This document shows, in pieces, positions 1 to 64,000 of a stretch of 64,000 nt of DNA; position 1 is the stretch's first letter, and every line of letters starts with the position of its first letter. Source of the DNA: Deltaproteobacteria bacterium (GTDB taxonomy: Bacteria > Myxococcota_A > UBA9160 > PR03); assembly GCA_035063765.1 (NCBI GenBank), contig JAPSFT010000022.1, positions 1-64,000 of the forward strand, given 5' to 3'. Position numbers and translations under genes: made by a program. Under the pieces are notes generated by a model, which was not told the origin of the DNA, searched no databases, and saw nothing but the letters and a program-made list of their open reading frames with translations.

Positions 1-146
1 GGCCAGCCTGAGGCGTCCTTGCGCGGGCGAGCGGAAGGCGGCTGGGTCAGGTGCGGTCGAGGAGCGAGCGCAGCGGGGCCTGGGCGAAGTGCTGCTTCCA
101 AAGCCGCGGCGTGAGCTGCGCCACTGCCGAGAATGGGTGCGTGTCG

Positions 147-662
147 ATGCGCTACAACGTCGTCGCCCTGGGCGCTCGCCGCTACGAGCTGCGCCCCGGT
201 CTCTTCCCGAACCGGCCGCCCGCTCCGCGCCCGGGCTCGCTGCAGGCCCGCGTGCTGGCCCGCCTGCGCGTAGGCCCGGTCGACCCCGAGCGCGACGCCG
301 GCCGCCTGTTCGGCGCGAGCCCGGCGAGGGTCATGAGGAGCGTCAACGCTCTTCGGCGTCGGCGCGACCTGAACATCCGGCTCGCGGCGCCCGGCGCCTA
401 CGAGGTGCTGCCCGGGCGCTACTCGGAGCGCGGCTATTGGGGCCGCCAGCGCGCCCGGCTGACGCTCGACCTGCTCGACCTGCTGCGCGTCGCGCCCGAG
501 GTGGACCTGGCGCGCGTGGCGAAGTCGACGGGCTGGCCGCTGCCCAGGCTGCGCTCCGCGATGCAGTCGCTCCGCTACCGGCACCCGGTGGCGAGCCTCG
601 GCCGCAACCGCTTCGCGCTGCGGCGCGAGGTCGACGACCCCGCCGCCGAAGTCGCTGCGTAG
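147..662 (+). CDS. hypothetical protein with two winged-helix-like segments, phage-type cluster
   Basis: Basic protein of about 171 residues, function not recognised. It contains two similar helix-rich segments (roughly residues 25-80 and 100-160), each with a helix-turn-helix look followed by an Arg-rich stretch, so DNA binding is possible. The ATG at 147 is chosen because the protein reads well from MRYNVVAL; GTG 141 and a start at 51 are also in frame. The stop is followed at once by an AGGAGGAGG ribosome-binding site for the next gene, which indicates an operon with the phage-like genes downstream. The role is inferred only from this context. Confidence 0.5.
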   Translation: MRYNVVALGARRYELRPGLFPNRPPAPRPGSLQARVLARLRVGPVDPERDAGRLFGASPARVMRSVNALRRRRDLNIRLAAPGAYEVLPGRYSERGYWGRQRARLTLDLLDLLRVAPEVDLARVAKSTGWPLPRLRSAMQSLRYRHPVASLGRNRFALRREVDDPAAEVAA

Positions 663-675
663 GAGGAGGACCGTG

Positions 676-1314
676 ATGTTCCGCAAGAGCACCGACACCG
701 TCGCCGAGGCCGAGCGCCGGCTGGCCGAGATCGAGCAGGCCGCGCGCTCCGCCGCCGAGGAGAGCGCCGCCGCCCTCGACGCCCTGGCCATCGCAGTGGC
801 CGACGGCGACCAGCGCGCCGCCGCCACGGCACGCGAGCGCTGCGAGCGCGCCGACCGCCTGGCCGCCGAGCTGGCCGCCGCGCTGCTGCACGCCCAGCGC
901 CGGGTCGACGAGGCGCGCGCCCGCGTCGAGCAGGAACAGCGCGAGGCCGCGCGCCGTCGGGCGCAGGAGCTGACGAAGCGGCGCCTCGACGCCGCCAGCG
1001 CGGTCGACGCCGCGCTCGGCGCGCTGGCCGCCGCCGTCGCCCAGCACGCGCGCGTGGGCGCCGAGCTGGCACCCGCGCTGCGCGCGGCGAGCCTCGACGA
1101 GATGGCCATGCTGCTCGCGCGGCGGCAGTCCGACGCGCTCCAGCGCGCGGTCTGGGCCGCCGGCCACGAGCTCGGCGCCGCGCTGCAGCTCCACCGCCCG
1201 ACGGCGACGCACTGGCGGCGCCTCGCCGAATACGAGCGGAGCACGCTGCAGGTGCCCGGGCGTCTCCCCGAGCGGCCCGCGCCCGACGAGACCGACGCCG
1301 CGACGGCCGCCTAG
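676..1314 (+). CDS. coiled-coil protein, phage-type cluster
   Basis: A 212-residue protein that is almost entirely Ala/Glu/Arg-rich with heptad spacing, so a long coiled coil. There is no signal peptide or catalytic motif. ATG 676 has an AGGAGGAGG Shine-Dalgarno sequence at 661-669; GTG 673 is an in-frame alternative. It sits between short uncharacterised genes and a gene with a prohead-protease-type motif. A phage scaffold or minor structural protein is plausible but not shown. Confidence 0.55.
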   Translation: MFRKSTDTVAEAERRLAEIEQAARSAAEESAAALDALAIAVADGDQRAAATARERCERADRLAAELAAALLHAQRRVDEARARVEQEQREAARRRAQELTKRRLDAASAVDAALGALAAAVAQHARVGAELAPALRAASLDEMAMLLARRQSDALQRAVWAAGHELGAALQLHRPTATHWRRLAEYERSTLQVPGRLPERPAPDETDAATAA

Positions 1315-1352
1315 CGCCGCCGCCCCGAACCCCCTCAGGAGGAGACCCGACC

Positions 1353-1643
1353 ATGCCCCAGCTCGAGGAAGTCCTGGCCGACGCCGCGCGCGTCACGAAG
1401 AGCGCGAACGGCGCCGCGCCGCGCTTCGGCCACAAGGTGTACGAGGACAGCATGTGCGACCTCGCCGAGCGCGAGGCGCGCGGGGGCGAGTCGATCGGCG
1501 CCGCGCTGTCGCGCCTGCATACGGACCGCGACGAGCGGCTGACCGCGCTCGCCAAGGCCGCCTACCTCGCCGAGACCGCCGAGATCGTGCTCGCCGAGCG
1601 ACGCGCCCGCGCGGGCGGCGGCCACGAGAAGGCGGCGCCCTAG
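1353..1643 (+). CDS. small hypothetical protein, phage-type cluster
   Basis: A 96-residue, mostly helical soluble protein with no recognised domain, preceded by an AGGAGGAGAC ribosome-binding site. The N-terminal half ends near FGHKVYEDSMCDLAEREAR and the C-terminal half is a charged helix. It lies 2 nt upstream of the next start, so it is probably cotranscribed. Its function is unknown; I place it in the phage-like cluster only because of its neighbours. Confidence 0.5.
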   Translation: MPQLEEVLADAARVTKSANGAAPRFGHKVYEDSMCDLAEREARGGESIGAALSRLHTDRDERLTALAKAAYLAETAEIVLAERRARAGGGHEKAAP

Positions 1644-1645
1644 CC

Positions 1646-2097
1646 GTGTCTCCCGAGCGCCGCGGGGCGATCGGCGCCGTCGGCGCCGCCACGTGGCGGT
1701 GCTACGCGCAGGCGCGCGTCGCGCGGGAGTCGCGCGGCGGGTGGCCGTCGGTGCTGACGCTCTACCGGCTCGCGCTGTCGGAGGGGGGGACCCCTGGGCG
1801 CTGCTCGTGCTCACGCGCGGCGAGCTGCCGGAGCGCGGCGCCGGCCGCGAGGTGACCGGCCGCCTCGTGCCGATCTTCGAGGACGGGCTCTACACGCGCC
1901 CGCCGGCGATCGTCCCGACCTGCGAGGCCCTCTGGGCGTGCGTGCTCGCCGAGGACCGCCTCGTCGCCCGGCTGCGCGACCCCTGGAACCGCGACGTGCG
2001 CCGGCTCGGGATGGTCGCCGTCGCGCGCGACTGGCAGCGCTCGCTCGACCGCGGCGAGTCGCTGGCGGAGCCGCTGCTCGCGGTGGCCGCCCCCTGA
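1646..2097 (+). CDS. phage-type protein split by a -1 frameshift at a G7 run
   Basis: Two overlapping frames join into one sensible protein of about 150 residues. The first part starts at GTG 1646 and reads to a run of seven G at 1783-1789. A -1 shift there continues into the second part, from DPWALLVLTRGEL to the stop at 2097. Without the shift the first frame becomes low-complexity Arg/Ser/Ala sequence. The run fits an X XXX XXX slippery heptamer in the zero frame, so programmed frameshifting is possible, but an indel error or real mutation is equally compatible. The product's function is not recognised. Confidence 0.5.
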
Positions 2098-2111
2098 CGG
2101 AGGAGACGACG

Positions 2112-2567
2112 ATGACCCAGCAGGCCACCGACACCACCAAGCGGAAGAGGCGCGTCATGCGCAGCCTCAAGATCGAGGAGCTGTCCGCCGTCGACCGGCC
2201 GGCGCAGGAGGGCGCCCGCGTGGTGCTGATGAAGCGCGCCGCCGCGGACCTGCCCGCGTCGCTGCGCGACGTCGGCGGCGAGCCGATCCTCCCCGGCGTC
2301 GATGACGACACGCCCGAGGAGCGGGACGCGATCCGCCTGCACAACGTGCGCGTCCGCGACCGCGCCGAGCGCGAGGCCGCCGCCCGCCTGGGCAGGCCGC
2401 CCATGAGCCTGCGCGACCTCGACACCATCTTGGAGGGGATGGCCGAGGAGCAGCGCCAGCCCGGCGAGGCGATGCACGCGGCCTACTCGCGGCTGGCCGG
2501 CGACCGGGACTCGGACTTCGCGGCGCTGCTGGCCGAGCGCGACCGGGTGGAGCAGGGGGGACCGTAG
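2112..2567 (+). CDS. phage prohead protease/structural-type protein
   Basis: A 151-residue protein. Near the N-terminus (about residues 17-40) it has LKIEELSAVDRPAQEGARV followed by VLMKR, a signature I associate with phage-encoded XkdF-like or prohead protease-type and related structural proteins. The rest is charged and helical. ATG 2112 follows a GGAGGAGACGACG ribosome-binding site. This is the best evidence that the left edge of the window is a prophage fragment. A complete protease domain is not visible, so catalytic activity should not be assumed. Confidence 0.5.
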   Translation: MTQQATDTTKRKRRVMRSLKIEELSAVDRPAQEGARVVLMKRAAADLPASLRDVGGEPILPGVDDDTPEERDAIRLHNVRVRDRAEREAAARLGRPPMSLRDLDTILEGMAEEQRQPGEAMHAAYSRLAGDRDSDFAALLAERDRVEQGGP

Positions 2568-2626
2568 CCGGACCTGTTCTGCGGACTTGGTGGCATTCCT
2601 CGGTTGGGCCCCTATATCATGCGCTC

Positions 2627-2655
2627 TTGACAGGAGTTTCCCCGCGGGGAATACT
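2627..2655 (+). promoter_or_regulatory. sigma70-like promoter with a palindrome in the spacer
   Basis: TTGACA at 2627-2632 and AATACT at 2650-2655 are separated by 17 nt. The spacer contains the perfect 14 bp palindrome TTCCCCGCGGGGAA (2638-2651), a likely operator. It stands directly upstream of the three-gene operon beginning at 2672/2684. The -35 is a perfect match and the -10 is weak, which suits a regulated promoter. No regulator gene is obvious nearby. Confidence 0.5.
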
Positions 2656-2683
2656 TCTGTCCGAGCGTGCCATGGAGGGCCGC

Positions 2684-3040
2684 GTGACCGAAGCCTCCGA
2701 CCCCGCCCGACCGTCGAAGGTTCGTTTCCACTACATCAAGAGCAGCGACTTCCGAGTAGTCCACGTGGACGGGGCGCACGGCGGAGTGACGCCCTCCGGC
2801 TACGTGCAGATGAGTCTCTACTCGGAACGTCTCCCCATCCCTCGAGTGACGGTCCAAGCGATAACGCCTGAGGGCAAGCTCGGCACGGAGCTCGCCGATG
2901 AGCGGGTTAGCCGGGATGGGCCGGTTCGCGAGGTCGAGATCTGCGCGGTGTTGGACTTCGCAACGGCTGTGGCGTTGCGGGACTGGCTGGGCACGCAGAT
3001 CGACTTGCTCCGTGCTTTGAAGGAAGGAAGGCATCAGTGA
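2684..3040 (+). CDS. uncharacterised protein A of a three-gene coupled operon
   Basis: About 118 residues from GTG 2684, which has GGAGG 5 nt upstream; ATG 2672 is in frame but lacks a Shine-Dalgarno sequence. The N-terminal part is beta-rich with a HVDGAHGGVTPSG segment and then MSLYSERLPIP. A central strand pair leads to a C-terminal helix (DFATAVALRDWLGTQIDLL). It has no signal peptide or membrane segment, so it is cytoplasmic. Its stop overlaps the next start (GTGA at 3037-3040). Base composition is clearly less GC-rich than the core genes. I do not recognise a function. Confidence 0.7.
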   Translation: MTEASDPARPSKVRFHYIKSSDFRVVHVDGAHGGVTPSGYVQMSLYSERLPIPRVTVQAITPEGKLGTELADERVSRDGPVREVEICAVLDFATAVALRDWLGTQIDLLRALKEGRHQ

Positions 3041-3630
3041 CGCTTCAACCCTGTCTCAGCTCAGCGGTAGCAGAAAAAGAAGAGGATCGGCGGGTCCCGC
3101 TTCTCGGCGGAAGGGCGACGGACTCGGCCGACTACCTGTGCTTCGACTATGCCGCTCGGGCCGAGGCGCACGCGTTGGTGGCGCGTGCCGTTCAACTTGC
3201 TCACCAGGCTCTGTTTGCATCCAGTGCGTCGCTGCGAGCGGACCCATTCTGCGGCCTCCTTGACCTCAATCCCGGGACCACACCCTGGCCGGATCTCTTC
3301 AATCGCCTTACGGAGTTGGCGACCCTGAGGGTCGATTGGGATCCCGAGGGCGCTGCTCCGCCGAACGCTGAGGCTCTGACATCGGCGCGATCGTTTCTCG
3401 CTCTGCTGCTTGATGCAGAGTTCGCTCCGAGCAGCATCTCTCCTTCGGTTGAAGAAGGGATCACGTTCAACTTCCGATCGGGACCGCGGTATGCCGCCGT
3501 TGAGTTCCTGAACAGTGGAGAAGTTGGCTTCGTTCTGTCAGAGCGAGGAAAGGGACCTGTGGTCGCAAGCATTGCGGCGGAGGACGCAGGCCTGTGTGAT
3601 GCCATCAAGCAGATCCACGAGTTCATTTGA
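3037..3630 (+). CDS. uncharacterised protein B of a three-gene coupled operon
   Basis: A 197-residue soluble protein starting at GTG 3037, inside the stop of gene A. The C-terminal 90 residues (ITFNFRSGPRYAAVEFLNSGEVGFVLSERG and onward) look like a small alpha/beta domain with a repeated strand pattern. The N-terminal part is helical. No catalytic motif or membrane segment is seen. The 4 nt overlaps on both sides imply translational coupling and fixed stoichiometry with genes A and C. The function is unknown. Confidence 0.7.
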   Translation: MTLQPCLSSAVAEKEEDRRVPLLGGRATDSADYLCFDYAARAEAHALVARAVQLAHQALFASSASLRADPFCGLLDLNPGTTPWPDLFNRLTELATLRVDWDPEGAAPPNAEALTSARSFLALLLDAEFAPSSISPSVEEGITFNFRSGPRYAAVEFLNSGEVGFVLSERGKGPVVASIAAEDAGLCDAIKQIHEFI

Positions 3631-4088
3631 CGAGCCCGCCGCCTGATCGCGATCCGCACTTCGACCCGGACGAGCGCCTCTACTACGCCGTGGACCCGGC
3701 CGACATCGAGGGGGAAGGGGAAGACCGCTCTCCCAACGTGAGCTCTATTCGGTTTCCCGATCTCTCGGTGAATCGAGGCAAGTACAGCTCTCCGCCCGAG
3801 GTTCTGGTCGGGCCCCGCAAGGACTGGGAGTCTTGGTACTTCCTGGTCTCCGAAGTGCCGCCGACTACCACCTTCGTGCCTAAGCCGCGTACTACTGACA
3901 CCTACTCGTTCAAGGTCGAGCACGACCCCATTCCGGATAACTACGCCCACTCAGAAGTTCGCGCGTACAAGAACGGCGAGCGCCACAAACGAGGTCGTCC
4001 CGTGGAGGTACGACTCCATTTCCGTGATCACCTGCGACAGCAGTTGAAGTTCGCCTGTGGGCCAGGCAATCCGGACGCGGGGGTGTAA
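3627..4088 (+). CDS. uncharacterised protein C of a three-gene coupled operon
   Basis: A 153-residue protein from TTG 3627, overlapping the stop of gene B (TTGA). It has a distinctive SIRFPDLSVNRGKYSSPPE segment at about residues 38-56 and a DNYAHSEVRAYKNG segment near residue 110, then a basic tail. It is soluble, with no signal peptide. The invariant-looking motifs suggest a real conserved family, but I cannot assign an activity. Its position as last gene of a promoter-palindrome operon in an island makes a defence or toxin-type role worth testing. Confidence 0.65.
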   Translation: MTSPPPDRDPHFDPDERLYYAVDPADIEGEGEDRSPNVSSIRFPDLSVNRGKYSSPPEVLVGPRKDWESWYFLVSEVPPTTTFVPKPRTTDTYSFKVEHDPIPDNYAHSEVRAYKNGERHKRGRPVEVRLHFRDHLRQQLKFACGPGNPDAGV

Positions 4089-4119
4089 GGGGCGCCCTCG
4101 TGCGCCCGCTGACCACTCC

Positions 4120-4686
4120 CTAGCCCAGTCTCGCCGCGATCTTCTTGACCGCGGCTGCGATCTCATCCTCGGCGGGTGTACCGACGCGGCGAATGCCCTG
4201 AAGTTGCTTCGGCGTGATAGCGAAGCTCGGCGCGAAGGTCCGCCCGAGTGCATTCCGAAACCGGGCGCTGACCTTGATCGCGGGGACAACGGGCTCTTTG
4301 AGCAGGTCGAAGGAGCTGCCAAAGGTGGTGCGAATCTCCTGCCCAGGGGCGAGCTGGGAGAGTCCGTTAAGCAACTCCAAAGAGTGTATCTCGACTCCAT
4401 GCTGCTTGAGCAGGTTCGGCGCTGGGACTACCTCCCAGGTGATGCCAACGGCTGTCCCGCGACCGACGTTCCGAATCACAAGGTCGACGATGTTCAGGAA
4501 CCGCTCGTTCGGCGTGATGAAGACCACGACCGCAGGCTCGGTTTCGAGTTCCCGAAGGAGCCGGGTCTCCTTGACGAGTCTCGCAGTCAGGATCGCGTAG
4601 ACGAGCGTTGACGCAGCCACCACCGCAGAGAACAGGAGGGTCAGGATTCCCTGATTCGCATTGAGGTACGCCATCACGGCATTCAT
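4120..4686 (-). CDS. single-pass membrane protein, unknown function
   Basis: A 188-residue protein with one N-terminal transmembrane helix (about residues 12-33, GILTLLFSAVVAASTLVYAIL) and a mostly beta cytoplasmic domain containing VDLVIRNVGRGTAVGITWEV. This layout resembles small membrane-tethered proteins whose soluble part has an Ig-like or C2-like fold; that is an impression, not an assignment. It is convergent with the three-gene operon, has intermediate GC, and belongs to the accessory block before tRNA-Arg. Confidence 0.6.
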   Translation of the reverse strand: MNAVMAYLNANQGILTLLFSAVVAASTLVYAILTARLVKETRLLRELETEPAVVVFITPNERFLNIVDLVIRNVGRGTAVGITWEVVPAPNLLKQHGVEIHSLELLNGLSQLAPGQEIRTTFGSSFDLLKEPVVPAIKVSARFRNALGRTFAPSFAITPKQLQGIRRVGTPAEDEIAAAVKKIAARLG

Positions 4687-4731
4687 CGGCGCTCCCTTCA
4701 GGCGACCAACGACACGCTACTGTATCAGCTC

Positions 4732-5598
4732 ATGAAAAAGGCCCAACGCGGTCGGAGCAAGTCGCGGAGGAAGCGGAAGCAGGGAAAGAGCAAGCCGCGC
4801 GACCGATGGGTGTACGCAAGGACCGATGGAGTCGTCTCCGAGATCGAGGTGCGAGTCGATCCGCTTACGGGCGACATCGCCTTCGTGACTCCCGTCAAGA
4901 ACATGTACAGCGAGGTGTCGTACGAGCGCCCCAAGGGACCGAAGGTCGTCGCGCGCACCCCGCTTCCTGGGCCGAGTCTCCAGGCCTCGCCCGACCGAGC
5001 GATGCGCGTCAACTACGACGCCTTCCTGGCAGTCGACACCAACACGAGAGTCATTCAGGACCAGAAGCTCTCGGTCACAGGGATCGTCCTGGGCAGCCGG
5101 ACCATCGACCCTGCCAACGGAGCCCCGGCCGTCGCATACCGTGTGCCCTACTGCCTGGAGTTTGTCGACGTCGCCGAGGATCCTGAGCGCGTCGGCTGGG
5201 TCATGGCACTTCGGCAGCTCCGGGATGACGGGCTGCTGCCGACGGGCCGCGTCGCGATGATCGTTGACTCGAGCCTCTCCGCGCTCTCTGGGATCAACGC
5301 GCGCGAGGAGCCGATCGCCAGCGGCTTCTACCTCCCCGAGGGCATCACGATGGCCTACGCGAGCTCAGATGTGGGCGGCGGCGGAGTGGCGAGCAAGCTG
5401 ATCCGGAGCGCGGATCAGGCTGCCGATCGAGTACTCGCCTATTTCGCAGCCGGGCGCGCGCCGCTGAACCGGGACTACTTTTCCGGGTTCCCATTCAAGG
5501 CGTTCCGCATCATCCCCGACAGGCGAGCTGCCGCAGCTTCAGGCCTCTCCTTCCTTTGGCCTTACTTCTCGTGTCGGTGGGCGCGTCTTCCGCCGTAA
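4732..5598 (+). CDS. hypothetical protein with very basic N-terminus, abutting tRNA-Arg
   Basis: A 288-residue protein whose first 25 residues are Lys/Arg-rich (KKAQRGRSKSRRKRKQGK), suggesting nucleic-acid binding or a flexible tether. The middle part alternates strands and helices, with VNYDAFLAVDTNTRV and RVAMIVDSSLSAL segments that place acidic residues after hydrophobic strands, as in nuclease-like alpha/beta folds; this is only suggestive. The stop lies 2 nt from the CCA end of tRNA-Arg, so the last residues may have been created at an integration junction. Confidence 0.6.
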   Translation: MKKAQRGRSKSRRKRKQGKSKPRDRWVYARTDGVVSEIEVRVDPLTGDIAFVTPVKNMYSEVSYERPKGPKVVARTPLPGPSLQASPDRAMRVNYDAFLAVDTNTRVIQDQKLSVTGIVLGSRTIDPANGAPAVAYRVPYCLEFVDVAEDPERVGWVMALRQLRDDGLLPTGRVAMIVDSSLSALSGINAREEPIASGFYLPEGITMAYASSDVGGGGVASKLIRSADQAADRVLAYFAAGRAPLNRDYFSGFPFKAFRIIPDRRAAAASGLSFLWPYFSCRWARLPP

Positions 5599-5600
5599 GT

Positions 5601-5677
5601 TGGCGCCCCGGGAGGGACTCGAACCCCCGACCCGCGGATTAGAAATCCGCTGCTCTATCCAGCTGAGCTACCGGGGC
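5601..5677 (-). tRNA. tRNA-Arg (anticodon TCT)
   Basis: A full cloverleaf is readable on the minus strand: acceptor GCCCCGG pairing with CCGGGGC, D arm GCTC/GAGC, anticodon stem GCGGA/TCCGC with loop TTTCTAA (anticodon TCT), T loop TTCGAGT, and an encoded CCA at 5603-5601. Its 3' end faces the accessory region at 1-5600, the usual geometry of an integration target. Confidence 0.97.
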
Positions 5678-5836
5678 GCACCCGCCTGGCGAGCCTAGCC
5701 CAGGGCGCGGCGTGCAACGCCGGGTATCCACGCGACCCGTCCTGGGGATCTTCGTGAGTTCTTGCCACGGACCTGCGAAATCACGCCACACAGTGGGCAG
5801 GGAAGTCACGGGGTACGAGGGAGGGTCGGCTCCGGC

Positions 5837-7429
5837 ATGGCGATCGGCACCCGTGCGATCGGTACCTGGTCCGCCGGCGCGATCGCGCCCGCGCGGGCCC
5901 GCCATGCGCTCGGCAGGGACGCCATGCCGGCACGCCTTGTGGCCGGTGCCAGCTCGGCGGCGCTCTATTCCCTGCTCTTCCCGCCCTTCGACCTCGGCTG
6001 GCTCGCGCCCGGGGTGCTGGCGCAGCTCTTCTGGGCGATCGCCGGCCTGCGGCCTCTCGCCGCGGCGGCGCTCGGCCTCGGGTGGGCCGTGCTCGCGACC
6101 GCCGGGGTCGCCTGGTGGCTGCCGCGGATGCTCGGCGCCTACTTCGGACTCGGGCCGGTCGCGTCCACGCTCGGCCTCGCGGGCATCGGGCTCCTGACCG
6201 TCGGCCCCTTCGTCGCGACCTTCGCGGCCTGGCTCGCGTGGCGCTGGCGGCGCAGAGCCCCGTCGGCGCTGGCGGTGGGCGCCGCGTGGGCGCTCGTCGA
6301 GTTCGGGCGCAGCTACGCGCCGATCCGGAGCCCCTTCGGGCTCCTCGCCTATGGCGCGCCCGAGCCGCTGGCGCAGCTCGCGGACCTGGCCGGGCCCTGG
6401 GGCATCGGCGCGCTCCTGGCCGGGTGCGCGATGGCGCTCGCGCGCGTCCTGCGCGAGGGAGCGAGCGCCCCCCCGGCTCGCCGCGCGCTCGCCGGGGCGC
6501 TCGCAGCGCTCGGGCTCGCGGCGCTCTACGGCCACGGGCGGCTTGCGCAGCGCTTCGACGAGGGCGAGCCGCTGCGCGTGGCCGTCGTACAGGGCGCGGT
6601 GGTGAAGGAGCGCGGCTGGGATCGCCACCGCGCGGGCGCGAACCTCGAGCGCTACCTCGCGCTCACACGTGCGGCCATGCCCGCGCGGCCCGCGCTGGTC
6701 CTGTGGCCCGAGTTCGCGCTCGACTTCTACCTCGCCGAGCGGAGCGCCCCCGGCGCGCACCTGCGCGCGCAGCTCCGCGCGCTCGGGGTGGAGCTCGTGA
6801 CCGGCGCCAACCACTACGAGCCTGCCGACGGGCGTACGCGCTACTACAACTCGGTCTTCGCGCTCGGCGCCGACGGACGCGTGCGCGGCCGCTACGACAA
6901 GACCCAGCTCGTGCCCTTCGCGGAGTCCGCGCCGCTCGGCTCGCGCTGGGTCGCCGCCGACGGGCCCTACACGGCCGGGGCGTCCCTGCACCCGCTCCCG
7001 CTGCGCAGCGCCCGGATCGGCGCCTTCCTGTGCGGCGAGGCGCTCTTCCCCGAGGTGCCGCGCGCGCTCGCGCGAGCGGGCGCCGAGCTGCTCGTGAACC
7101 CCTCGAACGACCACTGGTTCCAGGCGCCCGACGGCGCCGAGCAGCAGCTCCGCGCGGCGCGCCTGCGCGCGATCGAGAGCCGCCGCTGGCTCCTGCGGCC
7201 GACGACGACCGGCTTCTCGGCCGTGATCGACCCGCACGGCCGGGTCGTGGCACGCAGCCGCTTCGGCGGCGCCGAGGTGTTGACCGCGGAGGTGTGGCGC
7301 TCGCACGCCGTGACCCCCGCGCAGCGTGCGGGCGACGCGCCGCTCGGGGCCGCGCTCGCGATCGTCCTGTCGAGCTCGGCACGGGGCGCGCGTGGAGCGC
7401 GCCCCGCGAGAGGAGGAGGGCCCGCATGA
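5837..7429 (+). CDS. lnt: apolipoprotein N-acyltransferase
   Basis: Transfers an acyl chain from phospholipid to the N-terminal cysteine of lipoproteins in the inner membrane. The N-terminal part has several membrane helices (about residues 35-235) and the C-terminal part is a nitrilase-like domain. The family's Glu-Lys-Cys triad is visible as E292 (LWPEFALDFY), K355 (YDKTQLVPFAES) and C399 (FLCGEALFPE). ATG 5837 gives about 530 residues, normal for the family; ATG 5930 would also keep the helices. The stop overlaps the next gene's start (ATGA at 7426), so it heads an overlapping gene chain. Confidence 0.93.
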   Translation: MAIGTRAIGTWSAGAIAPARARHALGRDAMPARLVAGASSAALYSLLFPPFDLGWLAPGVLAQLFWAIAGLRPLAAAALGLGWAVLATAGVAWWLPRMLGAYFGLGPVASTLGLAGIGLLTVGPFVATFAAWLAWRWRRRAPSALAVGAAWALVEFGRSYAPIRSPFGLLAYGAPEPLAQLADLAGPWGIGALLAGCAMALARVLREGASAPPARRALAGALAALGLAALYGHGRLAQRFDEGEPLRVAVVQGAVVKERGWDRHRAGANLERYLALTRAAMPARPALVLWPEFALDFYLAERSAPGAHLRAQLRALGVELVTGANHYEPADGRTRYYNSVFALGADGRVRGRYDKTQLVPFAESAPLGSRWVAADGPYTAGASLHPLPLRSARIGAFLCGEALFPEVPRALARAGAELLVNPSNDHWFQAPDGAEQQLRAARLRAIESRRWLLRPTTTGFSAVIDPHGRVVARSRFGGAEVLTAEVWRSHAVTPAQRAGDAPLGAALAIVLSSSARGARGARPARGGGPA

Positions 7430-8268
7430 GGACCACACGGATCGGATGCACCGCCCTGGCGCTCGCGCTCGGGCTCGCCGGCGCGGCGAGCGCCGGGAAT
7501 CCGGACCCCGCGAGCCGGAAGGAGGCGGTGGTGGCGGCCTTCGGGCAGGTGGAGGTCTGTCAGGGGCCGCCGAACGAGGGCGGCGTCTGCGTCGACGACG
7601 CCGAGTGCGACACACCCGGCAACACGGGCCCTCCGACCGGGACCTGCTCGGGCGTGCGCGGGGCGCGGCTCGTCGCGCGCGGGTCGCTCACGGTGATCGC
7701 CGACACGGTGCTCGCGCCGGTGCTGCCGCTCGCCGACCCCTTCCTCGAGGGGGATCCCGCGGCGCCCTGCACCGGCTGCGAGGGCCAGCCCGGCCGGAGC
7801 AGCTACACGCTGCTGCTCGAGTTCACCCGCAACGGCAAGCGCTTCACCTTCGCCGAGACCTACCAGGGCGTGCAGCAGGACAGCGTGAGCTCCTTCGACG
7901 GCCAGCTTCCCGGCGGCGCCGGCATCCCGGACTGGAACGTCGGCGCCTTCGAGACCACGGTGGTGAACGGCTTCGAGACCTCGCCCGACTACAAGATCCG
8001 CTTCGCGCTCCTGCCGCCGGCGGCCTCCGCGGCGATCGCCGCGGCGCTCGGCGAGCCGGGCAAGGTGCCGGTCGTGCTCGAGGCCGAGGAGGTGCCGGCG
8101 TGCACCGATCCGGCCGCCTGCCACCACTGCACGGCGTCGGGCAGCGACGAGTGCCTGGTCGACAACACCCAGTGGTCGAAGCACTCGGACCCGAGCGACG
8201 CGCTCGCGAGCGTGCGCCAGCTCAAGATCGGGATCGGCTTCATCGATCCTCCGCCGCCGGCGCCGTGA
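7426..8268 (+). CDS. secreted cysteine-containing protein, unknown
   Basis: A 280-residue protein with a clear signal peptide (cleavage near AASAG, residue 23). The mature part has ten Cys in pairs (VCQG, VCVDD, ECDTPG, PCTGCEGQ, ACTDPAACHHC), suggesting several disulfides or metal binding. The VCVDDAECDTPG segment resembles the short Cys-rich motifs of exported proteins in Myxococcota-like genomes. It overlaps lnt by 4 nt upstream and the cyclase gene downstream (GTGA). No enzyme motif is seen. Confidence 0.75.
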   Translation: MRTTRIGCTALALALGLAGAASAGNPDPASRKEAVVAAFGQVEVCQGPPNEGGVCVDDAECDTPGNTGPPTGTCSGVRGARLVARGSLTVIADTVLAPVLPLADPFLEGDPAAPCTGCEGQPGRSSYTLLLEFTRNGKRFTFAETYQGVQQDSVSSFDGQLPGGAGIPDWNVGAFETTVVNGFETSPDYKIRFALLPPAASAAIAAALGEPGKVPVVLEAEEVPACTDPAACHHCTASGSDECLVDNTQWSKHSDPSDALASVRQLKIGIGFIDPPPPAP

Positions 8269-10622
8269 AGCGGCTGCGCGCGCGCGAGCGGGTCTTCCTC
8301 GCCGGCGTGCTCGGGGTGTTCGGGGTCTGCCTGCTCCTGCACCTCGACCGCATGCTGCGCGGCGAGCTGGCGTGGATCCCCACCTACGTCCACGCCGCCG
8401 AGAGCGAGACCCACCATCCGCGCGTGCGCGGCTTCTGGAACGGCCCCGCGCAGGACGCGCCGGGGCTCACGGCAGGCGACCGGATCCTCCGGATCGGCAA
8501 CGCCGACGCGCGCGGGCTCGGCGCGCTCGGCTTCGTGGCCACCGTCTACCAGCAGGCCGCCGGGGGCCTCGCCGTGCCCGTCCGCTACGCGCGCGGCCAC
8601 GAGACCGGCAGCACGGTCCTGCACCTGAGCCCGGTCCCGTACCCGTGGCGCAAGACGCTCATGGCGCTCGCCCTGGTGACGGTGGGCACCCTCGTCTTCT
8701 GGCGCCTGCGCGGCGGCCCGACCGCGCGCCTGTTCCTGCTCGCGGCGACCGGCTACGCGCTCAACTGGACCGACTTCTGGGGCGGCCCGCCCGCCCAGAC
8801 CTACGCGGCGGTCGCCGCCTTCGGGCTCGGCATGGCGGTGGCGCTCCCGCTCACGCTGCGCCTGACCCTGCTGGTGCCCGACGAGCTGGCCCGCCACGAC
8901 CGCGTGGCGCGCCTCGCGCCCTGGGGCTTCGCGGTCGTCGCCGTCGCGCTCACCTCGTGGGCCTTCGCCACGCCCTTCTCGCCGGGGATCGGCCTGCCAC
9001 TCAACCACGCGACGACGCTGGCCTGGATCGTGACGATGCTGGTCGTCCTCGCCTCCCGCTATCGCCGCGCCAGCGCGGGCGGCCGGCGCCAGATCAAGTG
9101 GGTGCTGCTCGGCTTCTACGTGGGCCTCGTGCCGGCGCTCGCCGGGAGCGTGCTCACGCTCGTGGAGCCGCGCCTGTGGTGGCTCTACCAGGCGGGGCTC
9201 GCCACCGCGATCGCGATCCCGATCGGACTCGCCGTCGCGCTCACGCGCCACCAGCTCTTCGACGTCGACCGCCTGATCACGGCCGCCGCGTCCTACACCG
9301 TGCTGTCGGTGCTGCTACTGGCGGGCCTCCTGGGGCTCGCGCCGCGCCTCGCCCACACGGGCGCCGGCGTGGTCGACCCGACGCTCACGCAGGCCGGCGT
9401 GTCGCTCGCCGTCGCGGGGCTGGTGTTCGCGAGCCGGCCCCGGGTCGAGGGCCGCATCGGGCACTGGCTCTTCCCCGAGCGGCGCGCGCTCGAGCAGGAC
9501 GCGCAGCGGCTCCGCACGGACCTCGCCCGCTGCAGCAAGCCCTCGGAGCTCCTGACGCTGCTCGGGGAGCGGCTCCAGACGCTGCTGCGGCTCGCCACGG
9601 CGGCGATCTACGCGCGTACGGACGGAGCGCTGGTGCCGGTCTTCGCGCACGGGCGCGCGATCGCGCCGGCGCTCGATCCCGGCGGAACGCTCGTCGCGCG
9701 CCTCGCGCGCCAGCGCGAGGCGGTGCGCACCGTCGAGCTCGGTCGCGACGAGGCGGCGCCCGCCGAGCGCGCCGCGCTCGCGGCAATGGGCGTCGAGGTC
9801 CTGCTGCCCCTCTGCGTGGGCCCCCGCCTCGAGGGCGTGGTCTGCCTCGGCGAGAAGGGCTCGGGCGACGTCTTCACGGCCACCGACCGCGCGCTGCTCG
9901 AGACCATCGTGGACCGCGCCGCTGGCTCCCTCGAGCGCTTCGCCGACGCCGAGCGCCAGCGCCAGGAGCGCGAGATGCACGAGCGCCTGCGCCGCTACGT
10001 GCCCGGCACGCTGGCCGAGGAGATCACGAGCGGGGCCGCCCTCGAGCCCGAGGAGCGCGAGGTGACGGTGCTCTTCGTCGACATCCGCGGCTACAGCCGC
10101 TACGCGCTGCCGCTCGGCGCGAGCGAGGTCTTCTCGACCGTGAACCGCTACACGGAATCGGTGTCGGCCGCGGTGCGAGCCGGCGGCGGCACGGTGGTCG
10201 AGTTCAACGGCGACGGCATGATGGCCGTCTTCGGCGCCCCGCGGGAGCTTCCCGCCAAGGAGCGCGCCGCCGTCGAGACCGCGCAGCGGATCGGGGCGGC
10301 GATGGAGGCGCTCGCGCTCGACGGCGCGGCGGAGCGGCGCCTCGCCGTGGGCGTCGGCATCGCGACCGGCCCCGCCTACGTGGGCAACCTCCGGGCGGTG
10401 GACCGCCTGATCTGGAGCGCGATCGGCAACACCACGAACCTCGCGGCGCGGCTCCAGGCGCTGACCCGCGAGATCGGTGCGGCGATCGTGCTGGACGGCC
10501 CGACCTGGGCGGCGGCGGGCCCCGAGGCCTGCGCCCGCTTCGTGGCGCGCCCGGGCGTCGCCATTCGCGGGCGCGACGAGCCGGTGGACGTGTACGCGCT
10601 CCCGGTGGAGGAGGTGGCATGA
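8265..10622 (+). CDS. membrane adenylate/guanylate cyclase, PDZ-like + multi-TM + GAF-like
   Basis: A 785-residue protein. An N-terminal TM helix is followed by a periplasmic PDZ-like segment (about 65-110, APGLTAGDRILRIGN). Next comes a block of about seven to eight TM helices (about 130-390), a GAF-like region (about 430-560) and a C-terminal class III cyclase domain (about 595-775). The cyclase metal Asp residues are seen in VTVLFVDIRGYSRYA and FNGDGMMAVFGAP, and the nucleotide segment in IWSAIGNTTNLAARLQ. Asn replaces the usual Lys/Glu before GDG, so substrate choice (ATP or GTP) is uncertain. The GTG start overlaps the previous stop. It probably converts an envelope signal into a cyclic nucleotide. 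Confidence 0.88.
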   Translation: MKRLRARERVFLAGVLGVFGVCLLLHLDRMLRGELAWIPTYVHAAESETHHPRVRGFWNGPAQDAPGLTAGDRILRIGNADARGLGALGFVATVYQQAAGGLAVPVRYARGHETGSTVLHLSPVPYPWRKTLMALALVTVGTLVFWRLRGGPTARLFLLAATGYALNWTDFWGGPPAQTYAAVAAFGLGMAVALPLTLRLTLLVPDELARHDRVARLAPWGFAVVAVALTSWAFATPFSPGIGLPLNHATTLAWIVTMLVVLASRYRRASAGGRRQIKWVLLGFYVGLVPALAGSVLTLVEPRLWWLYQAGLATAIAIPIGLAVALTRHQLFDVDRLITAAASYTVLSVLLLAGLLGLAPRLAHTGAGVVDPTLTQAGVSLAVAGLVFASRPRVEGRIGHWLFPERRALEQDAQRLRTDLARCSKPSELLTLLGERLQTLLRLATAAIYARTDGALVPVFAHGRAIAPALDPGGTLVARLARQREAVRTVELGRDEAAPAERAALAAMGVEVLLPLCVGPRLEGVVCLGEKGSGDVFTATDRALLETIVDRAAGSLERFADAERQRQEREMHERLRRYVPGTLAEEITSGAALEPEEREVTVLFVDIRGYSRYALPLGASEVFSTVNRYTESVSAAVRAGGGTVVEFNGDGMMAVFGAPRELPAKERAAVETAQRIGAAMEALALDGAAERRLAVGVGIATGPAYVGNLRAVDRLIWSAIGNTTNLAARLQALTREIGAAIVLDGPTWAAAGPEACARFVARPGVAIRGRDEPVDVYALPVEEVA

Positions 10623-11779
10623 GGATCCCGACGGGACGGGCATGGCTGGGGATCGGTCTGCTCGCCGTGACGGCAGGCGCCGCGTGGGGCGCCGAGCCCG
10701 AGCCGAACGACGACCGCGCGGCGGCGCCCTCGCTCTCGGGCGGCCTCGCGCTGGGCGCCTTCGCGCCGAGCGGGGTCGCCGTGGTGGACGGCACGCTCGG
10801 CGACGGCGACATCGACCACTTCGCGTTCGGTGTGCGCGCCGGCGAGCCGCTGAGCCTGGCGCTCTTCGAGGACGCGAAGGGCGAGCTCCACGATGCGCTG
10901 CTCGTGGTCTTCGACGGCGCGGGCACGGAGATCGCGAGCAACGACGACGGCGGGCCGGGCTTCTTCGCCCGACTCGGGCTCGTGCCGGCCGCCGACGACG
11001 AGTGGACCGTCGCGGTGACGCGCGCCCCCGACGCCGCCCGTGACGGCGACTTCGGCGCACCCTTCGACTACCGGCTGGTGGCGGCCGTGGCCGGCCCCGG
11101 CGCGCTGCCGGACGCCGACGCCCCGCCCGGCACGCAGGGCGCGAACGACTCCGACGCGAGCGCGCAGCCGCTCGGCGGGGCCGTCGCGGTGGTCACGGGG
11201 ACGCTCGTCCCGGGCGACCGCGACGTCTTCTCGCTCCCGGTGGCGGCCTCGGACCTCGTCACGGTGTCGGTCTTCGAGCCCGGGAGCGGCGAGCTCCACG
11301 ACTCCGTGCTCGCGCTGCGGCGCGCGGGCAGCGAGCTCGCCGCCGACGACGACGCCGGGCCGGGGCTGCTCTCGAACCTGGTGCGACGCGCGGGCGCGGG
11401 CGAGGCCGGCACCTGGCAGGTGGAGGTGAGCGGCTTCGCGAGCCCGGCCTCCGCACCCCACCAGCAGGCCTTCACCTACCAGCTCGTGGTCGTGGCCACC
11501 GGCGACACGCCGGCGCCGCGCACCTGCGACGCCAACGGCGACGCGGCGGTCGACCGCCTCGACCTCGACGCGATCTTCGCGGCGCGCGGCTCGCCCGCCG
11601 CGGGGCCCGGCGACCCGCGCGACGCCGACGGCGACGGCACGATCACCGTGCTCGACGCGCGCCGCTGCACCCTCTCTTGCGACCGGCCGGACTGCGCGCC
11701 GGCGCCGTCGTGCGGCGTCGGCGCCGAGCTGGTACTCGCGCTCGTGCCGCTCGGCGCGTGGCTGCGGAGGCGGCGATGA
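10619..11779 (+). CDS. secreted protein with two PPC-type domains, dockerin-type repeat and Arg-rich anchor tail
   Basis: A 386-residue protein with a signal peptide (cleaved after AAWGA). Two repeats each carry D(I/R)DxF and ELHDxxL patterns typical of bacterial pre-peptidase C-terminal beta-sandwich domains (about 28-160 and 170-300). A dockerin type I-like stretch follows: CDANGDAAVDRLDLDAIF and then DADGDGTITVLDARRC, i.e. two Ca-binding loop-helix segments (about 305-355). The C-terminus GAELVLALVPLGAWLRRRR is a hydrophobic helix plus Arg cluster, like a sorting tail without the PEP motif. ATGA overlap with the cyclase gene. The neighbouring gene encodes a cohesin-like protein. Confidence 0.8.
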   Translation: MRIPTGRAWLGIGLLAVTAGAAWGAEPEPNDDRAAAPSLSGGLALGAFAPSGVAVVDGTLGDGDIDHFAFGVRAGEPLSLALFEDAKGELHDALLVVFDGAGTEIASNDDGGPGFFARLGLVPAADDEWTVAVTRAPDAARDGDFGAPFDYRLVAAVAGPGALPDADAPPGTQGANDSDASAQPLGGAVAVVTGTLVPGDRDVFSLPVAASDLVTVSVFEPGSGELHDSVLALRRAGSELAADDDAGPGLLSNLVRRAGAGEAGTWQVEVSGFASPASAPHQQAFTYQLVVVATGDTPAPRTCDANGDAAVDRLDLDAIFAARGSPAAGPGDPRDADGDGTITVLDARRCTLSCDRPDCAPAPSCGVGAELVLALVPLGAWLRRRR

Positions 11780-11799
11780 GCACTCGAGGAGGACGCGAC

Positions 11800-12420
11800 A
11801 TGCAGGACCGGAGCCTGGGGGTGCGAGCTCGCTGCCGGCGGGCGGCGGTGCTCGCGACGGCGGCGCTCGTGACGGTCCCGGCCTGGCTCGCGGCAGCGCC
11901 GGCGGGCGCCGTCTCGCTCGGGCTCTCGCCGCCCGCGGTGAGCCCCGTGCCGGGCGGCTCGTTCAGCGTCGACCTGCTCGTCGCGGACCTCGGCGGCACC
12001 GTCGTCGGCGCCTTCGACGTGACGCTCGGCTTCGACCCGCTGGCGCTCGCCGTCACCGGCGTGAGCTTCGACGTAGAGCTCGGCGCGATCCCGGCCGAGG
12101 CGAGCGCCGAGGCGATCGCTGGCAGCGGCACGCTCTCGCTCGCCGGGTTCTCGCTCCTCCCGGCGGCCGCGCTCGAGGCCCTCCAGGGCGACCCGGTCCG
12201 GCTCGCCACGATCGTGTTCGGGGTGACGAGCGCGGCGCCGAGCGCGATCACGATCACGGCGGCGCTGCTCGGCGACGGCGCGGGCGCACCGATCACGCTC
12301 ACCGCACCCCCATCCGGCACGAACGTGACACCGATTCCGGAGCCGGCGGGCACCCTGCTCTTCGGGTCGGGCCTCTGCCTGGCGGCCGTCGTCTCGCGGA
12401 GGCGCGCAGCGCCTGCCTGA
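11800..12420 (+). CDS. cohesin-like domain protein with PEP-CTERM anchor
   Basis: After a signal peptide (mature start near GAVSLGLSP) lies one domain of about 130 residues with the layout of bacterial cohesins: SPVPGGSFSVDLLVADL, FDVTLGFDPLALAVTGVSF, then IVFGVTSAAPSAITI. It ends in IPEPAGTLLFGSGLCLAAVV followed by SRRR, a PEP-CTERM sorting signal. ATG 11800 is chosen because GAGGAGG sits 7 nt upstream; ATG 11776 overlaps the previous stop. It is probably displayed on the cell surface. The upstream neighbour carries a dockerin-type segment, so the two may bind each other. Confidence 0.8.
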   Translation: MQDRSLGVRARCRRAAVLATAALVTVPAWLAAAPAGAVSLGLSPPAVSPVPGGSFSVDLLVADLGGTVVGAFDVTLGFDPLALAVTGVSFDVELGAIPAEASAEAIAGSGTLSLAGFSLLPAAALEALQGDPVRLATIVFGVTSAAPSAITITAALLGDGAGAPITLTAPPSGTNVTPIPEPAGTLLFGSGLCLAAVVSRRRAAPA

Positions 12421-12455
12421 GCGTTGACGGGGCCGGCGGCCGGAGCTATCGGGCG

Positions 12456-13544
12456 ATGGCCATGGCTCCCGCCGCCGCCTGCCCGAGCGCCGTCGCCGTC
12501 GCGCTGCTCACCGGCGTGCTGCTGCTCGGCTGCTCGCGGGCGGTGAACGTCGCCGGCGCGGCGTCGGACGGCCTCGTCTTCGTGCGCCAGACTCCCAGCG
12601 GCACCGACCTCTTCCGCGCGCGGCTCTCCGATGGCGCGATCGAGCGCCTGACCCGCACGCCCGGCCGCAACGAGGACTGGCCCGACTGGTCGGATCGGGC
12701 GGGCCGGCTCGCCTTCCTGAGCGGGCCCGCCGGCGGGAGTCCCACCTGGGACCTGCTGGTCTGGTCCGCTGCGCGCCGGGACCAGGCCGCCGTCTTCGTG
12801 CAAGGCCGGAGCGAGTACTTCCTCGACTGGTCGCCCGCCGCGCCGCTCCTCGCCTATTCCCATCAGACCGGGGCCGGGGATTTCGTCGTGGCCCAGATCG
12901 ACGTCGCGAACGGGACGCGGCAGCAGCTCGCGAGCGCGAGCGGCGGTGCCTTCCTGGCACGGCCCTCGTTCTCCTTCGACGGCCGGCGCCTCGTGGCGCA
13001 GCGGATCGAAGGCGGCCTGAGCCAGCTCCTGATCCTCGCGCCGGGCGAGCCACCGCGCCGCGTGCTCGAGACGAGCGCCTACGACGACCACGGCCGCTTC
13101 ACCCGCGACGACGCCTGGATCGCCTTCGACCGGCGCTCCTCCCGGCACGCGCCCGCCGACCTCATGCTCGTGCGGCCCGACGGCAGCGAGACACGCAACC
13201 TGACCAACAGCCCCGACCTCGACGAGCATTCGCCGCGCGTCTCACCGGTCCGCGACGAGCTCACCTTCGTCTCGGACCGCAGCGGCACGAACGACGTCTA
13301 CGTCGTCGGGTATCCCGGTGGTGAGGCGCGCAACCTGACCCACACGCCCGACACGAGCGAGTGGATGCCGCAGTTCTCGCCGGACGGTGAGCGGATCGTG
13401 TTCGTGATCCTGCCCGGGGGCTTCCGCGCCGACCGCGACCGCCTCGACTACGGTACGGCGCGGATCGCGGTCGTGGACCGCGAGGGCCGCCGGCTCTTCG
13501 AGACGAACGGGATCGATCCCGACTGGATGCCGGCCTGGGAGTGA
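12456..13544 (+). CDS. TolB-like beta-propeller lipoprotein
   Basis: A 362-residue protein with a lipoprotein signal (VLLLGCSRA, lipobox Cys at about residue 26) and repeated PD40/WD40-like blades: DWPDWSDRAGRLAF, RPSFSFDGRRL, SPRVSPVRDELTFVSDRSG, MPQFSPDGERIVF. Such TolB-type propellers act as periplasmic binding scaffolds or sensors. There is no peptidase domain, so it is not a DPP-type enzyme. It follows the cohesin-like gene by 35 nt on the same strand and is convergent with the sugar dehydrogenase-like gene. Confidence 0.85.
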   Translation: MAMAPAAACPSAVAVALLTGVLLLGCSRAVNVAGAASDGLVFVRQTPSGTDLFRARLSDGAIERLTRTPGRNEDWPDWSDRAGRLAFLSGPAGGSPTWDLLVWSAARRDQAAVFVQGRSEYFLDWSPAAPLLAYSHQTGAGDFVVAQIDVANGTRQQLASASGGAFLARPSFSFDGRRLVAQRIEGGLSQLLILAPGEPPRRVLETSAYDDHGRFTRDDAWIAFDRRSSRHAPADLMLVRPDGSETRNLTNSPDLDEHSPRVSPVRDELTFVSDRSGTNDVYVVGYPGGEARNLTHTPDTSEWMPQFSPDGERIVFVILPGGFRADRDRLDYGTARIAVVDREGRRLFETNGIDPDWMPAWE

Positions 13545-13550
13545 GAGGTC

Positions 13551-14786
13551 CTAACGGACCCGTTCGTTGCGCCGGCGCCGGAGCGCAGCGAGCGACCCGA
13601 GCGCGGCGGCGGCGACGGCAGCGGCTCCCGCGCCCGGCTCCGGCACCAGCCGGAACAGCTCGCCGCCGGCGTCCACGAAGTAGAGCTCCCCGAAGCCGTC
13701 CTCGGCGATCGCGGTGATGTCCTCGATCTCGGCGCCCTGCGGCGTGACGTCGATCGTGCCGGTGCGCTCGACGACCTCCTCGGCTTCACCGGTCGACCGG
13801 TTCCAGCGCAGGCTCCAGATCTTGTGGCGGCAGTAGTCGGCGAAGAGGTAGAGGCCGTCGAGCGCCGGGTAGGCGCTACCGCGGTACACCGAGCCACCCG
13901 TCACCGATCCGCTGCACCAGCCCGAGCCGACGTGCGCGTACTCGAAGACCGGCCTCACCAGGCTCGGGTCGCCGCAGGGCAGCGCGGGCCTCGAGTCGTA
14001 GCAACTGCTCCCCTCCTCGACGTCCCAGCCGTAGTTCCGGCCGCCCGGGCTGTCGGCCCGCTCGACGTCGATCTCTTCGAAGGCGTTCTGGCCGACGTCG
14101 CCGATGTAGAGGTCGGCGGTCTCGCGGTCGAAGGAGAAGCGGAACGGGTTGCGCAGGCCCTTGGCCCAGTGCTCGGGCTCCCAGGGCACCGACACGTCGT
14201 CGAGGTCGAAGCGCAGCATCTTGCCGAAGTCCTGGGCGTCGTCCTGCGCACGATCCCCGCCGCCGCCGCCGCCGTCGCCGAGCCCGAGGTAGAGCCAGCC
14301 GTCGCGGATCGCGAGCGTCCCGCCGTTGTGGTTCGCCGCAGGTTGGTCGAGCTGGTAGAGGATCTGCTCGCTGGCCTCGTTGGCGTCGTTCGAGGTGGCC
14401 GGAGTGCCGGTCACGATGAAGCGCGAGAGGCGGCTCTCGAGGTCTCCCCCGGCCGTGGCGTCGGGAGCCGTGTAGTACACGAAGAACTGTCCGCTGTCGT
14501 AGAAGTCGGGGGCGAAGGCGAGGCCCAGGAGCCCGCCTTCGCCGTTGGTCTCGACGTCCCCTCGGATGTCGAGGAAGGCGCCGGGCAGCACGGAGCCGTT
14601 CTGCAGGACCCGGATCGTGCCCGCGCGCTCGACGATGAAGAGCCGCGCGTCGCCGGGCGGAGCCGCCACGGTCATCGGAGCGTCGAGGTCCGTCGCCACG
14701 CGCTCGGCGGACAGCTCCTGGGAACGAGCGGCGGCGGCGCCAAGGGTAAGGGCCAGGGCGATCATGGAGGCGAAGCGCGGGCTCAT
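13551..14786 (-). CDS. PQQ-type sugar dehydrogenase-like propeller with PEP-CTERM tail
   Basis: A 411-residue exported protein (signal peptide to about residue 22) of the glucose/sorbosone dehydrogenase beta-propeller family. It shows RLFIVERAGTIRVL, GEGGLLGLAFAPDF, NHNGGTLAIRDGWLYLGLGDGG, KGLRNPFRFSFD, IGDVGQNAFEEID and LFADYC. The His/Arg positions expected for PQQ and Ca binding (NHNGG, GLRNP) are present. The C-terminus VPEPGAGAAAVAAAALG followed by RRRR is a PEP-CTERM anchor, so it is probably surface-bound. The substrate is unknown. Confidence 0.87.
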   Translation of the reverse strand: MSPRFASMIALALTLGAAAARSQELSAERVATDLDAPMTVAAPPGDARLFIVERAGTIRVLQNGSVLPGAFLDIRGDVETNGEGGLLGLAFAPDFYDSGQFFVYYTAPDATAGGDLESRLSRFIVTGTPATSNDANEASEQILYQLDQPAANHNGGTLAIRDGWLYLGLGDGGGGGGDRAQDDAQDFGKMLRFDLDDVSVPWEPEHWAKGLRNPFRFSFDRETADLYIGDVGQNAFEEIDVERADSPGGRNYGWDVEEGSSCYDSRPALPCGDPSLVRPVFEYAHVGSGWCSGSVTGGSVYRGSAYPALDGLYLFADYCRHKIWSLRWNRSTGEAEEVVERTGTIDVTPQGAEIEDITAIAEDGFGELYFVDAGGELFRLVPEPGAGAAAVAAAALGSLAALRRRRNERVR

Positions 14787-14916
14787 GGGTCCCTCCTGAC
14801 TGACGGACTGACTGCCTGCGCAGGGTAGCCTCGAGCCCGCGGGGCCGTCTCGCCCCGGGCCGCCCCGTCCCGGCCTGTCCCGTTCCGGCCCCCGGCGCTA
14901 GCTTGCCCGGCTCCGC

Positions 14917-14994
14917 GGTGGGCGTAGCTCAGTCGGTTAGAGCGCCAGGTTGTGGCCCTGGAGGTCGGGGGTTCAAGTCCCCTCGCTCACCCCA
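14917..14994 (+). tRNA. tRNA-His (anticodon GTG)
   Basis: Acceptor GTGGGCG pairs with CGCTCAC, with the extra G at position -1 (14917) opposite C73 that marks tRNA-His. The anticodon stem is CCAGG/CCTGG with loop TTGTGGC (GTG), the T loop is TTCAAGT, and CCA is encoded at 14992-14994. Confidence 0.97.
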
Positions 14995-15152
14995 AGCAAC
15001 TCCGCGAATCGTCGAAGGTTCTTCGATCCGCGCCAATCTGACACTGCCCGGAGTCGGGCCAAACTCGGGCCACCGGGCGGGCGCCATGCGGGCGAGCAGG
15101 TCGAGGGCCCGGGTCCCCTCGCACGTCCCGGAGATCCCTGCGCGGCCGGTCC

Positions 15153-15611
15153 TCAGGCCGCGCCGAAGCGCGCCCCGGCGAGGCCGAGGCCCTCGGCGCA
15201 GTGGGGCCCGCCCCAGTGCTCGACGACCTTGCCATCGCGCATGCGCAGGATCGCGGTGCCGTTGATCGTGACGGGCCGGCCCGAGGGCGGGACGCCGAAG
15301 AAGGGCGCGCCGGTGTGGGTGCCCGTGAGCGTCCAGTTCGAGACGACGAGATCGCCGGACTGGATCAGCAGCTCGACGCGGAAGCGCATGTCCGGGAAGG
15401 CCGCGCGCGCGGAGGCCCAGTAGCTCCGCTCGTGGCCGCGGATGTCGCCGGCGGCGCCCTCCGGGTTCACGCGCGCGCTCACGTGGGTCCGGAACTCCGG
15501 CGCGAAGGTGTCGAAGACGGCGTCGAAGTCGCCGGCGGCCATGCGCGCGCTGTAGGCGCCGAGGGTGCGCAGGTCGGCCGCGCTCGCGGCCGCGTCGGTC
15601 TGGACGATCAT
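15153..15611 (-). CDS. SnoaL-like polyketide cyclase/ester cyclase family protein
   Basis: A 152-residue NTF2-fold protein. MAAGDFDAVFDTFAPEFRTH, GHERSYWASARAAFPDMRFRVELLIQSGD and WTLTGTHTGAPFFGVPPSGRPVTINGTAILRMRDGKVVEHW together match the SnoaL/ester-cyclase pattern. No signal peptide, so cytoplasmic. ATG 15611 is chosen as the first Met of the domain. It diverges from the threonine dehydratase-like gene. The substrate cannot be read from sequence. Confidence 0.88.
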   Translation of the reverse strand: MIVQTDAAASAADLRTLGAYSARMAAGDFDAVFDTFAPEFRTHVSARVNPEGAAGDIRGHERSYWASARAAFPDMRFRVELLIQSGDLVVSNWTLTGTHTGAPFFGVPPSGRPVTINGTAILRMRDGKVVEHWGGPHCAEGLGLAGARFGAA

Positions 15612-15826
15612 GGCTCCTCCGGGATCGGGTGCTGCGGGATCGTACCTGCCTCCGTACCGTCCCGCGCACGAGCCCGGTTGCCGGCCCCGCCGTGGGTCTC
15701 TCCGACGGGAGCCCGGACGGGAGCGCAGCACCGGACGTGGTAGCGTCCGCGCATGGCGCCGCCCCCCGCGCTCCCATCGCACTCCCCGCGCTGCCCGGGG
15801 CGCGCGGAGCCGCGGGAGGCGCCCCA

Positions 15827-16828
15827 TTGAGCGGGGCCGCGACCGGCTGGGCGCTCGGCGAGCTCGAGGCGGCAGCCGCAATCGTGCACGAGGTGTTCGC
15901 GCCCACCCCGGCGATCGCCTGGCCGCTGCTCGCCGCGCGCTGCGGCACCGACGTCGTGGTGAAGCACGAGAACCACCTCCCGACCGGCGCGTTCAAGGTG
16001 CGCGGCGGGCTCCTCTACACGCGCGAGCTGGCGGCACGCGAGCCGGCGGTCCACACGCTGGTGGCCGCGACGCGCGGCAACCACGGGCAGAGCGTCGCCT
16101 TCGCCGCGCGCCGGGCCGGGCTGGCGGCGCGGATCGTGGTCCCGCACGGCAACAGCGCCACCAAGAACGCCGCCATGCGCGCCTACGGCGCCACGCTCGT
16201 CGAGCACGGGCGCGACTTCCAGGAGGCGCTCGAGCACGCTCGCGAGCTCGGCCGGGCCCCCGGCCATCACTTCGTGCCCTCCTTCCAGCGCACGCTCGTC
16301 GCGGGCGTGGCGAGCTGGGCGCTCGAGCTCTTCGCACAGGCGGGCCCGCTCGATCGGCTCTACGTCCCGATCGGGCTCGGCTCGGGGATCTGCGGCGCGA
16401 TCGCGGTGCGCGACGCGCTCGGCCTCGCGACCGGCATCGTGGGCGTCGTCGCCGAGAAGGCCCCGAGCTACGCGCTCTCCTTCGCACAGGGTGAGCCGGT
16501 GGAAGCCGCGCCGGCCGACACGCTGGCCGACGGGCTCGCGGTGCGCCTTCCCGACGCCGATGCGCTCGCCGTGATCCGGCGCGGCGCGGAGCGGGTCGTC
16601 ACGGTCGGCGAGGACGAGATCCGTGCCGCGATGCGGCACTACTTCACCGACACCCACAACGTCGCCGAGGGCGCGGGCGCAGCGCCGCTGGCGGCGCTGC
16701 TGCAAGAGCGCGGCGGGGCGCGCGATCCGCGGGAGCGCGCCGGGGCGCGCGATCCGCGGGTCGGGCTCGTGCTGACCGGCGGCAACGTCGACGCGGCGCT
16801 CTACGCCGAGGTGCTCCAGGCCGGCTGA
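15827..16828 (+). CDS. threonine/serine dehydratase-like PLP enzyme
   Basis: Fold-type II PLP enzyme, about 333 residues. The PLP lysine is K57 in LPTGAFKVRGG, the substrate loop is RGNHGQS, and the phosphate-binding glycines are in GLGSGICG. TTG 15827 is taken as the start because the homologous core begins just after it; an upstream in-frame start at 15629 would add low-complexity sequence. It has no ACT domain, so allosteric isoleucine control is not expected. Close to the C-terminus an internal 27 bp tandem duplication inserts a GARDPR repeat. Confidence 0.85.
   Translation: MSGAATGWALGELEAAAAIVHEVFAPTPAIAWPLLAARCGTDVVVKHENHLPTGAFKVRGGLLYTRELAAREPAVHTLVAATRGNHGQSVAFAARRAGLAARIVVPHGNSATKNAAMRAYGATLVEHGRDFQEALEHARELGRAPGHHFVPSFQRTLVAGVASWALELFAQAGPLDRLYVPIGLGSGICGAIAVRDALGLATGIVGVVAEKAPSYALSFAQGEPVEAAPADTLADGLAVRLPDADALAVIRRGAERVVTVGEDEIRAAMRHYFTDTHNVAEGAGAAPLAALLQERGGARDPRERAGARDPRVGLVLTGGNVDAALYAEVLQAG
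16714..16760 (+). repeat. 27 bp-period tandem duplication inside the dehydratase gene
   Basis: A 20 bp sequence at 16714-16733 recurs exactly at 16741-16760 with 7 nt between. The period of 27 is a multiple of three, so the frame is kept and GARDPR appears twice in the protein. It lies in a surface-type loop before the last strand. Probably a slippage duplication tolerated by the enzyme. Confidence 0.8.
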
Positions 16829-16867
16829 GCCCTTGCGAGCCCGCGCGGGCTGCCCCAGTGTGGGTGC

Positions 16868-17824
16868 GTGCAGACGCCGTTCACCATCCAGGTCGGCTGC
16901 GCGGCGCCGATCCAGCTTGCCGGCATGCCGGGGATCTCGACCGTCGAGCTTGCCGCCGCCGTGGCCGATGCCGGCGGGCTCGGGATGCTCGGCGGCGCCA
17001 TGATGCCAGCGCTGGCCCTCGACGCCGCTCTGGGTGCGCTGCAGCAGATCACGCCGGGCGCCGTCGGCGTCACCTTCCTGGTCCCCTTCCTCGACCCCGA
17101 GGTCGTGTCGGTGGCCTCCCGCCGATCCCGGGTCGTCGACTTCTTCTACGGCGCTCCCGATGCGGAGATCGTGCGGGTCGTCCACGCCGGCGGCGCCCTC
17201 GCGGCCTGGCAGGTGGGCTCGGGCGACGAGGCGCGCGCCGCGGCGGATGCGGGCTGCGACTTCGTGATCGCCCAGGGCACCGAGGCGGGCGGCCACGTGC
17301 GGGGCCGCACGAGCCTCCTGCCGCTGCTCGACGAGGTGCTCGCTGCCGCGGCGCTGCCGGTGCTCGCAGCCGGCGGGCTCGCGAGCGGGCGCGACCTGGC
17401 CGCGGTGCTCGCCGCCGGCGCCGCCGGCGCGAGGATCGGCACGCGCTTCGTGGCGAGCGCCGAATCGGGCGCGCACCCGGATTACGTGGCCGCCCTGCTC
17501 GCTGCCCGCTCCGGTGACACCGTTCTCTGCGAGACGTTCTCCGTCGGGTGGCCCGATGCGCCCCACCGCGTGCTGCGCAGCGCGGTCGCGGCGCTCGAGG
17601 GCCTCCCCGACGAGCCGGTGGGCGAGCTGCGGATCGCGGGGACGCCGGTCGCGCTCCCGCGCGGCAGCGTCTTCTCGCCCACCCGGGAGACGCACGGGCG
17701 GATCGACGCGATGGCGCTCTATGCCGGTGAAGGCGTCGGGCAGATCCGCGACGTGCCGCCGGCGCGCGAGATCGTGGCCGCCCTGATCCGCGACGCCGAG
17801 GCCCTGCTGGCGCGACCGCGTTGA
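16868..17824 (+). CDS. nitronate monooxygenase family flavoprotein
   Basis: A 318-residue TIM-barrel FMN protein of the 2-nitropropane dioxygenase/nitronate monooxygenase family. It has PIQLAGMPGISTVELAAAVADAGGLGMLGG at the N-terminus, the signature CDFVIAQGTEAGGHVRG with the family's conserved His, then VLAAGGLASGRDLAAVLAAGAAGARIGTRFVASAES for FMN phosphate binding. It oxidises alkyl nitronates in characterised members; the physiological substrate here is unknown. It starts 39 nt after the dehydratase gene on the same strand. Confidence 0.9.
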   Translation: MQTPFTIQVGCAAPIQLAGMPGISTVELAAAVADAGGLGMLGGAMMPALALDAALGALQQITPGAVGVTFLVPFLDPEVVSVASRRSRVVDFFYGAPDAEIVRVVHAGGALAAWQVGSGDEARAAADAGCDFVIAQGTEAGGHVRGRTSLLPLLDEVLAAAALPVLAAGGLASGRDLAAVLAAGAAGARIGTRFVASAESGAHPDYVAALLAARSGDTVLCETFSVGWPDAPHRVLRSAVAALEGLPDEPVGELRIAGTPVALPRGSVFSPTRETHGRIDAMALYAGEGVGQIRDVPPAREIVAALIRDAEALLARPR

Positions 17825-17851
17825 GTTCTCCGGCGCGCACGCGGCGGCGGC

Positions 17852-18271
17852 TCACGGAACCGCGAGCGCGCTCCGGATCGCCGCCACGAGCCGCTCCGCC
17901 TCGCCGGCCGCGAGCGGCCGTTCGGGCTCCGGGTGATCCCAGGGCGTGGCGAGTGGCGCCGTGTCCCAGGGCCCGTGGCGCGGGACCAGGTGCACGTGCA
18001 CGTGCGGAACGACGTTGCCGAAGGCGGCGTAGTTGACGCGTGCCGCGCCCGCCGCCGCCCGCACCGCGCGGGCCGCGTCCCAGACGTCGCGCGCGAGGTC
18101 GCGCGCGGTCGCGACCGGCAGATCCTCGACGAGGGTGGCGTGCTCGTCGAGGACCAGGAGCGAGCGGCCCGGAAAGCGGCCGTCGTCGTAGAGCGCGAGC
18201 GTCGCGACCCGCAGCCGTGCGATCGGGCGCGGCTGCGCGAAGCCGCACGCGGCGCAGCGCCACCCGTCCAA
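17852..18271 (-). CDS. HIT family hydrolase with N-terminal CxxC
   Basis: A 139-residue histidine-triad protein. NYAAFGNVVPHVHVHLVPRH carries the HxHxH active-site motif of nucleotide-phosphoramide hydrolases. TTG 18271 starts DGWRCAACGF, giving a CxxC that could bind zinc with residues elsewhere. The start lies 1 nt after the P450 stop, so the two genes are cotranscribed and likely coupled. The length is normal for a HIT protein; the upstream extension of this frame is antisense of the P450 and is rejected. Confidence 0.87.
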   Translation of the reverse strand: MDGWRCAACGFAQPRPIARLRVATLALYDDGRFPGRSLLVLDEHATLVEDLPVATARDLARDVWDAARAVRAAAGAARVNYAAFGNVVPHVHVHLVPRHGPWDTAPLATPWDHPEPERPLAAGEAERLVAAIRSALAVP

Positions 18272-18272
18272 G

Positions 18273-19511
18273 CTAGGCCCGGATCTCCCAGCGCATCGGC
18301 GCCCGCTTGATCCCGCCGACGAAGCTCGAGCGCGCGCGCTCGACGGGCCCGTCGAGTTCCGCGAAGACCAGCCGCTCGCGCAGCGCCGCGAAGGCGCAGC
18401 GCAGCTCGAGGCGCGCCAGGTGCGCACCCAGGCAGACGTGCTCGCCGACCCCGAAGCCCAGGTGGCGGTTCGGGCTGCGATCGACGCGGAACACGTCCGG
18501 GTCCTCGAAGATCTCCTCGTCGCGGTTCGCCGAGGGGTAGAAGAGGCAGGTGCTCTGGCCAGCGCGGATCGTGCGGCCGCGCAGGACGTAGTCGCGGCGC
18601 GGCGTGCGGCAGAACTGGATCACCGGCGTCACCCAGCGCACCACCTCCTCGACCGCCAGGTCGAGCACGCCCTCGTCGCGGCGCAGCCGGGCCCACTCGG
18701 CCGGGTGCTCGAGGAACGCGATCATCCCGCCGGTCATGGCGTTGCGCGTGGTCTCGTTGCCGGCCACGACCAGCAGCAGGTAGTAGGAGAGGAGCTCCAC
18801 GGCGCCGAGCGCCGCGTCGTCCACGGCGCCGTTGGCCACCACGCTCACGATGTCCTCGCGCGGCCGCTCGCGCCGCTCGCGCGCCATCGCGTCGAAGTAC
18901 TGGAACAGCTCGATCCGGGCCGCCTCGAGCGTGCTCTCGGGGCCGCCCCCGCGCTGGAACTCGGGATCCTCGGGCGCGATCACCTCGTTGGTCCAGCGGA
19001 ACAGGAGCCCCCGGTCGCGGGCCGGGACCCCGAGCATCTCGGCGATCACGGCGATCGTGATCGGCGCCGAGACGTCGCGCACGAAGTCGCCCTGGCCGCG
19101 GGAGGCAGCCTCGTCGAGCACCTCGCGCGTGATGCGTTCCACCTTCTCGTGGAGCCCGTGGACCACGCGCGGCGTGAACTGCCGGCTCGCGACGTTGCGG
19201 TACTTGCCGTGGTCCGGCGGATCCATGTTGAGCAGGTGGTGGATCTCCGCCTCGGGCGGCGGCGGCAGCTTGTTGCTGAACACGGCGAGGCGTGGCGCGT
19301 TCTCGAACAAGGCGGGCTGCTTCGAGAGCTCGATCACGTCGGCGTGCTTCGTGATCGCCCAGAACGGGTCGTAGTCGGGATGCTCGATCCAGGCGACCGG
19401 CTCGTGCTCCCGCAGCCACGCCCATTCGTGATAGGGGTAGCCGGCCTGCTCGTAGCGGAGGGCCGAGATGCAATCGAGCGAGCCACGATCGAAGCGGGTC
19501 GATGCGCTCAT
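18273..19511 (-). CDS. cytochrome P450
   Basis: A 412-residue soluble bacterial P450. The I-helix oxygen motif is AGNETT (residues 250-255), the ExxR pair is E289/R292, and the heme-binding loop FGVGEHVCLGAHLAR has the axial Cys at 360. HLLNMDPPDHGKYRNVASRQFTP is the usual helix C region (heme-propionate Arg/His). It has no fused reductase, so ferredoxin partners must be encoded elsewhere. Bacterial P450s of this look include steroid/terpene hydroxylases, but the substrate is open. Cotranscribed with the HIT gene. Confidence 0.95.
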   Translation of the reverse strand: MSASTRFDRGSLDCISALRYEQAGYPYHEWAWLREHEPVAWIEHPDYDPFWAITKHADVIELSKQPALFENAPRLAVFSNKLPPPPEAEIHHLLNMDPPDHGKYRNVASRQFTPRVVHGLHEKVERITREVLDEAASRGQGDFVRDVSAPITIAVIAEMLGVPARDRGLLFRWTNEVIAPEDPEFQRGGGPESTLEAARIELFQYFDAMARERRERPREDIVSVVANGAVDDAALGAVELLSYYLLLVVAGNETTRNAMTGGMIAFLEHPAEWARLRRDEGVLDLAVEEVVRWVTPVIQFCRTPRRDYVLRGRTIRAGQSTCLFYPSANRDEEIFEDPDVFRVDRSPNRHLGFGVGEHVCLGAHLARLELRCAFAALRERLVFAELDGPVERARSSFVGGIKRAPMRWEIRA

Positions 19512-19540
19512 GGGACGGCTCCTGGGCAGGTCCGGAGAGG

Positions 19541-20767
19541 CTACCGCGCGGCCTCTCCGGCGGCCTCCCGCACCACGCAGATCGCCGAGAAGCCGCCGCC
19601 CGGCGTGCGGAGGTTCGTCACCTGCCCCTGGTAGGCGCGGGCGCCGAGCAGAAGCACCTCGTCGCGGTAGGCGTAGGCGCGGACGTCGAACTTCATGCGC
19701 CGGGGACCCTCGCCGGTGGCGACCACCACCTCGCCCGGCTCCACCCGGCGCTGCGCCACGAAGCCGCCGGCGGCCGCGATCTCCTCGAGCTTGCGGCGCG
19801 AGATCTTGTCGCCGCGGTAGACGGCGCGGCTCGCCCAGGCGGCCTCGGGCTTGAAGACCCACTCGCGACGCGTGCGCCAGGCCTCCTCGACGCCGAGGGC
19901 GGCGAGCACGCGCGTCTCGGGCACGACGGCCGCGAGCAGCGCGGCGTCCTCCGGCGAGGCGCCGAGTGCCAGGAGCGTCTCCCGCGAGGAGAGCCAGGCG
20001 AGCCGCCCCTTGTGCGCGAGCAGGTGGTGCTCGCGCGGCGAGGGCGTCACGACGACCTCGCCGGCCAGATACGCTGCCCGCAGCGCGGCGCTACGCGGCG
20101 CGTCGAGACGCCAGTCGGTGTCGCGCAGGTAGACGAGGTCGAGCGGGTCCGCCACGGCTTCGCCCGGGAGGCCCTCCGGAGCCCGGACGCGCAGGCCCCC
20201 TTCCGGCGCGCGCACGAGGTCGCCCACGTCGCAGACCACGGCCGCGATGCCGGCGGCCGCGAAGAGCGCCCGGAAGAGCTCGAACTCGGCGCGCAGGAAC
20301 TGCGCGCCGGGGCGCTCGTCGGCGATCGCCACCCGGGCGAGCGGCCGCCCGGGGTGCGCCGCGGCCTGCTCGGCGACGAAGGTCGCGAGCAGCCGCTCGC
20401 GCATCGCCTCGACCGGCAGCAGCGCGCTGCACAGGCAGGCGAGCTGGGCCGGCGGGCACAGCGCCGCGGTGTGGAGCCCGTTCAGGAGCGCGCCGCCCGC
20501 GTTGGTGTTGACCTCGATGAGGCGCGGGCCGGCGGGGGTCAGGTGGAAGTCGTAGCCCATGAAGACGGCGTGGTTCGGGGGCCGGTGGCGCGCCACGGGG
20601 CCGGCGTCCGGCTCGGCATCGGCGCGGCGCTGGTAGGCCTCGCCGTGGGCCACCCGGAACAGGGCGGCCACGCTGCGGCGGATCGTCTCGAAGGCGCCCG
20701 GCTCGAGGGCGACGATGCTGCGCGCGTAGGGGACCGTCGCTTCGAGCGCCGCCTGGGCTTCGGGCAC
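19541..20767 (-). CDS. ATP-grasp-like protein, function unknown
   Basis: About 408 residues from GTG 20767. HAVFMGYDFHLTPAGPRLIEVNTNAGG looks like an ATP-grasp Mg/ATP-binding segment, unusually near the N-terminus. REWVFKPEAAWASRAVYRGDKISRRKLEEI supplies a Lys-containing strand and MKFDVRAYAYRDEVLLLGARAYQG another basic strand. The order suggests a rearranged or circularly permuted ATP-grasp ligase, as in glutathionylspermidine-synthase-like or peptide-ligase families. It is upstream of the P450 on the same strand (29 nt gap). The exact start is uncertain because the upstream frame stays open. Confidence 0.75.
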   Translation of the reverse strand: MPEAQAALEATVPYARSIVALEPGAFETIRRSVAALFRVAHGEAYQRRADAEPDAGPVARHRPPNHAVFMGYDFHLTPAGPRLIEVNTNAGGALLNGLHTAALCPPAQLACLCSALLPVEAMRERLLATFVAEQAAAHPGRPLARVAIADERPGAQFLRAEFELFRALFAAAGIAAVVCDVGDLVRAPEGGLRVRAPEGLPGEAVADPLDLVYLRDTDWRLDAPRSAALRAAYLAGEVVVTPSPREHHLLAHKGRLAWLSSRETLLALGASPEDAALLAAVVPETRVLAALGVEEAWRTRREWVFKPEAAWASRAVYRGDKISRRKLEEIAAAGGFVAQRRVEPGEVVVATGEGPRRMKFDVRAYAYRDEVLLLGARAYQGQVTNLRTPGGGFSAICVVREAAGEAAR

Positions 20768-20830
20768 GGCGCGGACGATAGGCAACGGTCGCTGCGCGGG
20801 CGACGGCGGCTGGTCTACCTTGCGCCCGCC

Positions 20831-21592
20831 GTGGATCCCGAACGCCTCTACTTCTGGGGCCTGGTCACGCTGGCGCTGGCGAGCGTCGCGATCTTCGTGC
20901 TGCTCTTCTTCGTCTCCGCCCCCTACGGCCGCCACGCCCGCGCCGGCTGGGGCCCGGGCCTGCCGACGCGCCTCGCCTGGATCGTGCAGGAGCTGCCCGC
21001 CCCCCTCGTCTTCACGATCGTGTTCTTCACGGGCGAACACGCCGGGCGGCTCGTCCCCCTGCTCCTGCTCGGGCTCTGGCAGCTCCACTACGTGCAGCGC
21101 GCCTTCGTGTACCCGCTGCGGATGCGGGTGGGCGCCCGGCGCACACCGCTCCTGACGGTGGCGCTCGCGATCGCCTTCAACGTCCTGAACAGCGCGCTCA
21201 ACGCCTACGCGATCAGCCACGGCGCCCTGCGCCACACCGATGCCTGGGTCCGCGACCCGCGCTTCCTGGCCGGGGTGGCGCTCTTCCTCACGGGCTTTGC
21301 CGTCAACCTCCACGCCGACGCCGTCCTGCGCCGGCTGCGCGGACCCGGCGAGGCGGGCTACCGGATCCCGGCCGGGGGCCTCTACCGCTTCGTGAGCTGC
21401 CCGAACTACCTGGGCGAGATCCTCGAGTGGTGCGGCTTTGCGCTGGCGGCCTGGACCTGGGCTGCCGCCGTCTTCGTCGGCTTCACGATCGCGAACCTCC
21501 TGCCGCGCGCGCTCACCCACCACCGCTGGTACCGCGAGACCTTCCCGGACTACCCGGCGGAGCGGAAGGCGCTCGTGCCGGGCCTCCTGTGA
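20831..21592 (+). CDS. steroid 5-alpha-reductase-type membrane protein
   Basis: A 253-residue polytopic membrane protein (six or so helices). The C-terminal signature is that of the 3-oxo-5-alpha-steroid 4-dehydrogenase / DUF1295-like family: GGLYRFVSCPNYLGEILEWCGFALA, then HHRWYRETFPDYPAERKALVPGLL. These proteins reduce steroid or polyprenol-type double bonds using NADPH. It starts at GTG 20831, divergent from the ATP-grasp-like gene with about 60 nt between. aroD follows after 7 nt, so they may be cotranscribed. Confidence 0.9.
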   Translation: MDPERLYFWGLVTLALASVAIFVLLFFVSAPYGRHARAGWGPGLPTRLAWIVQELPAPLVFTIVFFTGEHAGRLVPLLLLGLWQLHYVQRAFVYPLRMRVGARRTPLLTVALAIAFNVLNSALNAYAISHGALRHTDAWVRDPRFLAGVALFLTGFAVNLHADAVLRRLRGPGEAGYRIPAGGLYRFVSCPNYLGEILEWCGFALAAWTWAAAVFVGFTIANLLPRALTHHRWYRETFPDYPAERKALVPGLL

Positions 21593-21599
21593 GCCGGCG

Positions 21600-22340
21600 A
21601 TGACGGCGCACCCGCCGCCCCGCCCGCTGCGGATCGGTCCGCTCGCGCTCGGGGACGTGGCGCGCATCGCCGTCCCCTTCGACGACGGCGTGACGGAGGC
21701 CGCGCTCGCGGCCCTGCGCGCGCGCGGCCTCGACGTGGCCGAGCTTCGCATCGACCACTTCGCCGCCCGCGACCCGGCGGCGGTGCGCCGGGTGCTCGCC
21801 CGCTGCGCCGGCGTCCCGACGCTCGCCACGATCCGGATCGCCGCCGAGGGCGGCGGCTGGCAGGCGGGCGAGGCCGAGCGCACCCGGCTCTTCCTGGCGC
21901 TCCTCGACGCGGTCGACGCCGTCGACGTGGAGCTCGCCGCCGGGGAGGTGCTGCGCGAGGTGCTGCCGGCCGCCCGCGCGCGTGGCCGGCTCGTGATCGC
22001 CTCGCACCACGACTTCGCCGCGACGCCCGCGCCGCCGGTGCTCGCCGACGTCGTGGCGCGGGCCCTGGACGCCGGCGCCGACGTCGTGAAGATCGCCGCC
22101 ACCGCGCGCGGCGCCGCCGACGTGCGCGCGCTCGCGGGCGTGCTGCTCGAGCCGGCCCCGATCGGGCGCATCGTGATCGGGATGGGCGAGGCCGCGCTCG
22201 CGACGCGCGTCCTCTTCCCCGCGCTCGGCTCGCTCCTGACCTACGCCCACGCGGGCCGCGCGACGGCCCCCGGCCAGCTCCCGCTCGACGAGCTCGTCGC
22301 GCTGCTCCGGCGCCTCGGCCTGCGGCCGGGCTCCCCGTGA
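21600..22340 (+). CDS. aroD: type I 3-dehydroquinate dehydratase
   Basis: A 246-residue class I dehydroquinase of the shikimate pathway; forms a Schiff base and removes water from 3-dehydroquinate. Visible residues are ELRIDHF (substrate carboxylate loop), TIR, ASHHDF with the general base His at about 137, DVVKIA with Schiff-base K164, and TAPGQLP near the end. It has no fused shikimate dehydrogenase domain. It follows the reductase-like gene by 7 nt and precedes an NTF2-like gene by 11 nt. Confidence 0.9.
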   Translation: MTAHPPPRPLRIGPLALGDVARIAVPFDDGVTEAALAALRARGLDVAELRIDHFAARDPAAVRRVLARCAGVPTLATIRIAAEGGGWQAGEAERTRLFLALLDAVDAVDVELAAGEVLREVLPAARARGRLVIASHHDFAATPAPPVLADVVARALDAGADVVKIAATARGAADVRALAGVLLEPAPIGRIVIGMGEAALATRVLFPALGSLLTYAHAGRATAPGQLPLDELVALLRRLGLRPGSP

Positions 22341-22351
22341 AGGAGGAACCG

Positions 22352-22741
22352 ATGCCCGACCGTCCGGCTCCCCGCACGCCCGAGGAGTGCGACCGCCTGT
22401 TCGGCGAGTACGCGAGCAGCGGCGACGTCGACGGCCTCGTGTCGCTCTACGAGCCGCAGGCGTGCCTGACCAACCCCGACGGCAGCATCGCGGTCGGCCT
22501 CGAGGCGATCCGCGCGGCGCTCCAGGGTTTTGCCAGCGCGCCGGTCAGGATGCAGATGAACGTGGTGAAGGTGGTGCGCGGCGGCGACCTCGCCGTGCTC
22601 ACCAACGAGTGGCGCGCCACCGGGCGCAACCCGGACGGGAGCCCGCTCGAGATCGGGGGCCGCGCCATCGAGGTGGTACGCCGCCAGGCCGACGGCACCT
22701 GGCGCTACGTCGTGGACGATCCCTACTCGGAGTTCAGCTGA
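22352..22741 (+). CDS. SnoaL/YybH-like NTF2-fold protein
   Basis: A 129-residue NTF2-fold protein: ECDRLFGEYASSGDVDGLVSLYEPQACLTNPDG, then GLEAIRAALQGF, then GGDLAVLTNEWRATGRNPDG and GRAIEVVRRQADGTWRYVVDDPYSE, the standard YybH/SnoaL layout. ATG 22352 is preceded by AAGGAGGAACCG; an upstream GTG at 22337 overlaps aroD. Small-molecule binding or isomerase-like chemistry is possible. Its 3' end overlaps the convergent next gene by 19 nt. Confidence 0.85.
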   Translation: MPDRPAPRTPEECDRLFGEYASSGDVDGLVSLYEPQACLTNPDGSIAVGLEAIRAALQGFASAPVRMQMNVVKVVRGGDLAVLTNEWRATGRNPDGSPLEIGGRAIEVVRRQADGTWRYVVDDPYSEFS

Positions 22742-23328
22742 CGCGCGCGCGCCGGCGCCCGGCCTCGGGGCGGGCCGGCGTCCCCCGTCTGGTCCTCGTG
22801 CACGAAGCCCGGCGCGAGCGAGCGGACCAGCAGCGCCACGCGCTGGCGATCGCCGGGCCGCACGAGCCAGCCGCTCGTCACCACGCGATCGCCCACGATC
22901 TCGACGCGCACGGAGCCGAGGTCGTTCATCGCAAGCTGGCGCTCGAGGCGTGCGCGCAGCGCGTCCGGGCCCGTCAGCTCCTCCTCGAGCGGTGCCGCGG
23001 GCGGCTCGGCCACCCAATCGGCCGACGGCGTCGTCGCGGGCGGGTCGATCGCCTCGGCCTCGGGAATCGGTGCGCCGGGAGCGGCCCGCGGCCCGGGCTC
23101 CGCCGGCGCGGGCGCCGCGTCCAGGGGCTCGCCCTCGGGTGCGGAGCTGCCCGCTTCGGGCGGATCCGGGAGCAACGCGCGCCGTACCTGCGGCTCGGGG
23201 ATCATGCGTCCGAGCGGGAGCGAGGCGAGCCACAGCCCGCCCGCGGCACCGAGCGCGACGAGCACCCAGCCGAGCCAGCCGCGGGCCGCTCGCGGCTCCT
23301 CGCGTGGCTGCTGCTCGCTGCCCGTCAA
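22723..23328 (-). CDS. membrane-anchored protein with BON-like C-terminal domain
   Basis: About 201 residues from TTG 23328, which overlaps the upstream gene's stop (TTGA). One TM helix (about residues 18-36, WLGWVLVALGAAGGLWLASL) is followed by a Pro/Glu-rich linker of about 80 residues. The C-terminal domain (LRARLERQLAMNDLGSVRVEIVGDRVVTSGWL...RQRVALLVRSL) reads like a BON domain. BON proteins bind phospholipid or peptidoglycan-associated surfaces. Coupled translation with the Old Yellow Enzyme gene is likely, though a functional link is unclear. Confidence 0.65.
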   Translation of the reverse strand: MTGSEQQPREEPRAARGWLGWVLVALGAAGGLWLASLPLGRMIPEPQVRRALLPDPPEAGSSAPEGEPLDAAPAPAEPGPRAAPGAPIPEAEAIDPPATTPSADWVAEPPAAPLEEELTGPDALRARLERQLAMNDLGSVRVEIVGDRVVTSGWLVRPGDRQRVALLVRSLAPGFVHEDQTGDAGPPRGRAPARARQLNSE

Positions 23329-24509
23329 GCCGCTCGATCGTGGAGCACGCAGCGCGTACCGCCCCGCTCCATCGTGGTCATGCAGCGGTTGCACTGGTTG
23401 CAGCCCGACTCGGCGGCGCCGGCGCGATAGTGCCGGACCAGGTCCGGGTCGAAGAGCAGCGCGCGCGCCATCGCCACGAACTCGAAGCCCTCCGCCATGG
23501 CGCCCTGCATCGTCGCGAGGCGCGTGACGCCCCCGAGCAGCATGAGCGGCATCCGCACCGCCGCGCGCACGCGGCGCGCGGCCGGCAGGAAGAAGGCCTC
23601 CTCGAAGGGGTAGGGCTTCACGATCGAGGGCGCGAAGAGCCGCATCCCGAGGCGCCGCACGGCGCTGCGTTCGGCGGCGATCATGTCGGCGATCGGCACC
23701 TCGCCGCGCATCAGGAACATGGGCGTGCGGCCGGTGAAGCCGCCGGTGAGCTGGAGGGCGTCGAGCGCGCCGTCGGCGTCGAGCAGGCGGGCGACCTCGA
23801 CGCCGTCCTCGGGCGAGAGGCCGCGCGCGAAGCCGTCCTCCATGTTGAGCTTGGCGGTGACGGCGGCGCGGTCGCCGACCGCCTCGCGCACGGCGCGGGC
23901 CACCTCGCGCAGGAAGCGGGCGCGGTTCTCGATGCTGCCGCCGTAGGCGTCCCGGCGCCGGTTCGTGTAGGGCGCCAGGAACTGCGAGAGCAGATACCCG
24001 TGGCCCATGTGGATCTCGAGGCAGTCGAAGCCGGCCTCCACGCCGAGCCGCGCGGCGCCGGCGTAGGCCTCGCGCAGGCGCGCGAGGTCGGCTGCGTCGG
24101 CCGCGCGCGGAAAGCCCATGCCGTAGGGGCTGAAGACGCGCGAGGGCGCGACCGCCGGCGCACCGCTCGCGCGCGGGTTCGCGAACCAGCCGGCGTGGCC
24201 GAGCTGCGCGCAGGCGGCCGCCCCTTCGGCGTGGACGGCGTCCGTGAGACGGCGCAGGCCGGGCAGCGCCTCGGGGCGCATCCAGATCTGGTGGCGGTAG
24301 GTGCGGCCCTCGCTCGAGACGGCGCAGTAGGCGAGCGTGGTCATCCCGACACCGCCGCGTGCCGGGCGGGCCACGTACTCGACGAGCGCGTCGGAGACGA
24401 GCCCGTCGCGCGTCATGCCCTCGAAGGTGGCGGCCTTGACGACGCGGTTGCGCAGGCGGAGCGGGCCGAGGCGGGCTTCGGCGAAGACGTCGGGGGCGCG
24501 GGTGGTCAT
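23325..24509 (-). CDS. Old Yellow Enzyme-family NADH:flavin oxidoreductase
   Basis: A 394-residue FMN TIM-barrel enzyme. LRNRVVKAATFEGMT, QLGHAGW, CLEIHMGHGYLLSQFLAPYTNRR and YGGSIENRARFLREV are the family landmarks. The C-terminus has Cys spacing CNQCNRCMTTMERGGTRC, as in the 4Fe-4S site of 2,4-dienoyl-CoA reductase/trimethylamine dehydrogenase-type members, although the C-terminal pyridine-nucleotide domain is absent. It probably reduces activated C=C bonds. Confidence 0.92.
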   Translation of the reverse strand: MTTRAPDVFAEARLGPLRLRNRVVKAATFEGMTRDGLVSDALVEYVARPARGGVGMTTLAYCAVSSEGRTYRHQIWMRPEALPGLRRLTDAVHAEGAAACAQLGHAGWFANPRASGAPAVAPSRVFSPYGMGFPRAADAADLARLREAYAGAARLGVEAGFDCLEIHMGHGYLLSQFLAPYTNRRRDAYGGSIENRARFLREVARAVREAVGDRAAVTAKLNMEDGFARGLSPEDGVEVARLLDADGALDALQLTGGFTGRTPMFLMRGEVPIADMIAAERSAVRRLGMRLFAPSIVKPYPFEEAFFLPAARRVRAAVRMPLMLLGGVTRLATMQGAMAEGFEFVAMARALLFDPDLVRHYRAGAAESGCNQCNRCMTTMERGGTRCVLHDRAA

Positions 24510-24518
24510 GGGGCGAGT

Positions 24519-25190
24519 CTAGGCGCGCGTGCCCCGGAACGGAATCCGCCGCGCGCGCAGCGCCGCGAGCAGCAGCGCGGCCACCGCGGCGCGGGCGGCC
24601 GCCGCCGGCTCCGGCACGCAGACCGGCGCGCCGCCGGGGACCGGGCAGCAGGCCTCGTCGAGGAATTCCGAGTCGGGGCCGTCTCCCGTCGTGCCGGCCC
24701 AGAAGCCCCCCGCCCAGAAGCCCTGGCCCTGGAACTCGAGCAGGCAGCCGGCCGGGCGATCGGCACGGCCCATGCCCAGGTGCCGCGCCTGGAGGTCGAC
24801 CAGGATCGCGCGGTGGCCACTCGACTCCATCCACGAGTCCACGACCTGGCCGGGCGGGTACGGGAAGCTTCCCGCGGCGGCGACCTCGCCGATCCCATCC
24901 GGATAGGCGGCCTCGGCCATCCGCTCGAACGGGGAGGAGCCGTCGCTGCCGGTGTGGGAGAGGAAGCAGCCGTCGCGCATGTCCTCGGCGTGGCGGCGCG
25001 CCGCCGCCGTGAGCCGCACGTCGAGGGCGAGGGGCGGGCGGCCGAGCGCCGCCCGCTCCGCGTTCACGAGCGCGAGCACCTCGCGCTCGGCACCGCTCGC
25101 GCAGACCGCTTCGACCTGCGCGCGCGCGGCCGCGGGCGCGAGGAGCCCGAGGAGCAGGGCGAGGGCGTGCGCATGGCGGCGGGCGTACAC
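24519..25190 (-). CDS. CAP/SCP-domain exported protein with PEP-CTERM tail
   Basis: A 223-residue protein: signal peptide (cleaved near ARAQV), then a CAP domain with VLALVNAERAALGRPPLALD, AARRHAEDM, FLSHTGSDGSSPFERM, and SWMESSGHRAILV, the usual His/Glu/His cavity residues of SCP/PR-1 proteins. The C-terminus VCVPEPAAAARAAVAALLLAAL plus Arg is a PEP-CTERM signal. Bacterial CAP proteins are thought to bind small hydrophobic ligands or act on envelopes; activity here is unproven. Confidence 0.88.
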   Translation of the reverse strand: MYARRHAHALALLLGLLAPAAARAQVEAVCASGAEREVLALVNAERAALGRPPLALDVRLTAAARRHAEDMRDGCFLSHTGSDGSSPFERMAEAAYPDGIGEVAAAGSFPYPPGQVVDSWMESSGHRAILVDLQARHLGMGRADRPAGCLLEFQGQGFWAGGFWAGTTGDGPDSEFLDEACCPVPGGAPVCVPEPAAAARAAVAALLLAALRARRIPFRGTRA

Positions 25191-25214
25191 GCCTTGCCTT
25201 CGGCCGGGCGCCGG

Positions 25215-26618
25215 TCACCCCCTGGTGACGGCCGTCACGTCGGGGGCGCGCGGGAGGCGCACCGTGAAGGTCGAGCCTCTGCCCGGCGCGCTCTCGACCT
25301 CGATCGCACCCTGGTGGGCGCGGGCGATCTCGCGCGCGAGGGCGAGCCCGAGGCCCATCCCGTCACCGGCCGAGGAGGCGCTGCCGCGCTGGAAGCGCGC
25401 GAACACGCGCGCGCGATCTTCCTCGGTCATCCCCGCCCCGTCGTCGCGCACGGCGACGGACACCTCGGTGCCGGTGGCGGTCGCGGCGATCTCCACGCGC
25501 CCGCCCTCGGGCGTGTACTTGAGCGCGTTGTGGAGGATGTTCGCGAAGAGCTGGTGCAGCCAGGTCGGGTCCCCGATCACCTCCGCCTTGGACTCCCCGG
25601 TCACCGACAGCACGATGCCGCGCTCCTCGGCGAGCGCGACGAAGAACTCGACCACCTCCTCGACGAGCGGGTCGATCGCGACGCGCCGGCGGTGGGCCGG
25701 GTCGAGCCCGCCCTCGGACTGCGCCAGGCGCAGCATGCCGTCGACCGTCTCCGACAGCGTGGCCACCTGCACCAGCATGTCGCCGAGCACCACCCGGTAC
25801 TCGTTCTGCGTGCGCTCCTTGGCGAGCGTCACCTCGATCTCGTTCTGCATCGCCGTGAGCGGCGTGCGGAGCTGGTGGGCGGCGTCGACCGAGAAGCGCT
25901 TGACCCGCTCCACGCCGTCGCGCACGCGGGCGAGCATGTCGTTGAGCGTCGCCGCGAGCTGGTCGAGCTCGTCGCCCGAGCCGGTGCGCGGGATCGTCTC
26001 GTCGAGCTGGCTCGCCGAGATGCGGCGGGCGGTGCGCGTCATGTCGGCGATCGGGCGCAGGCTGCCGCGCGAGAGCCACCAGGCGAGGCCCGCGGTCACG
26101 AGCAGCAGCACGGGCAGCGCGCCGAAGAAGGCGTCGCGCACGCGCGCGGCCGAGCGCGCGAACAGGCGCGAGTAGACGAGCACCTGGACGGTGCCCTCCT
26201 CGCCCGCCCGGGCCAGCGCGAGGAAGTGGTAGTTGCGCCCGAGGTCCACCTCGCGCAGCTCGCCGAGCAGCGGCTCGGGCGGCAGCGCCACACCGGCCCC
26301 GAAGGCGCTGCCCGCCTCGTGGATCACCTCGCCCTTCGGGCCGAAGATCGAGATGCCGAGCCGCAGGTCCGGGTCGGCAGCGCCGACCTGGCGCTGCGCG
26401 AAGGCGGTCCAGCTCGCCGCGTCGTCGGGGTGCGCCTCCATGTACTCGAGCGTCTGCGCGAGCTGGAGCTTGATCAGGGTCTTCGCGTCCTTCTCGATGC
26501 CACGCTCGGCGCGCTCGTACACGTAGGCCGAGAAGGTGCTGGCCGTCACCAGCATCACCGCAGCGATCCGCAGCGTCCAGCGCGCTCCGATCGAGAGACG
26601 GCGCAGCTGGACGCCCAT
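25215..26618 (-). CDS. sensor histidine kinase of a two-component pair
   Basis: A 467-residue kinase: TM helix near 15-35, a periplasmic sensor of about 130 residues, a second TM near 172-190, HAMP, then HisKA with DAAHQLRTPLTAM (phospho-His). The ATPase has NILHNALKYTPEGG (N box), RDDGAGM (G1) and GMGLGLALAREIARAH (G2). The layout resembles CusS-type metal sensors, but the ligand is not deducible. It lies 5 nt downstream of the regulator gene on the same strand. Confidence 0.95.
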   Translation of the reverse strand: MGVQLRRLSIGARWTLRIAAVMLVTASTFSAYVYERAERGIEKDAKTLIKLQLAQTLEYMEAHPDDAASWTAFAQRQVGAADPDLRLGISIFGPKGEVIHEAGSAFGAGVALPPEPLLGELREVDLGRNYHFLALARAGEEGTVQVLVYSRLFARSAARVRDAFFGALPVLLLVTAGLAWWLSRGSLRPIADMTRTARRISASQLDETIPRTGSGDELDQLAATLNDMLARVRDGVERVKRFSVDAAHQLRTPLTAMQNEIEVTLAKERTQNEYRVVLGDMLVQVATLSETVDGMLRLAQSEGGLDPAHRRRVAIDPLVEEVVEFFVALAEERGIVLSVTGESKAEVIGDPTWLHQLFANILHNALKYTPEGGRVEIAATATGTEVSVAVRDDGAGMTEEDRARVFARFQRGSASSAGDGMGLGLALAREIARAHQGAIEVESAPGRGSTFTVRLPRAPDVTAVTRG

Positions 26619-26623
26619 GCCGG

Positions 26624-27340
26624 CTAGGCGACGGCGCCTTCGCCGGCGCCGGCCTCGCCCTCGTCGTCCCGGGTCTCGAGGATGTAGCCGGCGCCCTTCA
26701 CGGTGTGCACGAGCCGGGTCTGGAAGCCGTGGTCGATCTTCTTGCGCAGCCGGTTGATGTGGACGTCGATCAGGTTCGAGAAGCTCTCGAAGCCCCAGCC
26801 CCAGACGTTCTCGGTGATCATCGTGCGCGACACCACGTGGCCCTGGTGGCGCAGCAGGTACTCGAGCAGCGCGAACTGCTTCGGCGAGAGGTCGATCCGG
26901 CGGCCCGCCCGCTCGACGGTGCGCCGGTGCAGGTCCACGCTGAGGTCGCCGGCGGCCAGCCGCCCCTCCTCGGGCTCGCCGAGCCGGCGGCGCGAGACCG
27001 CGCGGATCCGGGCCAGCAGCTCGGCGAAGGCAAAGGGCTTCGGCAGGTAGTCGTCCGCGCCGAGCTCGAGACCGCGCACGCGGTCGCCCACGGCGCTGCG
27101 TGCGGAGAGGAACAGGACCGGCGTCTGCACGCCCGTCTGCCGCAGCCGCCGCAGGACGTCGTAGCCCTCCATGTCGGGCAGCATGACGTCGAGGATGATG
27201 AGGTCGTAGGAGCCGTGCGTGCCGCGCTCGAGGCCGCCGCTCCCGTCCGACACGACCTCGACCAGGAAGCCGTGCTCCCCGAGCCCCTTGCAGATGTACT
27301 GCTGGGCGGCGGGATCGTCTTCGACGTACAGGAGCTTCAC
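26624..27340 (-). CDS. OmpR-family response regulator
   Basis: A 238-residue regulator from GTG 27340. Receiver domain: VKLLYVEDDPAAQ acidic pair, phospho-Asp in DLIILDVMLPDMEGYD, Thr/Ser switch in VLFLSARS, Lys in GADDYLPKPF. The OmpR winged-helix C-terminal domain ends in FSNLIDVHINRLRKKID and VHTVKGAGYILE. Partner of the kinase gene immediately downstream. The acidic Ala/Glu tail is dispensable-looking. Its target genes cannot be read from the window. Confidence 0.95.
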   Translation of the reverse strand: MKLLYVEDDPAAQQYICKGLGEHGFLVEVVSDGSGGLERGTHGSYDLIILDVMLPDMEGYDVLRRLRQTGVQTPVLFLSARSAVGDRVRGLELGADDYLPKPFAFAELLARIRAVSRRRLGEPEEGRLAAGDLSVDLHRRTVERAGRRIDLSPKQFALLEYLLRHQGHVVSRTMITENVWGWGFESFSNLIDVHINRLRKKIDHGFQTRLVHTVKGAGYILETRDDEGEAGAGEGAVA

Positions 27341-27475
27341 GGGGGGGAAGACTAGCGGGCCTCTCCCGCCACGGCCTGAACGCTGAATGACCACACGGGC
27401 GGCCCCGCGGGGTCCAGGATCACTCGCGCACGTCGCAGGTTGCTGCGGAGCACGGCATCGCGATCCTCCCGCTCC

Positions 27476-28519
27476 GTGCCCCGCTCCCCGAACCGGATCC
27501 GGACCCTTGCCGCCGCTGCGCTGCTGACCGCGGCCCTCGCCGCGCTCGTCTTCGCGCGCGAGCAGCGCGAGCGCGCGGTCGCGCCCGAGTGGCCGCCGCT
27601 GGCCGGCGAGGTCACGTGGTCGCTGCTCGCCGTGGGCGACACCGGCGCGCCACCGTGGTGGATCGGCCGCTCCTTCCAGCAGGTCGTGCGCGTCGGGCGT
27701 GCGATGGCGGCCGAGGACGTGCGCCGCCCGGCCGACGCGCTCGTCCTGCTCGGCGACAACTTCTATCCCGACGGCCTGCACGCCCGCGAGCTCGACGCGC
27801 GCGTGCGCGCGAACCTGGGCGAGCCCTTCTGTCGCTTCCTGCCCGCGCCGGGCGTGCCGTGCGCGACCCCCTCGCGGCCGGCACGGGTGCTCGCCGTGCT
27901 CGGCAACCACGACCACAAGAGCGACGAGAGCGTGCGCCTGCAGCGCACCGAGATCCGCCGCCGGCTGCCGTCCTTCCGGCTGCCGGAGGCCCCCGTCCAG
28001 ACGATCGATCTCGGAAGCCAGGTCTCGATCGTCCTCTACGACGGGGTGGAGCTGCTCGCGGCCCGCAGCTTCGAGCCGCTGCGCGCCGCCGTGCGGGCGA
28101 GCCGCGGGCCATGGCGGATCCTCGCCAGCCACCAGCCGCTGACGCTGCGCGAGTCCGACGAGGAGGGCCGCGCGGCCCGCGAGGCGATCCGCGGGCTCGG
28201 CGTCCCGGTCCACCTGCACCTGGCCGGGCACCGCCACTATCTCGAGCTCGCGCACACCAGCGTGCCGCCCTTCCTCCAGGCCGTCGCCGGGTCGGGCTCC
28301 AACACCCGTCCGCTCAAGGCGCCGCTCGAGGGCTCCGTGTACCAGGCCCGGCGCCCCGGCTTCGCGCGCGCCGACCTCGTCACCGGGCCGGACGGGAGTC
28401 GCCTCGTGGTGTCGCTCGTCGCGCTCGCGGACTCGCTCTGCGACCACCCGGAGGTCGTGGCGCGCTGGTCGGTCGGGCTCGCGGGCGACGCGCGCGCCGA
28501 GCCGCTCGCGGGCCGCTGA
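27476..28519 (+). CDS. exported metallophosphoesterase (purple-acid-phosphatase-like)
   Basis: About 347 residues with an N-terminal membrane/signal helix (AAAALLTAALAALVFA). The metal-binding blocks of calcineurin-like phosphoesterases are all present: AVGDTG (normally GDxG/GDxH), LLGDNFY, LGNHDHK, ASHQP and LAGHRHYLE. GTG 27476 leaves a short basic N-region before the helix; TTG 27440 is in frame. It probably acts in the periplasm on phosphomonoesters or diesters. Divergent from the two-component genes. Confidence 0.88.
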   Translation: MPRSPNRIRTLAAAALLTAALAALVFAREQRERAVAPEWPPLAGEVTWSLLAVGDTGAPPWWIGRSFQQVVRVGRAMAAEDVRRPADALVLLGDNFYPDGLHARELDARVRANLGEPFCRFLPAPGVPCATPSRPARVLAVLGNHDHKSDESVRLQRTEIRRRLPSFRLPEAPVQTIDLGSQVSIVLYDGVELLAARSFEPLRAAVRASRGPWRILASHQPLTLRESDEEGRAAREAIRGLGVPVHLHLAGHRHYLELAHTSVPPFLQAVAGSGSNTRPLKAPLEGSVYQARRPGFARADLVTGPDGSRLVVSLVALADSLCDHPEVVARWSVGLAGDARAEPLAGR

Positions 28520-28554
28520 GGGCCGGCCTACGTTGCGCCCGCCAGGAGGGCGCC

Positions 28555-29055
28555 ATGATTCCCGACCCGCTCCACCCCGCGATCGTCCACTTCCCCGTCG
28601 CCATCGCGGCGCTCCTGCCCTTCGCGCTCGCGCTCGCCGCCGGCTCGATCGTGGCCGGCTCGCTCGACCGGAGCGCATGGGCCGGCGTGGTGCTGCTGCA
28701 CGCGGTGGGTGCCGGGACGGCCTGGGCCGCGCTCGCCACCGGGCACGCGCAGGAGGAGCGCGTCGAGCGCGCGCTCGGCGAGGCGATCGAGGAGCCGCTC
28801 CACGAGCACGAGGAGTCGGCCGAGCGGCTGCTCTGGGTCTTCGCGGGGAGCCTTCCGCTGACGATCGCGGGCCTGCTGGGCGGTCCCACCGGCAGCCGCG
28901 CGCGCGTCGCGGCCGTGGTGGGAGGGATCGTCGTCGGGCTCGTCGCGGTGCCGGCAGGCCGGAGCGGCGGGGCCCTCGTCTACGAGCACGGAGCCGCCGC
29001 GGCCTATGCGCCGCCGCCGGCTCCCGCGCCGCCCGCGTCCGAACCGGGGTCCTGA
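28555..29055 (+). CDS. DUF2231-type membrane protein
   Basis: A 166-residue protein with four TM helices. The diagnostic N-terminus DPLHPAIVHFPVAIAALLPF and the last-helix GRSGGALVYEHGAAAAY are the signatures of DUF2231 membrane proteins, whose His residues suggest heme or metal handling, though the function is not established. ATG 28555 has AGGAGGGCGCC upstream. Its stop codon falls inside the left end of an inverted-repeat element, so the last residues may have been set by that insertion. Confidence 0.85.
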   Translation: MIPDPLHPAIVHFPVAIAALLPFALALAAGSIVAGSLDRSAWAGVVLLHAVGAGTAWAALATGHAQEERVERALGEAIEEPLHEHEESAERLLWVFAGSLPLTIAGLLGGPTGSRARVAAVVGGIVVGLVAVPAGRSGGALVYEHGAAAAYAPPPAPAPPASEPGS

Positions 29056-29218
29056 GAGCCTGTGAAGAAATCGGCTCGGTCGCATCGCTTGCGGCGGCAG
29101 GCCATCTGCTGCGTTGCTCCTCCTCGCCCTCTCTCGATAGGACTCGTCGTCGCGCCTTGCGTCTGGCCTACCGGCGACGGCGCGCTGCTCGGTCGCCGGT
29201 TCCTTCACGGGCTCTGAG
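29052..29218. repeat. MITE-like fold-back element, about 167 bp
   Basis: The two ends are imperfect terminal inverted repeats: the left end (29053-29075) contains GAGCCTGTGAAG and the right end, read on the minus strand, contains GAGCCCGTGAAG. By my count 19 of 23 positions match. Inner segments around AGGCCA/TGGCCT are also complementary, so the whole unit can fold back. It has no coding capacity and occupies almost all of the gap between the DUF2231 and ferric-reductase-like genes. Confidence 0.65.
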
Positions 29219-29313
29219 CCGCCCCACCTGCCGGGCGATCCGCCAGCGGCGGCCCGCGGCGCTCGTGCGCGGGGAGCTGTCGGGCCCCTGACGTGCCGGT
29301 ATGCTGCGAGGTG

Positions 29314-30003
29314 ATGGCGCGTCATGGGCCGGGGAGACCGCCGGAAGGGCGATCGGGACGGCGATCGGCACGGCGATCGGCACGGCGATCGGGCTGGCTC
29401 GAGGGGCCGATCCTGCTCGCCTGGGCCGCACTCGGCCTGATCCTGCTGACCGCTGTGGTCACCTACACGCACGGCCTTGGCGACGCCGGCATGCGCACCC
29501 TGCTGCGTGCCACCGCCGCCAGCTCGCTCGCGACCTTCACGGCGGCCTTCGCCGCCTCCCGCCTCCACCGCCTCGTGCGCCGGCCCGCGACCGCGTGGCT
29601 CCTCCGCAACCGGCGCTGGGTCGGGCTCGCGATGGCGCTCTCCCACACCTTCCACCTGGCCGCGATCGTGAGGCTCACGGCGGCGTCGCCCCCGACCGGC
29701 GCCGCAATCCCGGTCGCGACCCGGGTCGCCGGCTCGCTCGGCTACGCCGTGCTCGCCGCCCTCGTCGTCACCTCGAACGACCGGGCCGTCGAGCGGCTCG
29801 GGATGCGGCGCTGGCGGCTCCTGCATCGCAGCGGCTGCTGGATCCTGTGGCTGATCTTCGCGCTCAGCTACGCGCCCGGCGCGACGGTCCATCCGGGCGA
29901 CGCGCTCGCGCTCGCGGCACTCGCCGGGGTGGCCGGGCTGCGTGCCTGGGGCCACCTCGCCGAGCCCGTCCGGAGCACCGCGCCGGGCCCTCCCGTCCTG
30001 TGA
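29314..30003 (+). CDS. ferric reductase-like (MsrQ-type) transmembrane protein
   Basis: About 229 residues with six helices in the order expected for the ferric-reductase-like membrane domain: LLRNRRWVGLAMALSHTFHLAAIVRL carries one heme-type His pair, and WRLLHRSGCWILWLIFALSYA carries the other. No FAD/NAD domain is fused, as in MsrQ-type heme proteins that feed electrons to a periplasmic partner. The N-terminal 30 residues are an Arg/Ser-rich expansion encoded by 12 bp repeats. ATG 29314 has a weak ribosome-binding site. Confidence 0.75.
   Translation: MARHGPGRPPEGRSGRRSARRSARRSGWLEGPILLAWAALGLILLTAVVTYTHGLGDAGMRTLLRATAASSLATFTAAFAASRLHRLVRRPATAWLLRNRRWVGLAMALSHTFHLAAIVRLTAASPPTGAAIPVATRVAGSLGYAVLAALVVTSNDRAVERLGMRRWRLLHRSGCWILWLIFALSYAPGATVHPGDALALAALAGVAGLRAWGHLAEPVRSTAPGPPVL
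29350..29397 (+). repeat. four 12 bp tandem repeats
   Basis: Four units of the form CGATCGGCACGG (first and last with one or more changes) lie in frame inside the N-terminal coding region of the membrane protein, encoding (R/G)RRSA-type residues before the first helix. Copy number may vary between strains. Confidence 0.85.
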
Positions 30004-30103
30004 GGGGAGCGACGAGCCGCCACCCCGAAACCAGCGGGCCCGCTCGCGCGTCGAACCGGGTGCGGGGCGGGGGCGAAGGGACGATCGCGAAGGGACGCTC
30101 GGG

Positions 30104-30793
30104 GTGGACGGCGCTTCCACGAGATCCGCGGGGCCGGAGGGGCCGCTCGCGGTGGCGGGCAAGCCGGGGCCGGCGGAGCCGGCAGGTCCGCTCGCGGTGA
30201 CGGGCAGGCCGTCGCCGCGGGACGCGGGCGGACCGGTGCGCGCGCCGCTCGCCGGCCAGGCGCTCACCGACCTGCACGGCCGCTACCGCCGGCCTCTCGA
30301 GGCGGTGGCGTTCCGGCTGCTCCACGACCACGACGAGGCCGAGGACGTCGTGCAGCGCGTCTTCGAGGCGCTGCCGCGGGCCGGCTTCCGCGGGCATGCG
30401 AGCGTGTGGACCTACCTCTATCGCGCGGCCGTGAACGGTGCCCTCAGCGTCCTGCGCAAGCGCCGCCGGCGCGAGCTGGCGGAGACCGAGCTCCGCGTGC
30501 GGGCCGCCTTCGGTGACGTCGTGGCGGCACAGGCGGGCCCCGATCCCGAGACCCGTGTCCTCGAGGGCGAGATCCTCTCGGCGGTGGCCTCGGCGCTGCT
30601 CCACGTGAAGCCCCAGCACCGGCGCGTCCTCGTGCTGCGCATCGTCTGGGGCCTCTCGAACACCGAGATCGCCGAGCGCGAAGGGGTGCCGCTCCCGACG
30701 GTCGGCACCTGGCTCAGGCGGGGCCGGGAGGAGCTGCGCGCCCGGCTCGGCCCCCTGCTGCGCGACCTCGACCCGGGGGAGGACCCGACGTGA
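30104..30793 (+). CDS. ECF-type RNA polymerase sigma factor
   Basis: About 229 residues; the conserved part starts near LTDLHGRYRRPLEAVAFRLLHDHDEAEDVVQRVFEALPR (region 2) and ends with HVKPQHRRVLVLRIVWGLSNTEIAEREGVPLPTVGTWLRRGREELR (region 4 helix-turn-helix). GTG 30104 is uncertain because residues 1-45 are a low-complexity repeat; GTG 30237 would give a bare sigma core. It overlaps the next gene by 4 nt (GTGA), the classical sigma/anti-sigma arrangement. Confidence 0.9.
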   Translation: MDGASTRSAGPEGPLAVAGKPGPAEPAGPLAVTGRPSPRDAGGPVRAPLAGQALTDLHGRYRRPLEAVAFRLLHDHDEAEDVVQRVFEALPRAGFRGHASVWTYLYRAAVNGALSVLRKRRRRELAETELRVRAAFGDVVAAQAGPDPETRVLEGEILSAVASALLHVKPQHRRVLVLRIVWGLSNTEIAEREGVPLPTVGTWLRRGREELRARLGPLLRDLDPGEDPT

Positions 30794-31206
30794 CCCATCG
30801 CCGTGCCGCCCGCCTGCTCACCGGCCTGCTCGACGGGGGCCTCTCGCTCGCGACGCGCCGCGCCGTGCGGGCCCACGCCCGCGCCTGCCCCGCCTGCCAG
30901 CGGCGCCTGCGCGAGCACGAGGGCGTCGAGGCCCTGGTCCGCCTGCTCCCCCCCTCGCTGCTGCCCGCGGCACCCGACCGCAGCGCACAGGTCCGGCTGT
31001 GGGGCCTGGCCGGATGGTTCACGGATCCGGTGGCCCGGGCCCGGGAGCGCCTCGGGCTCTCCGCGGTCGGGGTGGTCGCCTTCGCCCTGGCCACGGTCCT
31101 GACGATCACGGTCTCCTCCTGGACCTTCGCGGCGGCGCGGGTCCAGGGAGTCGTGGTCGCCCAGGCCGCGCCCGACGCGGCGATGCTCCCCCTCGGCTGG
31201 CGCTGA
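30790..31206 (+). CDS. zinc-finger anti-sigma factor with one TM helix
   Basis: A 138-residue protein: N-terminal HARACPACQ gives the HxxxCxxC zinc motif of zf-HC2 anti-sigma factors, followed by a TM helix (about 96-115, VGVVAFALATVLTITVSSWTF) and a short periplasmic tail. It probably sequesters the ECF sigma encoded by the overlapping upstream gene until an envelope signal acts. GTG start at 30790 within the sigma stop. Confidence 0.88.
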   Translation: MTHRRAARLLTGLLDGGLSLATRRAVRAHARACPACQRRLREHEGVEALVRLLPPSLLPAAPDRSAQVRLWGLAGWFTDPVARARERLGLSAVGVVAFALATVLTITVSSWTFAAARVQGVVVAQAAPDAAMLPLGWR

Positions 31207-31301
31207 CCGGGTGCCCGGGCTGGGCCCTTTTCGCGCCTCGTGGACCCCTGCGGCCGGAGCTACCATTCCGGCGTTTCGCCGGGGGGCACGGAGACGCCGA
31301 C

Positions 31302-31547
31302 ATGAACCGCATCCGCGCCGCCCGACAGGCGTTGGGATGGACCCAGAACGAGCTTGCGAACCGGGCTGGCGTCTCGCCTCGCACGATCCACGCGGTGGAG
31401 CAGGGCCGCTCCTGCCGCCAGGCGACGAAGCGCAGGATCCTGACCGCGCTCGGCGTCTCGTGGGAGCTGCGTGCCGACTACTTCCCCGGCGCGCGCTCGG
31501 TCCGCCGCCCGCCCGTCTCCGTCCCCGCCCGCATCGACGCCGCCTGA
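31302..31547 (+). CDS. small XRE-family HTH regulator
   Basis: An 81-residue protein that is nearly all a Cro/C1-type HTH: RAARQALGWTQNELANRAGVSPRTIHAVEQGRSCRQATKRRILTALG. It lies downstream of the sigma/anti-sigma pair but is separated by about 95 nt. Likely a DNA-binding repressor; no operator is visible. Confidence 0.85.
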   Translation: MNRIRAARQALGWTQNELANRAGVSPRTIHAVEQGRSCRQATKRRILTALGVSWELRADYFPGARSVRRPPVSVPARIDAA

Positions 31548-31631
31548 CCCGAGACCGGGGACGAGCCGGAGCCGGGACGCTGGTTGCTCTGCTCGCGCCG
31601 GGGCGCGGGCCGGGCGCGCCGGCGACCGCGT

Positions 31632-32912
31632 TCAGCCGAGCTGGCTCGCCAGCTCGCGCGCCTGCGAGATCGCAGCGCGCCAGGTGCGCGCCACGAACTC
31701 GCCGAGCAGGTCGCTCGCCTCGGCTGCATCCCCCCCGCGGCGGGCGCGCGCCGCGCTCGCCTCGACGCGCGGGCGCTCGGCTGCCACGCGCGCTTCGAGT
31801 CCCTTCCAGGCCTCGCGCACCTGCGGCGTGTGCAGCGCGAAGTCGGCGGCGGCGGCGTCCTGCAGCACCTTGAACGCCCACCAGGCCGAGTCGGCGTCGG
31901 GCTCGGGGCCGCCGCGCGCGAGCTCCGGGGGCAGCACGGCGTCGATGTAGACGGGCAGGAAGGCGCCCGTGCAGGGCGTCGCGAACGAGATCCACACGGG
32001 CCACGGCGCGCGCCGGTCCGCGACGAGCGGCGCGACCAGGCTGGCGGTGGTCGTCCCGATCGGCTCGCTGTGCATGCACAAGGTGAAGTACGACTCGTCG
32101 TCGGGCGATCCGCCCGCGAGGCGGGTCGCTCCGCCGGCTCCGTGGTCGCGCAGGAACGACTGGAGGGCGGCGACGTCGAGGCGCCCCGCATGCGCATCGA
32201 GCAGCTCGCGCGAGCGGCGCAGGCGGCCTTCGGAGATGCGCCCGGGCACGCCGGCGTTGCGATACGCGGCGGCCACGTCGATCCGGCCGGGCCGCGTCCA
32301 CCAGCCCGCCGCGCGTGCGAAGGACTCGAGGTCGCGCGAGCCGATCTCCCAGTCGGCGCCGAGCGACAGGTGGTTCGACACCGCGTCGCGGCGCACGCGC
32401 CGGGCCGCCCAGCGGCGGTTCGAGGTCTGCAGGACCCAGGCCTCGTCCGGGTCCGCGATCAGGAAGCCGTTGTGGTAGCCGGCCTCGCCGGGTCCGAAGG
32501 CCGGGCCGCCCTGGCCGTGGGTCTCGAGCAGGGTCGCCATCACCTCGAGCGCTTCGCGCGCCGAGCGCCCGCGCTCGAGCCCGAGCCGCACGAGGTCCAT
32601 CCCGATCAGGCCCGGCCGCTCCTCCAGCTCCTCGCGCGAGAAGACGGTCTCGTTGCCGATCGCGACGGCGTGCTCGTTCACGCCGTGCTCGAAGCCCCAG
32701 CTCCACCACGGCGAGTGTCCCATCACGGCGTAGCTCTCGGCCACCTGCGGGATCTCGACGTGCGTGCACAGCACCGTCGAGCCGGGGGCGTGGAAGGCGG
32801 CGGGGGCCTGCAGGAAGGGCTGACACTCGTGCGCGTGGCGATCGCTGTTCTTCGCGAACAGCGTGGCGCCCTCCCGGGTCTCGGGCGCGGTCGCGACCAG
32901 GCAGTCGCACAT
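31632..32912 (-). CDS. peptidase C69/secernin-family protein
   Basis: A 426-residue protein of the secernin/dipeptidase C69 Ntn-hydrolase type: N-terminus MCDCLVATAPETREGATLFAKNSDR, with Cys2/Cys4 positioned as the nucleophile and the NSDR motif. Later come HSPWWSWGFEHGVNEHAVAIGNE, HGQGGPAFGPGEAGYHNGFLIAD and DESYFTLCMHSEP. The family hydrolyses dipeptides or acts as an Ntn amidase; characterised bacterial members are aminopeptidases. No signal peptide, so cytoplasmic. Confidence 0.88.
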   Translation of the reverse strand: MCDCLVATAPETREGATLFAKNSDRHAHECQPFLQAPAAFHAPGSTVLCTHVEIPQVAESYAVMGHSPWWSWGFEHGVNEHAVAIGNETVFSREELEERPGLIGMDLVRLGLERGRSAREALEVMATLLETHGQGGPAFGPGEAGYHNGFLIADPDEAWVLQTSNRRWAARRVRRDAVSNHLSLGADWEIGSRDLESFARAAGWWTRPGRIDVAAAYRNAGVPGRISEGRLRRSRELLDAHAGRLDVAALQSFLRDHGAGGATRLAGGSPDDESYFTLCMHSEPIGTTTASLVAPLVADRRAPWPVWISFATPCTGAFLPVYIDAVLPPELARGGPEPDADSAWWAFKVLQDAAAADFALHTPQVREAWKGLEARVAAERPRVEASAARARRGGDAAEASDLLGEFVARTWRAAISQARELASQLG

Positions 32913-32943
32913 GCGGCGAAGCTAGCAGGCGGCCCGCCGGCGG

Positions 32944-33726
32944 TCAGTCCGCGGGCGGATCCGGCTTCGGGGCCACGACGAGGGCGTTCGGCACGCCCCA
33001 GGCGCCCTCGATCTCCGCCTCGAACGAGCCCCAGCGCGCGTGGAGCTGGGTCGAGCCCCCGCCGTCGAGGTTGAGGGCGTCGCGGCAGCCGAAGCCGCCG
33101 GCGCCGGGCGGCGCCGCGAGCCGCTGCGCGAGCGCGGTCGCGTCGACGCGCGCCGTGGTGGCGAGCAGGGTGACGTGTTCCTCGCCGATGCAGATCACGG
33201 TGCGCTGGGCGCTCTGCGGCTTGAGCCGCGGAACGGCGCCCGCGACGACGAGACGTGGCAGCCCCTGCACGACGAGCTCGGCGCCCGCGCCGTCCCCGAG
33301 CGCTGTGCCCGGCACGATCGCGGGCCGCCCCCCCTCGAGCACGAACGCCGCCCAGCGCGCGAGCCGGCGCCCCCCGAGCGAGCGGCCGCGGTCGATCACG
33401 AGCCCCATCGTGCGCTCCGCCTCGTCGAAGAAGCTGGCGTTCGTGACGATCGCGTCACCCGCGGGCGCGAGCCCGGCCACGCGCGCGCGTCCCCCGGCCG
33501 CGGGAACGACGCGCAGCTCGACGTCGGCCGGACGGAAGCGGAAGGCGTGCCCCTCGAGCACGCCCTCGAGACGCTGGTGCTCCACACCGCGGCCGAGCGG
33601 AACCCAGGGCTCCACTTCCCCCGCGCGCGCGCGGCCCGCGACGCCCGCCGCCCAGAGCAGCACGACCCCGGCGAGCGCCCGCCCTGCGAGCCGTCGAAGC
33701 AGCCCGCCCACCCCGTGCTGCGCCAC
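32944..33726 (-). CDS. exported NAGPA/DUF2233-type phosphodiester glycosidase-like protein
   Basis: About 260 residues. GTG 33726 gives a signal peptide (RALAGVVLLWAAGVAGRARA) and the domain runs from EPWVPLGRGVEHQRLEG through IVTNASFFDEAERTMGLVIDRG to CRDALNLDGGGSTQLHARWG, the phosphodiester glycosidase landmark (NLDGGGST). Periplasmic glycan-related hydrolysis is expected from the family. A start at 33768 would add Arg-rich sequence. Confidence 0.85.
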   Translation of the reverse strand: MAQHGVGGLLRRLAGRALAGVVLLWAAGVAGRARAGEVEPWVPLGRGVEHQRLEGVLEGHAFRFRPADVELRVVPAAGGRARVAGLAPAGDAIVTNASFFDEAERTMGLVIDRGRSLGGRRLARWAAFVLEGGRPAIVPGTALGDGAGAELVVQGLPRLVVAGAVPRLKPQSAQRTVICIGEEHVTLLATTARVDATALAQRLAAPPGAGGFGCRDALNLDGGGSTQLHARWGSFEAEIEGAWGVPNALVVAPKPDPPAD

Positions 33727-34062
33727 GACGCCTCCCAAACGGGCGCGACTCCTCCCCGCCCCACCCACCGCACCCTAGCGCGCCGGGGACAGTCCCGGCG
33801 ATCCGGCGATTCTCCGGCAACCCGCCGCCTGGTCCTGCGTCGCTGTTCGATGGCGCGGCCAACGGCGGTGTGGTCGTTCGCACGTCTCGCGCTCGTCACG
33901 CAACCCCGGGGCACCGTGATCGCGCAACGCCAAGCGCCGGGTCGGGTGTGTCAGGCGCAGCGCAACGCCCGAACGAGAGGAGAGATCCCGGCCACTCCAT
34001 CCCTTCCGGCCGCCATCCGTCGATTGGCGCTTCCCACACCGCTCGGGTATCCAACCTGGACC

Positions 34063-34139
34063 GCGCCGGTAGCTCAGCTGGATAGAGCACCAGGCTTCGA
34101 ACCTGGGGGTCGGGGGTTCGAATCCCTCCCGGCGCGCCA
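34063..34139 (+). tRNA. tRNA-Arg (anticodon TCG)
   Basis: Acceptor GCGCCGG pairs with CCGGCGC, anticodon stem CCAGG/CCTGG with loop CTTCGAA (TCG), T loop TTCGAAT and encoded CCA at 34137-34139. Its 3' end is followed within 25 nt by integrase-related sequence and about 2.3 kb of broken genes, marking it as an integration site. Confidence 0.97.
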
Positions 34140-34160
34140 GCAACATCTGTAGTTCCAAGT

Positions 34161-34224
34161 ACTTCCGAAGTCGCGTTCTCGGTTCGTGGCTCCGTGACAC
34201 CCGGTGGGTGTCCATGGGGTGCCA
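34161..34224 (-). pseudogene. remnant of an integrase 3' end next to tRNA-Arg
   Basis: These 64 bp align without gaps to 59449-59512, the C-terminal coding part of the tyrosine integrase; about 50 positions are identical by my count. On the minus strand both encode APHG(H/D)(P/S)PGVTE and, further on, NATSEV. Both stretches begin with the palindrome ACTTCCGAAGT. Nothing of the recombinase catalytic domain remains here. I read it as what was left after an element inserted at tRNA-Arg(TCG) and most of its integrase was deleted. Confidence 0.6.
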
Positions 34225-34356
34225 CTGCGAATCCATCGGCTGCGAATTCGTCGCCGATTCGAGGATCTGGCGACTCTCAGGAGGTGCCTCATCGCAACCG
34301 CGCGCGACGCGATGGAGGCGGCTCGGTGGTAGCCAAGCAGGTGGCTCGAGACATCG

Positions 34357-34875
34357 ATGGCAAGGGTGCGCGACGGGCTCGCCACGCGGCAAGCGGTGGA
34401 AACCCGCTGCGCCGCCGCGCGGGAGGGCGTGACCCGGGGATCCGCCGGGTTTCCGGAGAACGCGTCACTCGCGATCCAGGCCCAGGGGTGGGTCTTCCCA
34501 ACCGGGATCATGACGCACGTGCTGTTGGTGGCGGGTTTACGCAATCCCACGGTGCGGCGGCGCTACGAAGCCGCGCGCGATCTCCTGGCGGATCACGACG
34601 GGCTGGACCTGCACGATCGCCTGCTGGAGCTGCTGGGAAGCGAGTGATGGACGACCGGCGTGGCGAATCGCCACCTCGATGCTCTCACGAGGCTCTACGA
34701 TGCGGCGATTCCGGTCGACGCTCCAACGACCCGTTTCGCCTCGAATGTTTCAGCGATCGTGCGGCTGATTTCCATCGACGGCAGCAACGACATGATCCGG
34801 CGCGGGTTCCATCGCGAAGCGGCGTTCTGGCTCGTCGTGGCGGGATCGCGGGGGCTCCAGGAACTGGCGCACGGA
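34357..34875 (+). pseudogene. helical-domain protein broken by an in-frame TGA
   Basis: Two segments in the same frame, 34357-34647 and 34660 to about 34870, look like one helical protein: HVLLVAGLRNPTVRRRYEAARDLLADHDGLDLHDRLLELLGSE, a TGA at 34645-34647, then HLDALTRLYDAAIPVDAPTTRF and DGSNDMIRRGFHREAAFWLVV. The pattern resembles the helical C-terminal part of some nucleotidyltransferases, a low-confidence impression. The reading frame continues past 34875 but is then antisense of the next pseudogene. Confidence 0.35.
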
Positions 34876-35470
34876 TCAGGATCGACGGTGGCGCAGCCCG
34901 GCGAGCGTGCCGGCGGCGGCGAGCGACCCGAGCAGCGTGTCGGGCTCGGGAAGATCCGTCACCGACACCTCCCAGGTCAACGTGTTCAGGTCCGCCATCG
35001 CGCCCGACGAGGCGGCCGAGCAATCGAGGGATCCGGACTCGGCCGGATCGAGCGTGCGCTCGACCTGGAACGTGTAGGTGCCGGCGTCGAGTGGCGTCGC
35101 TCGCGTGTCACCCGCGAGCACGACGCCGTTGTACTGGCAGGCGACGAGCTCGGCCGCGCTGAGCGCACGCGTCGTCGAGACGAAGCCCGTGATCCAGAAC
35201 GTGGTCGGCACCGCCACCTGGAAGTCGATCGACATGACGACGTCGGAACCCGCCGAGGCTGCCGTGCCCAGCGGTGCCGCGGCCGCTCTCGAGGAAGATA
35301 TCCTCGGAGACGTCCGGTGGGTGGAAACCCTTGCTGTCGAGCGGGAAGCCCTGCTCCTCCGCCATGACGCCGGCGTCCTACTCCGCTTGGAGCGTCGAGC
35401 TCGTGAGCTGGGCGCCCGCGCGCGGTGCTGCGAAGGCAAGCGCCAGGTGGCGTGGGCCCGGAACTCCAGC
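34876..35470 (-). pseudogene. PEP-CTERM protein gene, frameshifted
   Basis: The C-terminal half is well preserved: VMSIDFQVAVPTTFWITGFVSTTRAL, ALDAGTYTFQVER-like strands, and DLPEPDTLLGSLAAAGTLAG then RHRRS, a PEP-CTERM tail. The N-terminal part is in other frames: a signal-peptide-like LALAFAAPRAGAQ near 35450, a TAG after LQAE, then EEQGFPLDSKGFHPPDVSEDIFLE near 35350-35290 before the frame changes again. At least two lesions are needed to restore one protein, so it is a pseudogene. Confidence 0.6.
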
Positions 35471-35539
35471 CACTCCGCCTCGGTCACCACAGTCGTTCGG
35501 TCACCTCCGAGACCGCCGTGCGCGAGAGCATCGACTGGC

Positions 35540-35748
35540 GCTGAACTCGTTCGTCGAGAACTCGATCGCCCCGAGAAGACCACGGTGTTCACCGACGCGC
35601 GGGGCTCCTACAAGGCCCTGACCCACCTCGGAATCGACCACCGCCCCTCAGCTACCGCTTCGATCGCCGCTGGCGCGAGGGCGAGCTCTTCCGCTTCGTC
35701 CTGCGCCGCGGCGTTCGTGGCCAGCCGCTTCCCTACCGGAGGAGCTGA
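35540..35748 (+). pseudogene. IS1595-type transposase remnant
   Basis: Contains TTVFTDARGSYKALTHLGIDHRP, typical of the DDE-type catalytic core of IS1595 transposases (D of FTD). A frame change follows into YRFDRRWREGELFRFVLRRG and PLPYRR, the usual C-terminal end of that family. The approximately 60 residues normally between these motifs are missing, so there was an internal deletion plus frameshift. No terminal repeats were found around it. Non-functional. Confidence 0.65.
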
Positions 35749-36350
35749 TGCGACATCGCGGGCGGGTTTGGGCGTGGACGATCTTGCTCGGCCTTGCGGC
35801 GGCTGCGCCCGCGGCGGCGGCGGCGTGATCAACGGCCTGGAGGCGCCGGTTCCCGCGGTTGCGAGCCTTCCCGTCGTGGACGCGCGGACGGGCGACCCGA
35901 TCGACTGGTCTGCCGAGGCGACCGAGCTCGTGCCGGTCGCGACCAGCTCGGGCTTGGAGGTGAGAGCTTTGTGTGGCCGCGCGGACGGTCTCGAACGCGT
36001 GGTCGAGACGAGCGAGAGCTCGAGCGCCAACAAGGCGGTCGAGGTGTCGTGCCCCTCCGGCAAGGTGGCGCTCTCCGGGGGTTCGAGCTCCTCGGCTCGA
36101 CGGCCGGAGTCGGCGTCTACGAGGAGATCGTGGCGTCCCCCGAGCTCCAGGGGCGCGTGCAGCTCGTGGACGTGGTCGCGCTGCTCTCGGGACCCGAGCG
36201 CGACCGCTACGTGCCGGGCTTCGACGCTTCGCGGTACATCGAGACAAGCCACGCGTCGGCCTACGGGTGCTCCGCCATCGCGTCCGTCCTGGACCGCGCG
36301 CTCGGCGAGGCCGAGCGAGGAGGCCTACGGCGCGCGGGGCCGCGACCGGT
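35748..36350 (+). pseudogene. secreted protein gene broken by frameshifts
   Basis: ATG 35748 opens a good signal peptide (MRHRGRVWAWTILLGLAAAA...) that hits TGA at 35826-35828 in a GCG-repeat run. The adjacent frame continues sensibly: NGLEAPVPAVASLPVVDARTG, CPSGKVALSGG, and then after a G5 run near 36077-36081 the next frame gives FELLGSTAGVGVYEEIVASPELQG and RVQLVDVVALLSGPERDRYVPGF. Both shifts occur at homopolymer or short-repeat tracts, so decay or sequencing indels are possible. Confidence 0.5.
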
Positions 36351-36675
36351 AGAGCACGAGCCCGGGCCGCGCCACCGCCGGCCGGAGCGCGAGCCTCCAC
36401 GCCGCGGGCGCCAACACGTCGCTGAATCCGAACCGCTCGCCAGCCGCCGGAGGCTCGAGGCGGTCTGACACCCCCGGAGCACACGCGTCGTTCCCGTCCG
36501 AGCGTCGTTTCCCACGTTGATCCCAAGATCGAGCGTTGCCTCGGCGTGTAGAGTTGCCCGGATGAGCAGGCCCCACGAGAGAATGCGCGCTGCGACGCGC
36601 GGCCGTCGCCTGGCGACAGGCATCGGGCCCTGGCGCGAGACGTGCATCGGAGCGGGGTGTCCCGGAGGGAAGCCG

Positions 36676-38058
36676 ATGTTCCGGCACGCGTGCTCGCTGG
36701 CTGTCGTGACCGTCGCACTCGGGACCGCGCTGGTGGTCGCCTCCTCGGCCGGCACCGTCCCGCGCGTGACGAGCGAGGTCCGCCAGCGCATCGCGGAAGA
36801 GGGCCGAGCGCGCGTCGTCGTCGCCTTCGGTGTTCCTGGATCCCGCGAGCCGATTGCGCTGGCGCGTACCGCCTCCGAGCGGGCGGCGGTTCGCGCGACG
36901 TCCCTGCGCATCCTCGGATGCCTCGCCCCGGGCGAGTTCGAGGTGACCGAGGTGCTCGAGGGCCTCGGCGCGCTCGCGGGCTCCGTCTCGGAGGCCGGCC
37001 TCGCCCACCTGTTCGAGGACCCGGCCGTCTACGCGGTGGGGCTCGACCGGGAGCTGTACCCCGCACTCGCCGAGTCCGTGCCCCTGGTGCGCCTCGCGGC
37101 GCTTCATGCCACCGGCCTGACCGGCACGGGATCGAAGGTGGCCGTCGCCGACGGTGGCGTCGACACGGACCACCCGGACCTCGCCGGAGATCTGGTGGAC
37201 CAGGCATGCTTCTGCTCCACCGAGCCCGTGCCGTGCTGCCCCGACGGCACGTCCCGGCAGACAGGGCCGGGGAGCGCCGAAGACGACGACGGGCACGGCA
37301 CGGCGGTCGCGGGAATCGTCGGCTCGGATGGGCTTGCCGCGCCCGCGGGCGGCGCCCCCTCCGCGAGCGTCGTCGCGGTCAAGCTCAGCGGGAGAGCCAC
37401 GGGGGGCGTCCTGGCCTCGGACGTGCTGGCCGCTGGAGACTGGATACGCCGCGGGCACCCCGATACCGACGCGATCAACCTGAGCTTCGGCAGCCCCGAA
37501 GCGCTCCAGGCGCCTTGCGACGAGTACGATGGCACGACCGCGGTCGGCGCGATCCTGGTTCGGGCGCTGAGGGAACAAGGCATCCTGGTCGTGGTATCGG
37601 CCATGAACGACGGCCGGCCCGACGGGCTCGGGCTTCCCGCCTGCCTCTCCGGCGTGATCGCCGTGGGCGCCACGTACGACGACGGTCCGCGGCTGGACCA
37701 GATGACCGACTTCAGCAACCGCGACGCCGCCATCGCGTTGCTCGCGCCCGGCCACTCGATCGACACGAGCGCGCTCGGAGGAGGCGTGACGACGTTCGGC
37801 GGTACCTCGGCCTCGGCGCCCCTCGTCGCGGCGTGTGCGGCCGTTCTCCGGGAAGCGAAGCCCGACGCGACGGCCGACCAGCTCCGAGCCGCACTCACCA
37901 CCTCACCCACGGTCGTTACCGACGGCGTCACCGGACGACGGTGGCCGCGCCTCGACTGCGAAGCGGCGCTCGTCGCGTTGCCCGAGCCCGGGCCGGCCGT
38001 CCTGCTTCCAGCGGCTGCCCTCGTTCTCCTGCTGATCCGCCACGGGCGGCGCGCGTAG
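36676..38058 (+). CDS. subtilisin-like serine protease with PEP-CTERM tail
   Basis: A 460-residue S8 peptidase: signal peptide, I9-like propeptide (about 30-130), then Asp159 (VAVADGGVDTDH), His207 (DDDGHGTAVAG), oxyanion Asn311 (SAMNDGRPD) and Ser378 (GGTSASAPLVA). Four Cys cluster between Asp and His (ACFCSTEPVPCC). The C-terminus LPEPGPAVLLPAAALVLLLIR with GRR is a PEP-CTERM anchor, so the protease is probably tethered to the envelope or released by processing. ATG 36676 has AGGGAAGCC upstream. Confidence 0.93.
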   Translation: MFRHACSLAVVTVALGTALVVASSAGTVPRVTSEVRQRIAEEGRARVVVAFGVPGSREPIALARTASERAAVRATSLRILGCLAPGEFEVTEVLEGLGALAGSVSEAGLAHLFEDPAVYAVGLDRELYPALAESVPLVRLAALHATGLTGTGSKVAVADGGVDTDHPDLAGDLVDQACFCSTEPVPCCPDGTSRQTGPGSAEDDDGHGTAVAGIVGSDGLAAPAGGAPSASVVAVKLSGRATGGVLASDVLAAGDWIRRGHPDTDAINLSFGSPEALQAPCDEYDGTTAVGAILVRALREQGILVVVSAMNDGRPDGLGLPACLSGVIAVGATYDDGPRLDQMTDFSNRDAAIALLAPGHSIDTSALGGGVTTFGGTSASAPLVAACAAVLREAKPDATADQLRAALTTSPTVVTDGVTGRRWPRLDCEAALVALPEPGPAVLLPAAALVLLLIRHGRRA

Positions 38059-38655
38059 CCCCGGATTCGCCGTCGGCAGCTCGGCCTCGCAGGGGCGAGC
38101 ATGCGGGCCCGGAGCGGCCTCGCTCGTGAGACCTTGGCCCGCGCTTGTCCCGCCGCAAGACGCCCGACGAACGCCCCCCTGGCAGTCTGTAGTCGCTCGG
38201 GGCGAAGACTTCGACCAGCGCAGGTGACCGGCGCGACGTCGGACATCACCGCGCTCGGCACCTGTGCGCGCGAGCGCGTTCTCTGCCGCGGCTGCCGCTC
38301 GGTCGGCGATGGACGCGCTCGTCCTGCCCTGCGACACCCTCGGAGTGCTTTGCCATAACGGGGTTCGGCACCACGCCCGTGCGGACGTACACGAGCGGCC
38401 CGATCGGCCCCCTCGCGAGCGGCTTCGGCTGCTCCGGCTGCCTCGGCCAGCTGCGCAACGCGTACGCGGGCGACGACGAGGACGTGGCCTTCGACGCCGA
38501 CCTGCTCGGCCTCGACGACGACGGCGACGGCCAGCGCGATGTCCCCGGCGACTCCGACGGCTCCGAACCGGCGGACCCGACTTCGGCGCCCCGGGCCCTG
38601 CGCACCGCGACGAGGCGGCGCCCCCGCCCCGGGCGGCCCTGGAGCGGCCCGCGCC
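38059..38655. other. 597 bp gap with one possible gene remnant
   Basis: No intact gene is supported. The plus strand from about 38380 to 38585 reads GPIGPLASGFGCSGCLGQLRNAYAGDDEDVAFDADLLGLDDDGDGQRD, with a Ca-loop-like DDDGDG stretch, which may be a decayed fragment of an exported protein. It has no start context and runs into low-complexity Arg-rich sequence. Nothing convincing is seen in 38059-38300. Confidence 0.35.
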
Positions 38656-39186
38656 TCAGGCCGGGTGCGAGTCGATCAGCACGGCGACGAGGACCGCCGG
38701 CTCGTCCGAGCGGTTGGCCCAACCGTGCATGCAGCCCTTCTGGACGACGACGTCGCCGGGCCGTAGCAGCACGTCGCGGCCCTCGGAGAGCGCCCACAGC
38801 TCGCCCGACGCGAGCACGAAGTAGTTCAGCGTGTCGGTCTTGTGCATGGTCGGGCTCTTCGCCGAGCGCAGGTACTCGAGGCTCGGCACGTGCACGCTGT
38901 GGATCGCCTGGTGGTACGCGACCATCATCTCGGGCGTGACCTCCGGCATCTCCCTTGCGGGCGGGAACTTGAGCACGCGGAAGATCGCGCCGCCGTCCGG
39001 GGGCTCGTGATACATCGCCTGGTCGGCGACAGGGTCGGCCGGGTCGGACAGGTCGGCGGGGGTCTCGTCGTTGCGCCAGAGCTCCTGGCTCTGCAGGCCC
39101 GGCGCGGCGAGCTTCGCGGACAGATCGGTCTCGTCGACGACGTCCGAGAGCCCGTCGGGGCGGTTGGCCATCACGTAGCGCTTCAT
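38656..39186 (-). CDS. cupin-domain protein
   Basis: A 176-residue protein with a C-terminal cupin barrel: HKTDTLNYFVLASGELWALSEGRDVLLRPGDVVVQKGCMHGWANRSDEPAVLVAVLIDSHPA. The first-motif His/Glu set is partly changed (LNYFVLASGELW), so metal binding is not assured. The start overlaps the upstream FAH-family gene (ATGA at 39183-39186). Together they look like a small catabolic unit under the TetR gene. Confidence 0.87.
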   Translation of the reverse strand: MKRYVMANRPDGLSDVVDETDLSAKLAAPGLQSQELWRNDETPADLSDPADPVADQAMYHEPPDGGAIFRVLKFPPAREMPEVTPEMMVAYHQAIHSVHVPSLEYLRSAKSPTMHKTDTLNYFVLASGELWALSEGRDVLLRPGDVVVQKGCMHGWANRSDEPAVLVAVLIDSHPA

Positions 39187-40151
39187 CGCTGCTCCTCCGG
39201 CGCGCCCCGCCCGGGTAGCAGGACGCGGGTGCGCAGCACGCCGATGCCATCGACCTCGAACTCGACGACGTCGCCGTGCTCCAGGAACTCGCCGCGCTCG
39301 AGCCCGCAACCCCCGCCGACGGTGCCCGAGCAGAGGATCTCGCCCGGATGGAGCGTCTCGTCGCGCGAGACGTAGGCAATCAGCTCGGCGAACGAGAGCG
39401 ACATGCTCGCGCTCGAGCCCTCGGAGCGCAGCTCGCCGTTCACGCGGACGCGCATGGCCGCTCGGGTCTCGTCGAACTCGTCGGCCGTCACGATGCAGGG
39501 GCCGAGGACGTTCGCGCCGTCGAAATCCTTCGACTTGGTCGGACCGAGCATTCCGGGCATCTCGAGCATCTGCTGGTCGCGAGCGGAGAGGTCGTTGAAG
39601 ATCGAGAAGCCGAACACGTGCTCGCGCGCCCGATCGGCTCGGATGTCCCTGCCGCGCGTTCCGATCACCGCCGCGAGCTCGAGCTCGTAGTCCATCAGCT
39701 TCGAGTACGAGGGCCAGGTGACGTCTGCGTCCGGTCCGACCACGGCGAAGCGGTTCGCCTTGTAGTAGATCGGCCGCTCGCGGAAGGTGGCGTGCATCGC
39801 GGCCTGGGCCGGAGGCACGGATCCCGTCGCCGCCTTCGCCCGCTCCATCAGCGCGGTCAGGTGCTCCTCGAAGCAGAGGCAGTCGCGGATCTGCTCGGGG
39901 CGGGGGAGGGGCGCGAGCAGCCGCGTGCCGGCGAGGGGGAGCAGCTCGAGCCGCGCCGGTTCTGCGAGCAGCCGCCGCAGCGCGGAGAGCGCCGCCGGGC
40001 CGGCCTCGATCAGCGCCTGCATCGAGGCGAAGGCGGGCTCGGGCGAGCCGCCCCTCTGGCGCACGCTCGCGGCGACGTCGACCACGCTGTCGCCCCCGCG
40101 GAGCGCTCCGAGGCGCTCGCTGCCGTCGCGGTGGAACGTGACGAGCTTCAT
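39183..40151 (-). CDS. fumarylacetoacetate hydrolase-family protein
   Basis: A 322-residue FAH-family enzyme: PIYYKANRFAVVGPDADVTWPSYSKLMDYELELAAVIG carries the metal-binding Glu pair, followed by FGFSIFNDLSARDQQM, KSKDFDGANVLGPCIVT, and LHPGEILCSGTVGGGCGLERGEFLEHGDVVEFEVDGIGVL. The family cleaves C-C bonds in beta-keto acids or hydrates/decarboxylates oxo-acids in aromatic-catabolic pathways. First gene after a readable promoter; cotranscribed with the cupin gene. Confidence 0.92.
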   Translation of the reverse strand: MKLVTFHRDGSERLGALRGGDSVVDVAASVRQRGGSPEPAFASMQALIEAGPAALSALRRLLAEPARLELLPLAGTRLLAPLPRPEQIRDCLCFEEHLTALMERAKAATGSVPPAQAAMHATFRERPIYYKANRFAVVGPDADVTWPSYSKLMDYELELAAVIGTRGRDIRADRAREHVFGFSIFNDLSARDQQMLEMPGMLGPTKSKDFDGANVLGPCIVTADEFDETRAAMRVRVNGELRSEGSSASMSLSFAELIAYVSRDETLHPGEILCSGTVGGGCGLERGEFLEHGDVVEFEVDGIGVLRTRVLLPGRGAPEEQR

Positions 40152-40187
40152 CGGTCGACTCCCGGGCCGCTCTCACGCGGCGCCATG

Positions 40188-40222
40188 GTGGTACTATAAC
40201 GAGAGTTTTGGTACCACGTCAA
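40188..40222 (-). promoter_or_regulatory. sigma70 promoter overlapped by an inverted-repeat operator
   Basis: Minus-strand -35 TTGACG (40222-40217) and -10 TATAGT (40198-40193) with an 18 nt spacer, 42 nt before the FAH-family start. The inverted repeat GTGGTAC (40188-40194) / GTACCAC (40211-40217) covers both promoter elements, so a bound repressor would block polymerase. The TetR-family gene lies just upstream, the obvious candidate regulator. Confidence 0.7.
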
Positions 40223-40335
40223 GCCGGGCGATGCAGCTCTCTCCGATTCGGCAGAAGCCCGAAGGGGACGCTTCCCGACCGGCTCGCGGACGCCTCTGCC
40301 GGGTCCGGGAGCAGAGTGCAGGTACCGGAGAAGCC

Positions 40336-40977
40336 TCAGCGTTTTCCCCGGTCGGAACGCCCCGGGCGGCGCTCCGGGAGGAACAATCCGTGGAGCAGGA
40401 GCTCGTAGAGCTCGGCGAAGGCCTCGCTGAAGCGCAGCCGCGCCTCGGCCAGGAAGGCCGGGTCGTTGATGCGGGTGATGGTGACGAGCAGCATCTCGGC
40501 CACGAGGTGCGAATGGAGCGGCCGGAAGCTGCCCCGGGCGATCCCCTCCTCGACCAGCTCGCGCAGGAAGCGCACGCGCTCGCGCTGGTGCGCCTCGAGC
40601 AGGGCGCGCGCGGGCGCGAAGGCCTGGACGTCGGCGACGAACGCCGAGCTGGCCTTGCGCGACTCGCTGACGCCGGGCTCGAGGAAGGCGGCGATTCGCT
40701 CCTGGGGTGCCTCGTGGGTGAGCGCCCCCTGCCAGCCGAGCTGGCGCACCCGCTCGAGCCAGCGGCGCACGACGAGGAGGAAGATCCGCTCCTTGCTCGG
40801 GGCGATCTCGTAGAGCGTTCGCCGCGAGCAGCGCAGGGCCGAAGCGAGGGTCTCGACGGTCGTGGCTCGCAGGCCCGCCCCGAGGAAGTGCGCCTCGAGG
40901 GCGTCGAGCAGCGCCTCGCGGTCTCGGCGCGGGGGCGTGCGCTGCCCTCGCGCCTTCGGTCTGCTCGCGCCCGCCAC
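40336..40977 (-). CDS. TetR-family transcriptional regulator
   Basis: About 213 residues from GTG 40977. N-terminal HTH: DALEAHFLGAGLRATTVETLASALRCSRRTLYEIAPSKERIFLLVVRRW, the TetR DNA-binding domain. The remaining helices form a ligand pocket. The gene is upstream of the FAH/cupin unit in the same direction, with the operator-promoter at 40188-40222 in between, and divergent from the acyl-CoA ligase gene. It may therefore control one or both; the ligand could be an acyl-CoA or aromatic acid. Confidence 0.9.
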   Translation of the reverse strand: MAGASRPKARGQRTPPRRDREALLDALEAHFLGAGLRATTVETLASALRCSRRTLYEIAPSKERIFLLVVRRWLERVRQLGWQGALTHEAPQERIAAFLEPGVSESRKASSAFVADVQAFAPARALLEAHQRERVRFLRELVEEGIARGSFRPLHSHLVAEMLLVTITRINDPAFLAEARLRFSEAFAELYELLLHGLFLPERRPGRSDRGKR

Positions 40978-41048
40978 GCCGGGTTCCCTCCGCCCGGGCG
41001 ACGCTACCAGACGGCGGCCGCGGCGCGCCCGGCCGGGGCGCGGCTCGC

Positions 41049-42569
41049 GTGAGCGCGCCGACCTCGGCCTCGCTGCTGCGCCAGGCCCTCGCGCGCCATG
41101 GGAGCCGCACCGCCCTCGTCCACGGAGACGTGCGCTGGAGCTACGCCGACCTCGACCGCGAGTCCGACCGCGTCGCCGGCGGCCTGCGCGGCCTCGGCGT
41201 CGGCGCGGGCGACCGCGTCGCGCTGCTGCTCCACAACGGCGCCGAGTACGTGATCTCCCACCTCGCCCTCGCGAAGCTCGCCGCGGTGCGGGTGCCCCTC
41301 CACGACCTGCTCTCGCTGCCCGACGTCGAGCACGCCTTCGCCCACTCGGGGGCGCGGGCGCTGATCGCCCACCGCTCCCTCGCCGGGATCGTGCCCGCCG
41401 CCGCGCGGGGCCGCTGCGTCTTCGCGAACGACGTGGCGGGGGACCCGGTCGAGCCGGACTTCGCCTCGCTCGCGGGTGCGGGCCGCTTCGCCCCGGCCGA
41501 GGCCGACCCCGGCGCCCCGGGCCTGATCCTCTACACCGGCGGCACGACGGGCCGGCCGAAGGGGGTGGTCCACTCCTTCGGCGCCCTCGGCGTCGGCCTG
41601 CTGGCCCACGCGCTCTACGGCGAGATCGCCCCCGACGAGCACCTGCTCGTCGTCTCGCCGCTGCCGCACTCGGCGGGCTTCCACGTCGAGGCCGCACTGA
41701 TGCAGGGGGCGCGGGTGACCCTCCACGCGCAGTTCGACGCGGGCGCCGTGATCCGCAGCATCGCGGGCGAGGCCATCACCTGGACGTTCCTCGTCCCGAC
41801 GATGATCTACCGGCTGCTCGACCACCCGGCGCTCGCGGGCGGCGGCCTGGGCTCGCTGCGCACCGTCGTCTACGGTGCCGCTCCCATCGCCCCGGCGCGG
41901 CTCGCCGAGGGGCTCGCCCGCCTCGGCCCGGTCTTCCTCCAGCTCTACGGCCAGAGCGAGTGCCCGAACTTCGCGACCACCCTCTCGAAGGCGGACCACC
42001 TGCGCCCCGAGCTGCGGGGCTCCTGCGGGCAGGCCGTGCCGGCGGTGCGAGTGAGCGTCCGCGACCCGGCGGGCACGCCCGTCGAGGTCGGCACCGTCGG
42101 CGAGGTGTGCCTCCAGTCGAGCTACACCCTGCGCGGCTACCACGGCGACCCCGAGCAGAGTGCCGCCGCCTTCCACCCGGGCCGCTGGCTGCGCACGGGC
42201 GACCTCGGCTACCTCAGCGCGTCGGGGCACCTGTTCCTGGTCGACCGCGTCAAGGACATGGTGATCAGCGGCGGCATGAACGTGTACACCGCCGAGGTCG
42301 AGCGCGCGATCGCCGAGCTTCCCGGAGTGCGGCAGGTCGCGGTGATCGGGCTACCGCACCCCGACTGGGGCGAGGCGGTGACGGCGCTCGTGGTCCGCGA
42401 CGGCCCGGAGCCCGAGCGCGAGGCGATCCTCGCCCACTGCCGCGCGCGGCTCGCGCGCTACAAGGTGCCGAAGCGGATCGAGCTCGTGGCGAGCCTGCCC
42501 CTCACCGCGTACGGAAAGATCGACAAGAAGCGGCTGCGCGCCGGGCTCGCCCCGGCCGGCGCGGGATGA
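41049..42569 (+). CDS. AMP-dependent acyl-CoA synthetase/ligase
   Basis: A 506-residue ANL-superfamily ligase. LILYTGGTTGRPKGVVHS is the P-loop, VYGAAPIAPARL and LQLYGQSECPN the A4/A5 motifs, GRWLRTGDLGYLSASGHLFLVDRVKDMVISGGMNVYTAEVERAI the hinge region, and AYGKIDKKRLR holds the catalytic Lys. It activates a carboxylic acid to the acyl-CoA thioester; chain length is not deducible. Divergent from the TetR gene with a 71 nt gap. Confidence 0.93.
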   Translation: MSAPTSASLLRQALARHGSRTALVHGDVRWSYADLDRESDRVAGGLRGLGVGAGDRVALLLHNGAEYVISHLALAKLAAVRVPLHDLLSLPDVEHAFAHSGARALIAHRSLAGIVPAAARGRCVFANDVAGDPVEPDFASLAGAGRFAPAEADPGAPGLILYTGGTTGRPKGVVHSFGALGVGLLAHALYGEIAPDEHLLVVSPLPHSAGFHVEAALMQGARVTLHAQFDAGAVIRSIAGEAITWTFLVPTMIYRLLDHPALAGGGLGSLRTVVYGAAPIAPARLAEGLARLGPVFLQLYGQSECPNFATTLSKADHLRPELRGSCGQAVPAVRVSVRDPAGTPVEVGTVGEVCLQSSYTLRGYHGDPEQSAAAFHPGRWLRTGDLGYLSASGHLFLVDRVKDMVISGGMNVYTAEVERAIAELPGVRQVAVIGLPHPDWGEAVTALVVRDGPEPEREAILAHCRARLARYKVPKRIELVASLPLTAYGKIDKKRLRAGLAPAGAG

Positions 42570-42719
42570 GCCCGAGGCGGCTGCGCGCCGGGCGCCGGTT
42601 TCGCGGTGGACCAGCTCCCGGCGCGCCCGGCGCCCGTCGGGCTCGGCTAGCCTCGGCGCGGCCCGAGATCCAGGGAGATTCCTTCCCGATTCATCCAGCG
42701 CCCGAGACGAGGATCCCCG

Positions 42720-43337
42720 ATGGCCCGGCTCGCTCTCGCCCTCTACCTCGTCTTCCTCGCCCTCGCCTTCGGGCTGCGCGGCTGGCTCCAGTGGCGGCGC
42801 ACGGGCGACGCAGGCTTCCGCTTCGGCGGGCTCACGGCCTCCGGCGCGGAACGCGCGGGCTCGCTGCTGTTCGTGCTCTCGCTCGGGCTCGGGCTCGCCG
42901 GACCCGTGCTCGAGCTGCTCGGCGCCCTTCCCGCCCTCGAGCCGCTGCGCCGGCCGCTCGCCGGCACGCTGCTCGCGCTCGCCGGCATCGCGGGCACCCT
43001 CTACGCGCAGCTCGAGATGGGCGCGTCGTGGCGCGTCGGCGTCGACCCGAGCGAGCGCACGCTGCTCCGCACGGGCGGCCCGTTCTGGCTGGTGCGAAAC
43101 CCCATCTTCAGCTTCATGATCCTCGCCTCGACCGGGCTCGCCCTGCTCGTCCCGAACGCGGCGAGCCTCGGCGCCCTGCTCGCCCTGCTGGCCGCGATCG
43201 AGATCCAGGTGCGGCTCGTCGAGGAGCCGCACCTCGCGCGCGTGCACGGCGAGGCGTATGCGCGCTGGGCGAGCCGCACCGGGCGCTTCGTGCCCGGCGT
43301 GGGGTTGCGCAGCCCGAGCGTCCCACCCCGCCCATGA
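42720..43337 (+). CDS. isoprenylcysteine carboxyl methyltransferase-like membrane protein
   Basis: A 205-residue polytopic protein of the ICMT/phospholipid methyltransferase-like family. After four helices come GASWRVGVDPSERTLLRTGGPFWLVRNPIFSFMI and VRLVEEPHLARVHGEAYARWASRTGRFVPGVG, the usual RNPxx and EExxL...Y..Y-type AdoMet/headgroup motifs. The substrate is unknown; the family includes methyltransferases and reductase-like members. Confidence 0.87.
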   Translation: MARLALALYLVFLALAFGLRGWLQWRRTGDAGFRFGGLTASGAERAGSLLFVLSLGLGLAGPVLELLGALPALEPLRRPLAGTLLALAGIAGTLYAQLEMGASWRVGVDPSERTLLRTGGPFWLVRNPIFSFMILASTGLALLVPNAASLGALLALLAAIEIQVRLVEEPHLARVHGEAYARWASRTGRFVPGVGLRSPSVPPRP

Positions 43338-43345
43338 AATCGCCG

Positions 43346-43690
43346 GTGCGCCGGCGTCCCGCCGGCGGCCCGGGTACCTCCCTCACGCGCTCGGGCACGT
43401 CGTCGAACCCGAGCCGCAGCGCACGCGTCATCACCGCGTGCATCCAGTCGAGGCCCACGACGTAGGTGAGTTCGAGGACCTCCTCCTCGCCGAGGTGCTC
43501 GCACAGCGCGACGAAGGTGCTGTCCTGCACGCGGCCGAGCTGGAGCACCCGCTCGTCGGTGTACGCGAGCACCGCGGACTCGGCCGGCGAGGACGCGGCC
43601 GACGCGGCCCGCGCCGGCACGGCCGCGATCTCCTCCTCTTGGAGCCCACTCCCCGGATCGGCACGCCGGGGATCCGCCGGGCACTGACGG
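43346..43690 (-). pseudogene. 5'-truncated carboxymuconolactone decarboxylase-family gene
   Basis: SPAESAVLAYTDERVLQLGRVQDSTFVALCEHLGEEEVLELTYVVGLDWMHAVMTRALRLGFDD is the C-terminal half of an AhpD/CMD-like protein. The upstream part of the family, including the usual Cys-containing segment, is missing because the divergent hydrolase gene begins at 43724. The frame also runs on past the normal end into antisense of the ICMT-like gene. Probably a leftover fragment. Confidence 0.55.
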
Positions 43691-43723
43691 AACGCCCGCT
43701 CGGGATCGCCTAGGCTCCGCGGC

Positions 43724-44689
43724 GTGCGTGCGCTCGGAACACGGCTTCGCGGCGTCCCTGCCCTGCTGGCGGCCACGCTCGCCTGCTCCCCGCCGCCCGA
43801 TGCCGGGCGCACGCGACCCGAGACGGTACGCGCCACGCCCTTCGAGCAGCGCGACGCCCGCGTGCTCGGCCTGCGCACGCGCTACATCGACGTCGGCCCG
43901 ACGGAGTCTGCCGGCGGTCCCGCCGCCGCGCCCGCGCTGCTTCTCGTCCCCGGCCACACCTCGCGCATCGAGGAGTACGACGCGCTGGTGCCGGCGCTGG
44001 CGCGGCGACACCGCGTGGTGGTGATGGACTACCCGGGTAGCGGCTGGGCCGAGAAGCCCGACCGTGAGTACTCGCTGCGCCTGTACGAGGACGCGAGCGT
44101 CGCGCTGCTCGACCAGCTCGGGATCGGCGAGGCGCTCCTGGCGGGCGGCAGCCAGGGCGGGAACCTGGTGCTGCGGCTCGGCCATCGCTTCCCCGAGCGC
44201 TTCCCGCGCCTCGCGCCGTGGGCGCCCGGCAGCGCCTGGGAGGCGCAGCCGCGGGTCGGCCGGCTGATGCGCGCCGTGCGTGGCTACGCCCTCTTCTGGC
44301 CGATCGTGTGGGTGCAGTCGCGCTTCTGGTACCGGCGCGACTGGCCGGGCCGCGACGCCGCGCTGGCCGAGACCTTCGCCTACTACCGCGAGGTGATGGG
44401 ACCGGGTTTCGTGCGCATGTACTTCGAGATGGCCGCCGACCAGGTGGAGAGCAGCCTGTTCGACATCGCTCCCGCCATCCACCAGCCGGTGTGGCTCGGC
44501 TGGGGCGACCAGGACGACGGGGCCAACATGGGCGAGGGCGTGGCGCGGCTGTGCGCGCTGCTTCCGCGCTGCGAGCTGCGCATCTTTCCGGGCGCGCGCC
44601 ACTCGCTGGCCGCGGAGATCCCGGACGAGCTGGCCGCGGCGGTCGAGGAGTTCTTCACCCGGCGCCGGGAGGCCGCCGAGCCTCCGTGA
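43724..44689 (+). CDS. exported alpha/beta hydrolase
   Basis: A 321-residue alpha/beta hydrolase with an N-terminal hydrophobic segment ending in ATLACSPPP, possibly a lipoprotein (Cys21, lipobox not perfect). The oxyanion region is LLVPGHTSRIEEYD, nucleophile elbow AGGSQGGN with Ser143, acid GWGDQDD and His in FPGARHSLAAEIP. The lid contains an unusually aromatic WPIVWVQSRFWYRRDWPG. Substrate unknown. GTG start at 43724. Confidence 0.88.
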   Translation: MRALGTRLRGVPALLAATLACSPPPDAGRTRPETVRATPFEQRDARVLGLRTRYIDVGPTESAGGPAAAPALLLVPGHTSRIEEYDALVPALARRHRVVVMDYPGSGWAEKPDREYSLRLYEDASVALLDQLGIGEALLAGGSQGGNLVLRLGHRFPERFPRLAPWAPGSAWEAQPRVGRLMRAVRGYALFWPIVWVQSRFWYRRDWPGRDAALAETFAYYREVMGPGFVRMYFEMAADQVESSLFDIAPAIHQPVWLGWGDQDDGANMGEGVARLCALLPRCELRIFPGARHSLAAEIPDELAAAVEEFFTRRREAAEPP

Positions 44690-44749
44690 GGAACGCCACC
44701 ACCGGCCTCGCCGCCCGGCGCGCGGCCGCCCGTCCACGTCCCAGATGCA

Positions 44750-45155
44750 CTAGCCCAACTTCCGCAGTTGGAGGGTCGTGATCGAGGCTTTTCGGGCACT
44801 TAGGGTCTTCGGTCGGCACCACATTTCGTCGACGTTCGAGGGGACGCGGAGCCGCTCGGGCAGGCGCAGACCGAGCCGGTCGAGCAGCATCGCCTGGGCC
44901 TTGTCGGGGCGCACGACGCAGCGCAGCCGCAGCTCGCGGCGCGAGCCGTCGGCCAGCGGGAGCACGACGTCGGTGCTCTGGATCCGGCCGAGCTCCTCCA
45001 AGATCGTGCGCGGGCTGTTGCCCAGGCCCGCCCGCTGTTGCCACTGCTCGAGCGTCTTCCACAGCACGTAGGCCAGGAAGCAGACGAGGATGTGGGCCTG
45101 CACGCGCTCGGCCTTCTGGTGCCAGATGGGCCGGATCGAGAGGTCCGTCTCGCCG
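44750..45155 (-). pseudogene. IS1634-type transposase C-terminal remnant
   Basis: Reads [38 protein letters not shown] and ends in a short [10 protein letters not shown] tail, typical of the C-terminal end of IS1634-type (IS4-related) transposases; the IRPIWHQ and RVQAHI blocks are the landmark. All N-terminal DDE residues are absent. The junction at about 45150 cuts into the next gene, so a deletion removed most of the element together with the neighbour's 5' end. Confidence 0.75.
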
Positions 45156-45410
45156 CCTTCCCGGTCACGGTGCACTACGTCACCAACTCGCAGGTCGAGC
45201 TCGACGGCGACCGCGCGCGCCCTCACGCTCGTGCACAACCCGATGTTCTTCGCGAAGCCCGACGGCTCGCTCCAGGACTTCACCGTCGGCGCCACCTACG
45301 TCGACGAGCTGGTCTGGACCGACGACGGCTGGCGCATCGCCAGGCGCAGCGAAGAGGCCGGCTACGTGCAGGGCGCGCTACCCGGAGCGGCGCGGGCCCC
45401 GAAGAAATGA
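45150..45410 (+). pseudogene. SnoaL-like gene, 5'-truncated and frameshifted
   Basis: [19 protein letters not shown] in one frame and [16 protein letters not shown]...VDELVWTDDGWRIARRSEEAGYVQG in the next together make the C-terminal two-thirds of an NTF2-fold SnoaL-like protein. The frame changes at the GCGCGCGC tract around 45210-45217. The 5' end is replaced by the IS1634 remnant. Not functional. Confidence 0.65.
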
Positions 45411-45419
45411 CTCCGCGCT

Positions 45420-48400
45420 CTACGGTGTCCCGTCGCGACGGCTCCGCTCGCCCGAGCGCCGCAAGCGACGCCGCGCCAGGAGCGCCAGCGCCAGCGCCGC
45501 AAGCGGAGCCGCCGCGTCCGGCTCAGGACACTGCTCGAGCGTTCCGATGCAGTCGTCCACGTCGTCGCGCACACCGTCGCCATCGGCGTCGCTGTCGAGA
45601 AAGTTCGGGGTGCCGTCCGCGTCGATGTCGCCGGGAGGCTCGTCGGCGTCGGGCAGCTCGTCGTTGTCGGCGTCGCTGTCGCAGGCGTTCGGAAGCCCGT
45701 CGCCGTCGCGGTCGGTGGTCATGCCCTCGCTCGAGTTCGGAAGGCCGTCGTGGTCGCAGTCGCTGCCGTCGGGATACGGCGGGAATCCCGGCGTGTCGAG
45801 GAAGAAGCTCGCGCGCGCCTCGCGCGTGAAAGGAGGCGGTCGCGGCTGCGCCAGCACGCTCTCGGTGTCGGCCTGCTCGCCCGGCGCCAGGCGCGCCGAC
45901 GAGGTGGCCTCGCAGCGCACCACCGCGTCGTAGCGGCCGCGGTGCTGCAAGCCCGTGAGCACGGCGCGCGCGCCGACCAGCGATTCGTCGAGCGCGAGCG
46001 GAACGCCGTGGAGCGCGATGTCGTTCGGACCATTGATCTCCGCGGTGTAGGTGGTGCCGCGGCCGAGCGCGTCCTGGAAGGAAGCCGTCGCTTGGATGGC
46101 CGGGGAGGTTCCCCCGAGCCGGGTGTCCGCCGGCGACGCGCTCGCCCAGCAGTCGGGCAGCGGATTCTCCAGATGGATCCAGTAGTAGAGCTGCTGCGGA
46201 ATCGGATTGGTCGAGAAGAGGACGAGCGTCCACTCGCCCGGCTGCGGGGCCGCGACGCGCGCGAGCCGGTAGAAGGCGTCGTGTACGACGGAGGGGTGCG
46301 TGTGGGTCAGCACCGGCGCGCCCCCCGGCGCGAGCAGCCGGAATCCCGGCGCCCAGGTGTTGCCCAGGTCGTTGCGGTTCGAGAGCAGGATGTCGAGCCG
46401 CGTGGTGCCGGGCTCGACGCGGATCGGCACGTTCACCGGCGGGCCCGGCGTGGTGGGACCGCCGGGGTCGAGCGAGAGCGGCGTGCGCGTGGCGAGGGGC
46501 GTCTCGCCGCGCAGGCGCGCGTAGAGGTCCGCGTAGATCGTGGGCAGCTCGAGCGCGGTCGGCGCGTCGTACATCTCGCCGCCCGTCTGCTCGGCGATCT
46601 GGGAGAGCTGCTCGCCGCTGGCCGCGTCGCCGACCGGCATGGTGTAGACCACGACGCCGGCGTCGCGCAGCTCGTTGGCGACCGCGAGCGGATCGGCGCC
46701 TCGCATGTTCTCGCCGTCGGAGAGGAGGAGCACGGCCTGCGTGCGGCCGCCGGCCTCGGCGGCGAGCAGGTCGCCCGCCGCAGCGAGCGCGTCGCCGATC
46801 GCGGTGGTGCCGTCGTGCTCGAGCGCATCGACCGCGTCCGCGATCTCCGCCACCTCGTTCGTGTCCGGCAGCCCGCTTCCGGTCGGCACCGCGGGCGCCA
46901 GGCTCAGCTCTTCGACGACGTCGCCGTCGAAGGACAGGAGCGCGACCTCCATGCCGGTGCCCGCAACGAGATTCGCGAAGCCGCGCACGCCCGCCTTGGC
47001 CCAGTCGAGACGCGTTCGCGTGTCGTTCACGTACTCGCGGTCGGTGCGCATGCTGCCCGAACGATCGACCACGACGACCACCTGGTCCGCGCCCTCGACT
47101 TCGACGTCGAACTCGATCGGGATCGCGCACGGGATCGGCTCCAACGAGACCGGCAGCCCGGCCGGCTGCTCGAGCTCGAGGCCGTAGGCCCGATCCGCGT
47201 AGTCGAGCAGCTTGGCCCAGTCCGACTGGATCGGGCGGTCGTTGCGCAGGTCGCTGCGCGTGGTGGCGGCGGCCTCCCAGCGCTGCGTAGCGGTGTTCCA
47301 GAGCATTTCGCAGTTCTCGGTCTCGGTGCAGAGCCCGAGCTGCTGGAAGTCACCAGCCAGAACCCGCGTGCCCTCGCTGAACGAGGTCCGCTTCAGCGTT
47401 CCCCCGCTTTGCGCTTGGCGCTCGGAGAAGTCGTCGAAACGGACCCCAAGCGTGGCGTCGGGAGCCCCGTTCGCGAGATCTGCGATCGGGATCGCGCACG
47501 AGTCCGCCGAAGTGCCGGCGGTGCCGTTCACGCTGGCCACCCGCCGGTGATGGAACAGGCCGCCGTTCGGCTCGATCACGTCGAAGCTCGGCGGATCCTC
47601 CATCACGACGGTGCACGACTCGAGCCAGACCGGAAGATCCGCCGTTCCCTCGTCGAAGTGCTTGCCGTCCATCGCGAAGTGGAGCTGCCAGGCGTTCAGC
47701 GCGACGTGCTCGGCGTACACGTACAGCGCATGCGCGGAGCCCTCGTCGTAGCCGGTCACGTCGCCCAGGGCGTCGATCCAGTCCGTGACGAACCGCCGCG
47801 TGGCGGTGGCGTCGGCGGTCGCGAAGCTGGTCGGATCGAAGAGGCCGCCGGGCAGATCCTCGCCGAGCCAGCCGCCCACCGAGACGGTGTCGCCGGCGCG
47901 CGGTGCCGGGCAGGTGTTCTCCGCCAGCACCTCGTCGCCGCGCAGCAGGTCGTGGTTCAGCGCCGTCGAGATCTCGCTCATCAGCGCGCCGGTCGGACAG
48001 CTCTCACCGAGATTGCAGTCGGCCGCGTCGAAGCAAGGGCGCCCGGTCCCGACACCGCCGCCGGTCACGCACTGCTGCCAACCCGCCTGCTGCATGATGG
48101 TGTGGTTGTTCTCGTCCATCGCGTCGAGCTCGAAGGAGCGGCCCTGTCCGCAAGCGCCGCCCATGCGCCGCTGCTCGTCGTACTGGTCGCCGAGGTCCAT
48201 GACGAGGTGCCCGAGCTCGTGCGCGAAGACGTCCGAGCGGACGTCCTCGTGCGAGAGGTAGACGTGGCCGTCGTTCTCGCTGAGGCGCCCGTGCGCCGAC
48301 GAGCGCGGGGTGGTACCCGGCGGCTGATACCAGATGTCGCCCGCCGGCTCCGCCGTCCCGCCCGCCGTGAGCCGCATCGTCGCAATGCGCATCTGCCCGT

Positions 48401-48620
48401 CGGTGGCGTCGCAGAGGATGCGGCTCGCGCGGCCCGCCTGCTCCTGCACGCGGGCGATGTCCTCCGGCTGCGGAGGGAAGCGGAAGTGGAAGTTCAGGTG
48501 GATCTCGCCGTCGTCCGCGTCGACGAAGCCGGCACCCGCGAGGGCGCGGTCCGCCGCGGCGATCGACACGAGAACGATGAACACGGTCGTGAGTCGATCC
48601 GTTCGCAGCGGGGTATCCAT
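45420..48620 (-). CDS. CLCA-like secreted metalloprotease/VWA protein with TSP3-type repeats and PEP-CTERM tail
   Basis: A 1066-residue protein: signal peptide (about 1-29); zincin-type N-terminal domain with H134-E135-x-x-H138 (FAHELGHLVMDLGDQYDE) and several Cys (to about 440); VWA domain (about 510-690) with MIDAS DRSGSM; a beta-sandwich region (about 720-960); calcium-binding DxDxDGxxN repeats (about 965-1035, DCDHDGLPN, DRDGDGLPN); and tail PEPDAAAPLAALALALLARRRLRR. The order metalloprotease-VWA-beta domain is that of eukaryotic CLCA proteins, with the downstream acidic residues near the HExxH as in that family. Probably a surface adhesin/protease. Confidence 0.88.
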   Translation of the reverse strand: MDTPLRTDRLTTVFIVLVSIAAADRALAGAGFVDADDGEIHLNFHFRFPPQPEDIARVQEQAGRASRILCDATDGQMRIATMRLTAGGTAEPAGDIWYQPPGTTPRSSAHGRLSENDGHVYLSHEDVRSDVFAHELGHLVMDLGDQYDEQRRMGGACGQGRSFELDAMDENNHTIMQQAGWQQCVTGGGVGTGRPCFDAADCNLGESCPTGALMSEISTALNHDLLRGDEVLAENTCPAPRAGDTVSVGGWLGEDLPGGLFDPTSFATADATATRRFVTDWIDALGDVTGYDEGSAHALYVYAEHVALNAWQLHFAMDGKHFDEGTADLPVWLESCTVVMEDPPSFDVIEPNGGLFHHRRVASVNGTAGTSADSCAIPIADLANGAPDATLGVRFDDFSERQAQSGGTLKRTSFSEGTRVLAGDFQQLGLCTETENCEMLWNTATQRWEAAATTRSDLRNDRPIQSDWAKLLDYADRAYGLELEQPAGLPVSLEPIPCAIPIEFDVEVEGADQVVVVVDRSGSMRTDREYVNDTRTRLDWAKAGVRGFANLVAGTGMEVALLSFDGDVVEELSLAPAVPTGSGLPDTNEVAEIADAVDALEHDGTTAIGDALAAAGDLLAAEAGGRTQAVLLLSDGENMRGADPLAVANELRDAGVVVYTMPVGDAASGEQLSQIAEQTGGEMYDAPTALELPTIYADLYARLRGETPLATRTPLSLDPGGPTTPGPPVNVPIRVEPGTTRLDILLSNRNDLGNTWAPGFRLLAPGGAPVLTHTHPSVVHDAFYRLARVAAPQPGEWTLVLFSTNPIPQQLYYWIHLENPLPDCWASASPADTRLGGTSPAIQATASFQDALGRGTTYTAEINGPNDIALHGVPLALDESLVGARAVLTGLQHRGRYDAVVRCEATSSARLAPGEQADTESVLAQPRPPPFTREARASFFLDTPGFPPYPDGSDCDHDGLPNSSEGMTTDRDGDGLPNACDSDADNDELPDADEPPGDIDADGTPNFLDSDADGDGVRDDVDDCIGTLEQCPEPDAAAPLAALALALLARRRLRRSGERSRRDGTP

Positions 48621-48849
48621 GAGACCCTCCGCGATGGGGCCCCATTATGCCTGCTCTCGCGGGGAATGGGGGGCATTCTCGGCCGGCGAGGCGTGTCGGC
48701 CGTTCGCGTCGGGTGGAGCGAGCAGACGGCGCCTGCGGCCCTTCCGCCGCGCGTGGCCGGTTCGCAGCTCGGTGTCCCCCCTACCTGGCTGCGTCCGGCC
48801 GTGCTACGCAGGGCTGCAGCGCAATGGCTTTGCGTGGAGGGGAGGAGCC

Positions 48850-49989
48850 TTGTCGCGATCGTGGCATGGGGCGGCACTCGCCGGCTGGATTGGGCTCGCG
48901 CTGTGCGTCGGCGGCGCGAGCGCGCGTGCGGCGGGCACGCTCTACTTCTCCGAGCTCTACAACCCGACCTTCGACGACGGCAACCTGCGCCGCTCGACGA
49001 CGAGCGGCGGCGCCGCGCCGATCCTGGCGAGTCCGGGAGGCGGCCTGCGCGGTGTGGCGGTCGATGCGGTCCACTCGAAGCTTTACTGGACGGACCGCGA
49101 TGTCGACGCCATCTACCGCGCGAACCTCGACGGCAGCGCGGCTGTTGCGATCGTGACGCTTGCCGACATCCTGCTCGTCACCCCCCAGGCGATCCGCGTC
49201 GATCCGCTCGGGGAAACGATCTACTGGGGCGAGCTGAGCGGATCGATCTACCGCGCCGATCTCGACGGCTCGAACCCGGCCCCGCTCATCACGACCAGCT
49301 TCGCGGGCGGGCTCGACCTCGATCTCGATCACGGAAAGGTGTACTGGACGTCGAACGACGGCGCCGGAAGCACGCGCGTGATCCGCCGGGCCAACCTGGA
49401 CGGAAGCGTCGTCGAGACGCTCGTCACCGGGCGCGAAGCCTCCGATCTGGCCGTGGACGCGGCCGGCGGCAAGCTCTACTGGACGGACTTCGTGAACGAC
49501 ATCGTCGCGCGCTCCAACCTGAACGGCAGCGGCTTCGAGTCGCTCTACGAGGTGGGCGCGAACGACAATCCCGGCGGCATCGCGCTCGACCTCGAGGACG
49601 GCAAGGTCTACTGGGGCCAGGACATCTCGGGACCCTCGCCGTACCTGGGCAAGATCATGCGCATGAATCTCGACGGAAGCGAGCAGGAGAACGTGCTCTC
49701 CGGCAGCGCGATCGGCTCCGTCGTGGACATCGCGCTCGTGGTCCCCGAGCCGGGCGCGACGCTCGCCGGCTTCGCCGCACTCGCGGCCCTCGCAGCCCGC
49801 AGCCGGCGCAAGCGACGCCGCGCCAGCGGCGCGAGGGTCGCGCCCGCGGCGAGGCCGGTTGCCCAGCCCAGCGGCTCCGGCGCGCGGAAGGCCGCGATGG
49901 CGACCGCCCCGCCGCCTTCTCCGTCGGCGATCTCCTGGAAGGACCAGAACCGCTGCGAATCGCTCGGGTCGAGCACGGTGGCGCTGTAG
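48850..49989 (+). CDS. YWTD/LDL-receptor-type beta-propeller with PEP-CTERM tail and abnormal 3' extension
   Basis: From TTG 48850 (GGAGGGGAGGAG upstream) a signal peptide to about residue 30 leads into six or so propeller blades: KLYWTDRDVDAIYRANLDGS, TIYWGELSGSIYRADLDGS, KVYWTSNDG, KLYWTDFVNDIVARSNLNGS, KVYWGQDISG. VVPEPGATLAGFAALAALAARSRRKRRR is the sorting tail. Normally a stop follows, but the frame runs about 58 residues further into the antisense of the convergent gene. The extra tail suggests the native stop was lost at a recombination joint. Confidence 0.8.
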   Translation: MSRSWHGAALAGWIGLALCVGGASARAAGTLYFSELYNPTFDDGNLRRSTTSGGAAPILASPGGGLRGVAVDAVHSKLYWTDRDVDAIYRANLDGSAAVAIVTLADILLVTPQAIRVDPLGETIYWGELSGSIYRADLDGSNPAPLITTSFAGGLDLDLDHGKVYWTSNDGAGSTRVIRRANLDGSVVETLVTGREASDLAVDAAGGKLYWTDFVNDIVARSNLNGSGFESLYEVGANDNPGGIALDLEDGKVYWGQDISGPSPYLGKIMRMNLDGSEQENVLSGSAIGSVVDIALVVPEPGATLAGFAALAALAARSRRKRRRASGARVAPAARPVAQPSGSGARKAAMATAPPPSPSAISWKDQNRCESLGSSTVAL

Positions 49990-50690
49990 TCGCCGAAGCG
50001 CGAGATCCCTCCGAATCCGATGATGCCCGTCCCCGCCATCACGGCGAACGGCTCACCGAATTCCGTCACAGCTGCGCGCGTCTCGCCGAACGCCGCGAAC
50101 GAGGAGGCGGGCAGCGACGGCCCCGAAGCGCTGAAGCCCACCAGCACCTGGCCGTGCGCGTTGGCGGCGATCGACGGATAGAGAAGGTCGAGGGTCTCGC
50201 TATCGAGGAAGCCCCCCCCTGACGCACCGCGAGCGTCGCCGGCTCGAGCTCGAGCCAGCGGATCGCCGCGTGGCCCCAGAAACCCTGCACGCCGTGCGCG
50301 ACCCAGATCGAGCCGCCGATCTGGACCGGAGAGGCGAGGTGACCGTCTCCGGTGTCGAGCTGGCTTCCGCTCGGCTGGAGCGCGTTGGCCGGCTCCGGCC
50401 GCTGTGCGACCGGAAGATACGGGCCCGACGCGAGCGTCGGCGCGGTGGCGGAGCCGCCGATGCGGGTGGTCTGGACCAGCCCGAGGAAGGCGAGCGCGGT
50501 CGAGATCATCCAGCCCGGGCGCCCCAAGGCCTCGGGCTCGAGCCGCGTCAGCGGCTGCGGGGCGAAGCCGGTCCGGGCGAGGAGAGCCCGCTCGAAGAAG
50601 GTCGCCTGCGCGATCAAGGGCGGATCCGCGAGCAGGTCGGCCTTGGGCACGACCAGCACGTCGACCGCGATCGGAAGCCCTTCCAGCAGG
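49608..50690 (-). pseudogene. PEP-CTERM protein gene, 5'-truncated and frameshifted
   Basis: Reads (minus strand) ILLEGLPIAVDVLVVPKADLLADPPLIAQATFFERALLARTGFAPQPLTRLEPEALGRPG to LELEPATLAVRQGG, then after a C8 run (plus strand 50212-50219) continues in another frame as FLDSETLDLLYPSIAANAHGQVLVGFSASG to AFRAPEPLGWATGLAAGATLAPLARRRLRR. The 5' end stops at the R1 repeat at 50693, so signal peptide and start are missing. Beyond the Arg cluster it runs into antisense of the propeller gene without a native stop. Confidence 0.65.
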
Positions 50691-50692
50691 AT

Positions 50693-50776
50693 GGGTGGCA
50701 TGCTGCCGTCTCGGAGGCCACTCCCCGGAGGGTGTTTCCATAACTGCCGCCATCGCCCCGAGAACGATCCACCGCT
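50693..50776. repeat. R1 repeat, copy 1 (partial)
   Basis: About 84 bp nearly matching copies at 55585 and 59229, including GGCATGCTGCCGTCTCGGAG and CCACTCCCCGGAGGGT, TTCCATAAC and GATCCACCGCT. It ends exactly where the group II intron 3' end begins; copies 2 and 3 continue another 120-130 bp beyond the same point. Its other side truncates a PEP-CTERM gene. Confidence 0.85.
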
Positions 50777-52731
50777 GTCGAGTAGCCCGGGGCAGTTGCC
50801 CACCCCGGGCCCTCTCCAGATCCGGACAAGGAGATTTCCACCATCCGGCTCCTCCGTGGAGGCGGCTCGTGGCTACCGGCCCCAGATGCGGACCGTGATC
50901 CGGGGACGCGGGAACGGAAGCTGTTCGAGAAGAGCAGCGAACCGCTCCCAGGTGAGACGTGTGCGCTGGCTGCGACGACACAGCCACTTGTACCAGGCCC
51001 GCTTCGCCGCTTCGACGAGCAGCAGCAGACTGCGGAAGTTGCCGCTGACGCCGAAGTAGTTGAAGTGGCCCCGCAATCGTCGCGTGAGCGCTGCGTGCTG
51101 AACCCTTACCGGAAGGTGCCGATGGAGATGGCACCAGTCGGTGATGGACTGGATCGCCCGTCTCAGGCTCGCACGCCGAGTCTTGCACGTGATCCACCAA
51201 CGACCCCGTCGAGAGCGCGCCCAGTAGAGCGTGAACCCGAGGAAGTCGAAGGTGGCCAGACCTTTCCCGCTCTTCTGCCCCGCCGGCGGGCGCCGGAAGG
51301 GCAGCAGCCGGGTCTTGTCCGGGTGCAGGGTCAGTCCGAAGCGCGCAAGCCGCTTGCCCAACACCGCCAGGACACGCCGCGCGTCCTCCTCGTGCTCGAA
51401 GCCGATGACGAAGTCGTCGGCGTAACGGATCAGGGTGGCCCTGCCCCGCAGCCGCGGCTTCACTTCGGTCTCGAACCAGAGGTCCAGCACGGAGTGCAAG
51501 TAGACGTTGCCGAGCAGCGGCGAGAGCACCGACCCTTGGGCGGTGCCGGTCTCCGGCGCGGAGAGCTCCGCGCCGTCGAGCACGCCCACGTGCAAACACT
51601 TGCCGATGAGCCGCAACAGCGACCCATCGGCAACCCGAATCTCGAGCATCTCCTTCAGCTTGGTGCGATCCAAACTGTCGAAGAAGGACACGATGTCGGC
51701 CTCGAGAATCCAGCTCACCTCGCCCCAGTGCACGATCTGGTTCAGGGCTCGGATGGCGTCATGGGCACTGCGTCCGGGCCGGAAGCCGTATGAGCAGTCC
51801 AAGAAGTCCTGCTCGTAGATCGCCTCCAGCACCTCGCGCACGGCGTCCTGGACCAGCTTGTCCTCGAACGCCGAGATCCCAATCGGCCGCGTCTTGCCCT
51901 GTTCCTTCGGGATGCGGACCCGTCGGATCGGCTGATGGCGATACCGCTTCGCCACGAGTCGCGCGTGCAGGTCCTGGAGGTTCGCCTCCAGCGCCTGCCC
52001 GTACTCCTCCTTCGTGATCCCATCCACACCCACCGCCGCATCCTTGCGCATGCGGTGATAGGCTCGTTCCAGGGCCGACACATCGAGGAGATGCGCCAGC
52101 GAGTGGAACCGTCCTTCGGGCTCTCGTTGCGCTCGTTCCACTACCTTCAGCAGTTCCGGTGACACGTCTCCCAACGTCGAGGCGTTGGACATGGTTCCCT
52201 CCTGAAGCTCATCTCCACACGGGCCGCCTTTGCTCGGCCGGGTCCGGGCACCACCCCGTTCCCCGACGTCGACGCTCCTATGCAGCCCTCCGACTCCCTC
52301 GCCCCCTTCGGTCGTGGCTTCGGTTCCCCTTGCGCACGGCCTACCTCGATGCGGGCGCTTGTTCTTGGCCGGCCGCGCGTGCGCCTGCAAACGCGCGACA
52401 CGTCGGAGACGGATCTCCGGCTCTCCGCATCACCGGTTGCGATCGAGGCGACGCGAGGGCCTCCCAGGTTCCTGGGCCGTCCTCTTCCTGCGTGCCGTGG
52501 TCGTACACCCCGCCGGATACGATCCCCTCCTCGCCCATCAAGACGGAGAGGTCGTCGTCGCCTTCAGGTCAAACAGAACCCTGGGCATCCGGGATGACAT
52601 AGATTTCGAGGCCGCAAACCCCACGGCCCACACGCTCGCGTGCCTACGCTTCGCCGGTCGTGTTGCCGCGACCGTCGCCAGGCTCGCTACCGGCTCGGGC
52701 GGGCTCACCCTTGGCCGGGCGGGCTTCGCAC
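50777..52731 (-). mobile_element. bacterial class C-like group II intron with RT
   Basis: The minus-strand 5' end at about 52731 reads GTGCGAAGCCCGCC with GAGCCTGGCGACGGTCGCGG about 60-80 nt inside, the class C intron 5' pattern. Downstream of the RT gene, a domain V-like hairpin (50851-50817, GAGCCGGATG...GTCCGGATCTG with a GAAA loop) and a domain VI-like hairpin with a GCCCCGGGCTACTCGAC end (to 50777) complete the intron. Length is about 1.95 kb, typical. The 3' exon is R1 copy 1; the 5' exon is different sequence, so the locus has been rearranged after insertion or by it. Confidence 0.75.
50873..52192 (-). CDS. ltrA: group II intron reverse transcriptase/maturase
   Basis: A 439-residue RT. 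Landmarks are GVDGITKEEY (RT0/1), GKTRPIGISAFEDKLVQDAVREVLEAIYEQDF, CSYGFRPGRSAHDAI, EADIVSFFDSLD, TAQGSVLSPLLGNVYLHSVLD and RYADDFVIGF with catalytic YADD at 257-260. The C-terminal maturase X domain is followed by RIWGR and no HNH endonuclease, as in class C introns. ATG 52192 (MSNASTLGDV) is preferred; the frame is open further upstream. Intact, so it could still support splicing. Confidence 0.93.
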   Translation of the reverse strand: MSNASTLGDVSPELLKVVERAQREPEGRFHSLAHLLDVSALERAYHRMRKDAAVGVDGITKEEYGQALEANLQDLHARLVAKRYRHQPIRRVRIPKEQGKTRPIGISAFEDKLVQDAVREVLEAIYEQDFLDCSYGFRPGRSAHDAIRALNQIVHWGEVSWILEADIVSFFDSLDRTKLKEMLEIRVADGSLLRLIGKCLHVGVLDGAELSAPETGTAQGSVLSPLLGNVYLHSVLDLWFETEVKPRLRGRATLIRYADDFVIGFEHEEDARRVLAVLGKRLARFGLTLHPDKTRLLPFRRPPAGQKSGKGLATFDFLGFTLYWARSRRGRWWITCKTRRASLRRAIQSITDWCHLHRHLPVRVQHAALTRRLRGHFNYFGVSGNFRSLLLLVEAAKRAWYKWLCRRSQRTRLTWERFAALLEQLPFPRPRITVRIWGR

Positions 52732-52755
52732 CCGCGGGACGACAAACGAAGTTTC

Positions 52756-53289
52756 ATGGAGTCATCGCATCCTCCAATCCCCTTCGACCAGCAGGGCCTG
52801 GTCGCACTGTTCGCCCTACGCATCGAGATGGGCGAGCAGCTCCCGGTGCACAAGGATCCGCCGACGGCGGGCGGCCGCTACCCGCTCCAGCTCACGGGCG
52901 GCCACACGCGCTGGAGCATCCACTCGGCGTGGCGCGACGACAAGCTGATGCTGCAGCAGCAGCGCGGCGAGCCGGTGGCGTACATGAGCGTCGACGACGC
53001 CGCGGCGCGCGGCATCCGCGACGGCGGGCGCGTGCGCGTTTGGAACGACCTCGACGCCTTCGAGATCATGGTGAAGGTGGCGCCGGGCGTGCGGCCGGGG
53101 CAGTTCATCATCTACCACGCGTGGGACAACTTCCACTTCAAGGGCCACAAGGGCTTCCAGGACCTGATCCCGACGCCGCTCAACCCGGTGGAGCTGGCGG
53201 GCGGGCAGTACCACCTGCGGCCGATAACGATCTGCCTGCAGCCGAGCCACACCGATCGCGACACGCGCGTCGAGGTGGCGCCGCTGTGA
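52756..53289 (+). pseudogene. C-terminal fragment of a type II DMSO reductase-family molybdoenzyme alpha subunit
   Basis: PLQLTGGHTRWSIHSAWRDDKLMLQQQRGEPVAYMS, then ARGIRDGGRVRVWNDLDAFEIMVKVAPGVRPGQFIIYHAWDNFHFKGHKGFQDLIPTPLNPVELAGG, is the C-terminal molydopterin-dinucleotide-binding domain of EbdA/SerA/DdhA-type alpha subunits (ethylbenzene dehydrogenase, selenate reductase, DMS dehydrogenase). These enzymes are about 900-1000 residues; only about 170 remain. The 5' side adjoins the group II intron. The usual beta (FeS) gene does not follow; the chaperone gene does. Confidence 0.75.
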
Positions 53290-53915
53290 GCGGTGCCGAC
53301 GCCGCGCTCGCCGCCGCGACGCGCAGCCGCGCGTACCTGCTCTTCGTGCGCGCCCTCGACTATCCCGACGCCGAGCACCTCGAGGACGTGCGTTCGCGCG
53401 CGCTCGCCGAGGCGCTGCGCGACACGCTCGCCGCGATCGACCCGCCCCTCGGCGAGGGCGACTGGGCCGCGCTCGCCGACGGCGGCAACGGCGACGAGGC
53501 ACTCGCGGTCGAGTACGCGCGGCTCTTCGACGTCGGCACGAGCGGTCCGCCCTGCCCGCTCCACGGCGGCCTCTACGGCGGCATGCGCATGCAGACGATG
53601 GAAGAGTGCGTGCGCTTCTACAATCACTTCGGCCTGACGCTCGCCGAAGCGCCGCGCGAGCTGCCCGACCATCTGGCGACGCAGCTCGAGTTCCTGCACT
53701 TCCTCGCCTTCCGCGAGGCCGAAGCGCACGAGGCGGGCGCCGACGCCGGACCGTGGCGGCGCGCCGCGCGCGACTTCGTCGAGCGCCATCCGGGGCGCTG
53801 GGTGCCGCGGCTGCGCAAGCGGCTCGCCGAGCAGAAGTCGGCGCCCTTCTTCAGCGCGCTCGTCGACCAGCTCGACCGCTTCCTCGCGAGCGAGCGCGCG
53901 CGCCTCGCTTCCTGA
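53286..53915 (+). CDS. TorD/NarJ-family molybdoenzyme maturation chaperone
   Basis: A 209-residue all-helical chaperone: RSRAYLLFVRALDYPDAEHLED, EYARLFDVGTSGPPCPLHGGLYGG, MEECVRFYNHFGLTLAEAPRELPDHLATQLEFLHFLAFREAEA, typical of TorD/DmsD-like proteins that protect the cofactor-free alpha subunit and its Tat signal. GTG 53286 overlaps the molybdoenzyme stop (GTGA), matching the delta/D subunit of ebdABCD-type operons. Its partner is truncated, so it may now be functionless unless other copies exist. Confidence 0.85.
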   Translation: MSGADAALAAATRSRAYLLFVRALDYPDAEHLEDVRSRALAEALRDTLAAIDPPLGEGDWAALADGGNGDEALAVEYARLFDVGTSGPPCPLHGGLYGGMRMQTMEECVRFYNHFGLTLAEAPRELPDHLATQLEFLHFLAFREAEAHEAGADAGPWRRAARDFVERHPGRWVPRLRKRLAEQKSAPFFSALVDQLDRFLASERARLAS

Positions 53916-53934
53916 GCACACGCGCGCCGACCTG

Positions 53935-54453
53935 TTGGCCTCGTTCGCGGAGACGGTGCAGGGAACCGACACGGGCCACGCCTACTTCGACTACGGCGAC
54001 GTGGACCTCGTGCTCGGCGACGACGCCGCGCGCCTGCTCGACGACGCCGGCACCGGCCCGACCGAGACGCCGGTGCTCTTCGAGGCGACCGCCGAGAGCG
54101 ATCCCGCCTTCGAGGCGGTGGCCGCACTCCTCACCAACGGCGAGCCCGACGAGTTCGTGATCGAGCTCACCGGCGCGTCGGGCGGCGGGATCGGCGTCGG
54201 CACCAACGACTGCGGCCTGTTCTGGAACGACTACGAGTGCGGCGCCGGTATCGACCTGCAGGGCGGTGCGATCGACCGCATCACGCTCGCGGTGCGAAGG
54301 CTCGCGCTCGCGCCGATCGACCCGTTCGGCACCGAGATCGTCTTCGAGGTCGCGCTCGAGGTGTGCGGCACGCCTGAGCCGGCGGCGCTGGCGTCGGGCC
54401 TCGCGGCGCTCGCCGCGCTGTCGCTCACGCGGCGCGCTCGCAGCGCGCGCTAG
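53935..54453 (+). CDS. PEP-CTERM-tail protein lacking a signal peptide
   Basis: The frame from TTG 53935 encodes a soluble beta-rich domain (FEAVAALLTNGEPDEFVIELTGASGGGIG, CGLFWNDYECGAGIDLQGGAIDRITLAVRRLALAPIDPFGTEIVFEVALEVCG) and TPEPAALASGLAALAALSLTRRARSAR, a PEP-CTERM tail. No export signal precedes it; the frame is open into the TorD 3' end. A surface tail without a signal peptide indicates loss of the 5' end. The 3' end overlaps the convergent next gene by 4 nt. Confidence 0.6.
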   Translation: MASFAETVQGTDTGHAYFDYGDVDLVLGDDAARLLDDAGTGPTETPVLFEATAESDPAFEAVAALLTNGEPDEFVIELTGASGGGIGVGTNDCGLFWNDYECGAGIDLQGGAIDRITLAVRRLALAPIDPFGTEIVFEVALEVCGTPEPAALASGLAALAALSLTRRARSAR

Positions 54454-55349
54454 CGGCGACGCCTGGCGCGGAAGAGAACGCCGAGCGCGCCGAGCGCGGC
54501 GGCGAGCGCCGCGCTCGAGCCCGGCTCCGGCGCGGTCAGGCCGGAGATGTAGACGGTCGAGTCCCAGGCCGAGTCGTCGCGATCGCCGATGATGAAGCGC
54601 AGTGTGTTGCCCGTCGGGTTCACGGGCCCGCCGAAGACGAGCAGCGGGTTGCCGCCCGGGGCGAGTACCCCGTTGAGCTCGGTGCCGGCGATCGCCGCCA
54701 TGTCGGGGTGCGTGATGTTGACGGGCTGGCTCGCGACGAAGGCCACGTTCGTGCCGTTCAGGAACATCCCGAAGCCGTCGAAGTAGCCGACCTCCGTGAA
54801 CTCCGGGTACTCCTCGGAGCCGAACACCACGTTGAAGCGCACGTAGCCTTGGCCCGGCTGCATGTCGAAGGTGACGAGCAGCTCGGTCACGTCGAAGTGT
54901 TCGAAGGTTTCGGCCCCGACGGTGGTGATCGGGTCGAGCAGCGCCTCCTGCGCGGGCGTCGCCTCGGCGAACCCGTAGTTGACCAGGTCGAAGTACACGC
55001 CCGAGGTGTCGTCGGCGGTGTTGGCTCCGTCCCCGTAGCGCTCCACGGCGCCGGTGCTGAGCACGACGCCGGCGCCGATGCCATAGGTGCCGCTCGGGTT
55101 CGTATACGTCCCCGACGACGTCTCGAAGGTTCCGGGCGTCTCGAAGCTCTCCTGGGTGAATCCCGAGAGCGTGACGCCGGTGACGATGATGCCGGTGCTG
55201 CCCGAGCCGAGCAGCGCGTTCACCAGAGCCGTCGTGTTCTGCGTGGCCGTGACGGTGATGGCGAGGGCCGGCGCCGAAAGCCAGAGCATCGACCCGAGCA
55301 GCAGCGAACCGAGCACCCGTAGAGCGCGCGACGACCCGGCCTCGTTCAT
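54450..55349 (-). CDS. choice-of-anchor L-type protein with PEP-CTERM tail
   Basis: A 299-residue protein: signal peptide to about residue 30 (APALA), then ITVTATQNTTALVNALLGSGSTGIIVTGVTLSG, TYGIGAGVVLSTGAVERYG, FDMQPGQGYVRFNVVFGSEEYPEFTEVGYFDGFGMFLNGTNVAF, the choice-of-anchor L pattern (FGSEEY.E). APEPGSSAALAAALGALGVLFRARRRR is the sorting tail. Seemingly intact with ATG 55349 and GGAGGAATCGCTTC upstream. Surface adhesin-type role inferred. Confidence 0.88.
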   Translation of the reverse strand: MNEAGSSRALRVLGSLLLGSMLWLSAPALAITVTATQNTTALVNALLGSGSTGIIVTGVTLSGFTQESFETPGTFETSSGTYTNPSGTYGIGAGVVLSTGAVERYGDGANTADDTSGVYFDLVNYGFAEATPAQEALLDPITTVGAETFEHFDVTELLVTFDMQPGQGYVRFNVVFGSEEYPEFTEVGYFDGFGMFLNGTNVAFVASQPVNITHPDMAAIAGTELNGVLAPGGNPLLVFGGPVNPTGNTLRFIIGDRDDSAWDSTVYISGLTAPEPGSSAALAAALGALGVLFRARRRR

Positions 55350-55488
55350 GAAGCGATTCCTCCGGGCATCCCGGCGCAGCGGCGCGGGAGCGGGGCGGAG
55401 TATGGCGCGCGGCACGCACCCTGCCCACGACACGACGCGCCGGCGAGGATGCGCGCTCCCTGCGCAATCCCCTCGCGTGCGCGGCGCG

Positions 55489-55583
55489 TCATCGTCGAGT
55501 CTCGTCCGAGGCCAAGCGCTCGCGCAGCGCACGGATCGCCGGCCCGTCGCGCACCGCCGCCGCGCGAGCCAGATCGATCTCGG
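55489..55583 (-). pseudogene. C-terminal fragment of an unidentified gene cut by R1
   Basis: About 31 codons on the minus strand, AEIDLARAAAVRDGPAIRALRERLASDETRR then TGA at 55491-55489, with the composition of a real helical C-terminus. Its 5' side is R1 copy 2. Too short to identify. Confidence 0.35.
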
Positions 55584-55584
55584 C

Positions 55585-55789
55585 TGGCATGCTGCCGTCT
55601 CGGAGGCCACTCCCCGGAGGGTGGTTCCATAACGGCCGCTATCGGCTCTCGATCCACCGCTTGTTCGCCCTTCCATGATGGCGGTCAACCCTGCAGTTGA
55701 GTCTCGCGCACACGTTCCCCGTCTCGGGCTCTTCCGCCCGCGCCTCGCCCTCCCGCGCCGTTGCACCGCACCGCCTCCGGCCGCGAGCC
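55585..55789. repeat. R1 repeat, copy 2
   Basis: About 205 bp that closely matches 59229-59439 and, for its first approximately 80 bp, 50693-50776. The final approximately 120 bp with copy 3 are almost identical (CGCTTGTTCGCCCTTCCATG, GCGGTCAACCCTGCAGTTGA, TCTCGCGCACACGTTCCCCG). No inverted ends or open coding capacity were identified. It borders a gene fragment on the left and the IS110 region on the right. Confidence 0.85.
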
Positions 55790-55984
55790 AGGAGCTTCCA
55801 TCCTTCCATTCGTGCTCGAGCGCGCTCGCGTGCGGGCTCGGCACACGTTGCCTTACGGGAGAAGGGACCGGCCAATCTATCCGACGGATTTCTATCCGAC
55901 GGCTTCGTCGGAAGGAGCCAAGGGCGAACGCGGCCTGGTCCCCGCTGACTCCCTCGGCGGCGGCCTTGGATGGCGTGCGGTGGT

Positions 55985-57055
55985 TCAGGCGACATGCCGT
56001 GTGTCGTCGACATCGACGCGCAGTCGTTTCGGATCGTAGACGGTCCCATCGCGCAGAACGGAGTAGGCGATGCGCAGCAGATGCCGAGCCAACGCGACCG
56101 TCGCGATCTTCCGTCGCCCCCGCGAGGTGTGCCCGCGCGCCCCGATCGCCTGCAACGGCATCGCGTCCGCTCCTCGGCAGCGGTTCATGAGCACGTGCGC
56201 AGCCTGTACCAGCGTCGACCGCAGCGCTTTCGAGCCGATCTTCGTGATCGATCCCAGGCGCTGCGCGTCGCCACTCGGCCGAACCGAGGGCACGAGACCC
56301 GCGTACGCGGCCAGGGCCTTCGCATCCGGGAAGCGCCGCACGTCGCCCACCCAGGCGTAGATCGTCGTCGCTGTGAGCGCGCCCACGCCGGGAATCGTCT
56401 GCAGCCGCTTGATCGCTTCGACCGTCTTCGCTCGCTCCCGAAGCTCCGCCTCGGCCTGCCGCAGCTCGAGCGAGAGCGCGGCCTATTGGCGCTGACACAG
56501 CTCCAGGAGATCGCCGAGGTGCCCATCGATCCCCTGCGGTGAGGCCAGGATCTGGTCGAGAGCCGTCCGCAGGTAGTACCCGCCGGTGCGGACCTTGTAG
56601 CCCGAGGCGCGCAGGGCGCACCGGGCCCGGTACTGCCAGCGATTGCGATCCGTCTGGATCATCCGGCGCCGTGTGAGCAGGGCCCGCAGCCCCCGGATCT
56701 CGCCGGTCGGGAGATAGACCGGGTGCGGATGCATCCCGGTTTGCAAGGCGCGGGCGATCCAGAAGGCGTCCCGTCGGTCGGTCTTCTTGCGCGAGGAGGC
56801 GATCCTCCGCAGCTGCTGCGCGTTGAACGAGAGGATCTCTACACCAGCCCCCGCCACCGCATCGTGCACCCGGTAGGCCATGGTCCCGACCTCCTGCGCC
56901 ACCCGCAGCCCGCCCTCTCTCGAGAGCTCCGCCACCAGCTCCCCGAGCGCTGGAACACTCGTCTAGACCTTCCCCCGAGCTCGAATCTCCCCGTCCTCGT
57001 CCAGCAAGCACCAGACGCTTGCCTGACTGTGCACGTCGATGCCAAGATACTGCAC
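55985..57055 (-). pseudogene. IS110-family transposase with two in-frame TAG codons
   Basis: One frame from GTG 57055: VQYLGIDVHSQASVWCLLDEDGEIRARGKV, TAG (56965-56963), ELVAELSREGGLRVAQEVG...FNAQQLRRIASSRKKTDRRDAFWIARAL with the DRRDA acidic motif of the RuvC-like DEDD domain, TAG (56485-56483), then ELRERAKTVEAIKRLQTIPGVGALTATTIYAWVGDVRRFPDAKALAAYAGLVPS and GSITKIGSKALRSTLVQAAH, the Transposase_20 domain with the active Ser. No frameshift is needed. Since TAG ends other genes here, these are nonsense mutations. Confidence 0.85.
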
Positions 57056-57190
57056 GGTCCCCTCCGTTCGGGTCGAGCATCCAAGCCGGCTCGACCGGTG
57101 ACTTTGGACCCGGGCCGACAGGCCCGAGGCCGTCCCTCGTTTCCCGAACAGGAACCGTATGTCGGCTCGCGACGGAGGGGACCCCGCCGC
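57056..57190 (-). ncRNA. candidate IS110 bridge RNA region
   Basis: The leader between the IS end and the transposase GTG is strongly structured. The 12 bp ACGGAGGGGACC/GGTCCCCTCCGT inverted repeat (57172-57183 with 57056-57067) encloses two hairpins: an 8 bp stem GGTCGAGC/GCTCGACC at 57071-57096 and GGGCC/GGCCC at 57113-57126. IS110-group elements encode a bridge RNA in the non-coding end 5' of the recombinase. Size and position fit; the guide loops are not resolved here. Confidence 0.5.
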
Positions 57191-57235
57191 AGTCAATGGC
57201 TGACACGGCAGCCATCATGGCATCTACCCGTAGCC

Positions 57236-57458
57236 GGCGCGCGACGACGCGGCCGGGATCGCCGTAGCGCCACGCGCCGCGCGGCACGTAGATCGCCTCG
57301 GCGCGCGCCAGGAGCTTCGGCGCGCCCGAGTCCATGCCCGCCTGCTCCAGCGCGGCGACCATCATCGCGAGCGGCTCGGCGCCTTGCCGCGGGTCCTCGA
57401 CGCGCTGCAGGATCTGCCCGACGCCGACCACTACCGGTGTCGCGTCCGCTCCGCTCAT
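57236..57458 (-). pseudogene. 5' fragment of a thiolase-like gene interrupted by IS110
   Basis: ATG 57458 (GGAGAGCCG upstream) starts SGADATPVVVGVGQILQRVEDPRQGAEPLAMM, then DSGAPKLLARAEAIYVPRGAWRYGDPGRVVARRL, the N-terminus of an acetyl-CoA acetyltransferase/thiolase-like protein. It breaks after about 75 residues where the IS110 begins. The remainder was not found to the left of the IS, so more than a simple insertion occurred. The active-site Cys region is absent. Confidence 0.7.
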
Positions 57459-57480
57459 CGGCTCTCCTCGCTTCTCGGTG

Positions 57481-58512
57481 TCACGCGGCTTCCGCGGCGG
57501 TGGCGCCTGCGCGGCCCCGCTCCGGGTCGCGCCGCCGGCAGCGCCGGATCGCGGCCAGGGCCAGGACACTGGCCACCATCTGCGCACCCACTGTCGCTTC
57601 CGGTACGGGCACGCCGAACCAGCCCGACCCGCTCGCGGCGGTGGCGTTGGCGGTGTCCACGAGCACGGGATTCCCGCCGCCGGCGCTGGCGTCGTAGAGC
57701 GCGAGCACCGCGAGCGTCGCGCTCGTGAGATCGGTGCCCGCACTCGGATCACCCGTGGTATTCGATTGCCGATTCACGGCCGTGTTCGCCGTGATCAGCA
57801 CGTCGATCGCGAAGGGCTGGCCCCAGGTGAAGTCGTAGGGCCCGAGCTCGAAGCTGCCGAAACCGCTCGGCTGCGGGATCACCTCGTAGCCGCCAGCGGG
57901 CGGGTAGTAGTTGCGCACACCCGAGGGCGTGCAGGCGAGGCCGAGCGCGCCGTAGCAGTTGATCACGAGCGTGTCGCGCAACGCTCCGTCGACCCACACG
58001 GTCGCGCCCCAAGTCGATCGCACCGTTGTGCCGGCGTAGCTGCTCCAGCCTTCCGGCAGGAACGCCGCGAGTGAGCCGGCGACGTCCAGCTCCACGGTGA
58101 AGCTGCCGGTCGTTCCGTCGGTCGCGTCGGGCGAGTGCAAGGTGAGCGTGTCGGCCCACTCGCCGCGCAAGGCGGTGCACGCGCCCGAGGCGGAGGTGCA
58201 CCACGTCGCGTAGATGAGATCTCCGCCCGACGCGTAGGCGCTCGCCGCGTGGAGCTCGACGCTGCCGAAGTCCACGACCGCGCTTCCCGCTGCCGAGAGC
58301 GTCGACTGCGCGTTCGACGAGCTCCCGCTGATCGGTCCCGCTGCGGCCTCCTGGCTCTCGGGCGGCACGCCGTCGGCGTCGGGCCCCGGCAAGATCTCCC
58401 AGCGAACGGCGGGCGGCGCGAGCGCGAAGCAGGGGCATGCCGCCAAAAATGGCGGAGCCCCGAGAACGGCCGCGGCGCAGGCGCCGCGGAGCCAAGCGCG
58501 GAGAGCGGGCAT
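57481..58512 (-). CDS. exported protein with PEP-CTERM-like tail, unknown fold
   Basis: A 343-residue protein from ATG 58512 (AGGAGGTGGAGCTC upstream) with a signal peptide ending near CFALA. The mature part is beta-rich (SSSNAQSTLSAAGSAVVDFGSVELHAASAYASGG; DATDGTTGSFTVELDVAGSLAAFLPEGWSSYAG; PQPSGFGSFELGPYDFTWGQPFAIDVLITANTA) and resembles the DUF-type domains often found in PEP-CTERM proteins. The tail is VPEATVGAQMVASVLALAAIRRCRRR with PVPEA in place of PEP. A surface protein of unknown role. It lies 22 nt downstream of the thiolase fragment's start on the minus strand side. Confidence 0.8.
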   Translation of the reverse strand: MPALRAWLRGACAAAVLGAPPFLAACPCFALAPPAVRWEILPGPDADGVPPESQEAAAGPISGSSSNAQSTLSAAGSAVVDFGSVELHAASAYASGGDLIYATWCTSASGACTALRGEWADTLTLHSPDATDGTTGSFTVELDVAGSLAAFLPEGWSSYAGTTVRSTWGATVWVDGALRDTLVINCYGALGLACTPSGVRNYYPPAGGYEVIPQPSGFGSFELGPYDFTWGQPFAIDVLITANTAVNRQSNTTGDPSAGTDLTSATLAVLALYDASAGGGNPVLVDTANATAASGSGWFGVPVPEATVGAQMVASVLALAAIRRCRRRDPERGRAGATAAEAA

Positions 58513-58684
58513 GAGCTCCACCTCCTCGGGCCGTGGAATGCGGGACATCCTATCACCGAGCGCGCACGGATCGTCCGGATTTCTGGCTGGCCGGAATCGA
58601 CCAGCGTCGCGACCGGACGGGACAGGAGCGGCGCCCGGAGGCTTCGATAGCGCCCCGCCCGGACGGGATGGGAGCAGGAGCGCG

Positions 58685-59223
58685 ATGAACCCCGAGCACT
58701 GTCTCGTCGAGCGCGAGGGCCACGTCCTCGTCGTCACGTTGAACCGCCCCGAGGCGCGCAACGCGCTCTCCTCCGGAATGCTGGCCGGCATGTACCGCGC
58801 GTGGCGCACGCTCGACGCCGACCCCGAGCTGCGCGTCGCGATCCTGACCGGCCGCGGCGACGTCTTCTGCGCCGGCGCCGACCTGAAGGCGATGGGCGGC
58901 GGCGAGCGCGACGACGAGTTCCAGAAGCTGATGGCGGAGGTGCCGGACCTGCACTGGCAGGCGTTGCTTCGTTGCTTCGCCACAACCGCCCGATGAAGCC
59001 GATCCTCGCCGCGGTCGAGGGCTTCGCGGTGGCGGGCGGCACCGAGATCCTGCAGGGCACGGACATCCGCGTCGCCGGCGAGGGCGCGGTCTTCGGCGTC
59101 ACCGAGGCGCGACGCGGGCTCTTCCCGCTCGGCGGCAGCAGCGTGCGGCTGCGCCGCCAGATCCCCTACACGCTCGCCGCCGAGATCCTGCTCACCGGGG
59201 GACACGTCACCGCGCAGGAGGCG
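58685..59223 (+). pseudogene. enoyl-CoA hydratase gene: 8 bp duplication frameshift and 3' truncation
   Basis: ATG 58685 starts [61 protein letters not shown], a crotonase. At 58963-58978 GTTGCTTC occurs twice in tandem; removing one copy restores [38 protein letters not shown], where GTE is the catalytic-site loop. The gene is also cut at about 59223 by R1 copy 3, after [17 protein letters not shown], so about a third of the protein is missing. Two independent lesions; dead. Confidence 0.88.
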
Positions 59224-59228
59224 CCAGG

Positions 59229-59439
59229 ATGGGTGGCACCCTGCCGGCTTGGAGCCCACTCCCCGGAGGGCTTTTCCATAACGGGTAGCTATCGGCGCTC
59301 GATCCACCGCTTGTTCGCCCTTCCATGATGGCGGTCAACCCTGCAGTTGAGTCTCGCGCACACGTTCCCCGTCTCGGGCTCCTCCGCCCGCGCCTCGCCC
59401 TCCCGCGCCGTTGCACCGCACCGCCTCCGGCCGCGAGCC
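59229..59439. repeat. R1 repeat, copy 3
   Basis: Third copy, near-identical to copy 2 over its right 120 bp and more diverged over the left 90 bp (GGCTTGGAGCCCACTCCCCG). It joins the broken enoyl-CoA hydratase gene on the left to the integrase 3' end on the right, and the integrase frame reads about 50 codons into it. Confidence 0.85.
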
Positions 59440-60497
59440 GGTCCGCTCACTTCCGAAGTCGCATCGTTCGGCACTTCCTCGGTGACACCCGGTGAGTCTC
59501 CATGGGGTGCCACGACGCCGAGCGGTTCCATTGCCTGCCAGCCGTAGATCGAGCGCAGGCGGTCGATCTCCTCGGGCTCGGGCCAGGTGCGCGGATCCAG
59601 CAACGAGTCGTAGTTGCTGACGACCATCTGGCTCGTGGCGTGGCCCAGCTCGGCGGCGACGAGCTTCGGGTTGCGGCTGCAGACGAGGGCGCTCGTGATG
59701 TGGCTGCGGCGGAGCGCCTTCTGGGCGTCGCCCTCGCGCGGGCTCACGCCGGCGCGGTCGAGGACTCGCTGCCAGCCGCGGTGGCGCCAGTTGTGGTAGT
59801 CGAGCGCCCCGCCGCCGCGGTTCGGGAAGACCCAGCTCTCGGTGAGGCCGAAGTAGGAGAGCGCGCGCTGGCGGCGGAGGAGATCGGCGAGTGGCCCGCG
59901 CAGGGGGATCGTCCAGCTCGCCCCCGTCTTCGTCGGCTCGACCCGGCCGCCGCGCGCCACGGTGCGCTGCACGTGGACCAGGCCGCCGCGCTCCGACACG
60001 TCCGGCCAGCGGAGGCCCGCACCCTCGCCCCAGCGCAGGCCCGTCAGCACGAGCAGCTCCGTCAGCGGGAACCACATCCGCTCCGTGGCGTCTCGTGGGC
60101 TGCGCAGGACCTCGAGCAATCGCTCCAGCTCCGCGGCAACGAGGGGCCGGAAGGTGATCCGCTTGCTCTGCACCTGCTGGCGGTCGTGCTTCGTCCGCCG
60201 CCGCGGCAGCGGCACGTCGAAGGGGCTCGACTCGACGAGTCCTGCCAGGCGCGCATCGCGGATCAGCAGCCGCAGGCAGGCGAGGCGGTTGCGGACCGTC
60301 CGCTCCGAGCGACCCAGGCGCTTCAAGTCGCGGCGCAGCTCGATCAGATCGGAGACGGTGATTCGATCCAGCCGCCGTTCGCCGATGCGCCGCTGGAGGG
60401 CTCTCGCCTCCGTCCGATAGGTCCGCCACGTGTGCTCGCCGATCTCGCCGCGCGCTTCGGTGAGCCATCGCTCCGACCAGCCCCGCGTAACCGGCAC
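59289..60497 (-). CDS. tyrosine recombinase/phage-type integrase
   Basis: About 400 residues. N-terminal core-binding domain ([35 protein letters not shown]), then catalytic domain with Arg in [19 protein letters not shown], Lys in [23 protein letters not shown] (the HxxR box lacks a clear first His), [19 protein letters not shown] with the probable nucleophile Tyr. The last about 50 codons come from R1, replacing the native end. GTG 60497 is a plausible start; the frame is open to 60746. Activity is doubtful because of the altered box II and the foreign tail. Confidence 0.8.
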
Positions 60498-60729
60498 GGG
60501 TCTATACTTCGCACGGGCAGAACTCCGACTCTGCCCGCTGTGTGCTTCGCCATGGAGTCGTCGATGCAAGCAAACTGCGACGAACAGCGTCACCGGTCGG
60601 CGGCGAAGCGAGGGTGGGTGCGCGGCGGACAGGATCGCCGCTGTTCTCGGTGTGCACGAGCTTGAGAAGCTCGGCCCGATGCGATCGATCGGTCCAGCAG
60701 CAACAGCGTGGGTTCGATGGAGAGGGCCC

Positions 60730-62061
60730 GTGAAATCTTTGACCAAGGCAGCGTTGGTCGTCAGCTCTACACTGCTGGCGCTCTCCCTCTTGGACCGCTA
60801 TCTGCTGAACCCACGGCCTTTGACCACGGTCGGGAAGTTCACGCTGCTCGTGCTCGCCATTTTCGTCGGGTTCAGCGCGTTGTCGGCGTTCGCTCTGCGC
60901 ACGCGGCTCGCAGCGGCCACTGTCAACGCCTGGCTCGTGCTCGTTTCATCCGCCGTGGCTTACATTCTGGTGGACGTCATCGGCGGGATAATCGTCATCG
61001 GCGCGCTCTCCCCCGCCATCGTGCGCGACGACCACTTCCATCATCGGCTGGAGCCCGGCAAGACCTCGACAGTCGAGACCTACGACTTCGTGTACACCCA
61101 GAAGGTCAACGACCTCGGCCTGCGCGGCGCGCCGATAGCTACGCCGAAGCCTGCCGGCACGTATCGCATCCTCATGCTGGGCGACTCGTTCACGATGGGC
61201 TACGGCGTCGCCGAGGACGAGACGTTTTCCGTGCTGATTCAGCAATCGCTGAACAAGAAGGCGTCGAACGGCACTCACTCGCGCGTCGTCGAGGTTCTGA
61301 ACGGCGGCGTCGACAGCTACGCCCCGATCCTCGAGCACCTCCAGCTCGTGGAGCTCGCGCCCGTGCTCGAACCCGACCTCGTCGTGCTCAACATCGACAT
61401 GAGCGATCTCATTCAGGAGCAGGCCTACCGAGCGCTGGCGACGCGCAACGAAGCCGGCGAAATCGTTGCCGTAAGGGCGCCCGAGAAAAAGAAGGGCCCC
61501 GCGAACTGGGGATCGGCACTGAAACGCGCCGTCAACAACCATCTGCTGGTGACGCGCCTGGTCATGTTCTCGCTGCGCGAGAAAGAGGAACGAGCTTTCA
61601 CCGTGCAAAACACGGTGGTCAACCCGAACTATGAGCTACTTCGCCACACGCTGGCCAGCGACACGACGAACCGCGACCAGCAATGGAACGACCTTTTCGA
61701 CAGCGTTCTTGCGATGAAGCGTTACGCGGACGAGCGCGGAATCGAGCTCGTTCTCAGCATCTATCCGTGGGGACATCAGGTCAACGACTCGGCCTGGGAA
61801 CAAGGCCGAGTGCGATTCGTGCGCCCCGGCTCCACCGTCTCCGACGCAAGCCGGTACCGTATCGCAGCGTTCGCACGCGCGCAGGGTTTGCGACTCGTCG
61901 ACATGTTCCCCGCGTTCCGTGAGTACAAAGGGCCCGAAAGTCTCTATTACTCGTTCGACATGCATTGGACGGCGGCAGGTCACCGGATCGCGGCGGCCGA
62001 GATCGAAGCAGTCGTAACCGACGCGATTTCGCACGCTCAAGAGCCGAGCAGCGCGCAATGA
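60730..62061 (+). CDS. membrane-anchored SGNH/GDSL-type hydrolase
   Basis: A 443-residue protein from GTG 60730. Three or four N-terminal helices (to about residue 95) precede an SGNH domain: RILMLGDSFTMGYGVAEDETF (block I, Ser), VLNGGVDSYAPILEHLQLVELAP, VVLNIDMSDLIQEQAY, and SLYYSFDMHWTAAGHRIAA (block V, Asp/His). Such proteins O-acylate or deacylate cell-surface polysaccharides. GC is lower than the flanking genes and it lies beside an integrase, so it may be island cargo. Confidence 0.85.
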   Translation: MKSLTKAALVVSSTLLALSLLDRYLLNPRPLTTVGKFTLLVLAIFVGFSALSAFALRTRLAAATVNAWLVLVSSAVAYILVDVIGGIIVIGALSPAIVRDDHFHHRLEPGKTSTVETYDFVYTQKVNDLGLRGAPIATPKPAGTYRILMLGDSFTMGYGVAEDETFSVLIQQSLNKKASNGTHSRVVEVLNGGVDSYAPILEHLQLVELAPVLEPDLVVLNIDMSDLIQEQAYRALATRNEAGEIVAVRAPEKKKGPANWGSALKRAVNNHLLVTRLVMFSLREKEERAFTVQNTVVNPNYELLRHTLASDTTNRDQQWNDLFDSVLAMKRYADERGIELVLSIYPWGHQVNDSAWEQGRVRFVRPGSTVSDASRYRIAAFARAQGLRLVDMFPAFREYKGPESLYYSFDMHWTAAGHRIAAAEIEAVVTDAISHAQEPSSAQ

Positions 62062-62201
62062 GGTCGCTGCGCGAAACTGACCGATGGTGAAGACGGTCAC
62101 AACGCCTCTCGGTCTCGAAATACCGAGCAAGGGATCCGTCCCGCCGGAAGGCGCCGACGATCACGTCCTAGTGCCCTGTCTCGGAAGTTCGCCTGCATTC
62201 G

Positions 62202-62296
62202 ATCGCGGCTACGGGCCGCTCGCAGCGTTGCGCCCCCTCCCCATGGCGACGGCCATGGCTCGGTCGCGCGCCTTGCGAGCGGCCCGTAGCCGCGAT
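62202..62296. repeat. 95 bp perfect-arm palindrome with nested hairpin
   Basis: Left arm 62202-62224 and right arm 62274-62296 are perfect 23 bp inverted repeats (beginning ATCGCGGCTACGG). The 49 nt between them contain a second hairpin CCATGGC/GCCATGG with a GACG loop. The right arm ends at the point where an orphan PEP-CTERM tail begins, so the element marks a breakpoint. It has no coding capacity. Confidence 0.85.
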
Positions 62297-62475
62297 CTCG
62301 GTGCACACCCAGCCGCCCGCGACGGACGGGACCCCGCTCACCGACGTGACCTTCGAGGGCGAGGAAGGGATCGACTGGATCAACGCGCCGGAGCCAGTGT
62401 CGCCGGCGCTCGGCGCCGCCGCGACGCTCGCGGCGATTGCGCTGCAGCGGCGCCGCGCGTCCCGACGAGGCATCG
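62297..62475 (+). pseudogene. orphan PEP-CTERM C-terminal fragment
   Basis: Reads PPATDGTPLTDVTFEGEEGIDWINAPEPVSPALGAAATLAAIALQRRR, a PEP-CTERM tail with about 30 preceding residues. There is no signal peptide or start, and the frame continues without a near stop. The 62475-62648 stretch beyond it has a crudely protein-like plus-strand frame (ETIERIRGNPLLATDRAVRLDPPRRGDFLERHPVSRQGVGG) but no gene I can support. Confidence 0.6.
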
Positions 62476-62648
62476 TGTCGCGCGGCGTCGCACGGCCGCC
62501 GTCGAGACCATCGAGCGGATCCGCGGCAACCCGCTGCTCGCGACCGACCGCGCCGTGCGCCTCGACCCGCCACGTCGTGGCGACTTCCTCGAGCGACATC
62601 CGGTGTCGCGACAGGGTGTTGGTGGCCTTTTCGAGGTGGTCAGGCTGG

Positions 62649-63122
62649 TCACTTCCCTCGCGCCTTGCTTCCGCTCCGATCCGACAGTGGGCTTCGCGAG
62701 GCCGCGCGTTCCATGCGCCGCAGCAGGGCGGCCGACGGGGTGACCTTGCCACTCAGATAGGTGCTGAGCCGCGAGGCACTCGTGCCGACGAGTTCGGCGA
62801 ACTGGGCGTTCGTGAGTCCGGATCGTTCGACCGCGGCGCGGATCTGGGCGGCGACATCGGCCCGGTCGGATTCGTCGGCCCGGGTCCGTGCATGCTCGAT
62901 CGCCAGTGCGAACAGGACGCCGATGCCGTCGTGCTCGCGATAGGAGAGGTAGCGCTCCACACGGCGGGCGACCGAGCCCCAGGGTGAGCGGCGGATCTCG
63001 TCGAACACCGGCTTCCAATCGGCGACCAGGCCGCGGTCGACGATGGCAACGAGCGCCTCGTAGGGCCAGCTGCGGACATCGTCGGTCGGCGACGCATCGA
63101 CGTTGCGGAATTCGAGGCTCAT
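62649..63122 (-). CDS. HTH protein with N-terminal conserved domain, probable antitoxin
   Basis: A 157-residue protein from ATG 63122, overlapping the upstream gene (ATGA). The N-terminal 95 residues (FRNVDASPTDDVRSWPYEALVAIVDRGLVADWKPVFDEIRRSPWGSVARRVERYLSY) form a helical domain. The C-terminal SGLTNAQFAELVGTSASRLSTYLSGKVTPSAALLRRMERAA is an XRE-type helix-turn-helix. It likely binds and represses the operon promoter and neutralises the nucleotidyltransferase. The second-gene position of the HTH is opposite to AbiE order. Confidence 0.8.
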   Translation of the reverse strand: MSLEFRNVDASPTDDVRSWPYEALVAIVDRGLVADWKPVFDEIRRSPWGSVARRVERYLSYREHDGIGVLFALAIEHARTRADESDRADVAAQIRAAVERSGLTNAQFAELVGTSASRLSTYLSGKVTPSAALLRRMERAASRSPLSDRSGSKARGK

Positions 63123-63811
63123 CCCGTGGCTCCGGCCAAGCGAAGCGCCAGCCCGCGGCAGGCGGCGACGACGTCCTCCCACTCGTGCCACCGCGCGTCG
63201 AGCCCTTTGTAGCGAGGCAGCTCGCGGGTCACGTCGGTGTCGCGCGGCTGCGGATCGGCGAGTGCGGCGACGAGCGAGGTGAGCACGGACCCCGCTTCGC
63301 CGGATCGATCGACATAGTAGGCGTCGATGTCCGAGAGGACCTCGACGGCGGCGTCTTCTCCGAGATGATCCGCCAGGGCCACCACGTCGAGGTAGTCGCG
63401 CACGACGTTGCGTTGCACCACGAGATAGGCCTTCACGCGCAGGGCCTCGGCGGCGGTGGGTGCGACGACCACGGCCCCGTCGCCCAGCTCGATCTCGCAG
63501 GTCTCGAGCGGTCGCTGCCGGCGCATCTGGCGAAGCCCGGCCTCGACGCCACCCAGGCTTCCCATGATCGTGAACGGCGGCTTCGAGGCGCGCACCGAGG
63601 TCGCCCAGCCCTCGGTCGCCTCCACCGCCTCGAGGATCTCCTGATAGCGATCGACGAGGTCGGCCAGCACGTGGTCGTGGTCGAACGAGTCACGGTGTCC
63701 GGCGTGCAGAGCGGCGGCAGAGCCTCCGACGAGCACGGCGTCCGGAACGACCTCTTGCAGCCGGGCAGCCGACGCCAGCACCTGCCGGAGGATCGGGCTC
63801 GGTTTCACCAT
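63119..63811 (-). CDS. AbiEii/MenT-like nucleotidyltransferase, probable toxin
   Basis: A 230-residue protein of the nucleotidyltransferase superfamily: AVLVGGSAAALHAGHRDSFDHDHVLADL contains the GGSxA motif and a DHD in place of the usual DxD metal pair; TAAEALRVKAYLVVQRNVVRDYLDVVALADHLG is the conserved later segment of AbiEii/DUF1814-type toxins (K, RDYLD). Followed by an HTH gene with a 4 nt overlap. Known members transfer NMPs or CMP to tRNA acceptors or proteins; the target here is unknown. Confidence 0.82.
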   Translation of the reverse strand: MVKPSPILRQVLASAARLQEVVPDAVLVGGSAAALHAGHRDSFDHDHVLADLVDRYQEILEAVEATEGWATSVRASKPPFTIMGSLGGVEAGLRQMRRQRPLETCEIELGDGAVVVAPTAAEALRVKAYLVVQRNVVRDYLDVVALADHLGEDAAVEVLSDIDAYYVDRSGEAGSVLTSLVAALADPQPRDTDVTRELPRYKGLDARWHEWEDVVAACRGLALRLAGATG

Positions 63812-63814
63812 TGC

Positions 63815-63835
63815 GCATTATCATATCTGATCAGA
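63815..63835 (-). promoter_or_regulatory. operator-promoter of the nucleotidyltransferase/HTH pair
   Basis: The perfect palindrome TCTGATCAGA (63826-63835) abuts the minus-strand -10-like TATGATAAT (63823-63815). The ATG at 63811 lies only a few nt downstream, so a transcript from here would be leaderless or nearly so. It also overlaps the stop of the gene beyond. Confidence 0.5.
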
Positions 63836-64000
63836 GGGATCGTGGCCAGGCTGCGAGCAGGGCGAAAAGCGGGCGGATCGGCGCCGAGAAGACCCGTGAC
63901 GCCAGGCGCCCCGCCTCGATCTGGGCGCGCACCGGCCCCTTCCCCTCGTCGGGCCGGTCGACCGCGTCCCGCACGCCGTCCCACACGAGAACGTGTCGGC
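63831..64000 (-). CDS. partial gene at window edge
   Basis: A minus-strand frame open from the window end reads HVLVWDGVRDAVDRPDEGKGPVRAQIEAGRLASRVFSAPIRPLFALLAAWPRSL and stops at TGA (63833-63831). The composition looks like a real C-terminus. It continues beyond 64000, so it cannot be identified. Confidence 0.4.
   Translation of the reverse strand, partial: RHVLVWDGVRDAVDRPDEGKGPVRAQIEAGRLASRVFSAPIRPLFALLAAWPRSL

Follow-up and report, generated by a model that had tools for sequence, protein, structure and literature searches.

The window, meaning the whole 64,000-nucleotide stretch of DNA that was analysed, contains on its minus strand an open reading frame of 1066 aa with an ATG start (45420..48620, -). 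GGAGG lies 5 bases upstream of the ATG, the product begins with a predicted signal peptide, and homologues with conserved active-site residues were found, which together identify the frame as a real gene. Promoter and terminator scans found neither. The signal peptide (residues 1-28; 48537..48620, -) was read by eye from a basic n-region, a hydrophobic core and ALA-G, in a part of the model with pLDDT < 50, and would direct export of the protein by Sec. The AlphaFold model of the full protein (mean pLDDT 71.5) placed a zincin, a beta-rich domain, a VWA domain, a beta-sandwich and an Ig-like domain in that order, the domain names being our own reading of the structural elements; fold searches with the whole model returned VWA domains. 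Pfam recognized the VWA domain over its cut-off (residues 513-695, E 1.9e-15, 58 bits), and PF08434, PF09471, PF07589 and PF07559 had no match in the protein at E <= 10.

Following the signal peptide is a zincin metalloprotease domain (residues 30-147; 48180..48533, -), assigned from models, fold matches and hhalign comparison with CLCA1. It ends in the active-site stretch HELGHLVMDLGDQY (residues 134-147; 48180..48221, -), which holds H134, E135, H138 and D145; the motif HELGHLVMDLGDQYDE starts at residue 134. GACGQG, NHTIM (a possible Met-turn) and a Cys-rich segment (residues 148-238; 47907..48179, -) were placed next by alignment, in a region of low model confidence. Both His, one Leu, the Tyr and GxG were invariant in 13 aligned N-domains, the active-site Asp was kept in 12 of them (L099 has Glu in its place), and the catalytic Glu was kept in 10, the window protein included. 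Given this conservation, the HExxH did not arise as a chance match. By analogy with known zincins, H134, H138 and D145, the last as the likely third ligand, would bind zinc, and E135 would act as the base.

The model of the N-domain was of modest confidence, with a pLDDT of 61. Foldseek placed snapalysin on top (4hx3, E 6.3e-5) with MMPs after it, and a second fold search returned metzincins of the ADAM and snake-venom types with Z of 8-9.5, among them 1qua (Z 9.0, rmsd 3.2, 124 aligned) and 1kuf, the latter described as the top structural match for CLCA_N (PMC3650047). No solved CLCA protease domain was found in the fold searches. The predicted fold thus resembles a metzincin-like zincin. The initial annotation had named an N-terminal fold unlike the CLCA zincin as the outcome that would count against it; the fold predicted here was of the zincin kind, and the DRSGSM MIDAS VWA domain that it had also claimed was recovered by Pfam.

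The catalytic Glu was replaced in three relatives, L100, L101 and L102, which read HALGH, HLLGH and HLFGH, respectively. These proteins form one clade with 100/100 support, therefore a single loss is suggested, and not every member of the family needs to be active as a protease. Substituted active sites are known in the CLCA family, with many in animal CLCAs (PMC3650047). These results raise the scenario of a protein that is mainly a VWA adhesin, whose zincin survives as a relic, structural or zinc-binding, and has little activity as a protease; the change of Glu to Ala or Leu in that well-supported clade, where the His pair, the Asp and the motifs of the fold are retained, fits such a history, as do the substituted animal sites. 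However, the full HExxH is present in the window protein and 9 others of the 13 rows, and the Asp is kept in 12, and we consider the adhesin scenario unlikely. Proteolysis by the window protein is considered likely.

The animal CLCA family is characterized by CLCA-N, VWA, a beta-sheet domain and fn3, with self-cleavage near residue 700 (PMC10669480). Human CLCA1 and CLCA2 (PF08434 plus VWA, beta-sandwich and fn3) share with the window protein the HExxH, an Asp at +11 from the first His and a Tyr two residues further, and the Cys-rich segment, MIDAS VWA, beta-sandwich and Ig-like domain occur in the same order. In the window protein, these later parts are a linker with WN..T.RWE and SDW motifs, placed by alignment (residues 411-508; 47097..47390, -), the VWA domain with its MIDAS DRSGSM at residue 519, placed by Pfam and fold matches (residues 510-704; 46509..47093, -), a beta-sandwich domain placed by the AlphaFold model and hhalign (residues 705-817; 46170..46508, -) and an Ig-like domain placed by model and alignment (residues 818-942; 45795..46169, -). 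The human CLCA1 sequence used for comparison is a stand-in, not a verified database record; since it scored 462 bits against PF08434 over the whole Pfam model, we regard it as a fair one.

A 17-row family profile aligned with this CLCA1 by hhalign over 386 collinear columns (P 5.9e-14), pairing window residues 465-905 with CLCA1 residues 270-679 across the VWA, beta-sandwich and Ig-like domains; the linker SDW was aligned by hhalign with RSTWEV of CLCA1. The N-domain profile gave a separate hhalign alignment of 103 columns (P 3.1e-6) that pairs ASRILCDATDG with ASLYLFEATGK of CLCA1. Four parts were each compared with CLCA1 alongside 100 shuffles, and no shuffle was as good in any of the four: the N-domain scored 49.3 (best shuffle 23.0), the half of it that precedes the active site 25.7 (19.2), the VWA domain 75.7 (19.1), and the beta-sandwich and Ig-like domains alone 28.9 (23.3), the last a weak match of 48 columns with P 0.0015. 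For L089-L092, four other proteins of the phylum, the alignment with CLCA1 ran from protease to Ig (565 columns, P 2.7e-17), and that with the window family had P 3.4e-34. Taken together, the shuffle controls, the collinear alignments and the L089-L092 matches indicate that the relation to CLCA is one of descent.

Lenart et al. reported prokaryotic CLCAs in 2013, part of them with the architecture known from animals (PMC3650047), so the basic idea of a bacterial CLCA is not new. These proteins, among them one of Plesiocystis pacifica and including some from delta-proteobacteria, have a CLCA-type architecture like that of the window protein; however, they are defined by CLCA_N (PMC3650047), and the window protein, having no PF08434 match, is by that published definition a CLCA relative and not a member. 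No PF08434 match over the cut-off was found in 377 genomes of the phylum, in the 3 genomes carrying L098, L099 and L101, or in 369 genomes from the class to which G377 belongs, so these genomes offered no bacterial CLCA_N member for a separate profile; weak matches under the cut-off were seen in P0008, L081, L083, L086 and L088. Pfam detected no fn3 domain in the window protein, and likewise none in the stand-in CLCA1, which makes this test not very sensitive. The CLCA-like domain order proposed in the initial annotation therefore held for the zincin, Cys-rich segment, VWA and beta-sandwich, with homology reaching beyond the motif, but not for a match to PF08434 itself.

The M64 IgA proteases (4df9, 9ekk) have an active-site helix, AHEFGHGLLGLGDEY, that resembles that of the window protein, and the helix taken alone was at least as similar to the M64 IgA protease as to CLCA1. 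A secreted endopeptidase of M64 or M6 type that gained a VWA domain independently, with the CLCA likeness arising by convergence on a common domain order, would account for the profile matches to M64 IgA protease chains, for the match of a single M64 domain at the active site (P 1.6e-8 over 36 columns) and for a weak M6 match (TIGR03296, residues 119-156) that fell far under its cut-off. In contrast, the M64 likeness did not extend outside the active-site helix, PF09471 was not matched, and the segment before the active site, which fits CLCA1 better than any of 100 shuffles, did no better against the M64 protein L032 than 4 of 100 shuffles. The collinearity of VWA to Ig with CLCA1, and the alignment of L089-L092 with CLCA1 from protease to Ig, also argue against this origin, which we regard as highly improbable. 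The M64 chains were not among the fold matches listed for the N-domain, and this is not evidence against M64. M64 has been described as a more distant neighbor of CLCA (PMC3650047), and the sequence comparisons likewise place it as a more distant neighbor of the window family than CLCA, the relative that we prefer.

Approximately 165 residues between the Cys-rich segment and the VWA domain of the window protein are missing from CLCA1 and from P0008. This beta domain between protease and VWA had been overlooked in the earlier reading of the sequence. It was mapped as an inserted, beta-rich, FlgE_D2-like domain (residues 243-410; 47391..47894, -) from PF07559 matches in relatives, pooled hhalign comparison and model strands. 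PF07559 has a cut-off of 22.7 bits and was exceeded in L098 (33.0 bits) and L099 (42.6 bits), in which the inserted domain is like the D2 of FlgE/FlaE and here stands outside a flagellar protein; a segment of L038 (21.5 bits) and L100 (weak, 16.8 bits) fell under the cut-off. The model had no match in the window protein, P0002, P0005, P0006, P0007, L101, L102, or the whole of P0003 and P0004. A pooled 7-member profile that includes the window protein matched the D2 of the genome's own FlgE by hhalign (P 2.1e-7, 0 of 200 shuffles as good), as did the pooled profile without L098-L102 (P 6.8e-5, 0 of 200); a profile of the window protein and P0002 only did not, as 1 of 200 shuffles was as good, so that in the window protein the likeness to D2 emerges only with the family profile. 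The window protein aligned with L098 and L099 over approximately 1000 residues (37% and 32% identity, respectively), and its inserted domain is therefore most likely the same D2. The only PF07559 match in the own genome was FlgE, so the model is not a promiscuous one there. Bacterial CLCA-like proteins were known before; the variant with this extra domain looks undescribed, in that we recognized no account of a FlgE_D2-type domain joined to a CLCA-like protein in the portions of the literature available to us, and the available parts of PMC3650047 do not mention the inserted domain.

The alignment with CLCA1 stops at CLCA1 residue 679, and Asp-rich TSP3-like repeats, recognized from the sequence, come next in the window protein (residues 950-1022; 45555..45773, -), followed by a PEP-CTERM-like tail, PEPDAAAPLAALALALLARRR (residues 1032-1052; 45465..45527, -); these stand where CLCA has fn3. 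Calcium repeats of TSP3 type and a PEP-CTERM tail had both been annotated initially. The repeats are Asp-rich and TSP3-like, but their assignment to TSP3 is weak, since TSP_3 (PF02412) matched them below its cut-off (E 0.93); in the relative L045, TSP_3 reached 22.3 bits against a cut-off of 25. The tail carries PEP, a short hydrophobic stretch and a C-terminal Arg cluster in the manner of exosortase cargo, and it scored 9.9 bits against a profile built from 13 PEP-CTERM-like tails of this genome, a score reached by 0 of 2000 shuffles (1903 of which returned a score). However, PF07589 did not match it at E <= 10, and it reads PEPD where most other such tails of the genome read PEPG. The genome encodes 3 exosortases over the cut-off and has 27 PEP-CTERM matches at E <= 0.01. 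A PEP-CTERM tail is plausible, though below the reach of the curated model.

The relatives end differently. Dockerin is found at the C-terminus of L045 (over the cut-off) and P0002 (weak), FG-GAP in P0003 and P0004, a C-type lectin in P0005, RTX and HYR in L098, and an OMP barrel match at the end of L099. A PEP-CTERM match just below the cut-off was also seen outside the window clade, in L079. Since the relatives differ after the Asp-rich repeats, the core is conserved and the part for delivery or attachment is not. Such dockerin, C-type lectin, FG-GAP or RTX modules are typical of secreted or matrix proteins, and would suit a protein that is secreted into exopolysaccharide or medium to degrade foreign polymers or proteins, its tail being a release signal and self-cleavage playing no role; the OMP barrel match in L099 suggests instead that the protein there is attached to the cell. 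We find such a free degrader doubtful, and consider surface attachment of the window protein likely.

The gene is present in a single copy in its own genome, and its N-terminal 480 residues had no match in the other five genomes of the family (G001-G005), so it does not serve a core function. Within the order, 3 of 79 genomes matched these 480 residues at E <= 0.001, and within the phylum 12 of 377, the own genome included in both counts. A profile of eight N-domains matched 39 of the 377, although many of these matches were weak, spanned little beyond the active-site helix and were not counted as CLCA-like. A search of wider genome contigs with the window protein alone gave no match; with four close N-domains it gave 8 loci, of which L097, L103 and L104, on contigs of the same lengths, were taken as L037, L038 and L039 again and not recounted. 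New among the loci were a MAG of Polyangiaceae, one of Gammaproteobacteria and three further contigs. Four plasmid records were found, all archaeal by name, covering VWA or C-terminal parts only. No common gene neighborhood was seen; wherever a frame of the window matched within a relative's locus, it was the gene or one that overlaps it, with one exception. The exception was a match of the window's AMP-binding-enzyme frame (40722-42566) in the L100 locus.

In a 26-row tree, the window protein fell in a clade of 12 proteins with 100/98 support, marked by the additional beta domain between protease and VWA, and the stand-in CLCA1 grouped with L088-L092 (86/81) on a long branch. A single animal sequence of this kind is too little for the tree to decide which way the transfer went. 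Transfer from animal to bacteria is the view in print (PMC3650047); the bacterial breadth of the family makes the reverse direction worth testing. Tentatively, the CLCA architecture may be an old and diverse family of bacterial surface proteins, frequent in Myxococcota and ancestral to the animal CLCAs, of which the window clade would be a branch with a hook-type D2 insert and a freely exchanged C-terminal anchoring module.

Our main reading, to which we assign a probability of roughly 60%, is that the window gene codes for a CLCA relative that is exported and probably held at the surface, and which joins a zinc metalloprotease to a VWA/beta-sandwich/Ig-like unit and bears a FlgE_D2-like insert, Asp-rich calcium-type repeats and a PEP-CTERM-like tail. 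After export, zinc would be held at H134, H138 and D145 for catalysis with E135, and the VWA MIDAS would bind metal and ligand, with adhesion through this domain being possible. One of the genome's exosortases would cut the tail, and with the repeats as a stalk, the protein would be retained on the outer surface or within the matrix. CLCA2 is cleaved in trans, in a zinc-dependent reaction that E165Q abolishes (PMC10669480), and the N-terminal product of CLCA1 is 1-695, with the C-terminal product staying attached non-covalently (PMC6851300). By analogy with these two proteins, the window protein might act on a partner molecule or cleave itself within loop 914-930, and such self-cleavage is possible. 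Residues 914-930 lie before the last Ig-like strand at a pLDDT of about 50-65 and correspond approximately to the part of CLCA1 that contains its cleavage site; no cleavage-site sequence common to the two proteins was visible in the alignment. A self-cut would yield an N-terminal protease/VWA fragment that either stays with the anchored stub or leaves it.

CLCA proteins shape airway and gut mucus, and the origin of their self-cutting design is unsettled. A bacterial family wider than the Pfam CLCA model, with intermediates that align from protease to Ig, would supply bacterial models of the mechanism, and allows the direction of gene transfer to be tested. If a surface protease carries a hook-type D2, and C-terminal modules are swapped on a single core, this would illustrate how a conserved extracellular machine is retargeted in bacteria.

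Three relatives in the clade of the gene studied (45420-48620 (-), encoding a CLCA-related zincin-VWA protein), at loci L100, L101, and L102 of other genomes, carried Ala or Leu in place of the catalytic Glu of the zincin HExxH motif in their N-terminal domains, although both His residues and the Asp of the active site were kept. In the tree, these Glu-less proteins formed a single clade. Among the relatives alignable to human CLCA1, the Ig-like domain of L092 gave a striking local match to CLCA1 residues 640-679 in the alignment (DDGGGADATKDDGVY / DNGAGADATKDDGVY). Genome G355, of the same phylum, encoded the window-type protein in two near-identical copies (L038 and L039), together with three copies (L083, L084, and L085) of a CLCA-like protein that is less closely related (HEWGHYFYGLPDEY).

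Domain matches identified an ORF with LDL-receptor class B (YWTD) repeats at 48334-49989 (+), tentative limits for the actual gene, which neighbours the gene studied and is divergent to it; its PEP-CTERM-like stretch is internal, and the reading frame runs on beyond it. A reverse transcriptase ORF (50873-52390 (-); RVT_1, E 1.6e-32), presumably group II intron-like, is separated from the gene studied by 2.3 kb.

PEP-type tails were found on further window ORFs with ends near 12420 (+), 13551 (-), 24519 (-), 34876 (-), 38058 (+), 54453 (+), and 54450 (-), the last two being convergent and ending a few bases apart. The frame at 13876-14928, also among the PEP-tailed frames, is probably spurious. 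In the zincin-VWA protein L099:2044-5508, from the clade of the gene studied, the last 125 residues matched the outer-membrane beta-barrel family PF13505 just above the cut-off, and this sequence match could possibly represent a built-in anchor.
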